Shown: piece after piece, positions 1-44,127 of the stretch
Layout of the letters: every line of letters begins with the position of its first letter
Numbering within the stretch: the stretch's first letter is position 1
Virus record (IMG/VR): IMGVR_UViG_3300036900_000055
Location: 1 to 44,127 of that record
Length of the DNA: 44,127 nt
DNA from: a virus
Strand: one strand, 5' to 3'
Notes under the pieces: generated by a model
Told to the model about the DNA's origin: nothing
Database searches by the model: none
The model's input: the letters and a program-made list of their open reading frames with translations, nothing else
Made by a program: the position numbers and the translations under genes

Positions 1-127
1 GAGGGTGTGGGTCCGGCGCCAGGGGCCATAGGGGTGGGCTGATAGTCATAGGCTATCGGGGCGATAGCTTGATAGGGGGCCAGGCTATTGGGGCCCAGGG
101 GCCAATAGGGAGCAGGGGCCAATAGGG
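1..127. repeat. Left copy of 127-bp terminal duplication
   Basis: Identical to 44001-44127, base for base as far as I can read it. Removing one copy gives a 44,000-bp unit. A length of exactly 127 is the usual maximum k-mer of de Bruijn assemblers, so an assembly overlap of a circular or permuted genome is more likely than a biological terminal repeat. Confidence 0.95.
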
Positions 128-142
128 AGCAGGGGAGCAGGG
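102..142 (+). repeat. 17-bp tandem repeat
   Basis: The unit CCAATAGGGAGCAGGGG occurs at 102-118 and 119-135, followed by a partial AGCAGGG at 136-142. It begins within the terminal duplication and continues past it. Confidence 0.8.
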
Positions 143-166
143 ATAGCCGCAGGCTATTTAGTTTCT

Positions 167-279
167 TAGTTCCATAGTTCCAATAAAAATATCGAGGACT
201 ATCTATTCGATCCACGTACGCGTACGCGTATATCCGCATAAAGTCTATTAAATTAAAACTATTGGAACTATTGGAACTA
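167..279. repeat. Imperfect inverted repeat around AT-rich core; candidate origin
   Basis: The left arm at 167-184 reads TAGTTCCATAGTTCCAAT; the right arm at 261-279 is its reverse complement with one inserted base. Each arm itself holds two copies of TAGTTCC or GGAACTA. The 76-bp centre is AT-rich and contains an alternating run of CGTA and CGCG steps at 213-232. An easily melted core between inverted iterons fits a replication origin or a regulator binding site. This is inference. Confidence 0.45.
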
Positions 280-975
280 TCGCCACTGGCTATCCACTAG
301 CTCCAGACCTAGCTCCAGACCTCCTCTACTCGACCCTTGGCGCTAGCAGGGTAGGGATAAACCCTAATATAGCAACAACGTATAAGGGCCCCAGCTACTA
401 ATTCTATAGCCCCACGCTAGAACAACAGCAGTGCCAAATCTGGCCCCTATCCAAGTCTAGCCCCAGACTGGCTTGCGATCGGTCCACTATCAAAGGACAC
501 CGATTCTAGCCAATTCTCCAGGCCTCCCTGGCCCCCTACCAAAAACCTGGGGTAAGCCTTGGCTCCCCTGCCGCCCCTAGCTCTGCGTCCATCAGGCCCC
601 AGCCCCTGGCGATCTATGGGAACCTCCCCAAACCTCCTATAGTAAGGGCGCCAGCCCCCTTACACCAGTTACTATTGCTTACTATTTGACCCCCCAAAAT
701 CCAGCGCGGCACCAATATTTGGTATAGAATTCGTATCAGGAGCGAGGGGGAGGCCAGAAGGCCTAAAAAACCCCCCCGCTCCCCAGGTGGTGATCGGACC
801 CCTGGGCGGCCCCAAAAGGCCATGTCTTTAACAATTTAACTCTACCCACACTCGGTGCTCTACACGCCGCCACTAGCCCAGCTAGCCCTGACTATCCATA
901 GCCCCTCGATTTTGGGGGGTTATGTGAAGTCGGTTAGACTTCGCTTCCCTTATCAACTTTCCTAGGAACTACCAA

Positions 976-1911
976 ATGACCTTCTCCGCACAAAACCCCC
1001 AAGTCCTCTCCCAAGCCGACCTGGAGGCCTATCGCGCCACCCTGACCGTCGCCAAGGATGGCCGTTCTTTCCGTGTCCTCGACCAAGAAGGCAACATTCT
1101 CGCCACCAAGTCGAAAAAAGCAGCCGCCGACCAATGGCTCGCCAACGCGATGCCCCACCCGTTCGTCATCGAGTCCAACGACTCTCAACCCCTGGAGACC
1201 CCCATGACCCCCACCGAGACCACCGACCTGCCCGTCATCCATGGCGAGGCCGACCTGACCGAGCCAAGCGACACGCTCGTCCAGGCCCCCACCGAGCCCA
1301 TCGAGGGCACCGAAGTCACCAAGGCGGATGTCGAGCTGACCGCCGAGGAGCAAGCCGAATTCGACAAGAAACTGGCCAAGTCGGAGAAACTGCGCGCCGC
1401 CATGGCGGCCGTGTTGGAGAAGGTCAAGGCCGGTGACTACAAGCCGGAGGAGACCCACCCGAGCTTCAAGACCAAGCGTTCGCTCCTCGTCACGCTCGAA
1501 GGCCAGGACGAGCCCAGCCAGCTGCCGGCCGTCCTCCACCACCGCGCCATTTCGAGCTTCTCGGACAAGTCGATGGTGGAGGGCGTGACCCTCAACGGCA
1601 AGCCGGTCAACGCGGCCCGCACCCGGGGCACCTGGGGCGGCAAGAAGACAGCTTTCCTGTGGATCGAGTCGGACGCCATCGACTTCCCCCCGTCCATGGT
1701 CGGCTCCACGGCCAAGCCGGTGGTGACCTTCCACATGCTCCTCGACAACTATGACGACTTCGACAACCTGGAAGGCGCCAGTGTCGAGCTGGATCCGGCG
1801 ATGGAGGAGGCACCTGCCCCTAAGGCCAAGGCCAAGGCAGACAAGCCGACCCCCACGGACTCCGATGAAGGCCACGTAGCACCCGCCGAGCGCGAGCACG
1901 CCCAAGCGTAA
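976..1911 (+). CDS. Hypothetical early protein, 311 aa
   Basis: I do not recognise this protein. It starts at an ATG preceded by TAGGA about 9 bases upstream and is the first rightward gene after the large non-coding region, so it is probably expressed early. The N-terminal 60 residues are soluble and mixed; about residues 70-120 are acidic and rich in Thr, Glu and Pro, suggesting a disordered linker; residues 150-255 look like a folded domain with the segment TRGTWGGKKTAFLWIE; the C-terminus is rich in Ala, Lys and Pro. There is no membrane segment or signal peptide. Codon use is strongly C-ending and no frameshift is seen. Confidence 0.85.
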   Translation: MTFSAQNPQVLSQADLEAYRATLTVAKDGRSFRVLDQEGNILATKSKKAAADQWLANAMPHPFVIESNDSQPLETPMTPTETTDLPVIHGEADLTEPSDTLVQAPTEPIEGTEVTKADVELTAEEQAEFDKKLAKSEKLRAAMAAVLEKVKAGDYKPEETHPSFKTKRSLLVTLEGQDEPSQLPAVLHHRAISSFSDKSMVEGVTLNGKPVNAARTRGTWGGKKTAFLWIESDAIDFPPSMVGSTAKPVVTFHMLLDNYDDFDNLEGASVELDPAMEEAPAPKAKAKADKPTPTDSDEGHVAPAEREHAQA

Positions 1912-1915
1912 GCTC

Positions 1916-1951
1916 TCCCCCTAGTCCCCACCCCCTACGGGGGGAGGGGGC
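1916..1951 (+). other. GC-rich hairpin in intergenic gap
   Basis: Runs of C (1916-1935) can pair with runs of G (1939-1950) around a very short TAC turn. There is no following T-run, so this is a poor intrinsic terminator; it may stabilise the 3' end of the upstream message or have no function. Confidence 0.3.
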
Positions 1952-2003
1952 TACAAGGAGGCCTTCCCCGGCAGCCAACCCTAACCCAACCCTAAGGACA
2001 ATC

Positions 2004-2579
2004 GTGGCTAAGACCCAATACACCCCCCATCCCACGGCCATCGCGGTGGCTAAGCGTGTCTCTCAACGCGAAGCGCGCCCCAGCGACCAGGCCCTCGAAT
2101 TGGTCGACAACCGCGTGGCGGCCCTCGAAAAGCTCAAGACGGTCATCGTCACCAACGAGTACAACGCGATCGCCAACGCCATCTTCGCGGTGGACCGTAG
2201 CACGGCCCAATACCCCTCCCTGGACGCCGAGTACAGCCGTGTCGCCTTCCACGTCTACATGTCCGGCCTTAAACGGTGGGAGGACCCCAAGATGATCGAC
2301 TTCATCAACTCCCTGACGGCCATCCGGCCTGACGCGATGGACCTGTCCGAGAACAAGGACTACTTCTCACGCGACTACAAGTTCACTTGGAAATTCCGTG
2401 GGGGCCTCTCCATCGAGGTCAATCTCAACGCCTACGAAGACAAGGAGACATCCGAGTGCCGCCGAGTCCAGATTGGGACCAAGACGGTCGAGCAGCCGGT
2501 GTATCGCTACGATTGCGTGGTCCCTGCCGGGGAGGTCAGCGACAAGCTCCCTGCCCCCGTCCTGGCCTTGAACCTCTAG
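2004..2579 (+). CDS. Hypothetical protein, 191 aa (GTG start)
   Basis: Unrecognised. The start is GTG with CCTAAGGA upstream; almost the same leader (CCCTAAGGACA) precedes the ATG at 18273, which supports this start. The protein is soluble, helical in its first 110 residues and probably beta-rich afterwards (residues about 125-180, including KFTWKFRGGLSIEVNLNAYE). No catalytic motif is visible. It follows the 311-aa gene by 92 bp and probably shares its transcript. A short promoter-like palindrome lies after its stop. Confidence 0.85.
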   Translation: MAKTQYTPHPTAIAVAKRVSQREARPSDQALELVDNRVAALEKLKTVIVTNEYNAIANAIFAVDRSTAQYPSLDAEYSRVAFHVYMSGLKRWEDPKMIDFINSLTAIRPDAMDLSENKDYFSRDYKFTWKFRGGLSIEVNLNAYEDKETSECRRVQIGTKTVEQPVYRYDCVVPAGEVSDKLPAPVLALNL

Positions 2580-2600
2580 GTTCCAAAGCTCCCCCCAGAC

Positions 2601-2632
2601 TAGCCCCCCGAGACAAAACGGGGGGCTATAAT
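2601..2632 (+). promoter_or_regulatory. Sigma70-like -10 promoter overlapping a palindrome
   Basis: TATAAT lies at 2627-2632 with no good -35. A perfect inverted repeat TAGCCCCCC / GGGGGGCTA (2601-2609 and 2620-2628) overlaps the first two bases of the -10 box, and its loop carries ACAAAAC. It lies in the gap between 2579 and 2666, so it would serve the DUF6011-type gene and those after it. Without a T-run the hairpin is not a good terminator. Confidence 0.6.
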
Positions 2633-2665
2633 CGACTCTCCCCTAACCAAAACCTAAGTCTTACC

Positions 2666-3289
2666 ATGTCTATCTCCCACCTGGCCTCCTACGTTCGCCC
2701 CGCACCCGCGGCACCCGTCACCGATCCTAACCGCGTGGTCCTCTCCCTAGAGCAGGCCACCTGGCTCCGCTCCAAGGCCAAGCCGGGGGGCAGCGACTTC
2801 CTGCGCTCCCTGGACCAACAATGGGTCTCCAAGGGCTACCTGTCCCCCAAGCAAGTGGCGTGTATCACGCGCGGGATGGACGAGGACGAGGTCAAAGCCC
2901 ACGCGCCTGCTCCCCTGGTCGTCCCCACGGCCCGCATCGAGGAGATTTTTGGCTACGCCAAGTCAAGGGGGATCAAGCAGCCCCAGATGAGGCTTGGTAG
3001 CTACCACCTCAAGACGGCCAGCGCCTTCTCGGCCAACGCAGGGGCCATCTACGTGACGCTCCAGGACACCTACCTGGGGAAGATCAAGGACGGTCGGTGG
3101 ATCCCCACGGTGCCCGGCTTCATCCACTCCCAACCCCTGGCCGAGCTTCTCAAGGACCCCACCCTGGCGGCTATCGCCTACGGGGAGCGTACAGGCAACT
3201 GCGCGATCTGCGGCCGTCTCCTCACCGCAGCCGAGTCCATCGAGCGTACCATCGGCCCGATCTGCGCCGCCAACTACGGTCTCCTGTGA
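2666..3289 (+). CDS. DUF6011-type zinc-binding-like protein, 207 aa
   Basis: The C-terminal 30 residues (about 177-207) carry CAICGRLLTAAES, then IGPICAANYG, the signature I know from DUF6011, a short phage and bacterial domain with Cys residues expected to bind zinc. The function of the family is not known. The N-terminal part is helical and unrecognised. I chose the ATG at 2666, just after the promoter at 2627, although the frame is open upstream to 2387, because the upstream part overlaps the previous gene. The stop overlaps the next start (TGATG). Confidence 0.8.
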   Translation: MSISHLASYVRPAPAAPVTDPNRVVLSLEQATWLRSKAKPGGSDFLRSLDQQWVSKGYLSPKQVACITRGMDEDEVKAHAPAPLVVPTARIEEIFGYAKSRGIKQPQMRLGSYHLKTASAFSANAGAIYVTLQDTYLGKIKDGRWIPTVPGFIHSQPLAELLKDPTLAAIAYGERTGNCAICGRLLTAAESIERTIGPICAANYGLL

Positions 3290-3435
3290 TGGACGGCTTC
3301 ATCCTCCTCTGCGTCCTGCTAATCCTGGGCGTGGGCTACCTGCTAGGTGGGTTTCGTGGGGCCGTGACGGCCTTCGTCTTGGCCATGGGAAGCGTCATCC
3401 TCGGCCTAGTCTACCTGGCCAATGGGCCCTACTAA
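3289..3435 (+). CDS. Small membrane protein, 48 aa
   Basis: Two hydrophobic segments (about residues 3-20 and 26-44) joined by a short Gly-Arg turn (GGFRGA) make a likely helical hairpin in the inner membrane. The start overlaps the stop of the DUF6011-type gene by one base, so it is translationally coupled. No family is recognised. A holin-like or superinfection-exclusion role is possible, but its place in the early arm argues against a late lysis gene. Confidence 0.6.
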   Translation: MDGFILLCVLLILGVGYLLGGFRGAVTAFVLAMGSVILGLVYLANGPY

Positions 3436-3538
3436 CTTGCTCGAAACCCTCACCGCAATCTCCCTGGCTAGCCTGGTCTTCATGATCGGGCTAGCCATTT
3501 TCCTCCACCTACCAAAGGCAATATGCGATCAGCAATAA
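3422..3538 (+). CDS. Small single-pass membrane protein, 38 aa
   Basis: The reading frame starts at an ATG inside the end of the preceding gene and runs MGPTNLLETLTAIS, then a hydrophobic helix of about 18 residues ending near HLPKAICDQQ. It overlaps the following methyltransferase start by 16 bp. The chain of overlapping small membrane genes supports a real, translationally coupled gene, but the length alone makes it uncertain. Confidence 0.5.
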   Translation: MGPTNLLETLTAISLASLVFMIGLAIFLHLPKAICDQQ

Positions 3539-4176
3539 GCACCCCCGAATCTCACCCCCTCTATCGGAGTGAGGCCAAGGTCAAAGAGACCACCGAATGG
3601 CTCCTATCGGAGAACCACGAGGTTTTCCAACTTTGGATGTTGGATCCTGACGAGGGGGCCCACTCCCTCAAGGTCCTGGAGGCTCTCCAACTTCCTCACT
3701 CGCACCCGGCCCAAATCCTGTCGCTCGGCTGTGGCGTGGGCGGTATGGAGGCCCATTGGAAGAAAGCCCGACCAGACTTCCAATTCGACCTTCTCAACCA
3801 ATCGAAGGCCCAGCTGGACTTGTGCGTCTGCGAGGGGTTTCTGATACACTCTAAGGCCGAGGACTATGAGCCCATGTCGGCCCCGGACGTTACGCTCATA
3901 TCCTACGCGCTCGGCCATATGGACATACCCAAAGTGCTAGACAGGGCCTTGGAATACACCTCTGGCCCGGTCGTGGTATTGGACGTGTTCGACACCAACG
4001 GTCAATTCTGCGAAATAATGGACTACAACGCTCCTAGCACCGCTCAACTGGCCGGTCGAGGATTCCATAGGGTCAAGACCCCCCCTTGGTCGGTACACCC
4101 TTTCATCAAATTGGAGCACGGCATAGCCGAGATAGTTCAACGCAACTCAACCCCTTACCTGTGGATCTCAGAATGA
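3523..4176 (+). CDS. Class I SAM-dependent methyltransferase-like protein, 217 aa
   Basis: Residues 65-75 (ILSLGCGVGGM) match motif I (the SAM-binding GxGxG loop) of class I methyltransferases, followed by a helix, then DLLNQSKAQLDL at the position of the acidic second strand; residues about 125-155 carry a strand-helix pattern ending VVVLDVFD. There is no DPPY or PC motif, so an ordinary DNA adenine or cytosine methyltransferase is unlikely. A small molecule, protein, or modified base could be the substrate. It lies in the early rightward arm and overlaps both neighbours. Confidence 0.7.
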   Translation: MRSAISTPESHPLYRSEAKVKETTEWLLSENHEVFQLWMLDPDEGAHSLKVLEALQLPHSHPAQILSLGCGVGGMEAHWKKARPDFQFDLLNQSKAQLDLCVCEGFLIHSKAEDYEPMSAPDVTLISYALGHMDIPKVLDRALEYTSGPVVVLDVFDTNGQFCEIMDYNAPSTAQLAGRGFHRVKTPPWSVHPFIKLEHGIAEIVQRNSTPYLWISE

Positions 4177-4364
4177 AAATCACCTTCCTCAATCAACGCG
4201 AAGCCGCCAAGGCTCATCTGGCCCTCCTCCAAGACGAGATCACCATCGACCTGGGGGCCCCCTATTGCGTAATCCGGGGCCACGCCCGCGATGGGAAAGT
4301 CAGCCTCTTGATCCTTCCTCAGGCTCCGGTCCCTATCGCTCCCGCCAGGCCCCCCGCCCCCTAA
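4173..4364 (+). CDS. Hypothetical protein, 63 aa
   Basis: Starts with an ATGA overlap with the methyltransferase stop. The first 45 residues are mixed and could form a small alpha/beta fold (MKITFLNQREAAKAHLALLQ, then ITIDLGAPYCVIRG); the tail is rich in Pro and Ala. No family is recognised. It is the last rightward gene before a strong bidirectional terminator. Confidence 0.65.
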   Translation: MKITFLNQREAAKAHLALLQDEITIDLGAPYCVIRGHARDGKVSLLILPQAPVPIAPARPPAP

Positions 4365-4385
4365 ACGTCGCCAGTAACAAGACAG

Positions 4386-4417
4386 AAAAGCCCCCCGGAT
4401 CGCTCCGGGGGGCTTTT
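4386..4417. terminator. Bidirectional intrinsic terminator
   Basis: A perfect 14-bp stem (AAAAGCCCCCCGGA / TCCGGGGGGCTTTT) with a TCGC loop. A-run and T-run flank both sides, so it works in both directions and separates the rightward early genes from the leftward primase gene. Confidence 0.92.
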
Positions 4418-4420
4418 CCA

Positions 4421-4440
4421 TAGGGTACCCCACAAAATCG
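4421..4440 (-). repeat. 20-bp repeated element after the primase stop
   Basis: Read on the minus strand, the 20 bases CGATTTTGTGGGGTACCCTA are identical to plus-strand 17328-17347. Here they begin 9 bases after the primase stop codon and just before the terminator; the other copy begins 12 bases after the TS-like stop. A 13 of 14 match to its first half lies at 907-920. Confidence 0.85.
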
Positions 4441-4449
4441 TTTAAGCGC

Positions 4450-6555
4450 CTAGAATTTGGCCGGTATGACCTTATCCTTAGCCAATCGGTTAGCCTCGGC
4501 AGCCACCGCAGGCTTGTTAGACTTTATAGCGTTAAATGCCTTCTCGTCTATGATGTATACAGAACGTTGCTTGGGGGAGCCATAACGCTCGCTGCCTGTG
4601 CTAATCCAATCCCCATGGGCTAGCATGGTAGAGAATGACTTGTTAGACCGTTCGCGTATGCTACCGTGGCCCTCCTCCTCGAACAGGTCATATAGGGTCT
4701 CGGCCCACGCACATACGTAGCCCTCGTCCCTCAGGCGGTGTAGTATGACGCGGGCGGTGCCTTCTGGGCCACTGGAGCTAGACAAGATGGCCTCTTGCCT
4801 AGCGCGGTCAAGGGGATCGGGCTTCCACGTAGAGTAGTTGATCTCATCGCCCTCCCACAACCATTGGGCGAAGTCGGCCATAATCTCAGGATCGTCCACC
4901 ATAGGGTGTAGCTTCTCCCATTGCTCCGGCGTAACCTCTACCCTGTTGTTTAGCTCCACGTATATGAGCCGCCTATCCTCCAGGCCATCCGTGGGGATCG
5001 TATCCAAGAAGTTGGTAGTGAATATCGCCCCCGCGTTGTTCTCAATTCGATAGGCGTCCTGGCCCTTCTTCTCTATCACAACGTACTCGTCCCCAGCCAA
5101 TCCCTTGATCGCGTTGAGAGCCGCCTGTCGCTGGAGGGAGCCCACTACATTAAGCTCGTTGAAGATCAATAGCCTCTTGGCCCCCAGAAGTGAGTTAAAG
5201 TTGCTACTCAGCTCCTTGTCCCGGGATACAGATGTATTGGCGGCCCCGATTAGCCGGTCAGCTATCTTAGTGGACCAACCCTTACCGTGGCCCCGCTTAC
5301 CGTACAAGACCAAGAACGTACACGGCTTGTTAGGATTGAACTTGAGGAACCTGAAGTAAGTGCGGAACCTGTAGGCTCCATCGTCCCCTAGCATATTGTG
5401 TATTTGGGCGATCATAGGATCAGCCAGCCCGTTACGCTCCCCATTGGGTTCGGCCCCGCTCTTAACGTAGAGATTGTAATACTCCCCGTCAGACTTCTCT
5501 ACAAACTCCTCGCCCAAGTATTGGTAGCACGGGGCACGAACCTCACGACGAGCCTCGGCATCCTCTTGCCAGAGCTTAAAGGCAAAGGTGGTTACAGACG
5601 CCTTGCCTCGTAGCTCCTTGCGATTGATCGTCGCGTATCGCTCCTTGGCGTGGGTAGTATCCATCACATCCTTGAACTCCCGGTCGATCACGGCACTAGT
5701 GGACGTACAGTACACTATCTTGTCCTTGATCGCATCGATCAAGGGATCGTCTAAGCTCCCCACAAATGGGGTAGCCGCGTTGATAACGTCTACAAGCAAG
5801 TTCGGGTCGGCCTTGACGCGCAGGAAGTCGTCGGGGCCCCAATCGGGGTCATCGTACTCTAGCTTGGACGGCCGGGGGAGCTCAGCAAGGTACACCTCCT
5901 TGCATCCTAGCACATTGCGCAGCTTAAAGGCCAGGGAGTGCCGGGCCTTGTTTACGTCGGGCTTGTGGGTATTTGAGTCGAACAGGATGACGTTCTTGAA
6001 CCGACTAAAGTCCACGCCTGTATCGACGTAGGTCAGCTCCACTCCCATCTTGGACGAGGCCCAGCCCCATACTCCGTTGAGGCCGACGCAGGGATTATCG
6101 GGGAGCCACTTATGTACTACTTTCGCCTTAATCAGCGACTCTACGTGGAGGACTACGGTGCCGTCAGGGAGGGAGCCCCAATCACGCCCGCCCCCGATAG
6201 GCTCAAAGTGTAGTACCGGGGGGCGACCACTAGGGCTAATGGCCTTAGGCGGAGCATCCTTCCCTCGCCACATCTTCACGGGGCCCAAGAACCTTACCAA
6301 CTCATAGGGGTCCTTGTTCTTGTAGTAGGGGGAGCCGTCAGGCCTGAGGTACCTGAGGAATACGAAGGGCCGACCTGCGGAGGTATTATGGGCGTAGCCC
6401 CTCTCCCTGAGTATGGCGGGCTCCCGCATAGGGATGAGACCCAGGGGGAAGTCACTAGGTTCTAGGGTGCGTTTGTTAAGGTATTCGTCAAGTAGTTGTA
6501 CATCTTCGGTTTGCGATATCAGCCCTCGGGAGAAGGGTGACGTGGGGGTGGCCAT
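4450..6555 (-). CDS. DNA primase/helicase with SF3-type (DUF5906-like) helicase domain, 701 aa
   Basis: Expected to prime and unwind DNA at the phage fork. About residues 134-200 look like a Toprim or DUF3854-type primase region (HVESLIKAKVV, then VGLNGVWGW and VILFDSN). Residues 419-425 (GKRGHGK) are the Walker A loop and 461-469 (RLLIFNELN) Walker B of an SF3-like helicase resembling those of phage NrS-1-type polymerases. I start at the ATG at 6555, which has GAGG eight bases upstream; the frame is open to a TTG at 6630 without a good ribosome site. It is the only leftward gene among the replication genes. Confidence 0.85.
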   Translation of the reverse strand: MATPTSPFSRGLISQTEDVQLLDEYLNKRTLEPSDFPLGLIPMREPAILRERGYAHNTSAGRPFVFLRYLRPDGSPYYKNKDPYELVRFLGPVKMWRGKDAPPKAISPSGRPPVLHFEPIGGGRDWGSLPDGTVVLHVESLIKAKVVHKWLPDNPCVGLNGVWGWASSKMGVELTYVDTGVDFSRFKNVILFDSNTHKPDVNKARHSLAFKLRNVLGCKEVYLAELPRPSKLEYDDPDWGPDDFLRVKADPNLLVDVINAATPFVGSLDDPLIDAIKDKIVYCTSTSAVIDREFKDVMDTTHAKERYATINRKELRGKASVTTFAFKLWQEDAEARREVRAPCYQYLGEEFVEKSDGEYYNLYVKSGAEPNGERNGLADPMIAQIHNMLGDDGAYRFRTYFRFLKFNPNKPCTFLVLYGKRGHGKGWSTKIADRLIGAANTSVSRDKELSSNFNSLLGAKRLLIFNELNVVGSLQRQAALNAIKGLAGDEYVVIEKKGQDAYRIENNAGAIFTTNFLDTIPTDGLEDRRLIYVELNNRVEVTPEQWEKLHPMVDDPEIMADFAQWLWEGDEINYSTWKPDPLDRARQEAILSSSSGPEGTARVILHRLRDEGYVCAWAETLYDLFEEEGHGSIRERSNKSFSTMLAHGDWISTGSERYGSPKQRSVYIIDEKAFNAIKSNKPAVAAEANRLAKDKVIPAKF

Positions 6556-6578
6556 AAACGTCCTCGCTTTGTCTAAAG

Positions 6579-6598
6579 CCGGGGTATAATTACCCCGG
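6579..6598 (+). promoter_or_regulatory. Palindrome with -10 box; candidate promoter antisense to primase leader
   Basis: TATAAT at 6585-6590 lies inside the palindrome CCGGGGTA-TAAT-TACCCCGG (6579-6598). It would start a short rightward RNA at about 6597 that runs into the terminator at 6663-6690. No -35 is evident, as with other -10 boxes of this genome. On the minus strand the same palindrome lies in the primase leader. Confidence 0.5.
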
Positions 6599-6690
6599 AG
6601 TAATGGATTCCTCAATCCCCGTCCTCTCAACTAAGCAGTTGCCTCTACCTAGTTGACTTAATAACCACCCCCTCGGGGGTGGTTCTTTTT
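6597..6690 (+). ncRNA. Candidate short terminated RNA, about 94 nt
   Basis: Bounded by a candidate -10 box (6585-6590) and a strong intrinsic terminator (6663-6690). It contains an inverted repeat TCAACTA / TAGTTGA (6627-6633 and 6650-6656) and a 17-codon frame (6603-6656, starting MDSSIPVLSTK) whose ATG would be very near the 5' end. It could be a small RNA opposing the primase leader, a leader peptide with attenuator for the gene at 6811, or neither. There is no tRNA fold. Confidence 0.35.
6663..6690 (+). terminator. Intrinsic terminator (rightward)
   Basis: Stem AACCACCCC / GGGGTGGTT (6663-6671 and 6676-6684) followed by CTTTTT. The T-run points rightward, yet no annotated rightward gene ends upstream: it must end antisense transcription through the primase gene or the short RNA described at 6597-6690. 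Confidence 0.85.
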
Positions 6691-6759
6691 GACGGCGGGG
6701 CCTTCTAGTATAGTCCTCCGGCCTAGAATCCGCTACTATTCTGGTTGTGTCATGGCCTC

Positions 6760-6789
6760 TTTACCTCCCGTTTGTTTCCAGGTTATACT
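6760..6789 (+). promoter_or_regulatory. Candidate sigma70 promoter
   Basis: TTTACC at 6760-6765 and TATACT at 6784-6789 are 18 bp apart. The start would be near 6796, giving a short leader with AAGGAG before the ATG at 6811. Confidence 0.55.
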
Positions 6790-6810
6790 CTAGCTTTCAA
6801 GGAGTTGACT

Positions 6811-7110
6811 ATGGACCTACAATACGAGGGGAGAGTGATCCCCATCCACTTCTACGCTATGCCACGGGTAGGGAAGCCACTGACTATTCAAGTCAACGGT
6901 GAGACCTGCGAGGCCAAGACTACGAAGTGGCAAGAGTTCCGAAACACCTACTGGCTCTACAAGAACGTAGCCATGTATGTGCGAGAGCATCTGCCCGAGG
7001 GGGCCGAATGCCGCATCCTGGACCTGCCCGATAACTTCGGTGCGGCCGAGAAGCCTGCCCATCGCAAGAGCTACTACAAGCCGAAACCAAAAGAGGTTCA
7101 GCCCGCCTAA
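6811..7110 (+). CDS. Hypothetical protein, 99 aa
   Basis: Not recognised. The ATG at 6811 follows AAGGAG with 6-base spacing; the frame is open further upstream but that part would cover the promoter. Residues 1-75 look like a compact domain with several aromatic residues (NTYWLYKNVAMYV); the C-terminus is rich in Lys, Pro and Tyr and probably disordered. It is the first gene of the long rightward replication arm and is followed by a promoter of its own type. Confidence 0.8.
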   Translation: MDLQYEGRVIPIHFYAMPRVGKPLTIQVNGETCEAKTTKWQEFRNTYWLYKNVAMYVREHLPEGAECRILDLPDNFGAAEKPAHRKSYYKPKPKEVQPA

Positions 7111-7134
7111 TATAGCCAAAAAGTCGGCTATAAT
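7111..7134 (+). promoter_or_regulatory. -10 promoter overlapping a palindrome
   Basis: TATAAT at 7129-7134; inverted repeat TATAGCC / GGCTATA at 7111-7117 and 7126-7132 overlaps it, with AAAAAGTC in the loop. No -35 is evident. It resembles the sites at 2601, 6579 and 8538. Confidence 0.6.
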
Positions 7135-7139
7135 TAGAT

Positions 7140-7256
7140 CGCGCCCTTCGGGGCGTGTTGCTAGCACCTTACTGCTCGTGGAACCCCCGGCTGGCGTCCT
7201 CCCCGGTAGCCGGGGGCCCACGTTAAACCCCTTTGTAACTTCATCACTAGGATACT
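7140..7256 (+). promoter_or_regulatory. Structured 5' leader of the 7257 operon
   Basis: The predicted message starts near 7141. It opens with a stable UUCG hairpin (CGCCC-TTCG-GGGCG, 7142-7155) and has a second GC-rich hairpin CCCCCGGCT / AGCCGGGGG (7184-7192 and 7208-7216). The ribosome site is AGGA at 7248-7251. The hairpins probably stabilise the message; no known riboswitch is recognised. Confidence 0.45.
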
Positions 7257-7610
7257 ATGGACACGAAAGCTCTTCTCAAGGCCATCTTCGACAAGCGTAC
7301 CGAGCGACTCAAGCTCACCGCTAGGGCCGCCATCCTCGAACAAGAGGAAAAGTCTCTCACCGCAGAACTAGCCGCCGCCAACGTCAAACCTGGCATTTAC
7401 GGCAAGTTCGCCCTCACTGCGAAATCCAAGGACGTGCCGAAGTGCGACGATTGGTCCGCCTTCCACCGCTACGTCATCGCCCAGAACGCTCCTGAGTTGC
7501 TCCACAAGCGCCTGACCGAGTCGGCCATCATGGAGCGTATCGACGCCGGTGAGATCATCCCCGGTATCTCCACCGACACCAAGACCGCCTACAGCGTAAA
7601 GGAAGTGTGA
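7257..7610 (+). CDS. Hypothetical protein, 117 aa
   Basis: Not assigned. The first 50 residues are a strongly charged helix likely to form a coiled coil (KRTERLKLTARAAILEQEEK), followed by a small domain (residues 55-115). Many phages carry a small protein of this size and helical layout beside their single-strand-binding and recombination genes, so a nucleic-acid or nuclease-inhibitor role is possible but unsupported by any motif. Its stop overlaps the next gene start (TGATG). Confidence 0.8.
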   Translation: MDTKALLKAIFDKRTERLKLTARAAILEQEEKSLTAELAAANVKPGIYGKFALTAKSKDVPKCDDWSAFHRYVIAQNAPELLHKRLTESAIMERIDAGEIIPGISTDTKTAYSVKEV

Positions 7611-8521
7611 TGAAAGAATCCAACCCCGGCCTAGACAAGGTCACCCCCCTGCCCCCCTCCAAAGGAGTTCCCCCCATGCCCAAACCCCCTGCTGAAGACG
7701 TCACCCCGAAAGGGGAGACACCCCCGCCCGAGCCTAACAAGCCGGGCACCGCAATAGCCAACTGGAAGGACCGTATGGCCGTCCTGACGAAGCAAACCAA
7801 GCTCGCTGAGAAGCCAGCTGGGGGCTTCATCAGCTTCAAGGGGGGCCGTATGACCCTCGCAGACGAGATCATCCCGGGCGACAAGCTCAGGTGTATCATC
7901 ATCGACTACCGCAAGGACTATGAGTTCTACGACAAGCCGTATAACCCGAACACCCCCGCGATCCCGTCCTGCTATGCGATCGTCCGCCCCCACGAGGACC
8001 TGACCCCCTGGTCGCGTGACCCGGAGACAGGCGAGTGGAAGACCGAGGCCAGCGACCCCCAGGTGGCTCCCGGCGTGATGTGCGAGGATTGCCCGATGTT
8101 CCAGTGGGGCAGCGACCTCAAGGGTGGTAAGGGCAAGGCCTGTAAGACGAGCCGCCGCCTCCATGTCTTCGCCGCCGACGACTGTACCAATCCCGCCGAC
8201 GTGGCTCGGGCCTCGTACATGACGATGATCCCGCCCGCGACGAGCATCGACAACTTCCAAAAGGTCGCCAACCAGATCGTCAACGTCCTCGACACTCCCA
8301 TCTTCGGGGCCGTGGTCGAGATCAGCGTTACGCCCCACGACCGCTTCCTGTTCATGGTCCACTTCAAGATCATCGAGCAGATCAAGGACGAGGGGCTGAT
8401 GATGGCCCTCCTGACCCGCCACGAGTCGATCAGCGCGAAGCCGGTCAATATGCCTAAGCCCGACGCAGACGACGCCGAGAAGGCAGCCAGAGGCGCTGCT
8501 ACGCCAAGCAAGAAGTTCTAG
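7610..8521 (+). CDS. Putative ssDNA-binding-like protein with Cys cluster, 303 aa
   Basis: Starts at the ATG overlapping the upstream stop, with AAGGA a suitable distance before. The first 60 residues are rich in Pro and Lys and look disordered. A folded core follows (about 70-275). It carries CEDC, then C in GKGKACK, and a further Cys in ADDC, a possible zinc site. The C-terminus is Ala, Lys and Asp rich. Position just ahead of the polymerase genes and the layout suggest a DNA-binding replication protein; this is inference from context, not from a recognised domain. Confidence 0.75.
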   Translation: MKESNPGLDKVTPLPPSKGVPPMPKPPAEDVTPKGETPPPEPNKPGTAIANWKDRMAVLTKQTKLAEKPAGGFISFKGGRMTLADEIIPGDKLRCIIIDYRKDYEFYDKPYNPNTPAIPSCYAIVRPHEDLTPWSRDPETGEWKTEASDPQVAPGVMCEDCPMFQWGSDLKGGKGKACKTSRRLHVFAADDCTNPADVARASYMTMIPPATSIDNFQKVANQIVNVLDTPIFGAVVEISVTPHDRFLFMVHFKIIEQIKDEGLMMALLTRHESISAKPVNMPKPDADDAEKAARGAATPSKKF

Positions 8522-8537
8522 TTCAGACTAGCCAAAA

Positions 8538-8574
8538 GGCCCCCGTTCCAGAGTTATAATCTAGAACGGGGGCC
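8538..8574 (+). promoter_or_regulatory. -10 promoter inside an 11-bp-arm palindrome
   Basis: Perfect arms GGCCCCCGTTC (8538-8548) and GAACGGGGGCC (8564-8574) enclose a 15-base loop with TATAAT at 8555-8560. The start would fall within the right arm, so the RNA could not form this hairpin; the symmetry would act at DNA level, as an operator or cruciform, or in read-through transcripts. Confidence 0.65.
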
Positions 8575-8601
8575 GTCCCCGTAACCCACTAAGGAATGTA
8601 T

Positions 8602-8973
8602 ATGATAGAGAATGCTGAGAGCAAGGTCAGCCGTCAATTCTTGACGATGATCGAGAACCACCACCTGGTAAACCTGATGCTCGCGGAGTACACCTCCTCC
8701 GGCCTGGCCGACACCGAGTTCGCGGACTACGCAATGACGAAGATCACCCTGCGACCGGGGACCGTCATCAAGGACCACACAATCAAGGCTCGCCGCGATC
8801 AGTTCAAGATCGTAGCCAACAAGGCTAAGTACCAGGCACCGGCCCCGGGGGCCGACCAGGCTATGCTTCTCGCCCACGAGCAGCGGATCGCGGAGCTAGA
8901 GCATCGCGTATCAGTCTTGGAGGGATGGATCAATTCGACGTTCCCGGCCAAGGGACCCCGAAAGGCCATCTGA
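8602..8973 (+). CDS. Hypothetical protein, 123 aa
   Basis: Two ATGs are available, at 8596 and 8602; AAGGA at 8591-8595 touches the first and is correctly spaced (6 bases) from the second, so I use 8602. The N-terminal 75 residues look globular; residues about 90-110 form a coiled coil (LLAHEQRIAELEHRVSVLEG). Unrecognised. The stop overlaps the next start (TGATG), marking an operon with the two genes that follow. Confidence 0.75.
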   Translation: MIENAESKVSRQFLTMIENHHLVNLMLAEYTSSGLADTEFADYAMTKITLRPGTVIKDHTIKARRDQFKIVANKAKYQAPAPGADQAMLLAHEQRIAELEHRVSVLEGWINSTFPAKGPRKAI

Positions 8974-9317
8974 TGAACGAGCCCGATGTCTTCATCGTTG
9001 AATGGGGAACCATTCTCCGTGACTTACAGAGGGCTCGTCCTGATGTCCCTAAGTCACTGGTCGAGTCCCCTGTAAAGGTCGCCTACGGGGAGGGGTACGC
9101 AATGTCGAATCCCCGTTCGGTGGCTATCGTCGCTGCGCAGAAGTTCGCAGCCGACTACGACTTACCCAAGGGTAAGAACTCAACGGTACTTCCCACCCTA
9201 GTAAAGGACAGGTTTTGGGACTATATCGCAACGGCGCTAGCAGACGCGGTCATCATTTGGGACCGCGAAATTAACGACAATGTGTTCAACTGGGCACAAG
9301 GTAACAACGAGGAATGA
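8973..9317 (+). CDS. Hypothetical protein, 114 aa
   Basis: The ATG overlaps the stop of the upstream gene, which is why I prefer it to the in-frame start at 8925. The protein is soluble, with helical segments around residues 38-60 and 75-100 rich in Trp, Ile and Val (DYIATALADAVIIWD). No motif is recognised. It lies in the operon that leads into DNA polymerase. Confidence 0.75.
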   Translation: MNEPDVFIVEWGTILRDLQRARPDVPKSLVESPVKVAYGEGYAMSNPRSVAIVAAQKFAADYDLPKGKNSTVLPTLVKDRFWDYIATALADAVIIWDREINDNVFNWAQGNNEE

Positions 9318-9318
9318 T

Positions 9319-9693
9319 ATGAACGGTATTCACGTAATTGATCTGAGCAAGAGCAGCGACATCGGCAAGGCCATCGACGAGGCTATCACGGCCCTCTTGG
9401 GCGGTACGGAGGAGAGCATGCGGACGGTACCCCTCCGCGACAAGTCTCAGCAAGACATGAGGGACATCCTCTTCAAGCAAGGTGACGAGCTGAACGAGAA
9501 GTGCGAGTTCCTCAAGCGAATCCTCAATCTGACGGCCGACCTGATCGACCTGATCAACGAGGACCACATCAAGGAGGACGGCCTGGTGTTCTTGGAGAAC
9601 CGAGCGAAGCAAGCGGCGGTCACCAAGAAGATGATCGAGGTAATGGACCAGGGCCGTAAGGCGGACAAGGCGAATGGCGCAGCCGGTCGTTGA
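9319..9693 (+). CDS. Hypothetical helical protein, 124 aa
   Basis: The ATG at 9319 has GAGGA 5-9 bases upstream. The product is almost wholly helical and charged, with heptad-like spacing over residues 40-115 (FKQGDELNEKCEFLKRILNL). Unrecognised. It overlaps the DNA polymerase gene by 20 bp, so a link to replication is likely by context only. Confidence 0.75.
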   Translation: MNGIHVIDLSKSSDIGKAIDEAITALLGGTEESMRTVPLRDKSQQDMRDILFKQGDELNEKCEFLKRILNLTADLIDLINEDHIKEDGLVFLENRAKQAAVTKKMIEVMDQGRKADKANGAAGR

Positions 9694-11476
9694 CTTTGAG
9701 ACCAAGCCGATCATCTTCGGCTCTGGCCTCGCCCCCGCCCCGGTAGGTGTATCAATATACCTACCGGGGCAGGGGAACACCTACTATAGCTGGGGCCACC
9801 CCGGCTATAACCCCCACACTTATGAACAGGGCCGCAAGGCCCTGTCTGCCGTCTGGGATCACAAGCCGTTATTCCATAACTGCAAGTTCGACATCGGTGT
9901 CTCGGTAGAGCATATGGGCCTCCCCTGGCCGGATCGCTACGACGACACAATGTTCATGCTATTCCTGATGCATCCCCTAGCGGATAAGTTGTCTCTTAAG
10001 CCCTCAGCGGAACGGCTGCTGGGCCTCCCCCCAGACGAACAGCAGGCGGTCTATAAGTGGCTCAAATCCCACTTCAAAGGACCATTCGTCAACGGGGACA
10101 AGGAGATCACTGAGACCAACTTCGGGGGCTACATCGGTTACGCCCCCTACGAGATAGTTGCCCCCTACGCCGAGGGGGACACATTCCGTACCCACGGGCT
10201 CTCTGAGCTCCTGCGGCCCCAGTTGGAGGTATCGGGGCAAATGCCCGCCTACGAGCGTGAGCTCAAGATAGCCAAGATAGCCTACCACATGGAGTTCGTG
10301 GGGGTGCGGGTGAACCGGGGGGCCCTGGAGGAGGACTTCGACAAGTACCAGAAGATACAGACGGCCCAGGAGGATGTGATACGGGGCTACCTGGGGGACA
10401 TAGATGTCTCTAAGCCTCGACAAATCGCCGCCGCCCTGGAGGCTAGCCCCTACGCCAAACCCCTACGGAAAACCCCTACGGGGCTGCTATCCACAGCCAA
10501 GGACTCCCTTGAGGAGGCGGTGACCGAGCCGGGGCTGCTTAAGGCCCTGAGGTACCGGGGGACCCTCCATACCCTGACCTCAAACTTCTACAAGAACTGG
10601 ATCAACTTTAGCGGAAGGGATGGGAATGTTCACCCCTCGTGGAACCAAGTCAGATCGGATAAGGGCGGTGCGCGCACGGGCCGCTTCTCCTGCTCGGAGC
10701 CCAACTTTCAGAACGTGCCGACGGAATTTGACGATGCTGTCCTGGAGGGGCTCGACATACCGTTTATGCGGCAGTACATACTCCCAGATGACGGGGAGAT
10801 TATTGTACCTGCTGACTATAACGGGCAGGAAATGCGTATCATGGCTCACTATGCCGAGGGGCGGGCCATGGAGATTTACCAGACCGACCCAACAGCGGAC
10901 TTTCACGCCGTTGCCTCAGCCCTTATCCTCCAATACACCGGCCTGTCCGTCCCCCGAAAGATGTGTAAGATTGTGGGCTTTAGCCTGCTCTATGGGTCGG
11001 GGGTTACGAAACTGGCTCAACAACTGGGAGTAGACTATAACACGGCAGCACAAATCAAGAAGGCCTACTTCAAGGCAATCCCCGGTCTCCAAGCGTTCGT
11101 TGATCAGTTCGATACCCGTACTCAGGTCAAGACCTGGGGCGGTCGTGTGCTCCCGGTGGAAGAGCCGAAGCTGTTCAAGGGGTCCTGGTGGACGTTTAAC
11201 TACAAGCTATGTAACTATCTCATTCAAGGTAGCGCGGCGGATCAGACCAAGGAAGCCATTGTGCGGTACGACCAATACAAGCACCACGGAAACATCCTAA
11301 TGACCGTCCATGACGAGTTGGTGATAACGGTTCCCCGCGAGCATCTCAAGACGGAGGTCACGATACTCCGCGCCGCGATGGAGGATCAGCCGGGCTGGGA
11401 TGTGCCGTTCCGCTCGGAAGTGAAGTACGGAGAAGATTGGCACAACTTGGAGAAGTATCTTGAATCGACCCACTAG
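9674..11476 (+). CDS. Family A DNA polymerase with 3'-5' exonuclease domain, 600 aa
   Basis: Replicative polymerase. Exonuclease motifs are visible: DFET (7-10), NCKFD (69-73) and YAEGD (165-169), all with their acidic residues, so proofreading should be active. Polymerase motif A is DYNGQE (381-386), with the metal Asp and the steric-gate Glu kept but the usual S-Q-I replaced by N-G-Q; motif B runs R428 to G441 with the invariant Lys, Phe and Tyr-Gly; motif C is HDE (546-548). There is no 5' nuclease domain. At 600 aa it is shorter than Pol I and about T7 size. It would have to read a modified template if the DNA is hypermodified. Confidence 0.95.
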   Translation: MAQPVVDFETKPIIFGSGLAPAPVGVSIYLPGQGNTYYSWGHPGYNPHTYEQGRKALSAVWDHKPLFHNCKFDIGVSVEHMGLPWPDRYDDTMFMLFLMHPLADKLSLKPSAERLLGLPPDEQQAVYKWLKSHFKGPFVNGDKEITETNFGGYIGYAPYEIVAPYAEGDTFRTHGLSELLRPQLEVSGQMPAYERELKIAKIAYHMEFVGVRVNRGALEEDFDKYQKIQTAQEDVIRGYLGDIDVSKPRQIAAALEASPYAKPLRKTPTGLLSTAKDSLEEAVTEPGLLKALRYRGTLHTLTSNFYKNWINFSGRDGNVHPSWNQVRSDKGGARTGRFSCSEPNFQNVPTEFDDAVLEGLDIPFMRQYILPDDGEIIVPADYNGQEMRIMAHYAEGRAMEIYQTDPTADFHAVASALILQYTGLSVPRKMCKIVGFSLLYGSGVTKLAQQLGVDYNTAAQIKKAYFKAIPGLQAFVDQFDTRTQVKTWGGRVLPVEEPKLFKGSWWTFNYKLCNYLIQGSAADQTKEAIVRYDQYKHHGNILMTVHDELVITVPREHLKTEVTILRAAMEDQPGWDVPFRSEVKYGEDWHNLEKYLESTH

Positions 11477-12128
11477 ACACTCTTACTCGTCCATATCGAC
11501 CTACAAGGAATGCCCCAGGTCCTACTTCTACAGCTACGTCCTCAAGCTGCCTTCGCCCCCGAGCGCGCCCATGATGAGGGGGACCCGCCTTCACAAGCTC
11601 TGCGAGGACTATATGGCCGACCCCTCCGGGATCAGCCCGGTCCCCTACGATGTAAAGAAGATAGGGCTGAAGCTCCACCACTTCCGTACCCTGGGGGCGA
11701 CCCCCGAGGTAGTCTGGTTGGTGGACGAGAATTGGGAGCCAACTAAGGATCAATCTAAGGCCCGGGTCAAGGCCATCGTTGACGTTCACTACTACAGGGA
11801 CAATGTCCTCTACTGCTATGACTACAAATCTGGACGACAATATCCTTCCCATTACGATCAACTTAATCTTTACGGTGTCCTCGGACTTATCCAATATCCA
11901 GACGCAAGACGGGTTGAGACAGGCGCTATCTACATTGATAGCGGTATTACCGGCGCAACCGATTCCATGCTCCGTGAAATGCTGGAGCACAGCCGTAAGC
12001 GGTGGGACGGGGACATTGTCCGAATGGAACGCGATACAAGACTTGATCCAACTCCTGGAGACCACTGCAAACGCTGTACTTATTCAAAGTACAACGGGGG
12101 ACCTTGCGAAGCCGCTGCTTCCAAATAG
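11460..12128 (+). CDS. Cas4/RecB-like PD-(D/E)XK nuclease with Fe-S-type cysteines, 222 aa
   Basis: Residues near 122 (VDVH) and DYKSG near 137 give the D-(D/E)XK metal site, followed by the QLNLYGVLG helix, equivalent to the QxxxY motif of RecB-family nucleases. One Cys (C18, in ECPRSYF) and a C-terminal CKRC...C group fit the split [4Fe-4S] cluster of Cas4 and AddB. The start is TTG with GGAG eight bases upstream; there is no in-frame ATG before residue 38. It overlaps the polymerase end by 17 bp. Probably an end-processing exonuclease in replication or recombination. Confidence 0.85.
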   Translation: MNRPTRHSYSSISTYKECPRSYFYSYVLKLPSPPSAPMMRGTRLHKLCEDYMADPSGISPVPYDVKKIGLKLHHFRTLGATPEVVWLVDENWEPTKDQSKARVKAIVDVHYYRDNVLYCYDYKSGRQYPSHYDQLNLYGVLGLIQYPDARRVETGAIYIDSGITGATDSMLREMLEHSRKRWDGDIVRMERDTRLDPTPGDHCKRCTYSKYNGGPCEAAASK

Positions 12129-12140
12129 CCCCCCGGCCTA

Positions 12141-12158
12141 ACCAAAAAGAGGTATAAT
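12141..12158 (+). promoter_or_regulatory. -10 promoter before VRR-NUC gene
   Basis: TATAAT at 12153-12158 with ACCAAAAAGAGG directly upstream. Several other -10 boxes here have a similar CCAAAAA block 4-7 bases upstream (7129, 18229) and no -35. The predicted start falls at about 12165, almost at the first possible codon of the next gene. Confidence 0.55.
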
Positions 12159-12163
12159 CTATT

Positions 12164-12445
12164 CTGGAGAGTCAGATTCAGCGAAAGGTGGTGGAGTTCG
12201 CTCGCCACCGGGAAGTTATCGCTCGCAAGCTGAGTTTCGGGGAGGGCTGGCCTGATTACATGTTCTTATATAAGGGCAAGGTCCTCTTCATAGAGTTCAA
12301 GTACCCGGGCGAAAAGCTCAGGCCACTACAGGAGTATGTAGTGGGCCTGATCCGAAAGCAGGGATTTGAAGTGGTAGTAGTGGATAACCTAATTGACGGC
12401 CGCAAGGTCATAAGGAAGCTAGTAGATGAACCCGATAGTAATTGA
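12164..12445 (+). CDS. VRR-NUC domain nuclease, about 93 aa
   Basis: Matches the stand-alone phage VRR-NUC nuclease family: an N-terminal ESQIQRKVVEF helix, then GWPDYMFLYKGKVLFIEFK with the Asp and Glu-x-Lys catalytic residues, then a Gln in LRPLQEY. Such enzymes act on branched or flapped DNA. The start is unclear: the family-typical ESxIQ begins before the first GTG (12188), and upstream only CTG at 12164 or ATT at 12161 are possible in a frame that is open from 12158. I used the CTG. It overlaps the next gene by 20 bp. Confidence 0.8.
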   Translation: MESQIQRKVVEFARHREVIARKLSFGEGWPDYMFLYKGKVLFIEFKYPGEKLRPLQEYVVGLIRKQGFEVVVVDNLIDGRKVIRKLVDEPDSN

Positions 12446-13247
12446 CAACTGGAGAGACTTCTCCCAAGTCATGATAGAGACCAAGGACCTGGACCCGACC
12501 TATCCTGTCCTCCGCGCCCTGTTCGACCTCCACGACAGCGAGTGGAACGGTCGATTCATCCTCCACTACATGTGGTTCTATAACCTCCGCGCCGCCTACA
12601 ACGTCGCGGGTAGTACCACGGAGCGCACCTTCTGGGACAAGTGTCGCATCGATGGGGCCGCAGACCTAGTTAAGCGCCGGGGGGCCCGCAGGCACTTCCG
12701 GGGGCTAGTGGCCTCCAAGGCTATCGAGCATATGGCGGGTAAGGGCCTGACCCCGGCGCAGATCGTAGCCGATATGCACAAGGAGCACTACCCGGCCATG
12801 TTCAAGCATATCCAGAACAAGTACCAGGGATGCTCTCTGGGCCCCTACTATACCTGGAAGTTGATGGATTGGTACGACATCTGCCTCGATTGGCCGATAA
12901 CGATGGCGGTCGAGGACGCGGTCAAGTATATGCCTGACGTGCCGAAGGAAGCAGCCGCTGAGTTCTTCCCCCACCACGACCTTAAGGACACGGTCAAGAT
13001 CGTTCTCGACCACGTGTCGAAGTTCGATCACCCGGTCAAGGCCGGGGAGAAGTGCGGCCTGGGCGAAGTCGAAACGGTCATTTGTACCCTCAAGGGCTAC
13101 CTCAAGACCAAGGCCCACTGGATCGGGGAGGACATAGCCGACGCTTGGAACCTCCTGGGGGACCTGCCCTCGAACATCACTGACCACATTCCGGCCCGGA
13201 TTCCTGAGGGCCTCTACATTCGCGGGGAGTATCGCCATGTCGCGTGA
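12426..13247 (+). CDS. Putative amino acid:DNA transferase (thymine hypermodification), 273 aa
   Basis: Resembles, by my recollection of the family, the amino acid:DNA transferases (ADDT/AADT, earlier grouped with alpha-glutamyl/putrescinyl-thymine pyrophosphorylases), which attach an amino acid to phosphorylated 5-hydroxymethyl-dU in DNA. Points of similarity are the N-terminal aromatic helix (RFILHYMWFYNLRAAY, about 43-58), the basic RRGARRHFRG block (84-93) and GPYYTWKLMDWYD (139-151), like the family's WK-x-x-D-x-x-E segment. It lies in the same operon as the TS-like, kinase and helical proteins, which supports the call. Otherwise it is a conserved phage protein of unknown role. Confidence 0.55.
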   Translation: MNPIVIDNWRDFSQVMIETKDLDPTYPVLRALFDLHDSEWNGRFILHYMWFYNLRAAYNVAGSTTERTFWDKCRIDGAADLVKRRGARRHFRGLVASKAIEHMAGKGLTPAQIVADMHKEHYPAMFKHIQNKYQGCSLGPYYTWKLMDWYDICLDWPITMAVEDAVKYMPDVPKEAAAEFFPHHDLKDTVKIVLDHVSKFDHPVKAGEKCGLGEVETVICTLKGYLKTKAHWIGEDIADAWNLLGDLPSNITDHIPARIPEGLYIRGEYRHVA

Positions 13248-14601
13248 TTGGATGCCTAAGGACTATCAAGAGAAGGCCATTGGGTTCGCCCTAGCGCGGG
13301 CGGGCTGCGGGCTTATGCTCGACCCCGGCCTGGGGAAGACATCTATCACCCTCGCCTGTATCTCGATCCTCGTTGCGGAGAAGGAGATCAGGAAGACACT
13401 TGTGGTCGCCCCCCTCCGGGTCTGCCACACCGTATGGCCCAACGAGGCTAAGAAGTGGTCTGACTTTAATCACCTGAAGGTAGCGAACCTCTGTAACAAG
13501 GGCGAGGGGGAGCGCAAGCAAATGATAGCCGCCCCCAACGATGTCTACCTTATCAACCCGGAGAGCCTGGTTAAGGTCATTCCGCTCCTCACCAGGGACT
13601 TTGACCTGCTCGTATTGGACGAGAGTACGAAGTTCAAGGACACTACGACTCAGCGCTTTAAGGCGCTCAAGAAGGTCCTGTTCAGCTTTAAGCGCCGTAT
13701 GATCCTAACGGGTACGCCTGTGCCTAACGGGGTAGCCGACCTCTTTGGGCAGATGTTCGTCGTGGACTTCGGGGAATCCCTGGGGAAGTACATTACCCAC
13801 TTCCGTAACGAGTTCATGCATCAGTCCCCGGGGAACCTGTACGAGTACCATCTGAACCGAGGGGCAGAGGAGATCATCTACAAGCGGGTAGCCGACAAGC
13901 TCCTGCGTATGGACGCCCGCGATCATCTGGATATGCCCGAACTCATCAACAACTTCATCGGGGTCGAGCTTCCCCCGCACCTGCGTAAGCAGTACAAGGA
14001 GTTGGAGGACAACTTCGTCACCAAGATGAACGACAACGAGTCGGTCGCGGTGTTTAATGCGGCCGCAGTGGGGGTGAAGCTCCGCCAGATGGCTAACGGG
14101 TTTATCTACACGGACATCGAGACAGATCGCAGGACGATAGACCTACACGACGAGAAGATTGACGCCCTGGAGGAGTTGATCGAGGAAATGCAAGGTAGGC
14201 CTCTCCTGGTCGCCTACGAGTTCCAGGCTGACGCCGACCGGATACTCAAGAGACTCCCCGAGGCCATCGACCTGGGGAAGGTCAAGAATCCCCAGATAGT
14301 CATCGACAAGTTCAACAACGGCCATATCCCGGTCCTCCTGGCCCACCCGGCTAGCGCGGGGCACGGCTTGAACCTCCAGGAGGCTTGCTCTACCGTCTGC
14401 TGGTTCGGCATCACGTGGAACCTCGAACACTACCAGCAACTTATCGCCCGCGTCTGGCGTCAAGGCCAGATCGCGCCCTTTGTAATGGTCCACCACATTG
14501 GTACTAAGGACACCAAGGACGAAGATGTAATGAAGGCCCTAGAGGCCAAAGACCGGACGCAAACCCGATTTAATGACGCACTTAAAGCCAGGAGGGCTTA
14601 A
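13237..14601 (+). CDS. SNF2/DEAD-like superfamily 2 helicase, 454 aa
   Basis: An ATP-driven DNA translocase. Motif I is GLGKT (31-35), motif II DEST (128-131), motif III LTGTP (157-161), and the C-terminal motif VI is QLIARVWRQGQ near 408-418, with a motif V-like ASAGHGLNLQ just before. Both RecA-like domains are complete; there are no extra accessory domains. Such compact SNF2 proteins are common in phage replication modules, in place of UvsW-like helicases. It overlaps the upstream gene by 11 bp. Confidence 0.93.
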   Translation: MSRDWMPKDYQEKAIGFALARAGCGLMLDPGLGKTSITLACISILVAEKEIRKTLVVAPLRVCHTVWPNEAKKWSDFNHLKVANLCNKGEGERKQMIAAPNDVYLINPESLVKVIPLLTRDFDLLVLDESTKFKDTTTQRFKALKKVLFSFKRRMILTGTPVPNGVADLFGQMFVVDFGESLGKYITHFRNEFMHQSPGNLYEYHLNRGAEEIIYKRVADKLLRMDARDHLDMPELINNFIGVELPPHLRKQYKELEDNFVTKMNDNESVAVFNAAAVGVKLRQMANGFIYTDIETDRRTIDLHDEKIDALEELIEEMQGRPLLVAYEFQADADRILKRLPEAIDLGKVKNPQIVIDKFNNGHIPVLLAHPASAGHGLNLQEACSTVCWFGITWNLEHYQQLIARVWRQGQIAPFVMVHHIGTKDTKDEDVMKALEAKDRTQTRFNDALKARRA

Positions 14602-15174
14602 ATGACTATTCTTAAGATACACGGCTGCTCGGGGGCGGGTAAAACCACCTTCGCCCGTTCCCTGATCGAAGCCGCCGCCACCATCGATCATCTACACGAG
14701 ATCAACAACCGACGCAAGATCGTGGGCTACCGCCTCGACTTGCTAGAGCTAGACGTGCCCGTGTTCCTGCTGGGGAGCTACGAGAGCAACTGCGGGGGAG
14801 TCGATACGGTCGGCACCGCCCAGGAGGTCATGGAGATGATTGACCGCTATGCGAAGGACGGCCACATAGTACACGAAGGCCTCCTCCAGAGCACCTACTA
14901 CGGGGCGATGGGGGAGCACTCCAAGAAGTATGGGGACGGCTACGTGTACGCTTTCCTGGATACCCCGATCAACGTCTGCCTCGACAGAGTGGTGACCCGC
15001 CGCGCTACCAACGAGAGCAAGAACAAGTTCAACCCTGAGCTGACGAGGAACAAGTGGAATACGATCAAGCGACTACAGGACAAGCTATCCAAGGAGGGCC
15101 AGCACAAGGTAGCCGTCCTCAACTACGAGAAGCTGCCCCTAGCCCAGCTCCTACAGCTTTTGGAATCCCGATGA
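14602..15174 (+). CDS. P-loop kinase, probable catalytic part of a 5-hydroxymethyl-dU DNA kinase, 190 aa
   Basis: Walker A is GCSGAGKTT (8-16). The segment YESNCGGVDTVG (about 59-70) and the later VLDR-type region CLDRVVTRRA resemble the P-loop kinases found with thymine hypermodification genes, which phosphorylate 5-hydroxymethyluracil in DNA. A general small-molecule or nucleotide kinase cannot be excluded. In relatives the kinase is, as I remember, linked to a helical domain; here that domain is a separate gene (15505-16335). The start directly follows the helicase stop, with AGGAGG upstream. Confidence 0.65.
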   Translation: MTILKIHGCSGAGKTTFARSLIEAAATIDHLHEINNRRKIVGYRLDLLELDVPVFLLGSYESNCGGVDTVGTAQEVMEMIDRYAKDGHIVHEGLLQSTYYGAMGEHSKKYGDGYVYAFLDTPINVCLDRVVTRRATNESKNKFNPELTRNKWNTIKRLQDKLSKEGQHKVAVLNYEKLPLAQLLQLLESR

Positions 15175-15395
15175 CTATCGGCTCCACCCCTATGTCCGGC
15201 GCAGGGTACAATCGCATCCGGGCCGCCCAGCTGGAGCTGGAGAAAGTGATGGAAGAGGAGTTGGTTAAGTCTGGCTGGTCGAAAGGCTGGCGCAAGAAGA
15301 ACAACCTCACCTTCTGGATCAAGCCCTTCCCCAAGGAAGGAATTGTAACCGCGCTATCCCTTGAGGACGCGCTCAAATGGGAATATGAACTATGA
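15171..15395 (+). CDS. Hypothetical protein, 74 aa
   Basis: The ATGA overlap with the kinase stop fixes the start at 15171, although the frame is open further upstream. The product is helical at first (NRIRAAQLELEKVMEEELVK), then a short Trp and Lys rich part. Unrecognised. It sits between the kinase and the helical kinase partner, so it may be a small member of that pathway, or a linker remnant. Confidence 0.65.
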   Translation: MTIGSTPMSGAGYNRIRAAQLELEKVMEEELVKSGWSKGWRKKNNLTFWIKPFPKEGIVTALSLEDALKWEYEL

Positions 15396-15508
15396 GCACC
15401 CCTGAACTCCTCGTCGCCCTGACCATCGTCGTCGGCATCCCCTGCGCTACGATCATCACCGTAGCCTACCTGTTCGTCAAGGGAATGAAGAAGGACCTCG
15501 AAAAATGA
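15392..15508 (+). CDS. Small single-pass membrane protein, 38 aa
   Basis: Begins MSTPELLVALTIVVGIP, with one membrane helix (about residues 6-28) and a basic C-terminus (KGMKKDLEK), predicting N-out, C-in topology. It overlaps both neighbours by four bases (ATGA type), so it is part of the operon. No family is recognised. Confidence 0.6.
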   Translation: MSTPELLVALTIVVGIPCATIITVAYLFVKGMKKDLEK

Positions 15509-16335
15509 TGGCCTATGAGGATGACCTGTATAACTGGATACAGGAGAGGGAGAGGGTGCGAATTAGGCGGGAGGAGGAGCGCCAACCCCCACCGTGGACT
15601 AGGGACCAGATCATCCGAACTACCCGCTTCTGTAACATCCGCCGGGAGGACGACAAGGTCACTCGGTGGATCAAGGAGAATTGGCGGGACCCCTATCGAC
15701 ACCATGAGAACCTGGCCTTCTCTATGTGCGTCGCCCGTACCGTCAACTGGCCGGATACCCTGGAGAAACTGGGCTTCCCCGGGGTATGGGATCGGGACCG
15801 ATTCATATATGTAATGGACTCCCTAAACCAAGCCGGGATCAAGGCCTGGACGGGGGCCTATATGGTCACCGGAGGGTTCTCCAAGGGCGGGGAGACCAAG
15901 CAGACGATCATCGCCCGGGTCCTGGACGAGGCCCAGCCGATGTGTAGGACGATCAAGAAGAGCATGCCCCTAGGGCAGGCCTACGAGATCATTCGGACGG
16001 CCCGGGGGCTAGGCACGTTCCTAGCCGCCCAGGTCATAGCCGACCTCAAGTACACCCCCCTGCTCGAATACGCCGACGACTGGTGGACATTCTGCGCCCC
16101 CGGCCCCGGCTCGTCCCGGGGACTCAACTACCTACACGAGCGGCTCCCCACCACTTCGATCAATGCTGCTCAATTCTCCAAGGAGGTGAACGAACTACGA
16201 CCCAAGATCGCGTACAATACCGGCTACGACCTGACCGCCCACGACACGCAGAACTGCCTGTGTGAGTTCAGCAAGTACGTCCGTATCAAGTATTTCAAAG
16301 GCAGGGCTAAGACCCAATTTAAGGAACCATCATGA
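15505..16335 (+). CDS. HMUDK-helical / thymine-hypermodification family protein, 276 aa
   Basis: Strong resemblance to the helical domain found with 5-hydroxymethyl-dU DNA kinases (HMUDK_hel, related to HhH DNA glycosylases). Diagnostic parts are WTRDQI then RFCNIRREDDKVTRWI (31-56), GPGSSRGLN (200-208), and TAHDTQNCLCEFSKY (244-258). In known systems this module works with the kinase that phosphorylates 5-hydroxymethyluracil in DNA. Here it is a stand-alone gene between the kinase and the TS homologue. The start is the ATG at 15505 or the next codon; both overlap the upstream stop. Confidence 0.8.
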   Translation: MMAYEDDLYNWIQERERVRIRREEERQPPPWTRDQIIRTTRFCNIRREDDKVTRWIKENWRDPYRHHENLAFSMCVARTVNWPDTLEKLGFPGVWDRDRFIYVMDSLNQAGIKAWTGAYMVTGGFSKGGETKQTIIARVLDEAQPMCRTIKKSMPLGQAYEIIRTARGLGTFLAAQVIADLKYTPLLEYADDWWTFCAPGPGSSRGLNYLHERLPTTSINAAQFSKEVNELRPKIAYNTGYDLTAHDTQNCLCEFSKYVRIKYFKGRAKTQFKEPS

Positions 16336-17315
16336 TGCATTTAGTTAACCGGAACATTAACCAGATGTTCCCCGAGGCGATGTGGCGGCTACAAATGGAG
16401 GGGGCCGCATCCGGCTCCCGTAACGGGCAGGTAATGAGGCTCCCCTTCCCTGCCCTGTTGGAGTACTCCAACCCTGCCGAGCGGGTCTTGTTCTCGGAGG
16501 AGAGGGACGCCAACCCGTTCTTCCACCTGTTCGAGGCTATCTGGATGCTCTCAGGGAGCAACGAGGTAAACATACCGGCCAAGTACGCGGCGCAGATCAG
16601 GGAATACTCCGACGATGGGGTGACCCTTCATGCGGCCTACGGCCACCGCTGGCGCCTCCACTTTGGGGTGGACCAGATCGAGGCGGTGATCTCGATGCTC
16701 AGGCGGGACCCCGAATCACGCCGTGCTATGATCGCTATGTGGGACCCCCATAGTGACCTGAACCGGGAGGGCAAGGACCTGCCCTGTAATACCCACATCT
16801 ACTTCGATATCAACCAGCCGTTCCTCAATATGACGGTGTGTAACCGGAGCAACGACCTGGTGTGGGGAGCCTGCGGGGCTAACGCCGTTCACCTATCTAT
16901 CCTCCACGAGTACATCGCTCGGGCGGCGGGATTCCTACAGGGGACCTACTACCAGTTCACGAACAATCTCCACGTGTACGAGAAGCATTGGCCCCTGTTC
17001 GACCTGGGGGTGATCTCCGACCCTGATTCGGACCCGTACTCCCAACACAAGGTCCTCCCGGTCCCCCTGTTCAACGACCCCACCGAGCGCCAGGACTTCG
17101 ATGCGGATTGCCGCTACTGGACGGACCCCAAGTATGACCTCCGCACGGCGTTCTTCGCCGGTGTGGTAGCCCCCCTCTCCCAGGCCTGGGAAGCCCATAA
17201 GAAGGGGGACCAAATGTGGGCTCAACAGTATGTCCAGAACTGTATCGCTACCGACTGGCGGCGTGCGGCGAAGGAGTGGCTGGAGCGCCGGTATAAGCCC
17301 AAGGAAGCCCTCTAG
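16332..17315 (+). CDS. Thymidylate synthase homologue, probable dUMP hydroxymethylase, 327 aa
   Basis: All core thymidylate synthase features are present: R30, Glu68 (FEAIWML), YGHRWR (103-108), RR at 130-131, catalytic Cys152 in LPCNTH, the phosphate and base site NRSND (171-175), Asn184, and H214/Y216. The Asn equivalent to E. coli N177 is kept, with one residue inserted just before it, predicting dUMP rather than dCMP as substrate. Ordinary thymidylate synthase activity is possible, but with the kinase, HMUDK-helical and transferase-like genes alongside, hydroxymethylation of dUMP to hmdUMP is the better inference. The start overlaps the upstream stop. Confidence 0.85.
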   Translation: MMHLVNRNINQMFPEAMWRLQMEGAASGSRNGQVMRLPFPALLEYSNPAERVLFSEERDANPFFHLFEAIWMLSGSNEVNIPAKYAAQIREYSDDGVTLHAAYGHRWRLHFGVDQIEAVISMLRRDPESRRAMIAMWDPHSDLNREGKDLPCNTHIYFDINQPFLNMTVCNRSNDLVWGACGANAVHLSILHEYIARAAGFLQGTYYQFTNNLHVYEKHWPLFDLGVISDPDSDPYSQHKVLPVPLFNDPTERQDFDADCRYWTDPKYDLRTAFFAGVVAPLSQAWEAHKKGDQMWAQQYVQNCIATDWRRAAKEWLERRYKPKEAL

Positions 17316-17327
17316 GAGGCGTCGGAG

Positions 17328-17347
17328 CGATTTTGTGGGGTACCCTA
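17328..17347 (+). repeat. 20-bp repeated element after the TS-like gene
   Basis: Identical in sequence and in position relative to the upstream stop codon to the element at 4421-4440 (minus strand). Function unknown: 3'-end processing, pausing or protein binding are possible. Confidence 0.85.
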
Positions 17348-17423
17348 CCGGGGCCCCCCTAGTCGGCCCGCCCGCCTCGATTCTGTCTTGTTCCCGGGGG
17401 TCTATAACCGGCCCCCTCCCCCC

Positions 17424-17447
17424 GTAAAATCGTATATACTCTGAATT
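17424..17447 (+). promoter_or_regulatory. Promoter giving a likely leaderless message
   Basis: TATACT at 17435-17440 with CCGTAAAATCGTA upstream. Seven bases separate it from the ATG at 17448, so transcription should start at or next to the A of the ATG. No Shine-Dalgarno sequence is present. Confidence 0.6.
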
Positions 17448-17921
17448 ATGAACTTCAAAACGCTCTACAACGCCGGGGCCGTGCGCCGGTACCATACGCA
17501 GAACCTACTCAAGGATCAGGACCTAGCTGCCCACTCGTGGGGGGTAGCCCTAATCATCCGCGAGATCATGCCGGGGAACCTCCACCTAGTCGAGGCCGCG
17601 CTGACTCACGACCTGGCCGAGTCCGTGACGGGGGACATCCCCTATACGGGCAAGAAGAAATACCCCAAGCTAAAGCAAACCAGCCTAGAGGCCGAGCGGG
17701 AGTTTGCTATGGTTAACGGGACCCCCCTCCAGCTCACTCCTGTAGAGCAGAAGTGCCTGGCTTGGGCGGATATGTTCGAGTGTTACCTGTACTCGCTGAG
17801 AGAGGTCGATATGGGTAACAATCTGATGCGGTACGTGGCCGAAACCGCGAGGGAGGCACTAGTTGCTATGGGCCCCCCGACCAAGGAAGCCGATAAATTG
17901 TTTAGGAGTTACAATGGCTGA
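17448..17921 (+). CDS. HD-domain deoxynucleotide phosphohydrolase (YfbR-like), 157 aa
   Basis: The H...HD...D metal site is complete: H29 (AAHSW), H54-D55 (THD), with E58 and D63 (GDIP), and D108 (WADMFE). The layout matches YfbR-like 5'-deoxynucleotidases and the phage enzymes that destroy a canonical deoxynucleotide, such as DatZ of Z-genome phages. Beside the TS-like and DUF3310 genes it could remove dTMP or another competitor of the modified nucleotide; the substrate cannot be read from the sequence. Its message looks leaderless. The stop overlaps the next gene. Confidence 0.85.
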   Translation: MNFKTLYNAGAVRRYHTQNLLKDQDLAAHSWGVALIIREIMPGNLHLVEAALTHDLAESVTGDIPYTGKKKYPKLKQTSLEAEREFAMVNGTPLQLTPVEQKCLAWADMFECYLYSLREVDMGNNLMRYVAETAREALVAMGPPTKEADKLFRSYNG

Positions 17922-18204
17922 AGAACAAGGCGCTCACTACAAGACTGTTCCTGGGGAGCAGCATCACGAGCGGGCGATCCGGTTGAACCTTAATTGGTAC
18001 GCCGGTAACATCACGAAGTATGCGGAGAGGGCCCCCCACAAGGGTCAGCTGATCGAGGACCTGATCAAGGTACTCGACTACACCTGTATGTGGCTTGCTA
18101 CGGAGAACCTGCGGCAGGACCAGCACGACCGTATCAACCGTGTCCTCGCTAAGTTGGACGATAGCGGTGCCGAGCCTACTAGTGCTTACACTAACCAAAA
18201 ATAA
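17914..18204 (+). CDS. DUF3310 protein (T7 gp1.7-like nucleotide kinase family), 96 aa
   Basis: The pattern HYKT..., NWYAGNITKYAERAPHKG and DLIKVLDYT (residues 8-60) matches DUF3310, the family to which phage T7 gp1.7, a dNMP kinase acting on dTMP and dGMP, is assigned. This protein is shorter than gp1.7, so kinase activity is not certain. Next to the TS homologue it is a candidate for phosphorylating hmdUMP, a step otherwise missing from the pathway. I use the ATG at 17914, with TTAGGAG upstream. Confidence 0.75.
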   Translation: MAEEQGAHYKTVPGEQHHERAIRLNLNWYAGNITKYAERAPHKGQLIEDLIKVLDYTCMWLATENLRQDQHDRINRVLAKLDDSGAEPTSAYTNQK

Positions 18205-18212
18205 TTCCCCCT

Positions 18213-18234
18213 CCGCCAAAAATTCGAGTAAGAT
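18213..18234 (+). promoter_or_regulatory. Candidate promoter before the exported-protein cluster
   Basis: TAAGAT at 18229-18234 preceded by GCCAAAAATTCGAG, the same CCAAAAA block seen before the -10 boxes at 7129 and 12153. The leader then holds CCTAAGGA before the ATG at 18273. Confidence 0.45.
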
Positions 18235-18272
18235 ACGGTTACGCCGAAAGTAATCCAAACCCTAAGGACACC

Positions 18273-18455
18273 ATGAAAGTCGAACTGCCACGAGGCCACA
18301 ACTTTACTACCGCCCGCTTCCAGCGGGTGTCGCGAGGAGTCAACTATGCCTACTCGGGCTACAAGACCCCTCCCGCCCAAGTCCGTCCCGCACTGGGCGG
18401 ATTCCTTGTGCTTTGCGTTACGGTGGCGTTGTTCGTCATCGCAATCAAGTATTGA
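18273..18455 (+). CDS. Small membrane protein with C-terminal helix, 60 aa
   Basis: The first 40 residues are basic, with several Tyr and Arg; residues 42-58 (GGFLVLCVTVALFVIAI) form a membrane helix at the extreme C-terminus. The ribosome site AAGGA is well placed. No family is recognised. It opens a cluster of membrane and exported proteins ending at the convergent terminator. Confidence 0.7.
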   Translation: MKVELPRGHNFTTARFQRVSRGVNYAYSGYKTPPAQVRPALGGFLVLCVTVALFVIAIKY

Positions 18456-18517
18456 ACCCTGTGGAGGGATCAAAACTGGCCCGGCAGTCCCCGGGATACA
18501 CGTGTAAGAGGATTTCC

Positions 18518-18898
18518 ATGAAGAAGACAATTTTGGCTCTGGCCCTGCTGGCCGCTACTTCCGCATTCGCCCTGGACATCGGTGTCGGCGTTGCTTCCGC
18601 CTCCGGTACGTCGCTGACCAGCGGCGGTGCCGTGTCCGGCGGTACGCAAGGCTCGGTGCTGTTCGGCACCTCGGCCGGCCATCAGGACGCTACCAGCCTG
18701 GGCGGCTCGGAGAACACCACCCTGGTGAACTCCACCGGCGGCGTGACGACCTCGCTCCACGAGGACAGCGCGACCTCCAACCAAGCTGGCTTCAGCTTCG
18801 GTTTCGCCGGTCAGCAAGGCGGCTCCCTGGCCGGTAGCCAGTCGACTGCCTCGGGCAGCTTCGGCCTGCTGAAGGGCTTCGTTTTCGCCAACCCCTGA
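18518..18898 (+). CDS. Secreted Gly/Ser-rich protein, 126 aa
   Basis: A clear Sec signal peptide (MKKTILALALLAATSAFA, cleavage after residue 18) is followed by about 108 residues rich in Gly, Ser, Thr and Ala with a loose repeat feel (GTSAGHQDATSLGGSEN, then SLAGSQSTASGSFG). No Cys is in the mature part. The upstream site is GAGG. No family is recognised; a periplasmic or surface role during infection is likely. It has its own terminator at 18919. Confidence 0.75.
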   Translation: MKKTILALALLAATSAFALDIGVGVASASGTSLTSGGAVSGGTQGSVLFGTSAGHQDATSLGGSENTTLVNSTGGVTTSLHEDSATSNQAGFSFGFAGQQGGSLAGSQSTASGSFGLLKGFVFANP

Positions 18899-18918
18899 TC
18901 TAGGGGCTGAGTGATCTG

Positions 18919-18955
18919 AGCCCCACCTGGCTACCCGCCTGGTGGGGCTTTTTCT
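18919..18955 (+). terminator. Intrinsic terminator
   Basis: Stem AGCCCCACC / GGTGGGGCT (18919-18927 and 18941-18949), 13-base loop, then TTTTTCTT. It separates the first secreted-protein gene from the next, whose ribosome site follows directly, so partial read-through is expected. Confidence 0.85.
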
Positions 18956-18973
18956 TAACAGTTAGAGGAAACC

Positions 18974-19564
18974 ATGAAACACACCATTCTCGTCCTAGCC
19001 CTGTTGGCGTCCTTCGGGGCTGGGGCACAAGAGGCTACCGCTCAATCGCAAGCGCAGTCGGCGGCGGGGGCCGCAGCGGACTCAAGCGCAGGTGCGGTCG
19101 GCAACGCGGTCTACATCGACCAGTCGGGCCCCACCAGCCAGACGATCAACGCTACCTCCCACTCGACGACCACTCTGAACGAGAACCACACCGGAAGGGT
19201 GGAGAACGTCCAGTCCGGTACGACTACGAACATCAACGATGTCCACTACAGCGGAACGCAGAAGATCAAGAATGTCCCCGGGATCGCCATGAGCGGCCCC
19301 GCCTCCGGTCCCTGTACCGGAGCCAGCGGTGGTCTGGGCCTCGCAGGACCCGGTTGGGGCCTGGGGCTGAATGGGGCCAAGGTCGAGCCGACCTGCGTGG
19401 TTCGTGAGAACGTCCGCGTGATCGGCATGGCGATGCAATCGCTCGATGGCGCCGCCTACCCCCAGGAAAAGGGTGAACTGATGCTCCTGATGATGGACGC
19501 CGTTCGTGGCCTCGGCGCCATGAACCAGGCGATCATCGGCGACAACGTCGGAAAGGGCAAGTAA
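18974..19564 (+). CDS. Secreted protein with Ala/Ser-rich and Gly-rich parts, 196 aa
   Basis: A signal peptide ends near residue 19 (AGAQ). Residues 20-45 are low-complexity Ala, Ser and Gln; 46-95 are Thr, Asn and Ser rich with alternating hydrophobic residues, beta-solenoid-like (TINATSHSTTTLNENHTG). A two-Cys segment (C112 in SGPCTG, C139 in EPTCVV) could form a disulfide, and the last 50 residues look helical (ELMLLMMDAVRGLGAMN). Unrecognised. The stop overlaps the next start (TAATG), so the two are translationally coupled. Confidence 0.75.
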   Translation: MKHTILVLALLASFGAGAQEATAQSQAQSAAGAAADSSAGAVGNAVYIDQSGPTSQTINATSHSTTTLNENHTGRVENVQSGTTTNINDVHYSGTQKIKNVPGIAMSGPASGPCTGASGGLGLAGPGWGLGLNGAKVEPTCVVRENVRVIGMAMQSLDGAAYPQEKGELMLLMMDAVRGLGAMNQAIIGDNVGKGK

Positions 19565-19884
19565 TGAAACACCTGGCCCTCCTTGGGGGCCTCCTGGTAG
19601 CCTTCGGCGCCAACGCCGGGGGCTTCACGGATGAGCCTACCTGCTACTCGTGGAACGGGGGACACAAGTCCGCCGGATCGTTCTCCAAGTGTAACGCGGA
19701 GCTTCACCCTTGGGTAAAGCCCCACGTGCCGCCCCCGGTTCCGGTGGCGCAAGCGGCCCCGGTAGCCGCCCCAACGGTGCATCAATCGCCTATCATGATG
19801 CCCCAGTCGCATCCGAAGCCGATCCCCCTGAAGCCGAAGCACAAGCCGAAGCCGAAGTATCACCACCCCAAGAAAGGATGCTAA
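19564..19884 (+). CDS. Secreted Pro-rich protein, 106 aa
   Basis: A signal peptide (MKHLALLGGLLVAFGANA) precedes a short Cys-containing domain (CYSWNGGHKSAGSFSKC) and then a long Pro, Val, Lys and His rich tail (PPPVPVAQAAPVAAP, and KPKHKPKPKYHH). The tail could span the periplasm, as in TonB-type linkers, or bind the envelope. No family is recognised. It is coupled to the previous exported protein. Confidence 0.7.
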   Translation: MKHLALLGGLLVAFGANAGGFTDEPTCYSWNGGHKSAGSFSKCNAELHPWVKPHVPPPVPVAQAAPVAAPTVHQSPIMMPQSHPKPIPLKPKHKPKPKYHHPKKGC

Positions 19885-19886
19885 TC

Positions 19887-19928
19887 ATGGGTAAGAAAAA
19901 ACCCCCGAAGCCCCCACCGAAGAAGTAA
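19887..19928 (+). CDS. Tiny basic peptide, 13 aa
   Basis: Encodes MGKKKPPKPPPKK. AAAGGA lies 10-15 bases upstream, and the frame ends two bases before the terminator stem. It resembles the Lys and Pro tail of the preceding protein, so it may be a remnant of it rather than a gene. Confidence 0.3.
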   Translation: MGKKKPPKPPPKK

Positions 19929-19930
19929 AC

Positions 19931-19952
19931 AAGGCCCCGCAAGGGGCCTTTT
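19931..19952. terminator. Convergent (bidirectional) terminator
   Basis: Stem AAGGCCCC / GGGGCCTT with a GCAA loop (19931-19950), followed rightward by TTTT and leftward by TTGTTT. It ends both the rightward arm and the leftward virion operon. Confidence 0.88.
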
Positions 19953-22900
19953 CTATGTGATGAGAATCACCCGTTTCTTAGCGTGTACTGTATACATGGC
20001 CGAGGTATCGCCCGCCTCCTGAACGGACAGGGTAGCGTTAGACACCGGGTCCGCTACCGTACCACTAGCGGTGATCAGGTCAGGGGCTTCTGTAATGGTA
20101 AGAATGGCGAAGGCCCCCGTCCTCACGGACGCATCGCTGAGTATCATATCCGGGGACTCTTGTACCGATAAGGCCCCTGCTACAACCGATCTGGCGATAG
20201 AGGAGATAGCGTCATCCAACTCCTGCTTATTGAAGGTACCAGTTATCGGGGACGTTGCGGAAGAGGCTATAGAGTCCGCTGCTTCCTGGCGAACTAGGCT
20301 ACCCCCCGCGATCCCGCCCGCCGCAGCAGCGATAGCATCCGGGGCCTCCTGTTTGCTCAAGGTCGCCTTGATCGGGGACGTAACCGAGGCCAGTACGGTG
20401 TCTGGGGCCTCCGTCAGGGACAGGTCCCCCAAAGACCCTTGGAATCCTGAAGTGGACGTTAACCGATCTTGGGCCTCCGTGACGTCCAGGCTAGCCGTAA
20501 TGACTCCGAAGGGGATCACCGATCCGGTAGCCGATAGTGTGTCCCCCGCCTCTTGAACGGTAGCCGCAGCCCCCGCCGTCACCGACACCGTGGCGGATAG
20601 GGTGTTATCGGCTTCCTGTACCGATAGGTTAGTGGTAGCACCTACCTTGGCAGTAGCCGATAAGCCGTCATCCGCCTCGGGGACATCTACATTAGCCTTT
20701 ATCGGTGAGGTCGCCCCGGAGGCTATAGTGTCAGTAGCCTCCTGTACGGACAAGTTAGCTATGGCCGCCGAATAGGCTGCGGTGGCCGTAGCGGAGATAG
20801 TGTCCGGGCCCTCCGTTTTGGTCAAGGTAGCGACCGGACCCGTAGGAGCACTGTAGTAGGCTAACTTGTACGGGGAGACTATACGTGAGTTGGTAGCGTC
20901 TACCCACAAGCGTTGAGCGTAGGTTCCTGCGGTACCGGATTGACGGGCGTTACCCCACACCTCCGCCACCAGTATGTCCCCGTCTTGGGCGACTACCGAT
21001 GCCCCGGCAAATTGCTGGTTTAGCCGGGGGTCGTCATTGATTCTCCACTCTACCCCGAAGTCGCCTGCGGCGTTGAATATGTAGCCGGCCACCCCGACCC
21101 CCGGCCTCCATAGGTACAGGACGGGCCAGTGGTAGGTATTGGCATTGTCGCTAGTCTCGGCGGTGGATAGTTCCCAGCTCCAAGTCTGAGCGGGGATAAC
21201 CTGGGACGCTAGCGGTATAGTGGAGAACCGCCCAAAGTACATCGACTGTTGGGTATTCAGGAGAGCCACTTGGTTGGCTCCCCGGGATACGGGGGCATGT
21301 ATCGTGCTCTCGCTGAGAGACCACTCCGTAGTGAAGTTAGGTGCGTTGACGTGATTAACTTGGGGGGCGAAACTAGCGTTCCACACGTTATCCGGAATCA
21401 CCGCCGGCACCAAGGCCCGCAGGTATAGTTCTGAATGAGGCGGATAGAGTAGCTTGTAGGGCGAAATCAGCTTAGAGTTGGTAGAGGTAATCTGCCAAGT
21501 CAAGCCATAGGGCCCCGGGCCGACCGAGCCCGCACTCCAAGCCTCTAAGACAAGTAGGTCCCCCTCTTGTACGTCTGCGGAGGTCCCCGCGAATGTCTGA
21601 GGCACAGCGGGGGTAACGGTTGCAGGCCACTCTACTCCCTGGGGCCCCGAGGCGTCAAATATGTACTTGACTACTGCGCTAGTAGAGGGGCGCCATATAT
21701 ATAGGACAGGCCAATAGAACTGGTTGGCTAGGAGGTTCCCCTCCCCCGCAGCCATAGAATAGGTCCAATTCTGAGCCGGTATAGTTTGAGTGGCTAGGGG
21801 ACGAGTGGAGAACCGCCCATAGTAGTACGACGATGGGTTTACCGAATCGACGAATGTAGGGGCTGTACGATTCTCTATGTTTCCCGTACCGCCCCAGAAT
21901 GTATCTAGTACACCCTCTATCTCGCTGTTCGGCATCGGCTTACTGAGCGACAGCGGTAGATTGGTAGCCTTGCCCCCCGCCGTGGGGGCTATGAACGACT
22001 GGTCCCCAATAGGGTACAAGAATGTACCGTTAGTGGCGGTAGCCGCAATGGTATCCCGGTCCTCCGTTACAGTCAAGGTAGCGGTAGCGGGTATGTACGT
22101 TACCGTGGAGGCTATCGAATCCTCAGCCTCCTGTACACTCAAACTAGCCAAGATACCCGGCAAGGGGGTCAGGATAGCATCTGAGCCTACCGAATCGGGT
22201 GACTCCTCTATAAATAGATTGGCTATTACCCCCGGTAGGGCCTCGACAGTTACCGTAGCGGATACGGAGTCATTGGATTCCGTCTTAGTGAAAGACGCAC
22301 CCGCTACCGCCCCCGCCGTGGCTACTACAGAATCATGAGCCTCCTGGACGGACAAGTCCGCAGTGGCCGGGAGGGCCCCTGCGAAGGCAGCTAAGCTATC
22401 CGTGGTCTCCGTAACGGACAAGCTAGCCGCCGCCGTTGCCTTAGCGGTAGCTGATATAGAGTCGTTGGCCTCCGTCTTGGCTAGGTCAGCTAACCGGGGA
22501 GGAGTAAATACAGAAGCATCCGCCGATACAGTATCCGCACCCTCTGCGACGTCTAGACCAATTACCGGCCCCGTAGCGCTGGCATCGAGTTCGAGGCACG
22601 CCATAACGCGTGCGGAGTTATACGCGGGGAAGACAACCGTGGCGCTTGTATGGCCACTATTGCGGTGCTGATAGCCGTAGGTAGTGGCGGGCGTACTCAG
22701 CCCGGTTATCGTACCGTCAGCGGTAAACCCAGAGATCAAGGGCGGGACAACCCCGGCGTTGTTATTATTCCACGCAGCGAGAACAGGGTTGCCGGTATCA
22801 GCCGCCGCTGGCATTACGACGTTGACCGCGACGTTGAAGGACGAAACGATGGCCGCCCAGCCGTACTGGTAGGACCCCGGCCCTGAGGGTTGACGAACGG

Positions 22901-23294
22901 CGTCCAATCCAACACGGCTTATACCGCTGACGCCCCAAACCTGTATCGAGCAGCCGGTGAAGCTCGTTAGCCCGCCGCCAGACCCAGCGTACTGAACCTG
23001 CATCGGCGTAGCCGTGCAGAAGTCGTCCGCAACGTAGAAAGTAATGCGCCGCGTCGTATCGGACATATAAGCCCGCTGGACCGGCACCTTCGTGAAGGTC
23101 AGAGTTGTCTGACCTACGATACAAGTTACGGATTCATCAGCGGGCTCAGCGCCTGCGGAGTTCGCGCCGGAAGTGCCGACGCCGACCACCAGCAATTCGC
23201 CCTCAACAGGGGTGAACGTGCCGGTGGCCGGACATGGGTACGACAGTACATTTGTCGTAACCGCCGCGAACGACCGATTGGTGACTGCCGCCAC
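19953..23294 (-). CDS. Large repeat-containing tail fibre or surface protein, 1113 aa
   Basis: Last gene of the virion operon. Layout: a globular beta-rich N-terminal domain (1-240); about eight degenerate repeats of 20-25 residues (246-422) with the core LSVxEAxDSxxATA; two copies of a roughly 130-residue domain (485-615 and 680-812), with shared blocks YxGRFST, WPVLYxWRP, GVEW and SPYKL; then about thirteen more repeats (819-1100). The repeats probably form small beta modules like the Ig-like repeats of phage and cell-surface adhesins. A host-binding fibre is the best guess; no enzyme motif is seen. Confidence 0.8.
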   Translation of the reverse strand: MAAVTNRSFAAVTTNVLSYPCPATGTFTPVEGELLVVGVGTSGANSAGAEPADESVTCIVGQTTLTFTKVPVQRAYMSDTTRRITFYVADDFCTATPMQVQYAGSGGGLTSFTGCSIQVWGVSGISRVGLDAVRQPSGPGSYQYGWAAIVSSFNVAVNVVMPAAADTGNPVLAAWNNNNAGVVPPLISGFTADGTITGLSTPATTYGYQHRNSGHTSATVVFPAYNSARVMACLELDASATGPVIGLDVAEGADTVSADASVFTPPRLADLAKTEANDSISATAKATAAASLSVTETTDSLAAFAGALPATADLSVQEAHDSVVATAGAVAGASFTKTESNDSVSATVTVEALPGVIANLFIEESPDSVGSDAILTPLPGILASLSVQEAEDSIASTVTYIPATATLTVTEDRDTIAATATNGTFLYPIGDQSFIAPTAGGKATNLPLSLSKPMPNSEIEGVLDTFWGGTGNIENRTAPTFVDSVNPSSYYYGRFSTRPLATQTIPAQNWTYSMAAGEGNLLANQFYWPVLYIWRPSTSAVVKYIFDASGPQGVEWPATVTPAVPQTFAGTSADVQEGDLLVLEAWSAGSVGPGPYGLTWQITSTNSKLISPYKLLYPPHSELYLRALVPAVIPDNVWNASFAPQVNHVNAPNFTTEWSLSESTIHAPVSRGANQVALLNTQQSMYFGRFSTIPLASQVIPAQTWSWELSTAETSDNANTYHWPVLYLWRPGVGVAGYIFNAAGDFGVEWRINDDPRLNQQFAGASVVAQDGDILVAEVWGNARQSGTAGTYAQRLWVDATNSRIVSPYKLAYYSAPTGPVATLTKTEGPDTISATATAAYSAAIANLSVQEATDTIASGATSPIKANVDVPEADDGLSATAKVGATTNLSVQEADNTLSATVSVTAGAAATVQEAGDTLSATGSVIPFGVITASLDVTEAQDRLTSTSGFQGSLGDLSLTEAPDTVLASVTSPIKATLSKQEAPDAIAAAAGGIAGGSLVRQEAADSIASSATSPITGTFNKQELDDAISSIARSVVAGALSVQESPDMILSDASVRTGAFAILTITEAPDLITASGTVADPVSNATLSVQEAGDTSAMYTVHAKKRVILIT
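19990..20840 (-). repeat. Tandem degenerate coding repeats, block 2 (about 13 units)
   Basis: Units carry the core VQEAxDTLSATG-type sequence, each ending in a short variable linker. DNA identity between units is partial and concentrated in the codons for the core. The segment CCATCAAG-type linker (SPIKA, SPITG) recurs in three units. Confidence 0.8.
22029..22559 (-). repeat. Tandem degenerate coding repeats, block 1 (about 8 units)
   Basis: The same repeat family as 19990-20840, with cores such as KTEANDSISATA and VQEAHDSVVATA. The two blocks flank the duplicated domain. Confidence 0.8.
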
Positions 23295-23336
23295 AAGCTC
23301 CCCTTTGAGGGATTACAAACCCCGTGAGTCGGGGGC

Positions 23337-23768
23337 TTACGCGACTTGGTTGCCGGCGGTCAGCGTGAAGGTGTTAACGGTAACGACCTGCGACACTGCG
23401 ATCACCGCATTGTCGAAGTTCATATCAGCGCCCGAGGCTGCGCAGGTACCCTGAATCTCACCTGCCGCCCCGACCGCAGCGGCGGATGGGACGATACGGA
23501 AGTAGCCCACCGTACCCGCCGCTACCGCCGTGCCGGACCAGGTCCCCAACTTGGCCTTGGACGTAGCCGGGGCCGCGCCGCTCGCAGCGGCCATCCAGTC
23601 CGTCGTGGGATTATTGAGGGTCATTTCCACCAACAGCGTGCCCGTAGATGCGCCTCCTACGACCGGGGCGGTGCCGGTGTAGATACGCAGCTTGGCGCCG
23701 GGGCCGATGCTGGTTTCAATAGCATCCAACCGGGCTTGGTTGACGGTTTGAGAGTAGGCGAGAGTCAT
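23337..23768 (-). CDS. Virion-associated hypothetical protein, 143 aa
   Basis: Begins MTLAYSQTVNQARLDAIETS with the GGAG-containing site upstream; the frame extends 14 codons further but without support. After a short helix the protein is beta-rich and full of Ala, Gly and Thr (LRIYTGTAPVV, then TVGYFRIVPS). Similar small proteins lie among tail-fibre genes in many podoviruses, with unknown role. Possibly a fibre-tip or decoration protein. Confidence 0.75.
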   Translation of the reverse strand: MTLAYSQTVNQARLDAIETSIGPGAKLRIYTGTAPVVGGASTGTLLVEMTLNNPTTDWMAAASGAAPATSKAKLGTWSGTAVAAGTVGYFRIVPSAAAVGAAGEIQGTCAASGADMNFDNAVIAVSQVVTVNTFTLTAGNQVA

Positions 23769-23781
23769 GATAGCTCCTTGA

Positions 23782-25014
23782 TTAGAACTGCAGGCTGAGA
23801 CCCATCTCAAGGACGACGCCTGACGTAGCCGTTACCTTGAGCCAAACCCAGCTATTTGCCGGTATATTGGGATTGTTGAAAGTCACGATAGTGTTATTGG
23901 CCAAGGTCGTAGTGGTAGTCCCCGCCGTAATGACCGGGGTACCGACCGCGTTGCGGGCCGAGGCCCAGAGGATCGTCCAAGTCACTCCCGGGGTAGTTCC
24001 CCGCACCACTACATTGATCTGAGTAAGCAGGAGGGCTGACTTAGCGTAGAACAGGGACACTTCATCGTTGGCTACGGGCAATTGTAGCGACATGGCCTTG
24101 GGGCCCATAGGGCCCGCCACGCCCGGGGGGCCCTGATTCGCCCCGCCCTGCTCATCGTACCGCCCGCCGGTCTCCCACTCTCCGGGTACATCACCGGGGA
24201 AGTAGTCTGGGCCGCTTCCCTCTGTATTGATGTAGCCCCACTCATACACGTAGAACCGACGACCAACAACTTGATCCCGGCCCACATAGGTGGCTCCGGT
24301 ATTATAGATGTAACCCTCAGCTCCTGCCTCGGCAAAGGCTGAGGTAAATTCAATGGGGCCGGTAATGGTTACTACGTTGTCCCCGCCCTCTATGGCGGAC
24401 CCGCTACCCCGCGAGGACATATGCCCTACACCGCCTCCGGTTATGGTATAGGGCTCATAGTTGTAAATCTTGCCGCCGGACACGGCTTGCATCTGGTAGT
24501 CTGTGACCGAGCCGAAGCTCATACCGGCCCCTACCGTAATTGTACCTCCGTTAGTGGAGTGTAGGCCGTTACCCAGGCCATTACCCCCCACCGTAAACCC
24601 CTCCAATTGAATGTTGGAGTCCTCGGAATATACCGCAGCATTACCGCTCGATGGGCTTATACCTTTGAGAACTGAGGTGCGGTTAGCCCCCTTGCCTCGA
24701 AATACCACCGGGGGGCCGCTGATGGGGCCCACCGCTTCTATGGGGAGGAACAGACCATCACCTAGGTTGATAATGATCTGGGCCCCGTTAGTGGGTACGA
24801 ACCTCTTAGCCTCCTCATAGGCCCGGGTGCCGGTACTAAAGGCATGCTGATCGGTATCCACGTACCCGCTATTGACGTCACTACCTCCCGCACGAACGTA
24901 CAGATTGAGGTCCTTGGTGATGCTGATGACCGCACCGTTGTAGCCCGCCTCCAGCGCAATGATGGGGAGGATTACCTCGTCAGAGTGGTCGTCTTGTGCG
25001 GAGGCTTCGGACAT
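23782..25014 (-). CDS. Tail spike/fibre protein with beta-helix and collagen-like linker, 410 aa
   Basis: Residues about 50-270 show the short Gly, Asn and Val/Ile-rich turns typical of a right-handed parallel beta-helix (IQLEGFTVGGNG, then VVTITGPIEF), as in phage spikes. A collagen-like stretch GPPGVAGPMGP follows near 300, and the last 100 residues form a beta-rich C-terminal domain. It could bind or degrade surface polysaccharide; I see no assignable catalytic residues. The N-terminus (first 40 residues) is the likely attachment part. Confidence 0.75.
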   Translation of the reverse strand: MSEASAQDDHSDEVILPIIALEAGYNGAVISITKDLNLYVRAGGSDVNSGYVDTDQHAFSTGTRAYEEAKRFVPTNGAQIIINLGDGLFLPIEAVGPISGPPVVFRGKGANRTSVLKGISPSSGNAAVYSEDSNIQLEGFTVGGNGLGNGLHSTNGGTITVGAGMSFGSVTDYQMQAVSGGKIYNYEPYTITGGGVGHMSSRGSGSAIEGGDNVVTITGPIEFTSAFAEAGAEGYIYNTGATYVGRDQVVGRRFYVYEWGYINTEGSGPDYFPGDVPGEWETGGRYDEQGGANQGPPGVAGPMGPKAMSLQLPVANDEVSLFYAKSALLLTQINVVVRGTTPGVTWTILWASARNAVGTPVITAGTTTTTLANNTIVTFNNPNIPANSWVWLKVTATSGVVLEMGLSLQF

Positions 25015-25018
25015 AGGG

Positions 25019-25189
25019 TCACCTATTGCGTAGGGCTTTCACCGTAGCACGGGACTTACGCTTTTGTTCACGCTCCGGCTCCCAGCCGGTCTTGCGCATA
25101 GTCCCGTACACGTAGGCGTCCTTGCGGTCGCCCTTGAGCCCTTGCGCAGCGGCCTGCTTAGCCAACTTGTCGTGAAGGGCCTTAGGCAT
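25019..25189 (-). CDS. Small basic conserved phage-type protein, 56 aa
   Basis: Encodes MPKALHDKLAKQAAAQGLKG, then DRKDAYVYGTMRKTGW, and a basic tail. Short proteins with the DAYVYGTMRKTGW-type motif are common among phage virion genes, with no known function. Its ATG touches the stop of the upstream exported protein (TAATG), and its stop lies five bases before the spike gene. Confidence 0.75.
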   Translation of the reverse strand: MPKALHDKLAKQAAAQGLKGDRKDAYVYGTMRKTGWEPEREQKRKSRATVKALRNR

Positions 25190-25455
25190 TACCGTGGTCC
25201 TGGCCGAGGGGGGCCGTGAGGGATGTCCCGGCGCTCGTCATACCGGCAGTAGAAGGGCAGGCGAAGGCGGGGATGCCAACGAACTTCCCGGCGCCACTCT
25301 CGGCAATTGCGGGGATAGCGAACGTGACCCGGATGGGGTCGCCATTGCTGGTCCCATCGGTCCCGGTCGGGGCCGGGCAGGTTCGGGCGAGGACCAGGCT
25401 GGGCGCTAGCCAGCGTGGTGAAGAAGGCAAAGAGGATCAGGATCAGGTATCTCAC
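25189..25455 (-). CDS. Small exported Arg/Pro-rich protein, 88 aa
   Basis: A signal peptide (MRYLILILFAFFTTLASA, cleavage about residue 18) is followed by a mature part rich in Arg, Pro and Trp with two Cys (NCREWRRE and FYCRYD) that could pair. AGGAG lies upstream. It sits beside a lipoprotein gene within the virion operon. Small exported plus lipoprotein pairs can be spanins, but the usual overlapping i-spanin/o-spanin layout is absent. Confidence 0.65.
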   Translation of the reverse strand: MRYLILILFAFFTTLASAQPGPRPNLPGPDRDRWDQQWRPHPGHVRYPRNCREWRREVRWHPRLRLPFYCRYDERRDIPHGPPRPGPR

Positions 25456-25464
25456 GGTTGTCTC

Positions 25465-25719
25465 CTAGTAGGTGTACGGGCAATCGTAACGGTAGTGGCG
25501 TTGGTACACCTTACCGTCGGTGTACTCGCAATAGCGAGTTCCGCGCTCCACCCAGTGGCGACGCAGATGGGTGCGGCCCTGGTACTCGGGGCGCGACTCA
25601 ATGGTAACCGCCGGAATGGTGATCTCCAGGTCGTTGGGCCCCGGCAGGCCGATTCGGGTGGCGCAGCCGGTAGCCGCCGCAGCGGCCGCAATCATGAGAG
25701 CGATCAGCGATTTGGACAT
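25465..25719 (-). CDS. Small lipoprotein, 84 aa
   Basis: The N-terminus MSKSLIALMIAAAAAATGC ends in a lipobox (ATGC), so the Cys at 19 should be lipidated and the protein held in the envelope. The mature part is short, basic, rich in Tyr and Arg, with two Cys near the C-terminus (YCEYTDG and DCPYTY). It might be an outer-membrane spanin subunit or a host-range factor; nothing decides between them. Confidence 0.7.
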   Translation of the reverse strand: MSKSLIALMIAAAAAATGCATRIGLPGPNDLEITIPAVTIESRPEYQGRTHLRRHWVERGTRYCEYTDGKVYQRHYRYDCPYTY

Positions 25720-25721
25720 GT

Positions 25722-26057
25722 TTATCTCCTAAGCCCTTGGGCCATTTGTGCTGCTTGCATCATTCGGGGGTCCATGGGAGGACCACCCGCTCCTGGAGGG
25801 GGCATACCCCCACCACCTCCGGGGGGAGGCATTCCACCCGGGGGACCGCCTGGGCCCATAGGGGGGCCACCGCCCATACCAGGAGGGCCGCCGCCTCCAG
25901 GAGGCATACCGCCAGGGGGCGCCATACCCCCCGGGGGCGCCATGGGTTGCCCGTCAGGGCTGTATCCCAACTGGGCTAGCGTTTCCGCTGCCCCCGGGTC
26001 CCCCTGGGCTGCCCTCTGGGTTAGTTCCTGAAGAGCCATCGGGTTGATTCCGGGCAT
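25722..26057 (-). CDS. Pro/Gly/Met-rich virion-operon protein, 111 aa
   Basis: The first 40 residues are an ordinary helical region (MALQELTQRAAQGDPGAAETLAQLG); the next 60 are collagen-like low complexity of Gly, Pro and Met; the end is helical (MMQAAQMAQGL). AGGAGCA is well spaced before the ATG at 26057. Its first 104 bp overlap the end of the 74-aa gene in another frame. Function unknown. Confidence 0.65.
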   Translation of the reverse strand: MPGINPMALQELTQRAAQGDPGAAETLAQLGYSPDGQPMAPPGGMAPPGGMPPGGGGPPGMGGGPPMGPGGPPGGMPPPGGGGGMPPPGAGGPPMDPRMMQAAQMAQGLRR

Positions 26058-26178
26058 TTTGTTGCTCCTGTATTTGGCTAGCGATAGTCGCCATAAGAGG
26101 GGACACCTCTCCCCATGGACGGGCAGACAACACTTTGAACAGGTAGTCCATTTGGTTGTCGTCAAAGTTTAGTAGCAT
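25954..26178 (-). CDS. Small virion-operon protein, 74 aa
   Basis: Reads MLLNFDDNQMDYLFKVLSAR, then PWGEVSPLMATIASQIQEQQ, followed by a Gly, Ser and Pro rich tail. Small proteins with the PWxEVxPLMAxIxxQ pattern are common next to tail genes of podoviruses. It starts right after the tail-collar gene stop (TGATATG type), consistent with translational coupling, and has no strong ribosome site of its own. Confidence 0.65.
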   Translation of the reverse strand: MLLNFDDNQMDYLFKVLSARPWGEVSPLMATIASQIQEQQNARNQPDGSSGTNPEGSPGGPGGSGNASPVGIQP

Positions 26179-26179
26179 A

Positions 26180-27226
26180 TCAGTATTTGATGATCTTGTT
26201 AACAACGACTGACGGCGGCATAATGCCGAATGCGGCGTTACTTCCAGAGTTCTGGAGGGATATGCCTGAATAGCGCGCATCGGATGCAAAAGTTCCCGAC
26301 CAGGTATGAGTGTGGTTTTGATTTATACCCCCCGTAGTGCCGCTGTGGGTGTGAGCGCCGTCGCCACTGGTCATCGGTGATGTAGTGTAGAACACCGTTC
26401 CACCCTTGCCGTTAGCACTAAAGCCGCCGGCAACACCGTAGATGCTAGTATCCTGAGGTACCCCTGAAATGTGCTGGTGCCAGCCCGCCTCGGAGGTACC
26501 GAAGTTGTGAGTGTGGTCAGCGCTAACGGCACTAGAGGTTCCAGATACAGATACCAAGTGCGCGTGAGTAGGGTCGTTGACCCCGTGCGTGTGCGAAGGA
26601 AGATGTGTCGCACCTAACGCGGCACTTTCCGAGCCGCCGAGGTTACCAAGCACGTTACCCGGCCCATAGACCGGGGTGCCCCCCGCCCCGATAGTAACGC
26701 GGCGTTGTAGGTTAGGCAGGTGGAAGGTGGTAGAGCCGTCACCGCCTCCCCATACCCCGCCAATGACCGCGAACAACGCTGCGTAGGTAGTACGAGACAC
26801 CTGCTGACCGTTACATAGCAAGTAGCCCGAGGGTGCCGTAGGCCCCGCGAAGTCGAGAATGGTGCCCGTAGGTACTTCAGCAATAGCAGTACCATTTCTA
26901 CCTATAGCGCCCTCCACCCCTAGACCTGTGGTAGAGAATCTAGCAACTACAGAGCCGCCGATGGCCACGCCCATGACGTTCTGCGACTCGCGGAACAAAC
27001 CCATCCCTAGCTCGGAGTTGAAGGTCATCGAGGGGGCCGCAGCTACCCCATCAGTGAGTTTCCAGGGGGCCAGGGGGCCCAACAGACCGTCGCGTGTAAA
27101 TACGTTATTCAACTGGGTGGCGATGTCCGCCATCGTCGGATTGGCCCAGTTCACGTCAATAACCGTGCTCCCCTGCACAGGATTGCCTAGGGGAAGTGTG
27201 TAATTACCGGAAGCGTCACGTGGCAT
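26180..27226 (-). CDS. Tail fibre protein with tail-collar domain, 348 aa
   Basis: Residues about 118-170 match the phage tail collar domain (GTILDFAGPTAPSGYLLCNG, then FAVIGGVWGGGDGSTTFHLP). The C-terminal third is rich in His, Gly, Thr and Ser, with repeated THxHxV or HTH triplets (THTHGVN, HAHLV, HTHNFG, HTHSGT, HTHTWSG), a pattern that binds metal ions in fibres such as the T4 long tail fibre. This makes it a likely receptor-binding fibre. N-terminal 100 residues are the probable attachment domain. Confidence 0.88.
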   Translation of the reverse strand: MPRDASGNYTLPLGNPVQGSTVIDVNWANPTMADIATQLNNVFTRDGLLGPLAPWKLTDGVAAAPSMTFNSELGMGLFRESQNVMGVAIGGSVVARFSTTGLGVEGAIGRNGTAIAEVPTGTILDFAGPTAPSGYLLCNGQQVSRTTYAALFAVIGGVWGGGDGSTTFHLPNLQRRVTIGAGGTPVYGPGNVLGNLGGSESAALGATHLPSHTHGVNDPTHAHLVSVSGTSSAVSADHTHNFGTSEAGWHQHISGVPQDTSIYGVAGGFSANGKGGTVFYTTSPMTSGDGAHTHSGTTGGINQNHTHTWSGTFASDARYSGISLQNSGSNAAFGIMPPSVVVNKIIKY

Positions 27227-27228
27227 GA

Positions 27229-28989
27229 TTATTCCTCAATGGCAAGACCTCTGACGGTCCCGCGTAAGCCCTCATCTACCGCTTCCTCCCAAGGGACCAG
27301 AGCCTTTCCGCTAGCACGCTTCTTACCTACCATCTTTAGGAACTCTTGGGGGTTGAGGAGGGCCTCATCTACCTTACGGGTGGCTGTCTCGTCAAGTCCG
27401 CTAAGCGACGACTTGATGGCCATACGGACCTTCCAAGAGGGAATGGCCATAGCGATGGCTCCTACAATACCGGCCCCCTTGCTCTTCAATTCGGTAGCCC
27501 CAGGAGAGTTGGCCGCCTTGTAAATCTCGCGGTTCCTCAACCCACCGGCTAATTGGTTGGCTTTCGCCGCCGTTTCGGGATCGAGGTCAGGCAGGGCCTT
27601 CTCCAAACCCTTCTGTAGCGGCTTGGACTTCATAGCGGGGACCTCACCTAGCCCCGCCTCTCCTGCGTATACGCCACGTAGACCTTGGGCCTTCTCCGCT
27701 GCCCTTACCGCGTCCTTGGTCGCCCCGTAGCCTTCCAGCACATTAGAGAACTGACCCTTGCTCCGGTCGTCGGCTACCGTCTTGATTATCTTCTTGGCCT
27801 CACGAATCGCAGAAGAGCCAGCAGCACTCGCGTCCAAAGAGGTGTAGAGCTGCGGGAGAACACCCAGAGTAGCATTAGGGTTGTCCACTGCCCCGAGTAT
27901 GCGATCAATCTCCCGTCCCAACTCGGGATTAGCGATGACCTCATTGTGATTCCTCAATTTGGCGACTTCCGTTGAAATGGCGGCGCGGTTGTTCTGGCTT
28001 AGGGGTAGCTTATCGAGTATACGCTGGCCCTCGGCATAAATCGCGTTAGGTTGTCCCTTCAGGTTCTCCACGCCCCCGGGGACCTCGGTGATCTTGTGGA
28101 GCTGATCCCAAGCGGCCTTATCCACCGCCTTGTCGTGGGCTAGGAAGTCAGCCGTGCCCCGGCTACGGGCGCCACGCTCTAGTCTGCCCAATTCGGGGCT
28201 ACCGGCGAGGGCCGCAGTCGTCTGGGGGAGAGCACCGGCAGGGGTCTGGCTGACTCGTTCAGCGGCTTCCCTGAGGCCCTCCTTGCCTAGTGACTTCTCC
28301 AAGGCACCCTTTGCCCTAGCCGTTGAGCTAAAGACCTGCTGGACCCCTTCCGCAGCCTTACCGCCTACCTTGAGGGCTGCGGTACCCCCGCCGCCCCAAG
28401 CGCCACCCGTAAGGGCATTCTTGAGTACGGATTGGTCCTCAGGCCCGGTAACTACGTTGCTAATCGCGCCTTCAGCGGCCCCGCGCCCTACCGCCCCGGC
28501 TACGCTCCCACCGAACCGGGTTAGGGCTGGAACTGCCTTGGGAAGCACCTTACCCGCTACGGTAGTGGCTAGTTTACCACCCATACCTACGGCCCCACCT
28601 ATAGGGGCGGTAGCAAGACCCTCACCCACTACCTCCCCAGCAGTGGCCCAGCCCCCCGGGTGATACTTCTCATATATGTCCCGAGTCTCCTGATCGGCCT
28701 TAAGCTCGGCCTGGGCCCCCTCGTCTAGCAGACCCGCCTTATTCGCAAGGGACCGGACCCCCCGACCTACGTTGGCGAAGCCCGCCCCGATACCCACTAG
28801 ACCCTTCTCGGCCCAGTTCATACCCGCCGAGGGGTCAGCCATACGGGCCATATCGGCGTCGGTCTCAGCCTGTATCTCCTCCCGGGTCTTTTTGACACGG
28901 GCCGGGGCCGCAGGGGCTTCGGTCACCGGAGTGGCCCCCTTGAAGGTAAGGGGCTGTGCGTCGGGGACCGCAGTGGCGCCTTTGAACAT
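27229..28989 (-). CDS. Putative DNA-ejection / internal virion protein C, 586 aa
   Basis: Starts with two short FKGAT(A/P)V repeats, then a charged helix and, at about 60-200, long Gly and Ala rich amphipathic or membrane-active segments (GLVGIGAGFANVGRG, GGAVGMGGKLATTVAG). The remainder is helical. Size, composition and position after the tail genes match the ejected internal proteins of podoviruses (the P22 gp16 type), which insert in the host envelope. No lytic transglycosylase motif is seen. Confidence 0.75.
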   Translation of the reverse strand: MFKGATAVPDAQPLTFKGATPVTEAPAAPARVKKTREEIQAETDADMARMADPSAGMNWAEKGLVGIGAGFANVGRGVRSLANKAGLLDEGAQAELKADQETRDIYEKYHPGGWATAGEVVGEGLATAPIGGAVGMGGKLATTVAGKVLPKAVPALTRFGGSVAGAVGRGAAEGAISNVVTGPEDQSVLKNALTGGAWGGGGTAALKVGGKAAEGVQQVFSSTARAKGALEKSLGKEGLREAAERVSQTPAGALPQTTAALAGSPELGRLERGARSRGTADFLAHDKAVDKAAWDQLHKITEVPGGVENLKGQPNAIYAEGQRILDKLPLSQNNRAAISTEVAKLRNHNEVIANPELGREIDRILGAVDNPNATLGVLPQLYTSLDASAAGSSAIREAKKIIKTVADDRSKGQFSNVLEGYGATKDAVRAAEKAQGLRGVYAGEAGLGEVPAMKSKPLQKGLEKALPDLDPETAAKANQLAGGLRNREIYKAANSPGATELKSKGAGIVGAIAMAIPSWKVRMAIKSSLSGLDETATRKVDEALLNPQEFLKMVGKKRASGKALVPWEEAVDEGLRGTVRGLAIEE

Positions 28990-28990
28990 A

Positions 28991-30316
28991 TTAGTCCTTA
29001 GTGTAGGTCTTGCCGTCGGGGCCGGTGAACCGGGTACCAGACTTGAGCTTGTCTACATCTGCCTGGGTACGAACGCTCACAGGGCCCCCTCCCGCAGGGG
29101 CTCCCCCACCCCAGCCGCCCGACGCGCCGCCGCCGCCTTCGCCACCTAACTCTTTGGGCATAGGAACCGAACCCTTCAGACGTTGAGCATTGAGTTGGAG
29201 AATAGCTTGCAACCCCTTCGCCTTGTCCTTAGTCTGCTGAAGGGTGTCGTAGGGGCCCGGCAGATATTGGGCCGCGCTAGCCTTCTCGCTGTTTGTAAGG
29301 GCCGAGCCGAACCGACCATGACGAATCTCATCCGTCCAGTAGGTCAGCTTCTGGATGGCGTCGTTGGTAGACTTGTCGCGGTACTGGTTGACGAGGGACG
29401 AGCCGCCCGGCACAAACTCTTGAACAACACCTGCGGCGTAACCCGTACCCTTGTCCTTGGCTTTATCCAGGGCCGCAATAGCATCACCGACCCCCGCCTC
29501 AGACAAGCCCAATTCCTTGGCCTTAGCGTCGGCCTTGGTCTTAGCCGTCTCCTGCTTGAGCTCTAGGCCCTGGCGTTGTATGTCGAGGCCTTGGCGGCGC
29601 AGGTCTAGCCCCTGAGCTTGTAGGGCTTGGTTACCCTGAGCGATCTGGGCTTGGAGAGCCATCTGCTGTTGCTTAAGGCTCTCCTGTAGGCCCCGGTCCA
29701 GACCCCGATCCTCCAGCCGCATAGTGAGCTGCTTAAGGTCGTGCTGACGTTGGGCCTGCTCGCTCTCCAGCTTAGCCTTAGCAGCAAGCTGGGCCTGCTC
29801 GTTACGGAAGGTCTGAGTGTCCTCGCGGGACATGTCGGCCATCGCCCCCGTTTGGTACATCTGGGCGGCCTTCTCATTCCCCGGAATTTGCATGCCGGCT
29901 AGGGAGTGCTTGAGTATCTGCCCGCCCGTAACCGGCTGAGCCGCTTGGCCGGGGGTCCCCGGGATCAGTTGCTCGCGGCCCCCTAGACCTTGTATTTGAT
30001 CGGCGGTACCCGGGACAGCGGCGGTGGCTTGAGGGGCCCCTCCCGCCCACTGACTCGTAGCCTCCGCAATCTTACCCTTGGAGGCCGCTTCAGAGGCGTC
30101 CGCCTGACTTCCCATATAGGCCCCGCCAACGGTAGAAGCCAGCTTAGCCAGCTGCTGAGACCACGCGGGGGCGACGTAGTGGCCGCTAACCATTTCCCCT
30201 CCGCCCACGTCAGCCTCGCCTTGCTTACGCAAAGCATCGGCTATCTGACGTTGACGCTTGGCCTTGTTCTGACCGTAGGGGTCAGTGGGGTCTACGAGGG
30301 CTGTAGGGTCGGCCAT
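28991..30316 (-). CDS. Putative DNA-ejection / internal virion protein B, 441 aa
   Basis: Low-complexity Ala, Gln and Gly rich protein. Residues about 165-260 are a long Gln and Lys rich helix with short repeats of the RQGLD or QAQGL kind (LDLRRQGLDIQRQGLELK). The C-terminus is Gly-rich, then FTGPDGKTYTKD. Composition and gene position match P22 gp20-like ejection proteins. The genes for proteins A, B and C lie in a row, with a PP-loop enzyme between A and B. Confidence 0.72.
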   Translation of the reverse strand: MADPTALVDPTDPYGQNKAKRQRQIADALRKQGEADVGGGEMVSGHYVAPAWSQQLAKLASTVGGAYMGSQADASEAASKGKIAEATSQWAGGAPQATAAVPGTADQIQGLGGREQLIPGTPGQAAQPVTGGQILKHSLAGMQIPGNEKAAQMYQTGAMADMSREDTQTFRNEQAQLAAKAKLESEQAQRQHDLKQLTMRLEDRGLDRGLQESLKQQQMALQAQIAQGNQALQAQGLDLRRQGLDIQRQGLELKQETAKTKADAKAKELGLSEAGVGDAIAALDKAKDKGTGYAAGVVQEFVPGGSSLVNQYRDKSTNDAIQKLTYWTDEIRHGRFGSALTNSEKASAAQYLPGPYDTLQQTKDKAKGLQAILQLNAQRLKGSVPMPKELGGEGGGGASGGWGGGAPAGGGPVSVRTQADVDKLKSGTRFTGPDGKTYTKD

Positions 30317-30317
30317 A

Positions 30318-30989
30318 TCACCACCTTGTTTCGTCGTTGATGTCCCGCCGCCACTCGTCTAGGGCCTCCGCCACTTCCTTGTACTTCTCCGGGGGCAGGT
30401 TACGAATGCGAGCGATGTTCTCGTGTAGGTAGGCGGTACAATCCCAGCAGTCTCGGGATGTTTGCTCCTTCCCGTAGTAGGGGGGCACTAGGTCCTTACA
30501 CCGCGAGTTGACGAACTCCATCACCCGCTCCCGGGACCAGTCCTGAATGGGAAACCTATAGGTGATCCCGTTCTCTACGTAACCGTCATTGATCGGGCCC
30601 TTGAGGGCGTCCTCCCCCCGCTGGCCACGGTAGACGGTGGTAGCCCCTAGTTGGCGAGTAGCGACCTCCATGGGGTACCACAGGGACCGATTGCAACACT
30701 CGAAATAGGGCTGGTACTTGATGGGGTTCAAGCCGAAGATATGGCCGATAGTCGTGAACTTTACGGGGACCACATCTACAGGCCGACCGTACATTTCTAA
30801 GTGGCGATCCCGGTAGCATTCCTTGAAGATCAGGTGAGGGTGGTACGCTGCGACCTTCTTGAGGTACGCCTCCCGCTCGGGGTAGGCCCCATCGGTGGAG
30901 GCAGTAAGCACTACTAGACCCGGCGTGTTCTTGAGAAGCTCAAGACAAGCCAGTGAGTCCACGCCGCCGGAGAATTGTAGGACTTCCAT
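30318..30989 (-). CDS. PAPS-reductase-family PP-loop ATP pyrophosphatase-like protein, 223 aa
   Basis: The PP-loop SGGVDS is at residues 7-12, and the general adenylation fold follows (VVLTASTDGAYPERE, then YRGQRGEDALKGP near 120). The C-terminus has RDCWDCTAYLHENI, two Cys that could serve in sulfur transfer or metal binding. Such proteins are usually annotated as phosphoadenosine phosphosulfate reductases, but the chemistry of phage members is unknown. It sits inside the ejection-protein genes, and the start overlaps the upstream stop, so it is co-expressed late. Confidence 0.8.
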   Translation of the reverse strand: MEVLQFSGGVDSLACLELLKNTPGLVVLTASTDGAYPEREAYLKKVAAYHPHLIFKECYRDRHLEMYGRPVDVVPVKFTTIGHIFGLNPIKYQPYFECCNRSLWYPMEVATRQLGATTVYRGQRGEDALKGPINDGYVENGITYRFPIQDWSRERVMEFVNSRCKDLVPPYYGKEQTSRDCWDCTAYLHENIARIRNLPPEKYKEVAEALDEWRRDINDETRW

Positions 30990-31978
30990 CAGAAGGCTAC
31001 CGCCGCTGCGCCCGCTAGGCCGACGATCCCCGAGGTTACGCCCGCCTTACCGGCGTTGGCCGCGTTAGTCGCCCCCACCTGAGCCCCGTACATGTCCTTG
31101 GCCGCGCCGGTATAGTCCGTGCCCTTCGCTCCGGTGGCGCTGGCGAAGTTGCCGAACTGGGGATTGCTATATGATTGCATCTGCATCAGTTGCTGAAGCT
31201 CGTTCAGGGGCTGCTGACGCATAGTGATGGCTTCCTGTAGCTGTTGCTCCCGGGTAGCGGCGTCCATACCGATGTCGGTAGCCTGCTCCCCGAATTGCTG
31301 ACCGCGGAGGGCCAAGGCAAACTTCTCGGCGTCACTCTTCTGACCGAAGTTCTGAGCATTCTGACCTGAAGCCCTAGCGAATTGGTTCCCGTACTCCTGT
31401 TGACCGGCTAGGAGGGACTTGAGTTGCGCATCCGTATCCGCTTGATTTTGCCGCAGCATAGCCCGTTGCCACGCAGGGGAGTCCTCAGTAAGCCCCTGGC
31501 TGGCGAGCCTTTGAAGCTCGGAGTTAGTAGCCATCTCACGCTGTGGACGAAGGAGTCCATACGTCGCATCTTGTATCTCCTTGGAGTTACCCATGGGATC
31601 CATGTTGAATAGGCCCGCCCCAGAGCGTAACCCCTCCGCATCGACTCCCTGGAGCTTCGACATGTCGAAGTCGCCGTACCCGCGCATACCCTCCGTAGTC
31701 AGGGGGTTCTTCAGAGCCTCCCCTACCTGACCCGCCGAGCCCTCACGCAGAGCGTTCTGCTCCGCCAGCACCTTTTGGCCGGACTCCCCAAGAGATTGCG
31801 TCTGAGTCCACGCCCCGGAGGGGTCCTGCGACCATGTAGAGGTGTTGCCGTATACGTCCGTCTGGTTGGGACGGTTAGCCAAGGTTTCGGCTGCGGCTGC
31901 TTCCTTTTGCGAGGCGGCTGTTTTCTCCGCAAGCGCGGTGTAGTCAGGCGCTGGCGGCGGCTTCGACTTCTTGCCCAT
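30989..31978 (-). CDS. Putative DNA-ejection / internal virion protein A, 329 aa
   Basis: Begins MGKKSKPPPAPDYTALAEKT. The body is helical and rich in Ala, Gln and Asn (QQEYGNQFARASGQNAQNFG), and the C-terminus is hydrophobic and Gly/Ala rich (VGLAGAAAVAF), suited to membrane insertion. The arrangement equals the first ejection protein of P22-like and BcepC6B-like phages. AGGAG lies upstream, and it overlaps the acetyltransferase end by 35 bp. Confidence 0.75.
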   Translation of the reverse strand: MGKKSKPPPAPDYTALAEKTAASQKEAAAAETLANRPNQTDVYGNTSTWSQDPSGAWTQTQSLGESGQKVLAEQNALREGSAGQVGEALKNPLTTEGMRGYGDFDMSKLQGVDAEGLRSGAGLFNMDPMGNSKEIQDATYGLLRPQREMATNSELQRLASQGLTEDSPAWQRAMLRQNQADTDAQLKSLLAGQQEYGNQFARASGQNAQNFGQKSDAEKFALALRGQQFGEQATDIGMDAATREQQLQEAITMRQQPLNELQQLMQMQSYSNPQFGNFASATGAKGTDYTGAAKDMYGAQVGATNAANAGKAGVTSGIVGLAGAAAVAF

Positions 31979-32384
31979 GGCGTCTCCTGTTTAGGTAACG
32001 GCACTCCCTGCGTCGCATAGCCATGATGACTAGCGACCCGTCAGGGTGGGCACCTACTATCTCCGTAATTGTCTTAAAGCCAATATGATGATTGAACCGT
32101 ATAGCTTGGCTGTTACCCGAAGGCACCAGACCAAGAACCATATTAACCTTACACACGTCAAAAGGATAATGGAACACAGCATGGAGCATTTCCTTGGTGA
32201 GCCAATTGCCCTCCCCAGCTGAATGCATCATTATACTGGCGCCGTTGAAATTGTCGTACCCCACCACCCCCATTAGCTTCCCGTTCAGGAAGTTCCCGAT
32301 ACACCGCAGGTTAGGGGTGGGGACAAGTCCGATCCGCTCCTGGAGCCAATGGGACAACATTAGTTGGTTCTCGGTTACTATCAT
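31944..32384 (-). CDS. GNAT-family N-acetyltransferase-like protein, 146 aa
   Basis: The GNAT fold can be followed: an N-terminal helix, a strand pair with GVVGYDNFNGASIMMH, and the C-terminal acetyl-CoA strand and helix, SGNSQAIRFNHHIGFKTI, where the N-x-x-A-x-R-F-x-x-x-x-GF pattern is typical. Acetyltransferases lie between tail and ejection genes in several podoviruses, with unknown substrate. One option is a virion protein; another is an amino group on modified DNA. The ATGA start overlaps the nozzle-gene stop. Confidence 0.78.
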   Translation of the reverse strand: MIVTENQLMLSHWLQERIGLVPTPNLRCIGNFLNGKLMGVVGYDNFNGASIMMHSAGEGNWLTKEMLHAVFHYPFDVCKVNMVLGLVPSGNSQAIRFNHHIGFKTITEIVGAHPDGSLVIMAMRRRECRYLNRRRHGQEVEAAASA

Positions 32385-33970
32385 AGCAACCCCTGACCGG
32401 GCAGGATAGAGTAGTCCGTTGACACCCACAGGACCTCGCCCTCTGTCTTCATTACCATGAGAAGAGAAGCGGCCACCCCCATACCTTCCGCTTGTATCCA
32501 TTGCTTCTGTACCGTATCTCCGCCACCCCATAGAGCGACGTTCCACTTACCTATACCCCAAATAGAGGTGCCAGTTATGGGCAAAGGCCCCGGGGCAAGA
32601 ATATCGCCTTCCTTGAAGTCGTACTTAATGGTGGAGTTGAAAGCGGCGGGGTCGCTCACTACAAAAGTAGGTCTATACATTCCCACTTGCTTCTGAGTGG
32701 CGGGCGACCCCATATAACTATATGCCTGTTGGACTACAGTTAGGATACTCACGCCCCCCGTACCGTCTACCTTAACCTTGTCAGAGTTACCCGTCCAAGC
32801 TTGGTACACCGTACCGTCGTGGCCCCCGAACATAGGGGTGGAGCCGAACATACTCCAACAAGATGCATCCATACCGGTGAACTGAGTCCAAGCCCCCGTG
32901 ATTTGGTTTGCCGCTAGCTGTACATTGCCCCCTACCGTGACGGAGGGCACATTCAATATGAATAGGTTGTCCTTAGGGTAATACTTGAGGTCCCAGCCGA
33001 ACGTCTGGCTGTAGCTAGAGACCAAGTCGGAAATCAAGAATTGAATCTTGTCCGTAGTAATGTTGCGATCTTTCTCGTTGACCTTGGTAGACGTCAGGAT
33101 CGTACTCATAGAGACTACGCCCTGTTGGGTAAGTATGAACTGATCCCCGCCCGCCTTACAGAAGCCGCGCCGCCCCGCCACTGGAGCCCCTATGTAGTAT
33201 ACGCCTGTGAGCTTCCAAGCCTGATCATCCTCAGGATCGGTACCCTCGTACACCGCAGCCTCGCCCCGGGAGGACACCGCTATGAGGTGGTCCGTTGCGC
33301 CCGATCCGTCGTCTAGTGTCCAGGTGGAGAGGAACTGGAGAAAACCCCCGCGTGAAAACAACGGACCAAAATCGTACTTCTTGAATGTACCGTAGATCGC
33401 GTTGGTAGGTAAGAACCAGCCGTTGGCCGTGTTCTTCTCTACCACCCAAAGCCTATGTTGATGAACGGTAGGGCATACAGCGTTCTTAGGACTGATTCCC
33501 GCCCAGGTATTGGCCACAATACCATCACCAAAAGTGATACGAGCGCCCCCAGCAAGGTTATAAAGTATACCGTCATCTATGCCGTTGAGAGCTATAAGAT
33601 GGCTCCCCGCCGAGTTAACCAGGTTAACCCACTCCCAAACCGAACTAGTCAACCCAGTAATGGGGGTAACTATCGCCGTGCCGGGGGAAGTAATGTCATA
33701 GACCTTATCAGCCGACCAGGCGAACAACTTCTGGACTCCGGTCGCCGCCGCCCAAGCGGCTATGGTACCTACCTCGGAGGGCATACCTGTAGCCCACTCC
33801 CGGTACCCCTTCCTCACGGTACACCCGTAGGGCTGGGGCCACCAGTTCTGCATTATGATTGCGTCGCCCTCCGGCATAGCCACAAGCGAGTCCCTAGCGT
33901 TGAGCCCCCCTACGGGGGCCGCAACGCTGGCGGGCTTGTTAGCTGCGGGTAGTGCGGCGGGTAGAAACAT
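32381..33970 (-). CDS. Tail nozzle / stabilisation-type protein, 529 aa
   Basis: A beta-rich protein with repeated propeller-like strands (VQKLFAWSADKVYDIT, HLIAVSSRGEAAVYEG, MFGGHDGTVYQAW), with the start VGGLNARDSLVAMPEGDAI. This N-terminal GGLN(A)RD...MP/L.....NWxP pattern is common to podoviral tail proteins resembling P22 gp10 and similar nozzle proteins. It follows the adaptor gene by one base, as in related phages. Confidence 0.7.
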   Translation of the reverse strand: MFLPAALPAANKPASVAAPVGGLNARDSLVAMPEGDAIIMQNWWPQPYGCTVRKGYREWATGMPSEVGTIAAWAAATGVQKLFAWSADKVYDITSPGTAIVTPITGLTSSVWEWVNLVNSAGSHLIALNGIDDGILYNLAGGARITFGDGIVANTWAGISPKNAVCPTVHQHRLWVVEKNTANGWFLPTNAIYGTFKKYDFGPLFSRGGFLQFLSTWTLDDGSGATDHLIAVSSRGEAAVYEGTDPEDDQAWKLTGVYYIGAPVAGRRGFCKAGGDQFILTQQGVVSMSTILTSTKVNEKDRNITTDKIQFLISDLVSSYSQTFGWDLKYYPKDNLFILNVPSVTVGGNVQLAANQITGAWTQFTGMDASCWSMFGSTPMFGGHDGTVYQAWTGNSDKVKVDGTGGVSILTVVQQAYSYMGSPATQKQVGMYRPTFVVSDPAAFNSTIKYDFKEGDILAPGPLPITGTSIWGIGKWNVALWGGGDTVQKQWIQAEGMGVAASLLMVMKTEGEVLWVSTDYSILPGQGLL

Positions 33971-33971
33971 A

Positions 33972-34694
33972 CTACCTACTGAACACGTTCCAAGAACCGT
34001 CAGGTACTGACCACGGTCCTAGATACTCGCTGGTGGGGCGCGGGGACAGGGAGAGAATCTTGGCCCCGGTATCCTTCCCGGTGAGGGAATTGAACACTCG
34101 GATGAAGTCTCCCTGTGGCCCCGCAGTCGGAAAGCCCTTGAGCTCATAAAACTTGAGCTTCACGAACTTGATCATCAACCAAGGATTGAAGCGAATAATG
34201 TCACCGTCTTGGGTAACCATATCGGTGAACCCCTGACCCGATTGAACCCATTTCTTGGTGACGTACTCCATGGCCATGGTTAGGCTGGGAGTCCCAGGTA
34301 CCGGCCATAGCTTAAATTTGCCGTCAGCTACCCGGAACCGCATACGGGGTAGGGCAGCGACCTTGGAGCCCTTCAACCAAGCCCACTCCTGGGGCGACTT
34401 GGGTCCTAAGAGGGGCCACCGATCCGAGCGGTCCCATTGAGTCTGATCGTGAAAGTAGGCCCAGTCATCCGGTAGGGAGTAATCCTCTTGACCCTCTACC
34501 GTATTCCAGACCCATTCCTTAGAGAATTGAGTCCAGGGGTAGAACATGACCAATTCATTCCCCGACGAGTTCAGCAGGGAGAGTAACTGAACCGATTGTA
34601 AGTCCTCTATACCCACAATCGTGGCGGGCCGGGGCAGTCCAAGCTCGCCGGCCAGTTGCTTTAGAGTATCTACAGCGGTCCAGTATTCAGCCAT
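33972..34694 (-). CDS. Head-tail adaptor / tail tubular protein, 240 aa
   Basis: The start is AEYWTAVDTLKQLAGELGL with helices, then SLLNSSGNELVMFYPWTQF and TVEGQEDYSLPDDWAYFHD, segments that recur in podoviral adaptor (tail tubular protein A-like, P22 gp4-like) proteins. It would bind below the portal and receive the nozzle protein, encoded next. A typical size for the family is 200-250 residues. Confidence 0.75.
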   Translation of the reverse strand: MAEYWTAVDTLKQLAGELGLPRPATIVGIEDLQSVQLLSLLNSSGNELVMFYPWTQFSKEWVWNTVEGQEDYSLPDDWAYFHDQTQWDRSDRWPLLGPKSPQEWAWLKGSKVAALPRMRFRVADGKFKLWPVPGTPSLTMAMEYVTKKWVQSGQGFTDMVTQDGDIIRFNPWLMIKFVKLKFYELKGFPTAGPQGDFIRVFNSLTGKDTGAKILSLSPRPTSEYLGPWSVPDGSWNVFSR

Positions 34695-34697
34695 GGG

Positions 34698-35297
34698 TTA
34701 CCCCTTGCCAGGTGTCTTCTGAGCGGCCTTCTCGGCTTGGTCTTGCTTCCGAGCGGCTTGCATCGCGTTAACCATCTCACGGAGCTCACCGATCTCCTCA
34801 TCACGCTTCTTGAGCTCCTCTTGCATCTTGAGCATGGGAGCTTCGGCCTTGGAGGCCTCCAGATAGGCAGCGGCACGCTGCTTGATAGCGTGGTGGCCCA
34901 TGAACTTCTGGGAGATTGCGTCGGACATACCGACCAGCTGCTCAACGGTGTGGCATCCGACCGCGTTGAACTCGGCAATCTGGCCGACGCCGAGCCAAGG
35001 TAATTGGTTCAGCGGGGTACCGCTCATCTCTTGGGAGCGGCCAGCCTTATACCGAGCCCACTGTACGGGGAACCGTTGCTGGTAGTGCTCGTTGGCGTCC
35101 CCCACGAAGCTGTCACGGGAGCCGGGGGTGATGATCTTGATCAGGTCAATCTCGTCGAAGATGGGACGACCTGCTTCGATTGACTTGGCTTCGTTCTTGA
35201 CTACATCCTTGTAGAAAATGACAAGCAGCTTCTTGTCCGCTTCGGACTGCTGGTTGTCTTCAAAATTCATTGCGAAGTCGAGGGTATCGGTGGACAT
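34698..35297 (-). CDS. Conserved structural-operon protein with C-terminal coiled coil, 199 aa
   Basis: Residues 85-130 (LGVGQIAEFNAVGCHTVEQL and KFMGHHAIKQRAAAYLEA) form a helical-hairpin-like region common in phage proteins of this location; 145-190 is a coiled coil (MQEELKKRDEEIGELREMV). I start at ATG 35297, with a ribosome site overlapping the intergenic sequence; an open frame extends to 35426 but would overlap the preceding gene. It may be a head-completion or scaffold-like protein; the role is not known. Confidence 0.72.
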   Translation of the reverse strand: MSTDTLDFAMNFEDNQQSEADKKLLVIFYKDVVKNEAKSIEAGRPIFDEIDLIKIITPGSRDSFVGDANEHYQQRFPVQWARYKAGRSQEMSGTPLNQLPWLGVGQIAEFNAVGCHTVEQLVGMSDAISQKFMGHHAIKQRAAAYLEASKAEAPMLKMQEELKKRDEEIGELREMVNAMQAARKQDQAEKAAQKTPGKG

Positions 35298-35310
35298 TTC
35301 TGTTCCTGGG

Positions 35311-35880
35311 TTAAATGCCGATGGTTGGCACGTATTCAAAGATGAACCGGACATTAGCCAGTTCGACGTTATCGGCGCCACCCGTAACCTTGATGGCGCG
35401 AATATCATAAACGTGATCCAGCGCATCCTCAGCCGATGAGGAAATACTGAAGGCTACCTGGACCACATTACCTAAACCTTGTCCGCTAACCGTTCCGCCG
35501 CCGGGAATGTCCACCCCGTCACGGAACAGAGAGAACACCACCTCGTCGCCCGTAGGGGCCGACACGTCCGCGTAGAACGACACCCGATTCACCGTCGAGG
35601 GGAGCCCACGAGCCAGTCTCGTAACCGTACCAGATGCAGGTACACAAGTATAAGTGTCCGTTTCAGCCAGGAGCGTATCATAGGTGACCACCTGTGGGGT
35701 AATACCGAGGGCCACCAGAGTCAGTGAGTCTACTGACATAATGCCGTAGCCGGGGGCGAACGTGTCTATGACGTCCTTGAACATATCCCTGACCTCTACC
35801 GGGGTAATCAACCCGGTAGTATTGTCGGGAAACTTGGTGCCGACTTCTGCTCTGAGGTCTATGATGGTACGGTAGGGCAT
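35311..35880 (-). CDS. Virion protein, hypothetical, 189 aa
   Basis: The start at 35880 (MPYRTIIDLRAEVGTKF) is chosen because the open upstream part overlaps the preceding gene. The first 45 residues are helical and contain PVEVRDMFKDVIDTF, like the short N-terminal module of phage minor structural proteins. The rest is beta-rich and may form a fibre-like or decoration domain (YTCVPASGTVTRL, FSLFRDGVDIPGGG). No enzyme motif. Confidence 0.72.
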   Translation of the reverse strand: MPYRTIIDLRAEVGTKFPDNTTGLITPVEVRDMFKDVIDTFAPGYGIMSVDSLTLVALGITPQVVTYDTLLAETDTYTCVPASGTVTRLARGLPSTVNRVSFYADVSAPTGDEVVFSLFRDGVDIPGGGTVSGQGLGNVVQVAFSISSSAEDALDHVYDIRAIKVTGGADNVELANVRFIFEYVPTIGI

Positions 35881-35887
35881 ATAGACC

Positions 35888-36262
35888 TCAATCAAAGGCT
35901 GCGGAAAGGGCGCTGCTGAAGGCCCGCGTATCCGGGGGCGGGGTACCGCCCAGAGTAATACAAATCTGGCCGTTCGCGTCCATAGGGAGGCCGTACAGCC
36001 AAAACATAGGAACACCCCCGGTGGAGGCTCTTACACGCCCCGTAGGGCTCACAAACCCCGGCTCGGGGTTCACTGCTTGTTCGTAGGTGACTCGGCCCTC
36101 GGGTCCATACCCTAGACCGTTCACGAAATACACACCATCTACGTCAACGACGCAAAGCAGCCCGTCCTTGGTGGGGGTACCCCCGTTGAACTCCGTGGGC
36201 TCGTCTAAGGTACACCTCAGACGGCCCTCGGAATCCGTTAGGATGAGCTGATGGTTCAGCAT
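35888..36262 (-). CDS. Hypothetical virion-operon protein, 124 aa
   Basis: Beta-rich with several Gly-Gly and Pro turns (TDSEGRLRCTLDEPTEFNG, then GVYFVNGLGYGPEGR). No signal peptide or membrane helix. Located between capsid accessory genes and the tail adaptor, it is probably a minor head protein. Not recognised. Confidence 0.7.
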   Translation of the reverse strand: MLNHQLILTDSEGRLRCTLDEPTEFNGGTPTKDGLLCVVDVDGVYFVNGLGYGPEGRVTYEQAVNPEPGFVSPTGRVRASTGGVPMFWLYGLPMDANGQICITLGGTPPPDTRAFSSALSAAFD

Positions 36263-36263
36263 G

Positions 36264-36659
36264 TTACAGCTGGAACGTCCAGAAGAACGAGCCTACCGGA
36301 ATGACCGACGCTGCCGGCAGAAACGTCTTGTAGAGCCCCGTACCGGACGCAGCTACGGCGGTGCCTCCGGTGACGGTCACTCGGCCGTCCGCAGGAACCG
36401 TGATAGCGGCTGCGCCAGAGGTAGTCCACTGAGCGTTCTTGCCGGCGGCGGCACCCGAATCCGAGGGGGCCAAAAACCCTGGGTCCTCACCGAGCCAATT
36501 GTAGTTCCAGACCGTGGTGCCTTGGACGCCGGAGTAGGGTCCAAGTGATCCAGGACCTGGAGCATCCGTGTCCTGGACGTAGGTGCCGATCTGCGGAATC
36601 TTGTCGGTAGCGGGTGTGGCACTACCGATTTGGGCCGCTGCGTTACCTTGGCTCATCAT
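36264..36659 (-). CDS. Hypothetical virion protein, possibly decoration-like, 131 aa
   Basis: Two Met codons start the frame. Residues 1-70 are Gly, Ser and Pro rich; 70-131 is a beta-rich Ala, Thr and Val segment (AAITVPADGRVTVTGGTAVA) ending in FFWTFQL. This composition fits a small surface or fibre-type protein. It overlaps the previous gene by a few bases (ATGATG). Confidence 0.7.
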   Translation of the reverse strand: MMSQGNAAAQIGSATPATDKIPQIGTYVQDTDAPGPGSLGPYSGVQGTTVWNYNWLGEDPGFLAPSDSGAAAGKNAQWTTSGAAAITVPADGRVTVTGGTAVAASGTGLYKTFLPAASVIPVGSFFWTFQL

Positions 36660-36901
36660 AGCTCCTTTGCGTCGGCGTCCTCGACCAAGTCGAGAGTAGC
36701 CTTGATTTCAGGCAGGTCGCCAAGTGGGGGAGGAGGAGGGTCTCCCACTTGTTCCCCGAGGGCCTTGAAGAACTCCGCTTGCTGTAGGGGCCCGAAGGCC
36801 CCGTGGTCAAACAGGTACTTCGCGTCCCACACGAGTTTGGATACCACTTCGGGATCCATGAGAGGGGTCGCCTCGACCCCCTTGTTCTTACTTGGGCTCA
36901 T
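36656..36901 (-). CDS. Small virion-operon protein, 81 aa
   Basis: Starts MSPSKNKGVEATPLMDPEVV and is acidic and helical with a PPPPPLGDLPE turn near 60. It overlaps the upstream gene by 14 bp and the downstream start, so the set is translationally coupled. Unknown role; located right after the capsid genes. Confidence 0.7.
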   Translation of the reverse strand: MSPSKNKGVEATPLMDPEVVSKLVWDAKYLFDHGAFGPLQQAEFFKALGEQVGDPPPPPLGDLPEIKATLDLVEDADAKEL

Positions 36902-37085
36902 TTGCCTTCTCCTTCGCAGGCTTGGCCTCGGGATGCGCTCCATCCAGGAAGCGATCCAAGACAGCGAAGAAGTCACCCAGGACGATAAGCCCTGCGCGAT
37001 ACTTCTGGCGCAAGTCCCAAAGGGACTCGGGGGTTGCGGGCACGACCCTTACCACGGTCGTCGTTTGATGCACTACGGTGGTCAT
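36888..37085 (-). CDS. Small virion-operon protein, 65 aa
   Basis: MTTVVHQTTTVVRVVPATPE is a short beta-like N-terminus, followed by a helix (LWDLRQKYRAGLIVLGDFF) and a Lys and Glu tail. It follows the major capsid gene by ten bases and overlaps the next gene by 14. Not recognised; possibly a capsid accessory. Confidence 0.65.
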   Translation of the reverse strand: MTTVVHQTTTVVRVVPATPESLWDLRQKYRAGLIVLGDFFAVLDRFLDGAHPEAKPAKEKANEPK

Positions 37086-37095
37086 GGCGTGCTCC

Positions 37096-38115
37096 TCAGG
37101 TGTTGTCCATCCGGCCTTGGAACTGGAGTCCCGAGGCGGTCAGGTTGCCGGCCCAAGCCAGAATCTGCACGGCTGCGTCCTGGTTCACGCTGTAGCGCTG
37201 ACCGGGGCTCAGTGGCACCATGTTCCGCGAAGCGTGCGGACGGTAGTGAATGTACTTCGTATTCAGGAAGTACGCAGAGGTTGCGGGCACGGCAGTCGGG
37301 GCCGGACCAGCTGCGCCGGTCGAGGTCCAGTTGATCTGCATACCGCCGTCGAGGACCACATCGGCGTCCATGTACTTGACGCTGACGAAGCCCAGTTTGG
37401 CTGTCTCGGTGCCCGAGAAGCGCTGGATGGCCTGGAGGGACGCCATGTAGAAGGACCACATGTTGTTGTCGACCAGGATCAGGTCGGGACGGTCGTTGCC
37501 GCGGACCAGGCTGGACCACATACGGTTGAAGTACGTCTGGACGTTGGCCGCCGAGGCAACTGCGCCACCGGTGGTCAGCATACGGAAGTACTGATTGCGC
37601 CAGAACAGCCAGGTGTTCCGGTCAATCCCGCCGACCGTGTTGGTCGGGGTCGTGGAGACCTGCTTGAGCAGACCGTCGATCTGCTTGCCGCCAGCTGCGG
37701 AGCCGTCCGAGTACAGACCAGAGGCGATCAGGTTGGCCATCGAGGACTCGGCCACGTCCATCCGGGCGTCGAGCATGTCGATGATCTGTTCCTTGCCGGC
37801 GTTCTGGAGTTGCTCCAGGCCGCTGATCGTCACGGGGCACGCCGCCTGCTTGATCGTGTACTCGGCGGCACTCAGCACGTCCTGCGCAGCGATGGGCAGG
37901 GTTTCGTATCCGCTGTACCAACCGGCGTTGCCGTTCGATGCGAAGCTGAGCTCCTGCATGATCGTGTTACCGCCTGAGAACGTCTTGATGTTGCCGCGTT
38001 GCTTGAGTTTCGTCAGCAAGGCATTGTTGGACGTCACGTTGTCCGCGATTTGGCCAGTGCGGCTCTGGATGGTAGTGGCGATAACGTCGCTTATCGCACT
38101 GTTCGGGAAAGCCAT
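37096..38115 (-). CDS. Major capsid protein, 339 aa
   Basis: The sequence resembles major capsid proteins of BcepC6B- or P22-like podoviruses with an HK97 fold: N-arm MAFPNSAISDVIATTIQSRT, then ALLTKLKQRGNIKTFSGG, the long helix of LDARMDVAESSMANLIASGL, and C-terminal VKYMDADVVLDG with FLNTKYIHYRPH. It directly follows the scaffold gene in the usual order, and has a strong AGGAG site, fitting a highly expressed protein. Confidence 0.88.
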   Translation of the reverse strand: MAFPNSAISDVIATTIQSRTGQIADNVTSNNALLTKLKQRGNIKTFSGGNTIMQELSFASNGNAGWYSGYETLPIAAQDVLSAAEYTIKQAACPVTISGLEQLQNAGKEQIIDMLDARMDVAESSMANLIASGLYSDGSAAGGKQIDGLLKQVSTTPTNTVGGIDRNTWLFWRNQYFRMLTTGGAVASAANVQTYFNRMWSSLVRGNDRPDLILVDNNMWSFYMASLQAIQRFSGTETAKLGFVSVKYMDADVVLDGGMQINWTSTGAAGPAPTAVPATSAYFLNTKYIHYRPHASRNMVPLSPGQRYSVNQDAAVQILAWAGNLTASGLQFQGRMDNT

Positions 38116-38285
38116 TGCAAGCTCCTAGAAAGAATTGAAGCCGATTCAGGCGGCGGCTCGGGGGGAGCCACTACCCTTGACGGCCCCGGTGGTTGATAGA
38201 CCTGAGGCTCGATCTGCTCCAATGGCTCTCGACGTAACGGGAAGTGAACCGCTCCGAGGATGCGACGAGTGAAGTTTGTTAACAT
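38091..38285 (-). CDS. Small Pro-rich protein between scaffold and capsid, 64 aa
   Basis: Starts MLTNFTRRILGAVHFPLRRE and continues with a Pro-rich middle (PPGPSRVVAPPEPPPES). The frame ends 25 bp inside the capsid gene and starts two bases after the scaffold stop, with a GGAAGATGAG ribosome-like site. Tight packing supports a real gene, but sequence alone is weak. Confidence 0.5.
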   Translation of the reverse strand: MLTNFTRRILGAVHFPLRREPLEQIEPQVYQPPGPSRVVAPPEPPPESASILSRSLQWLSRTVR

Positions 38286-38286
38286 C

Positions 38287-39360
38287 TCATCTTCCACTTA
38301 ACGAGTCAAACGCTGCGGCGATAGTTGAACGACGATCGGTTGCTTCCGAGGCCCCACTAGGAACTCCACCAGGAGCGCCCCCCACCGATACCGAAGCACC
38401 GAGAGCCCGCTGAGCTTTGGCGTTGGCCGCCTGTGCTGCTGCTCTCTTTGCGTCGGCCTGCCGTTGGGCGGCTACCTGTGCACTTACCTCTGGGTTCATT
38501 GCAATAGCGCGATTATAGGCGTCGTCCAGCGAAAGGTAAAGCCCCCGTTTCGCAGCCAGGTCTACAATATCGGCCATATCCAGCCGAACCGTCTCAAAGT
38601 GGGGATACTTCGGGTCCGTCGCCATGTTCTCGATGGACTCGTTAACCTCTTGCTCCGACTTCCGCTCATATTGCTGCTCTCGCTGCTGTTGAGCCTGGAT
38701 GTACTGCTGGAAGGGGGCCAACCGTTGTTGGAGTAGCTGCTCCACCCGCGAATCGACAGGGTCAGCCGCGCCCTTGCCGGCGAGAGCCGAGTCAAGCTCC
38801 AAGATGTCTACCCCGTAGTCGTTGATCAGCTTCGCCATGTACTGGGCTCGCTGCGCCTTCGGGGAGGTAGACAGCAGGTAGTCGGCCTTCAACAGTTCGT
38901 GTACCGCCCCGAGGGGGTCTACCCCCATAGCTTGTATGCGAGCCTTGTAGGGGCCGACGACTTCGTTGAATTGGTTAGCCAGCTGACGAGCGTTGGCTGT
39001 CTCCCCGAGGACTCGGGTGGTCTCCCGCTCCCGCTTCATGATCTCTTGCTGAATGTCGGGGTCGATCTTTGACCACTTTTCTCGAGAGGGTGCGCGCCAA
39101 GACTGCGGGGCCTTGTCTACCGGGAACGTAGCACCTTCTGGAGGGGGCGCGGGGGTGATTTCAGGTTTAGCCTTAGCCGCAGGAGCCGCCTGAAAGGGCA
39201 GCTCTTTCTGCTCAGGCTCCGTCGGCGGGGCAGTAGGGGTGGTCTCAGCTGGGGGAGCAGGAGCGTCTACCCGGGGGGCCTCGCCAGCCTCCGGGGGAGC
39301 CTGTTCTTGTTCTTCAAATGCAGCCTCGATAGCTGCGCGGCGGTCGATTACGTCACCCAT
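38287..39360 (-). CDS. Capsid scaffold protein, 357 aa
   Basis: An acidic, Pro and Ala rich disordered N-terminus (1-90) is followed by a long helical, Gln-rich coiled coil (RVEQLLQQRLAPFQQYIQAQ) and a C-terminal Ala and Gln helix, with a final ATDRRSTIAAAFDSL that matches the N-terminal DRRAAIEAAFEE, suggesting a short repeat at both ends. Charge, helix content and location before the major capsid gene are typical of phage scaffolds. Confidence 0.85.
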   Translation of the reverse strand: MGDVIDRRAAIEAAFEEQEQAPPEAGEAPRVDAPAPPAETTPTAPPTEPEQKELPFQAAPAAKAKPEITPAPPPEGATFPVDKAPQSWRAPSREKWSKIDPDIQQEIMKRERETTRVLGETANARQLANQFNEVVGPYKARIQAMGVDPLGAVHELLKADYLLSTSPKAQRAQYMAKLINDYGVDILELDSALAGKGAADPVDSRVEQLLQQRLAPFQQYIQAQQQREQQYERKSEQEVNESIENMATDPKYPHFETVRLDMADIVDLAAKRGLYLSLDDAYNRAIAMNPEVSAQVAAQRQADAKRAAAQAANAKAQRALGASVSVGGAPGGVPSGASEATDRRSTIAAAFDSLSGR

Positions 39361-39363
39361 GGG

Positions 39364-39681
39364 TCACCTGTAGTGTTTGTTGACTTGGTTGATAATAAGA
39401 CGCTTACGGTGGTCCGCGTCTGCTCGCTTTTGCTCAGGGGAGCGAGTATCCCCTGTGCCTGGGAGTGGGGGAAGTCCTTTGAGGTCGGAGGTAGGCACGA
39501 CGTTGTGTCGAGCGCAATGGTCGCGCAGTCCGGCACGCCCGGAGTAAGTCTTGCCGTCAATGGGGCTAACGAAGTCAGGTAGGTCGGGCAGAATAGTGAC
39601 CCCACCTCTAAGCCGCTCTGGTTGCTCACCTTTACGATACGGGGGGCCGTCATCGGGGTAGACCCAGGTTTCTCGCGTCAT
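39364..39681 (-). CDS. Conserved hypothetical protein between portal and scaffold, 105 aa
   Basis: Contains VSPIDGKTYSGRAGLRDHCA and HNVVPTSDLKGLP, a phrase I recall from small proteins at the same place in related podoviruses. The final third is charged and helical (RADADHRKRLIINQVNK). A second frame with an ATG in the same segment is not supported. Its start overlaps the portal stop by four bases. Confidence 0.75.
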   Translation of the reverse strand: MTRETWVYPDDGPPYRKGEQPERLRGGVTILPDLPDFVSPIDGKTYSGRAGLRDHCARHNVVPTSDLKGLPPLPGTGDTRSPEQKRADADHRKRLIINQVNKHYR

Positions 39682-41918
39682 TTCTTACCTCCAGTTGGCT
39701 TCGGCTTCGCCTTGGCCTGTTCCTTCATTGCTTGGGCTTTGATCTTCCCAGTCTCTTTAGTCTGGTCCATAGCCAGCTTATGATCCTCTTGAGCCTGCTC
39801 TGATTCCATTGCATGGGATTCCTCCTGTTGCTCCAAGCTCATAGCGTGCTCCTGAGCCTGGGTATCGAGAGACATCTGGCTCTCCATCAGTTGGGTCTTT
39901 TGGTTTTGGGCGGCCTCAGCAGCCTTGAAGTCGAGGTTCATATTAGCCTCGCGCTCCTTGAGCTCCAGTTCCTTGACCTTGTACTGAAGCTCCATTTCCT
40001 TCATACGCATCTCCATCTGGTTCATGCGTTCTTGCATCGCCATGTCTTGCTGCTTGGATTGCTGATCCAACTGAGACTTCTTCTCATCGGCCGCCATCTT
40101 GGCCTCTGTCTTCTGCTTCTCCAGTTGCATCTTCTGCTCTTCTGGATTGGGCGGCGGCTCGGGCGGGGGCTGCTTGCTGATCGCGTCAAGCTCTTTGTCG
40201 AGCATACCCTCGATCTCAGACGCATTACGGAAGCCTGCGACGGCCCACTTCAGCATCCCTACCAGGAATGAGGCCGAGCCGGGTACCGCTTGGAACATGG
40301 CCGAGGCCTTCTCCAGGTAGCCCGAAACAGCGGTGAGGAACTCGATCCGGTCAGCCTTCTCCATAGCGTAGTCGGCCTGGGCGATAGAGTCCGCCGTCAC
40401 CTGGATACGCCACTCAAAGCCGGAGTCGGAATGTAGAAGGGCCAGGGCGGGCTCGATCAGCTTGACGTTGTCGGCCCCGGTAGCAACGATGTTACTGTTC
40501 TTGAGCAGGAACTCGTCATCGAAATGCTTTACCTGGATCTCAGCCTTAAGCCGTAGAAGGTCACCGGCGAATCGGGCGACTTCATCCTGTCGCTTCTTGA
40601 TGGCGATGGAGGCGAACTTGCTCTTGATTTCCTGCGCCCCGAGCGTTTCACTGGCTTTGGAAGCGCCTCGTACAATGTCGCTGATCCCTGTGAGCTCATA
40701 GATTTGCGCCTTGATGAGGTCCCGGTTGGTAATAAGTTGGGTCAGAGCGTCGACCACAACATCTAGGGGGAGCCAATCCACCTGCCCCTTCAGGCCCCCC
40801 TTCTCCGCGAACATCGCCCAGTTATCCACCGGGATCAGTTGGTTGTCGAAGCCCTCCGTCAGCATCCGGGAGATACCGGAGGCCGACTGGTCATAGACAC
40901 CGACGACCTTACAGGCCTGGAGTAACATTGAGACCCGGTTATTGATCGTGTCCAGTTCTTGATACTGGTCCTGGATCATGTAGTAGTCGGGGCGGGGAAC
41001 AGTGTTGCTAGTAGTGATGTTAGCGAACATCGGACGCGGGCAGGGCTCAAACCCGACCAACTTCAGGGGGTCCGCCTTAGTGTCTAGAATCTCCTTGTAG
41101 CCTTTGGAGAACCAGATGACCTCTCGCCTCTCCCGGTCCCATATCTCGTACACCACGGCCTGCTTGATAGCCATGTGCTTCGGCGTTGTCCCCGGTGTGC
41201 TACCGTGATTGGGAGGGAGGGTGGGATTAAAGTCCAGGCTAACCTGCTTGCCTATCTTCTCCCCGAAGCGTTTGATCAGGGCGTCCCTCGACATGTAGGC
41301 CTTACGCCCGACCCAGCGCCGCTCCTCCCAGGTGCGGCAGGGGGACCAGATGAAGTCCTGCCAATACACGTAGTCTATACAGACGCGCTGGTCAGTAATC
41401 TTCTTGAGCGGCTCGGGCGGCTTGTCCGTCGCGTCCCCCGGGTGGAAGGTATCCCCCATCGCCTCCTGATATGGTACGTCCTCGGTGTCCGTTTCGAGCC
41501 GTAGCCAAGCAGCCGCGAGACCAGGTATGAGCCGGTCTTGAACGCAGGATCGCATCGTAGAATCGAAAGCATCACGCGGGTCATCGAGGTCCTGCGTGAT
41601 GCTGCGCTGGATAATCGTACCGGCCACCCGGGCAACGTCATCGTCGTAGTCCTTGAAACGCCGTGAGACGCTAGGCTTGGGGAGCTGAGCGTAGAGGGCC
41701 GACTCCATGATGTTGGTGTTAGCGTAGTAAATGTTGAACCACTTGTTAGAAGAGTCCAGCATGTCCCGCTCGTCCAGGAACCGGCGGTTGACCTTGCGCC
41801 CCCGGTTATGGAAGTCCTTCAGCTCCAACTCAGCCTGCTTGATCTCCTCCTCCCACCGTTGGTAAGGGGTGAGCTTGCTGTCCTTGAGGGACTCGATACT
41901 GGCGCTGTTGTCGCTCAT
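39678..41918 (-). CDS. Portal protein with long coiled-coil C-terminus, 746 aa
   Basis: The first 560 residues form the portal body typical of podoviruses: an N-terminal helical part (RWEEEIKQAELELKDFHNRG, DMLDSSNKWFNIYYANTNIM), and the central YYMIQDQYQELDTINNRVSML with LTGISDIVRGASKASETLGA. Residues 590-746 are an unusual Met, Gln, Glu and Lys rich coiled coil, reaching perhaps into the capsid like the P22 portal barrel. It follows TerL with four bases of overlap. Confidence 0.9.
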   Translation of the reverse strand: MSDNSASIESLKDSKLTPYQRWEEEIKQAELELKDFHNRGRKVNRRFLDERDMLDSSNKWFNIYYANTNIMESALYAQLPKPSVSRRFKDYDDDVARVAGTIIQRSITQDLDDPRDAFDSTMRSCVQDRLIPGLAAAWLRLETDTEDVPYQEAMGDTFHPGDATDKPPEPLKKITDQRVCIDYVYWQDFIWSPCRTWEERRWVGRKAYMSRDALIKRFGEKIGKQVSLDFNPTLPPNHGSTPGTTPKHMAIKQAVVYEIWDRERREVIWFSKGYKEILDTKADPLKLVGFEPCPRPMFANITTSNTVPRPDYYMIQDQYQELDTINNRVSMLLQACKVVGVYDQSASGISRMLTEGFDNQLIPVDNWAMFAEKGGLKGQVDWLPLDVVVDALTQLITNRDLIKAQIYELTGISDIVRGASKASETLGAQEIKSKFASIAIKKRQDEVARFAGDLLRLKAEIQVKHFDDEFLLKNSNIVATGADNVKLIEPALALLHSDSGFEWRIQVTADSIAQADYAMEKADRIEFLTAVSGYLEKASAMFQAVPGSASFLVGMLKWAVAGFRNASEIEGMLDKELDAISKQPPPEPPPNPEEQKMQLEKQKTEAKMAADEKKSQLDQQSKQQDMAMQERMNQMEMRMKEMELQYKVKELELKEREANMNLDFKAAEAAQNQKTQLMESQMSLDTQAQEHAMSLEQQEESHAMESEQAQEDHKLAMDQTKETGKIKAQAMKEQAKAKPKPTGGKK

Positions 41919-43291
41919 TGGATTCTCCTATGACCGCCGCGTTGGCGGTCCTCCCTGTCCTTGAATAGGGACTGGAGGTTGTAAGTGGAAGGTAGGGCGA
42001 CCTGGGCGCGTTTGAGCCTGCGCTGGATCATTTCAGGGGAGGCATCGGCAGTTAGCAGCGTGCCGAACTTCGGGGCGCACACTACCCCCATGTAGCCGAA
42101 CGCGTCAGCGTAATCTGAGCACCAGTCGTGTAGCGGCTGGTCCTTAAACATGAGGTGATCATCGTCCCACTCGCGCCGGTAGCCCTTGAGAGCCTCCAGC
42201 AGGTCCTCGCCCCCGGTCGTGCCGTCGATGTGGATGCGGGAGAACATAGAGCGCGTGGCCGCGATCCGGTCCCTGACCTTGTGATTGGGGACGACGGAGG
42301 GGCGGATGTCGTTGTGGAGAAACTGCTCCACTACGCTGCGACCTGTTTGAAGGTTTTTGGCCTTGGCGTCATGGGGGAGCCACACAGACCCTAACTCTGC
42401 CTGCCCTTGAAACTGTACGATGGCATCGATGTGGTGGAAGATGTCTTTTCCGTTGGTGGCTTCGACGTTGACGACTCTGACGGTGCCGTCGGAGTGCTCT
42501 TGCCAGTAGATCGCCACGGTCGCGTCCGTGAAGCCCAAGTCAAATACCACATGAGTTGGGAGGTTTGGATCGTATAGTGGGGAGTCGTGGTACCGTCCTT
42601 CAAGGAACAGCTGATTGACTTCTTCTGCATATATGGCTCCCTTCAGGGCAGCGTCGAAGGAACACAGGTACTCCTGGGCAAACTCCTCCGGGTCCATGTG
42701 CTTACGGAGGTCGTCAAGCTCCTGTAGGGGGATCAGTCCAGAGGAGTCAGCACGGAGGGTCAGGAGGAAGTTGTCTAGGGGGGACTTGAGGGCCTCTTTG
42801 ACCTTGTCGTGGAAAAGGTTCTTGCCTCGTGGGGTAGAGGCAAAGACGCCCCACCCAACTCTATCGGACAGAGCGGGACGGATGACCTGGGAAAATACCG
42901 ATGGCTTCCACAGCGCGTACTCGTCACCGACAAACCCGTCGAGGTACATGCCTCGCAATGAATCAGCGTTGTCTGCGCCCAGGCAATAGATGGTGGAGGC
43001 GGGGTGAAGTTTGATCTTGAGCTCGGACTCGCTAGGGGGAGCACTCCAGTACGGCTCGGAGTATTGCTTGAGGTAGTTCCACGCGATCCGCTTTGATTGT
43101 GTGAACGTGGGGCCGACATAGGCATATTGAGGATTGGGGAGGGGTAACGGTGTCCGGGCGGCGATTATGATGTCGTTAACTAGCGCCACAGTCTTACCCG
43201 CACGCCGGTGCGTGACGAGCGTGGCCCATCGTTGCTCCCTGTTGTGGAACGGCAGAAATGCCGGACGCGGGGCATACTCAGTCCGAGCCAT
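41915..43291 (-). CDS. Terminase large subunit, 458 aa
   Basis: The packaging motor. Walker A is RRAGKT (29-34); Walker B and catalytic Glu are DGFVGDE (118-124); the coupling motif STPRG follows near 154. The RNase H-like nuclease carries acidic residues in FDLGFTDATVAIYW (near 249) and DWCSDYADAFGYM near the C-terminus. Length is normal for a podovirus TerL. It overlaps TerS by 14 bp. The packaging type (cos, pac or DTR) cannot be read from this. Confidence 0.95.
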   Translation of the reverse strand: MARTEYAPRPAFLPFHNREQRWATLVTHRRAGKTVALVNDIIIAARTPLPLPNPQYAYVGPTFTQSKRIAWNYLKQYSEPYWSAPPSESELKIKLHPASTIYCLGADNADSLRGMYLDGFVGDEYALWKPSVFSQVIRPALSDRVGWGVFASTPRGKNLFHDKVKEALKSPLDNFLLTLRADSSGLIPLQELDDLRKHMDPEEFAQEYLCSFDAALKGAIYAEEVNQLFLEGRYHDSPLYDPNLPTHVVFDLGFTDATVAIYWQEHSDGTVRVVNVEATNGKDIFHHIDAIVQFQGQAELGSVWLPHDAKAKNLQTGRSVVEQFLHNDIRPSVVPNHKVRDRIAATRSMFSRIHIDGTTGGEDLLEALKGYRREWDDDHLMFKDQPLHDWCSDYADAFGYMGVVCAPKFGTLLTADASPEMIQRRLKRAQVALPSTYNLQSLFKDREDRQRGGHRRIQ

Positions 43292-43673
43292 CTTTGACCT
43301 TGATGTCCTCGGCGTACTGGGCCGACTCTTGGTATGCTAGCCTGCGAGCGGACAGCCACTCTGGCCAGACGGTGTTGGTGTGTTGCGGCGAGGGGAGCAC
43401 GGGGGCGATGGTGGGGCCGATCATGCGGGCGTAAAGGTTGAAGAACTTGGAGGGGTTCTTGTCGGCCCAGAGTGCGAGGCGGGGCATACCGCCGATGGCC
43501 TCAAACGCTAACTGAAATGCCTCGGCTGACTTGGTCTGAAGCGCCTCGGGGAGGAACACATGATGCAGCCCCCGCGTGACTAGGTCCTTCATCTCAGGGC
43601 TGATTGAGGGGTCCGACTCCAGGGCAGTCACAAGCTCCATCAGGTTCTGTTGCTGCTGGGATACGGTTGGCAT
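43278..43673 (-). CDS. Terminase small subunit-like protein, 131 aa
   Basis: Located directly before TerL. The segment AFEAIGGMPRLALWADKNPS then KFFNLYARMIGP is typical of TerS-like proteins in this phage group, where the helical body and C-terminal part bind the large subunit. The N-terminal DNA-binding helix is only partly visible. The ATG is three bases from the predicted transcript start, so this is nearly leaderless. Confidence 0.8.
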   Translation of the reverse strand: MPTVSQQQQNLMELVTALESDPSISPEMKDLVTRGLHHVFLPEALQTKSAEAFQLAFEAIGGMPRLALWADKNPSKFFNLYARMIGPTIAPVLPSPQHTNTVWPEWLSARRLAYQESAQYAEDIKVKDGSD

Positions 43674-43682
43674 GATACGGCG

Positions 43683-43711
43683 ATTATAGCTGGCTAGTTT
43701 GGAGAAGTAAA
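43683..43711 (-). promoter_or_regulatory. Sigma70 promoter for the virion operon
   Basis: On the minus strand, TTTACT (43711-43706) and TATAAT (43688-43683) are separated by exactly 17 bp. This is the best -35/-10 pair in the window. The sequence CTAGCCAGCTATAAT has a short inverted repeat TAGC-CA-GCTA at the -10, as at the other palindromic promoters. The start would be about 43676. Confidence 0.75.
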
Positions 43712-43737
43712 GCCCCAGACCGACAGGCTACTCTGAA

Positions 43738-43791
43738 CCCAGATTTTTATGTGCCCCCTACCGAGCCTTTGAAGCCCAATTTTTATGTGCC
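43738..43791 (+). repeat. Direct repeat pair
   Basis: CCCAGATTTTTATGTGCC (43738-43755) and CCCAATTTTTATGTGCC (43775-43791) differ by a single inserted G. AT-rich words repeated in a divergent intergenic region may be binding sites. Confidence 0.7.
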
Positions 43792-43929
43792 GGTTACTTT
43801 ACCTCACAGCATCCACTCCCCCACCCCCCACCCGCCTCTTTGTGATTCATTGCGCAGAGCATGGATCGCAGTGTGGCGCAAAATGTTTCCCATATTAAGG
43901 GCCCAAGCAATACAGCATGGCCACGTAGG

Positions 43930-43970
43930 CAGCCATATAGCCACCATGTTGGCGATACAGCCATATAGCC
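43930..43970 (+). repeat. 13-bp direct repeat pair
   Basis: CAGCCATATAGCC at 43930-43942 and 43958-43970, period 28 bp, so the copies are not quite on the same face of the helix. Related CATATAG and ATAGCC words follow in the next 200 bp across the contig junction. Confidence 0.75.
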
Positions 43971-44000
43971 CCTAGGTGGGGCCAAGGCCTCCCAATGGGG

Positions 44001-44127
44001 GAGGGTGTGGGTCCGGCGCCAGGGGCCATAGGGGTGGGCTGATAGTCATAGGCTATCGGGGCGATAGCTTGATAGGGGGCCAGGCTATTGGGGCCCAGGG
44101 GCCAATAGGGAGCAGGGGCCAATAGGG
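44001..44127. repeat. Right copy of 127-bp terminal duplication
   Basis: Identical to 1-127; see that entry. Confidence 0.95.

Follow-up and report, generated by a model that had tools for sequence, protein, structure and literature searches.

A predicted 5-hydroxymethyl-dU-based thymidine hypermodification cassette in a complete viral genome

Which modified thymine, if any, would be produced by the genes at 12.2-18.2 kb of the IMG/VR virus record IMGVR_UViG_3300036900_000055? We analysed the whole 44,127-nucleotide stretch of this record, termed here the window. A first-pass annotation had proposed that positions 12426-18204 encode a thymine hypermodification pathway, and that its end product could be a simple amino-acid adduct, perhaps new. 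Sequence comparisons indicate that this region is very probably the core of a thymidine hypermodification pathway based on 5-hydroxymethyl-dU (5-hmdU), with a plain amine adduct as its probable final product. The final base is predictable in outline, not in identity.

A conserved cassette in a complete genome

The first 127 bases of the window are identical to its last 127 bases, and both ends adjoin inside the sequence of a relative, G004. The assembly is therefore complete and circular, approximately 44.0 kb in length. The record is classed as linear despite the 127-bp identical ends. Many genes of this genome are without annotation.

Between 12426 and 18204, all genes and motifs named in the first-pass annotation proved to lie in intact open reading frames on the plus strand; its list had omitted the SNF2 helicase and a 74-aa ORF. 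The relevant features, all on the plus strand, are as follows.

12188, plus: VRR nuclease, the first gene in the 12.2-18.2 kb run
12426..13247, plus: predicted amine/amino acid:DNA transferase (AADT), 273 aa (phmmer, HMM, AF2/Foldseek)
13237..14601, plus: SNF2/DEAD-type helicase (Pfam SNF2-rel_dom 5.3e-23, Helicase_C 4e-9)
14602..15174, plus: predicted kinase half of a P-loop 5-hmdU DNA kinase (Pfam HMUDK_HMUD1, HMM)
15171..15395, plus: conserved 74-aa ORF overlapping the kinase stop codon (conservation in relatives)
15505..16335, plus: HMUDK helical-domain protein (aGPT-Pplase1), its gene separate from the P-loop gene (Pfam PF18723)
16332..17315, plus: thymidylate synthase (TS) homologue, predicted dUMP hydroxymethylase (phrog_5131, 4e-106)
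17448..17921, plus: HD phosphohydrolase, YfbR/DatZ-like (Pfam YfbR-like 3.3e-12; phrog_7076)
17914..18204, plus: DUF3310/nucleotide-kinase-like small protein (Pfam PF11753; phrog_236)
3523..4176, plus: methyltransferase-like protein 8 kb upstream of the cassette, a speculative tailoring candidate (weak Pfam MTS match, E 0.02)

The kinase, helical, TS, HD and DUF3310 assignments were all above the curated Pfam cut-offs. The gene order parallels that of phages PaMx11, M6, Pam3 and RHph_I65, and about ten related viral contigs show the arrangement, which is kept both in close relatives (L002-L007) and in more distant ones (L008-L011, L021 and L022). PolA, PD-(D/E)XK and VRR nucleases precede the cassette in those relatives whose contig extends far enough. 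Because the arrangement is kept in this way and the cassette genes are under purifying selection (dN/dS 0.00-0.28 against the close relatives L004 and L005), it is not attributable to chance.

Enzymes predicted to make and phosphorylate 5-hmdU

The TS homologue had been described as carrying Cys152 and a dUMP-type Asn184. An alignment with eight phage homologues upheld this description, both residues being invariant, as is the PCN motif. The catalytic Cys is followed by Asn in each of the nine phage enzymes aligned, and by His in the true synthase shown. The protein shares 44-46% identity with its PaMx11 and M6 counterparts. Its best PDB match is the CMP 5-hydroxymethylase 5b6d (7.6e-23), with a lead of approximately 30 bits over true thymidylate synthases (6auj, 4e-13). 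This CMP enzyme has Asp at the position of Asn184, which is consistent with specificity for uracil rather than cytosine in the window enzyme. Together, these features indicate a hydroxymethylase-type TS homologue, predicted to make 5-hmdUMP.

The proposed P-loop kinase passed the Pfam HMUDK_HMUD1 model (29.3 bits; cut-off 27) and was matched at 6.9e-25 by an HMM of M6 gp54 and PaMx11 gp49. In PHROG the protein falls in phrog_800, named 'terminase small subunit', and the M6, PaMx11 and relatives' proteins are labelled likewise; given the cassette context, we suggest that this label is a naming error. The helical protein scored 143.8 bits against HMUDK_hel (PF18723; cut-off 25), is 31% identical to M6 gp55 over 288 aa and was matched at 1e-37 by an HMM of the M6 and PaMx11 helical parts. 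The motifs that had been quoted as its signature fall in conserved blocks of the alignment.

The 74-aa ORF had no match in a Pfam search. It is 100%, 93%, 69% and 64% identical at the amino-acid level in L004, L005, L007 and L010, respectively, with dN of 0 at dS 0.18 against L004. The SNF2-family helicase between the AADT and kinase genes occupies the same place in podovirus relatives.

The remaining two proteins of the proposed set were likewise recovered. The HD protein passed Pfam YfbR-like and HD_3, and matched the dATP triphosphohydrolase family phrog_7076 (6e-13) and DatZ (6zpa; phmmer, 0.0015). DatZ hydrolyses dATP. The DUF3310 protein passed PF11753 (28.4, above 24) and matched the nucleotide kinase family phrog_236 (3e-9); its gene more likely starts at 17914 than at 17863. 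Infection by phiW-14 brings a dTTPase (PMC5977210), and this precedent together with the DatZ analogy suggests that the HD protein probably lowers the pool of competing thymidine nucleotides, a substrate assignment made by analogy.

A divergent AADT

Pfam searches had been expected to recover all four central families. They supported HMUDK_hel, the P-loop kinase and TS, but the ADDT model (PF18724) missed the protein at 12426, with no match at E <= 1 and none in six frames at E <= 10. The same model matched eight of nine aligned family members, the window AADT being the sole exception, and membership was therefore tested by other routes.

A phmmer search of the PDB returned one match, 8z2m ('Glycinyltransferase', E 4e-6), whose matched sequence agrees with PaMx11 gp46. 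An HMM built from the M6, PaMx11 and phiW-14 AADTs gave the window ORF as its only match below E 1, at 2.2e-22, and tblastn recovered homologues in phiW-14 (gp109), PaMx11, Pam3, and Rhizobium, Acinetobacter and Rhodoferax phages. An AF2 model built from the window and related contigs (pLDDT 92.9, pTM 0.89) matched 8z2m and 8z2n in Foldseek at E 1e-9 and TM 0.75, with no other match below 1. The protein is divergent, at 21-23% identity to the phiW-14, PaMx11 and M6 AADTs; it keeps the family-invariant residues D23, P24, Y26, R88, R89, R92, G139, K145, E216 and T217. Taken together, sequence searches and the modelled fold identify the product of 12426-13247 as an AADT superfamily member and homologue of PaMx11 gp46, in line with its original designation as AADT-like. 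The PDB title of 8z2m gives 5-phosphomethyl-2'-deoxyuridine as substrate, which fits a kinase-then-transferase order.

Placement of the AADT and its possible donor

In a tree of 30 AADTs, the window protein falls in a podovirus clade (support 99/96), separate from the glycine clade (96/97) and from the phiW-14 clade (100/99). It thus does not group with the M6 and PaMx11 enzymes, and this placement does not mark it as a glycine-specific AADT (PUGT). Glycine is reportedly the donor of the M6 and PaMx11 enzymes, and a PDB title also gives glycine use for the latter. Positions 141, 144 and 222 sit in blocks where many residues are invariant. They read W, F and W in the glycine clade, Y, W and L (M in one) in the window clade, and Y, W and L/I in the phiW-14 clade. 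The smaller residue at position 222 could admit a larger amine, if these positions line the putative pocket.

No known tailoring enzyme, and variation among sister phages

The first-pass annotation had seen no PLP or radical-SAM tailoring enzyme, and this observation is strengthened by the completeness of the genome, which makes such a lack informative: no homologue of the M6 PLP or radical-SAM (rSAM) enzymes, or of the PaMx11 FAD lyase or acetyltransferase, was found in the complete window genome. The genome searches for PLP, rSAM and FAD homologues recovered their positive controls and found none in phiW-14, P26218, the Manatee phage or five relatives. The window, with neither PLP plus rSAM nor FAD lyase plus acetyltransferase, is thus not of the M6-, MW2- or PaMx11-tailored type.

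The methyltransferase-like gene at 3523-4176 is present in the window and in the three genomes closest to it (G003-G005), and was not found in G006-G010, P26218 or the Manatee phage. Its AF2 model is poor (pLDDT 49) and a PDB search gave no relative. A different methyltransferase-like gene lies between helicase and kinase in L009, L011 and L021, and beside the AADT in L016; these genes are related to each other and unlike 3523-4176. This cassette family had no relative in the phage collection and only chance-level PDB matches, and scans with two of its members found no further contigs. In L015, sulfotransferase-like and TET-associated glycosyltransferase genes occupy the places expected for the AADT and kinase. 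The slot genes of these sister phages (L009, L011, L021, L016 and L015) suggest alternative chemistries on 5-hmdU.

Comparison with characterized systems

Pseudomonas phage PaMx11 shares with the window the order AADT, P-loop kinase, helical protein, TS homologue, HD and DUF3310-like, and a homologous AADT fold (gp46, 8z2m/8z2n; predicted for the window). Unlike the window, which has the SNF2 helicase at that place, PaMx11 has an FAD oxidoreductase (gp47) and an acetyltransferase (gp48) after the AADT; equivalents occur nowhere in the window genome, and the window AADT lies outside the PaMx11 glycine clade. The PaMx11 cassette represents the N-alpha-GlyT to 5-NmdU route, in which the gp46 product N-alpha-glycylthymidine precedes the lyase. 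Pseudomonas phage M6 and Bordetella phage MW2 also cluster TS, P-loop kinase, helical and AADT homologues, but carry PLP and radical-SAM enzymes; theirs are cassettes of the 5-NedU type.

Rhodoferax phage P26218 and a Manatee Spring podovirus resemble the window: helicase, AADT, P-loop kinase, TS and HD genes lie in a single run, and no known tailoring enzyme is present. They differ in that HMUDK_hel was found nowhere in their genomes and their AADTs fall in a different clade. Delftia phage phiW-14 has an AADT (gp109) and HMUDK_hel without an M6-type PLP/rSAM or PaMx11-type FAD homologue, and its AADT shares the window pattern at 141/144/222. However, it is a 157-kb phage in which the AADT lies apart from HMUDK_hel, and the two AADTs are only 21% identical and in separate, well-supported clades. 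We infer that gp109 is a putrescine transferase. Since phiW-14 has only the core set and yet a mature base, such a set can yield one. The suggestion that leaving the adduct unprocessed would by itself make the base new is not supported: alpha-putrescinylthymine of phiW-14 and alpha-glutamylthymine of SP10 are already known unprocessed N-adducts (PMC5977210), and a core-only cassette is therefore not a new kind.

Alternative interpretations

The TS, HD phosphohydrolase and DUF3310 families occur in nucleotide metabolism generally, and the genes could in principle do no more than supply ordinary thymidine nucleotides, the TS homologue being a normal thymidylate synthase. That would leave the HMUDK kinase, the helical protein and the AADT unexplained, and the TS homologue is nearer to a solved hydroxymethylase than to a true TS; we rejected this interpretation as extremely improbable. 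It is also very improbable, and was likewise rejected, that the cassette stops at 5-hmdU or 5-phosphomethyl-dU with an inactive AADT. The Pfam ADDT model did miss the protein, and its gene is among the fastest-changing of the cassette. Nevertheless, the ORF is intact in all close relatives with dN/dS of 0.16-0.25 against L004 and L005, and the protein keeps the invariant residues and has a confident fold match.

More weight attaches to two proposals about the product. The donor might be glycine, giving simply N-alpha-glycylthymidine, as from PaMx11 gp46 before the lyase acts; the only solved AADT homologue is a glycinyltransferase, and the family-invariant residues are common to both proteins. 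Placement outside the well-supported glycine clade, and Y, W, L/I in place of W, F, W, make this unlikely. Alternatively, the same core adduct could be finished, to a methylated or otherwise altered base, by an enzyme that belongs to none of the known tailoring families; the product of 3523-4176 is one candidate. The gene persists across the window and its closest genomes, relatives L009, L011, L021 and L016 carry the other methyltransferase-like gene in or near the cassette, and L009, L011 and L021 are without the 3523-type gene, such that the two distributions are disjoint in the genomes checked (the L009 contig being a fragment). However, 3523-4176 lies 8 kb from the cassette, is not significantly related to the cassette methyltransferase type, and has a weak methyltransferase match and no confident model; the sample of genomes is also small. 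We regard finishing of this kind as unlikely.

Discussion

The proposal of 5-hmdUMP synthesis, DNA-level phosphorylation and amine transfer is supported by a family member for each step, and the window cassette is a well-supported member of a known pathway. The TS homologue would convert dUMP to 5-hydroxymethyl-dUMP, which would then enter phage DNA, and the HD hydrolase would reduce the thymidine nucleotides that compete with it. Once the DNA has replicated, its 5-hydroxymethyl groups would be phosphorylated by the P-loop kinase, probably with the helical-domain protein, and the AADT would then displace the phosphate of 5-phosphomethyl-dU with an amine. Because no finishing enzyme is recognisable, the pathway probably ends at the adduct, which would be an N-linked aminoacyl- or polyamine-thymine at part of the T positions, although host enzymes could alter it. 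The modified base would serve in restriction evasion. We infer these reactions in the window phage, as well as the donor amine and the protective role.

What is new here, judged from the tree and alignment (viral contigs were searched with single AADT proteins as queries), is an AADT whose podovirus clade is distinct from the glycine clade, with the phiW-14 residues at three motif positions. This adds a podovirus-lineage clade to a pathway whose diversity lies in which amine is donated and which enzyme finishes the adduct, and the Y/W/L versus W/F/W positions offer a concrete hypothesis of how the donor is chosen. Besides being complete, the genome is compact. It is possible, if short of an even prospect, that this clade uses an amine new to DNA, or that an unstudied methyltransferase-like family finishes the adduct, in either case giving an undescribed hypermodified thymine. 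Methyltransferase-like and glycosyltransferase genes in the same slot of sister phages also point to further base chemistry.

Variation in the hypermodification cassette among related viruses

Positions 1-127 and 44001-44127 of the window are identical, and these 127-bp ends show that it is a complete circular assembly; the record is classed as linear. Among the structural genes, the minus strand (30318-30989) encodes a protein that scores slightly below the Pfam PAPS-reductase cut-off.

Several of the viral contigs and genomes (L-numbers) that we compared with the window cassette carry genes of other kinds in or next to their own:

L009:3785-4552, methyltransferase-like gene, in or next to AADT cassette
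L011:8330-9085, methyltransferase-like gene, in or next to AADT cassette
L021:8394-8990, methyltransferase-like gene, in or next to AADT cassette
L016:354-1100, methyltransferase-like gene, in or next to AADT cassette
L015:7968-8690 and 9190-10005, sulfotransferase-like gene and TET-associated glycosyltransferase, adjoining HMUDK_hel and TS

The methyltransferase-like family, for which no relatives were found in the phage collection searched, holds the position occupied in Pseudomonas phages M6 and PaMx11 by tailoring enzymes. The L015 pair replaces the AADT and the kinase.

The 5-hmdU kinase (14602-15174 in the window) and its homologues in M6 and PaMx11 commonly bear the label 'terminase small subunit', which is probably a propagated error.

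HMUDK_hel, the helical protein, is present on contigs L012, L013 and L018, where the remaining cassette genes are absent from the stretch examined (the source records of L013 and L018 are 332 kb and 170 kb). Searches of the entire genomes of Rhodoferax phage P26218 (L027) and L031 recovered AADT, P-loop kinase and TS but not HMUDK_hel. Its absence from these two genomes suggests that the helical protein may be dispensable for the kinase step.
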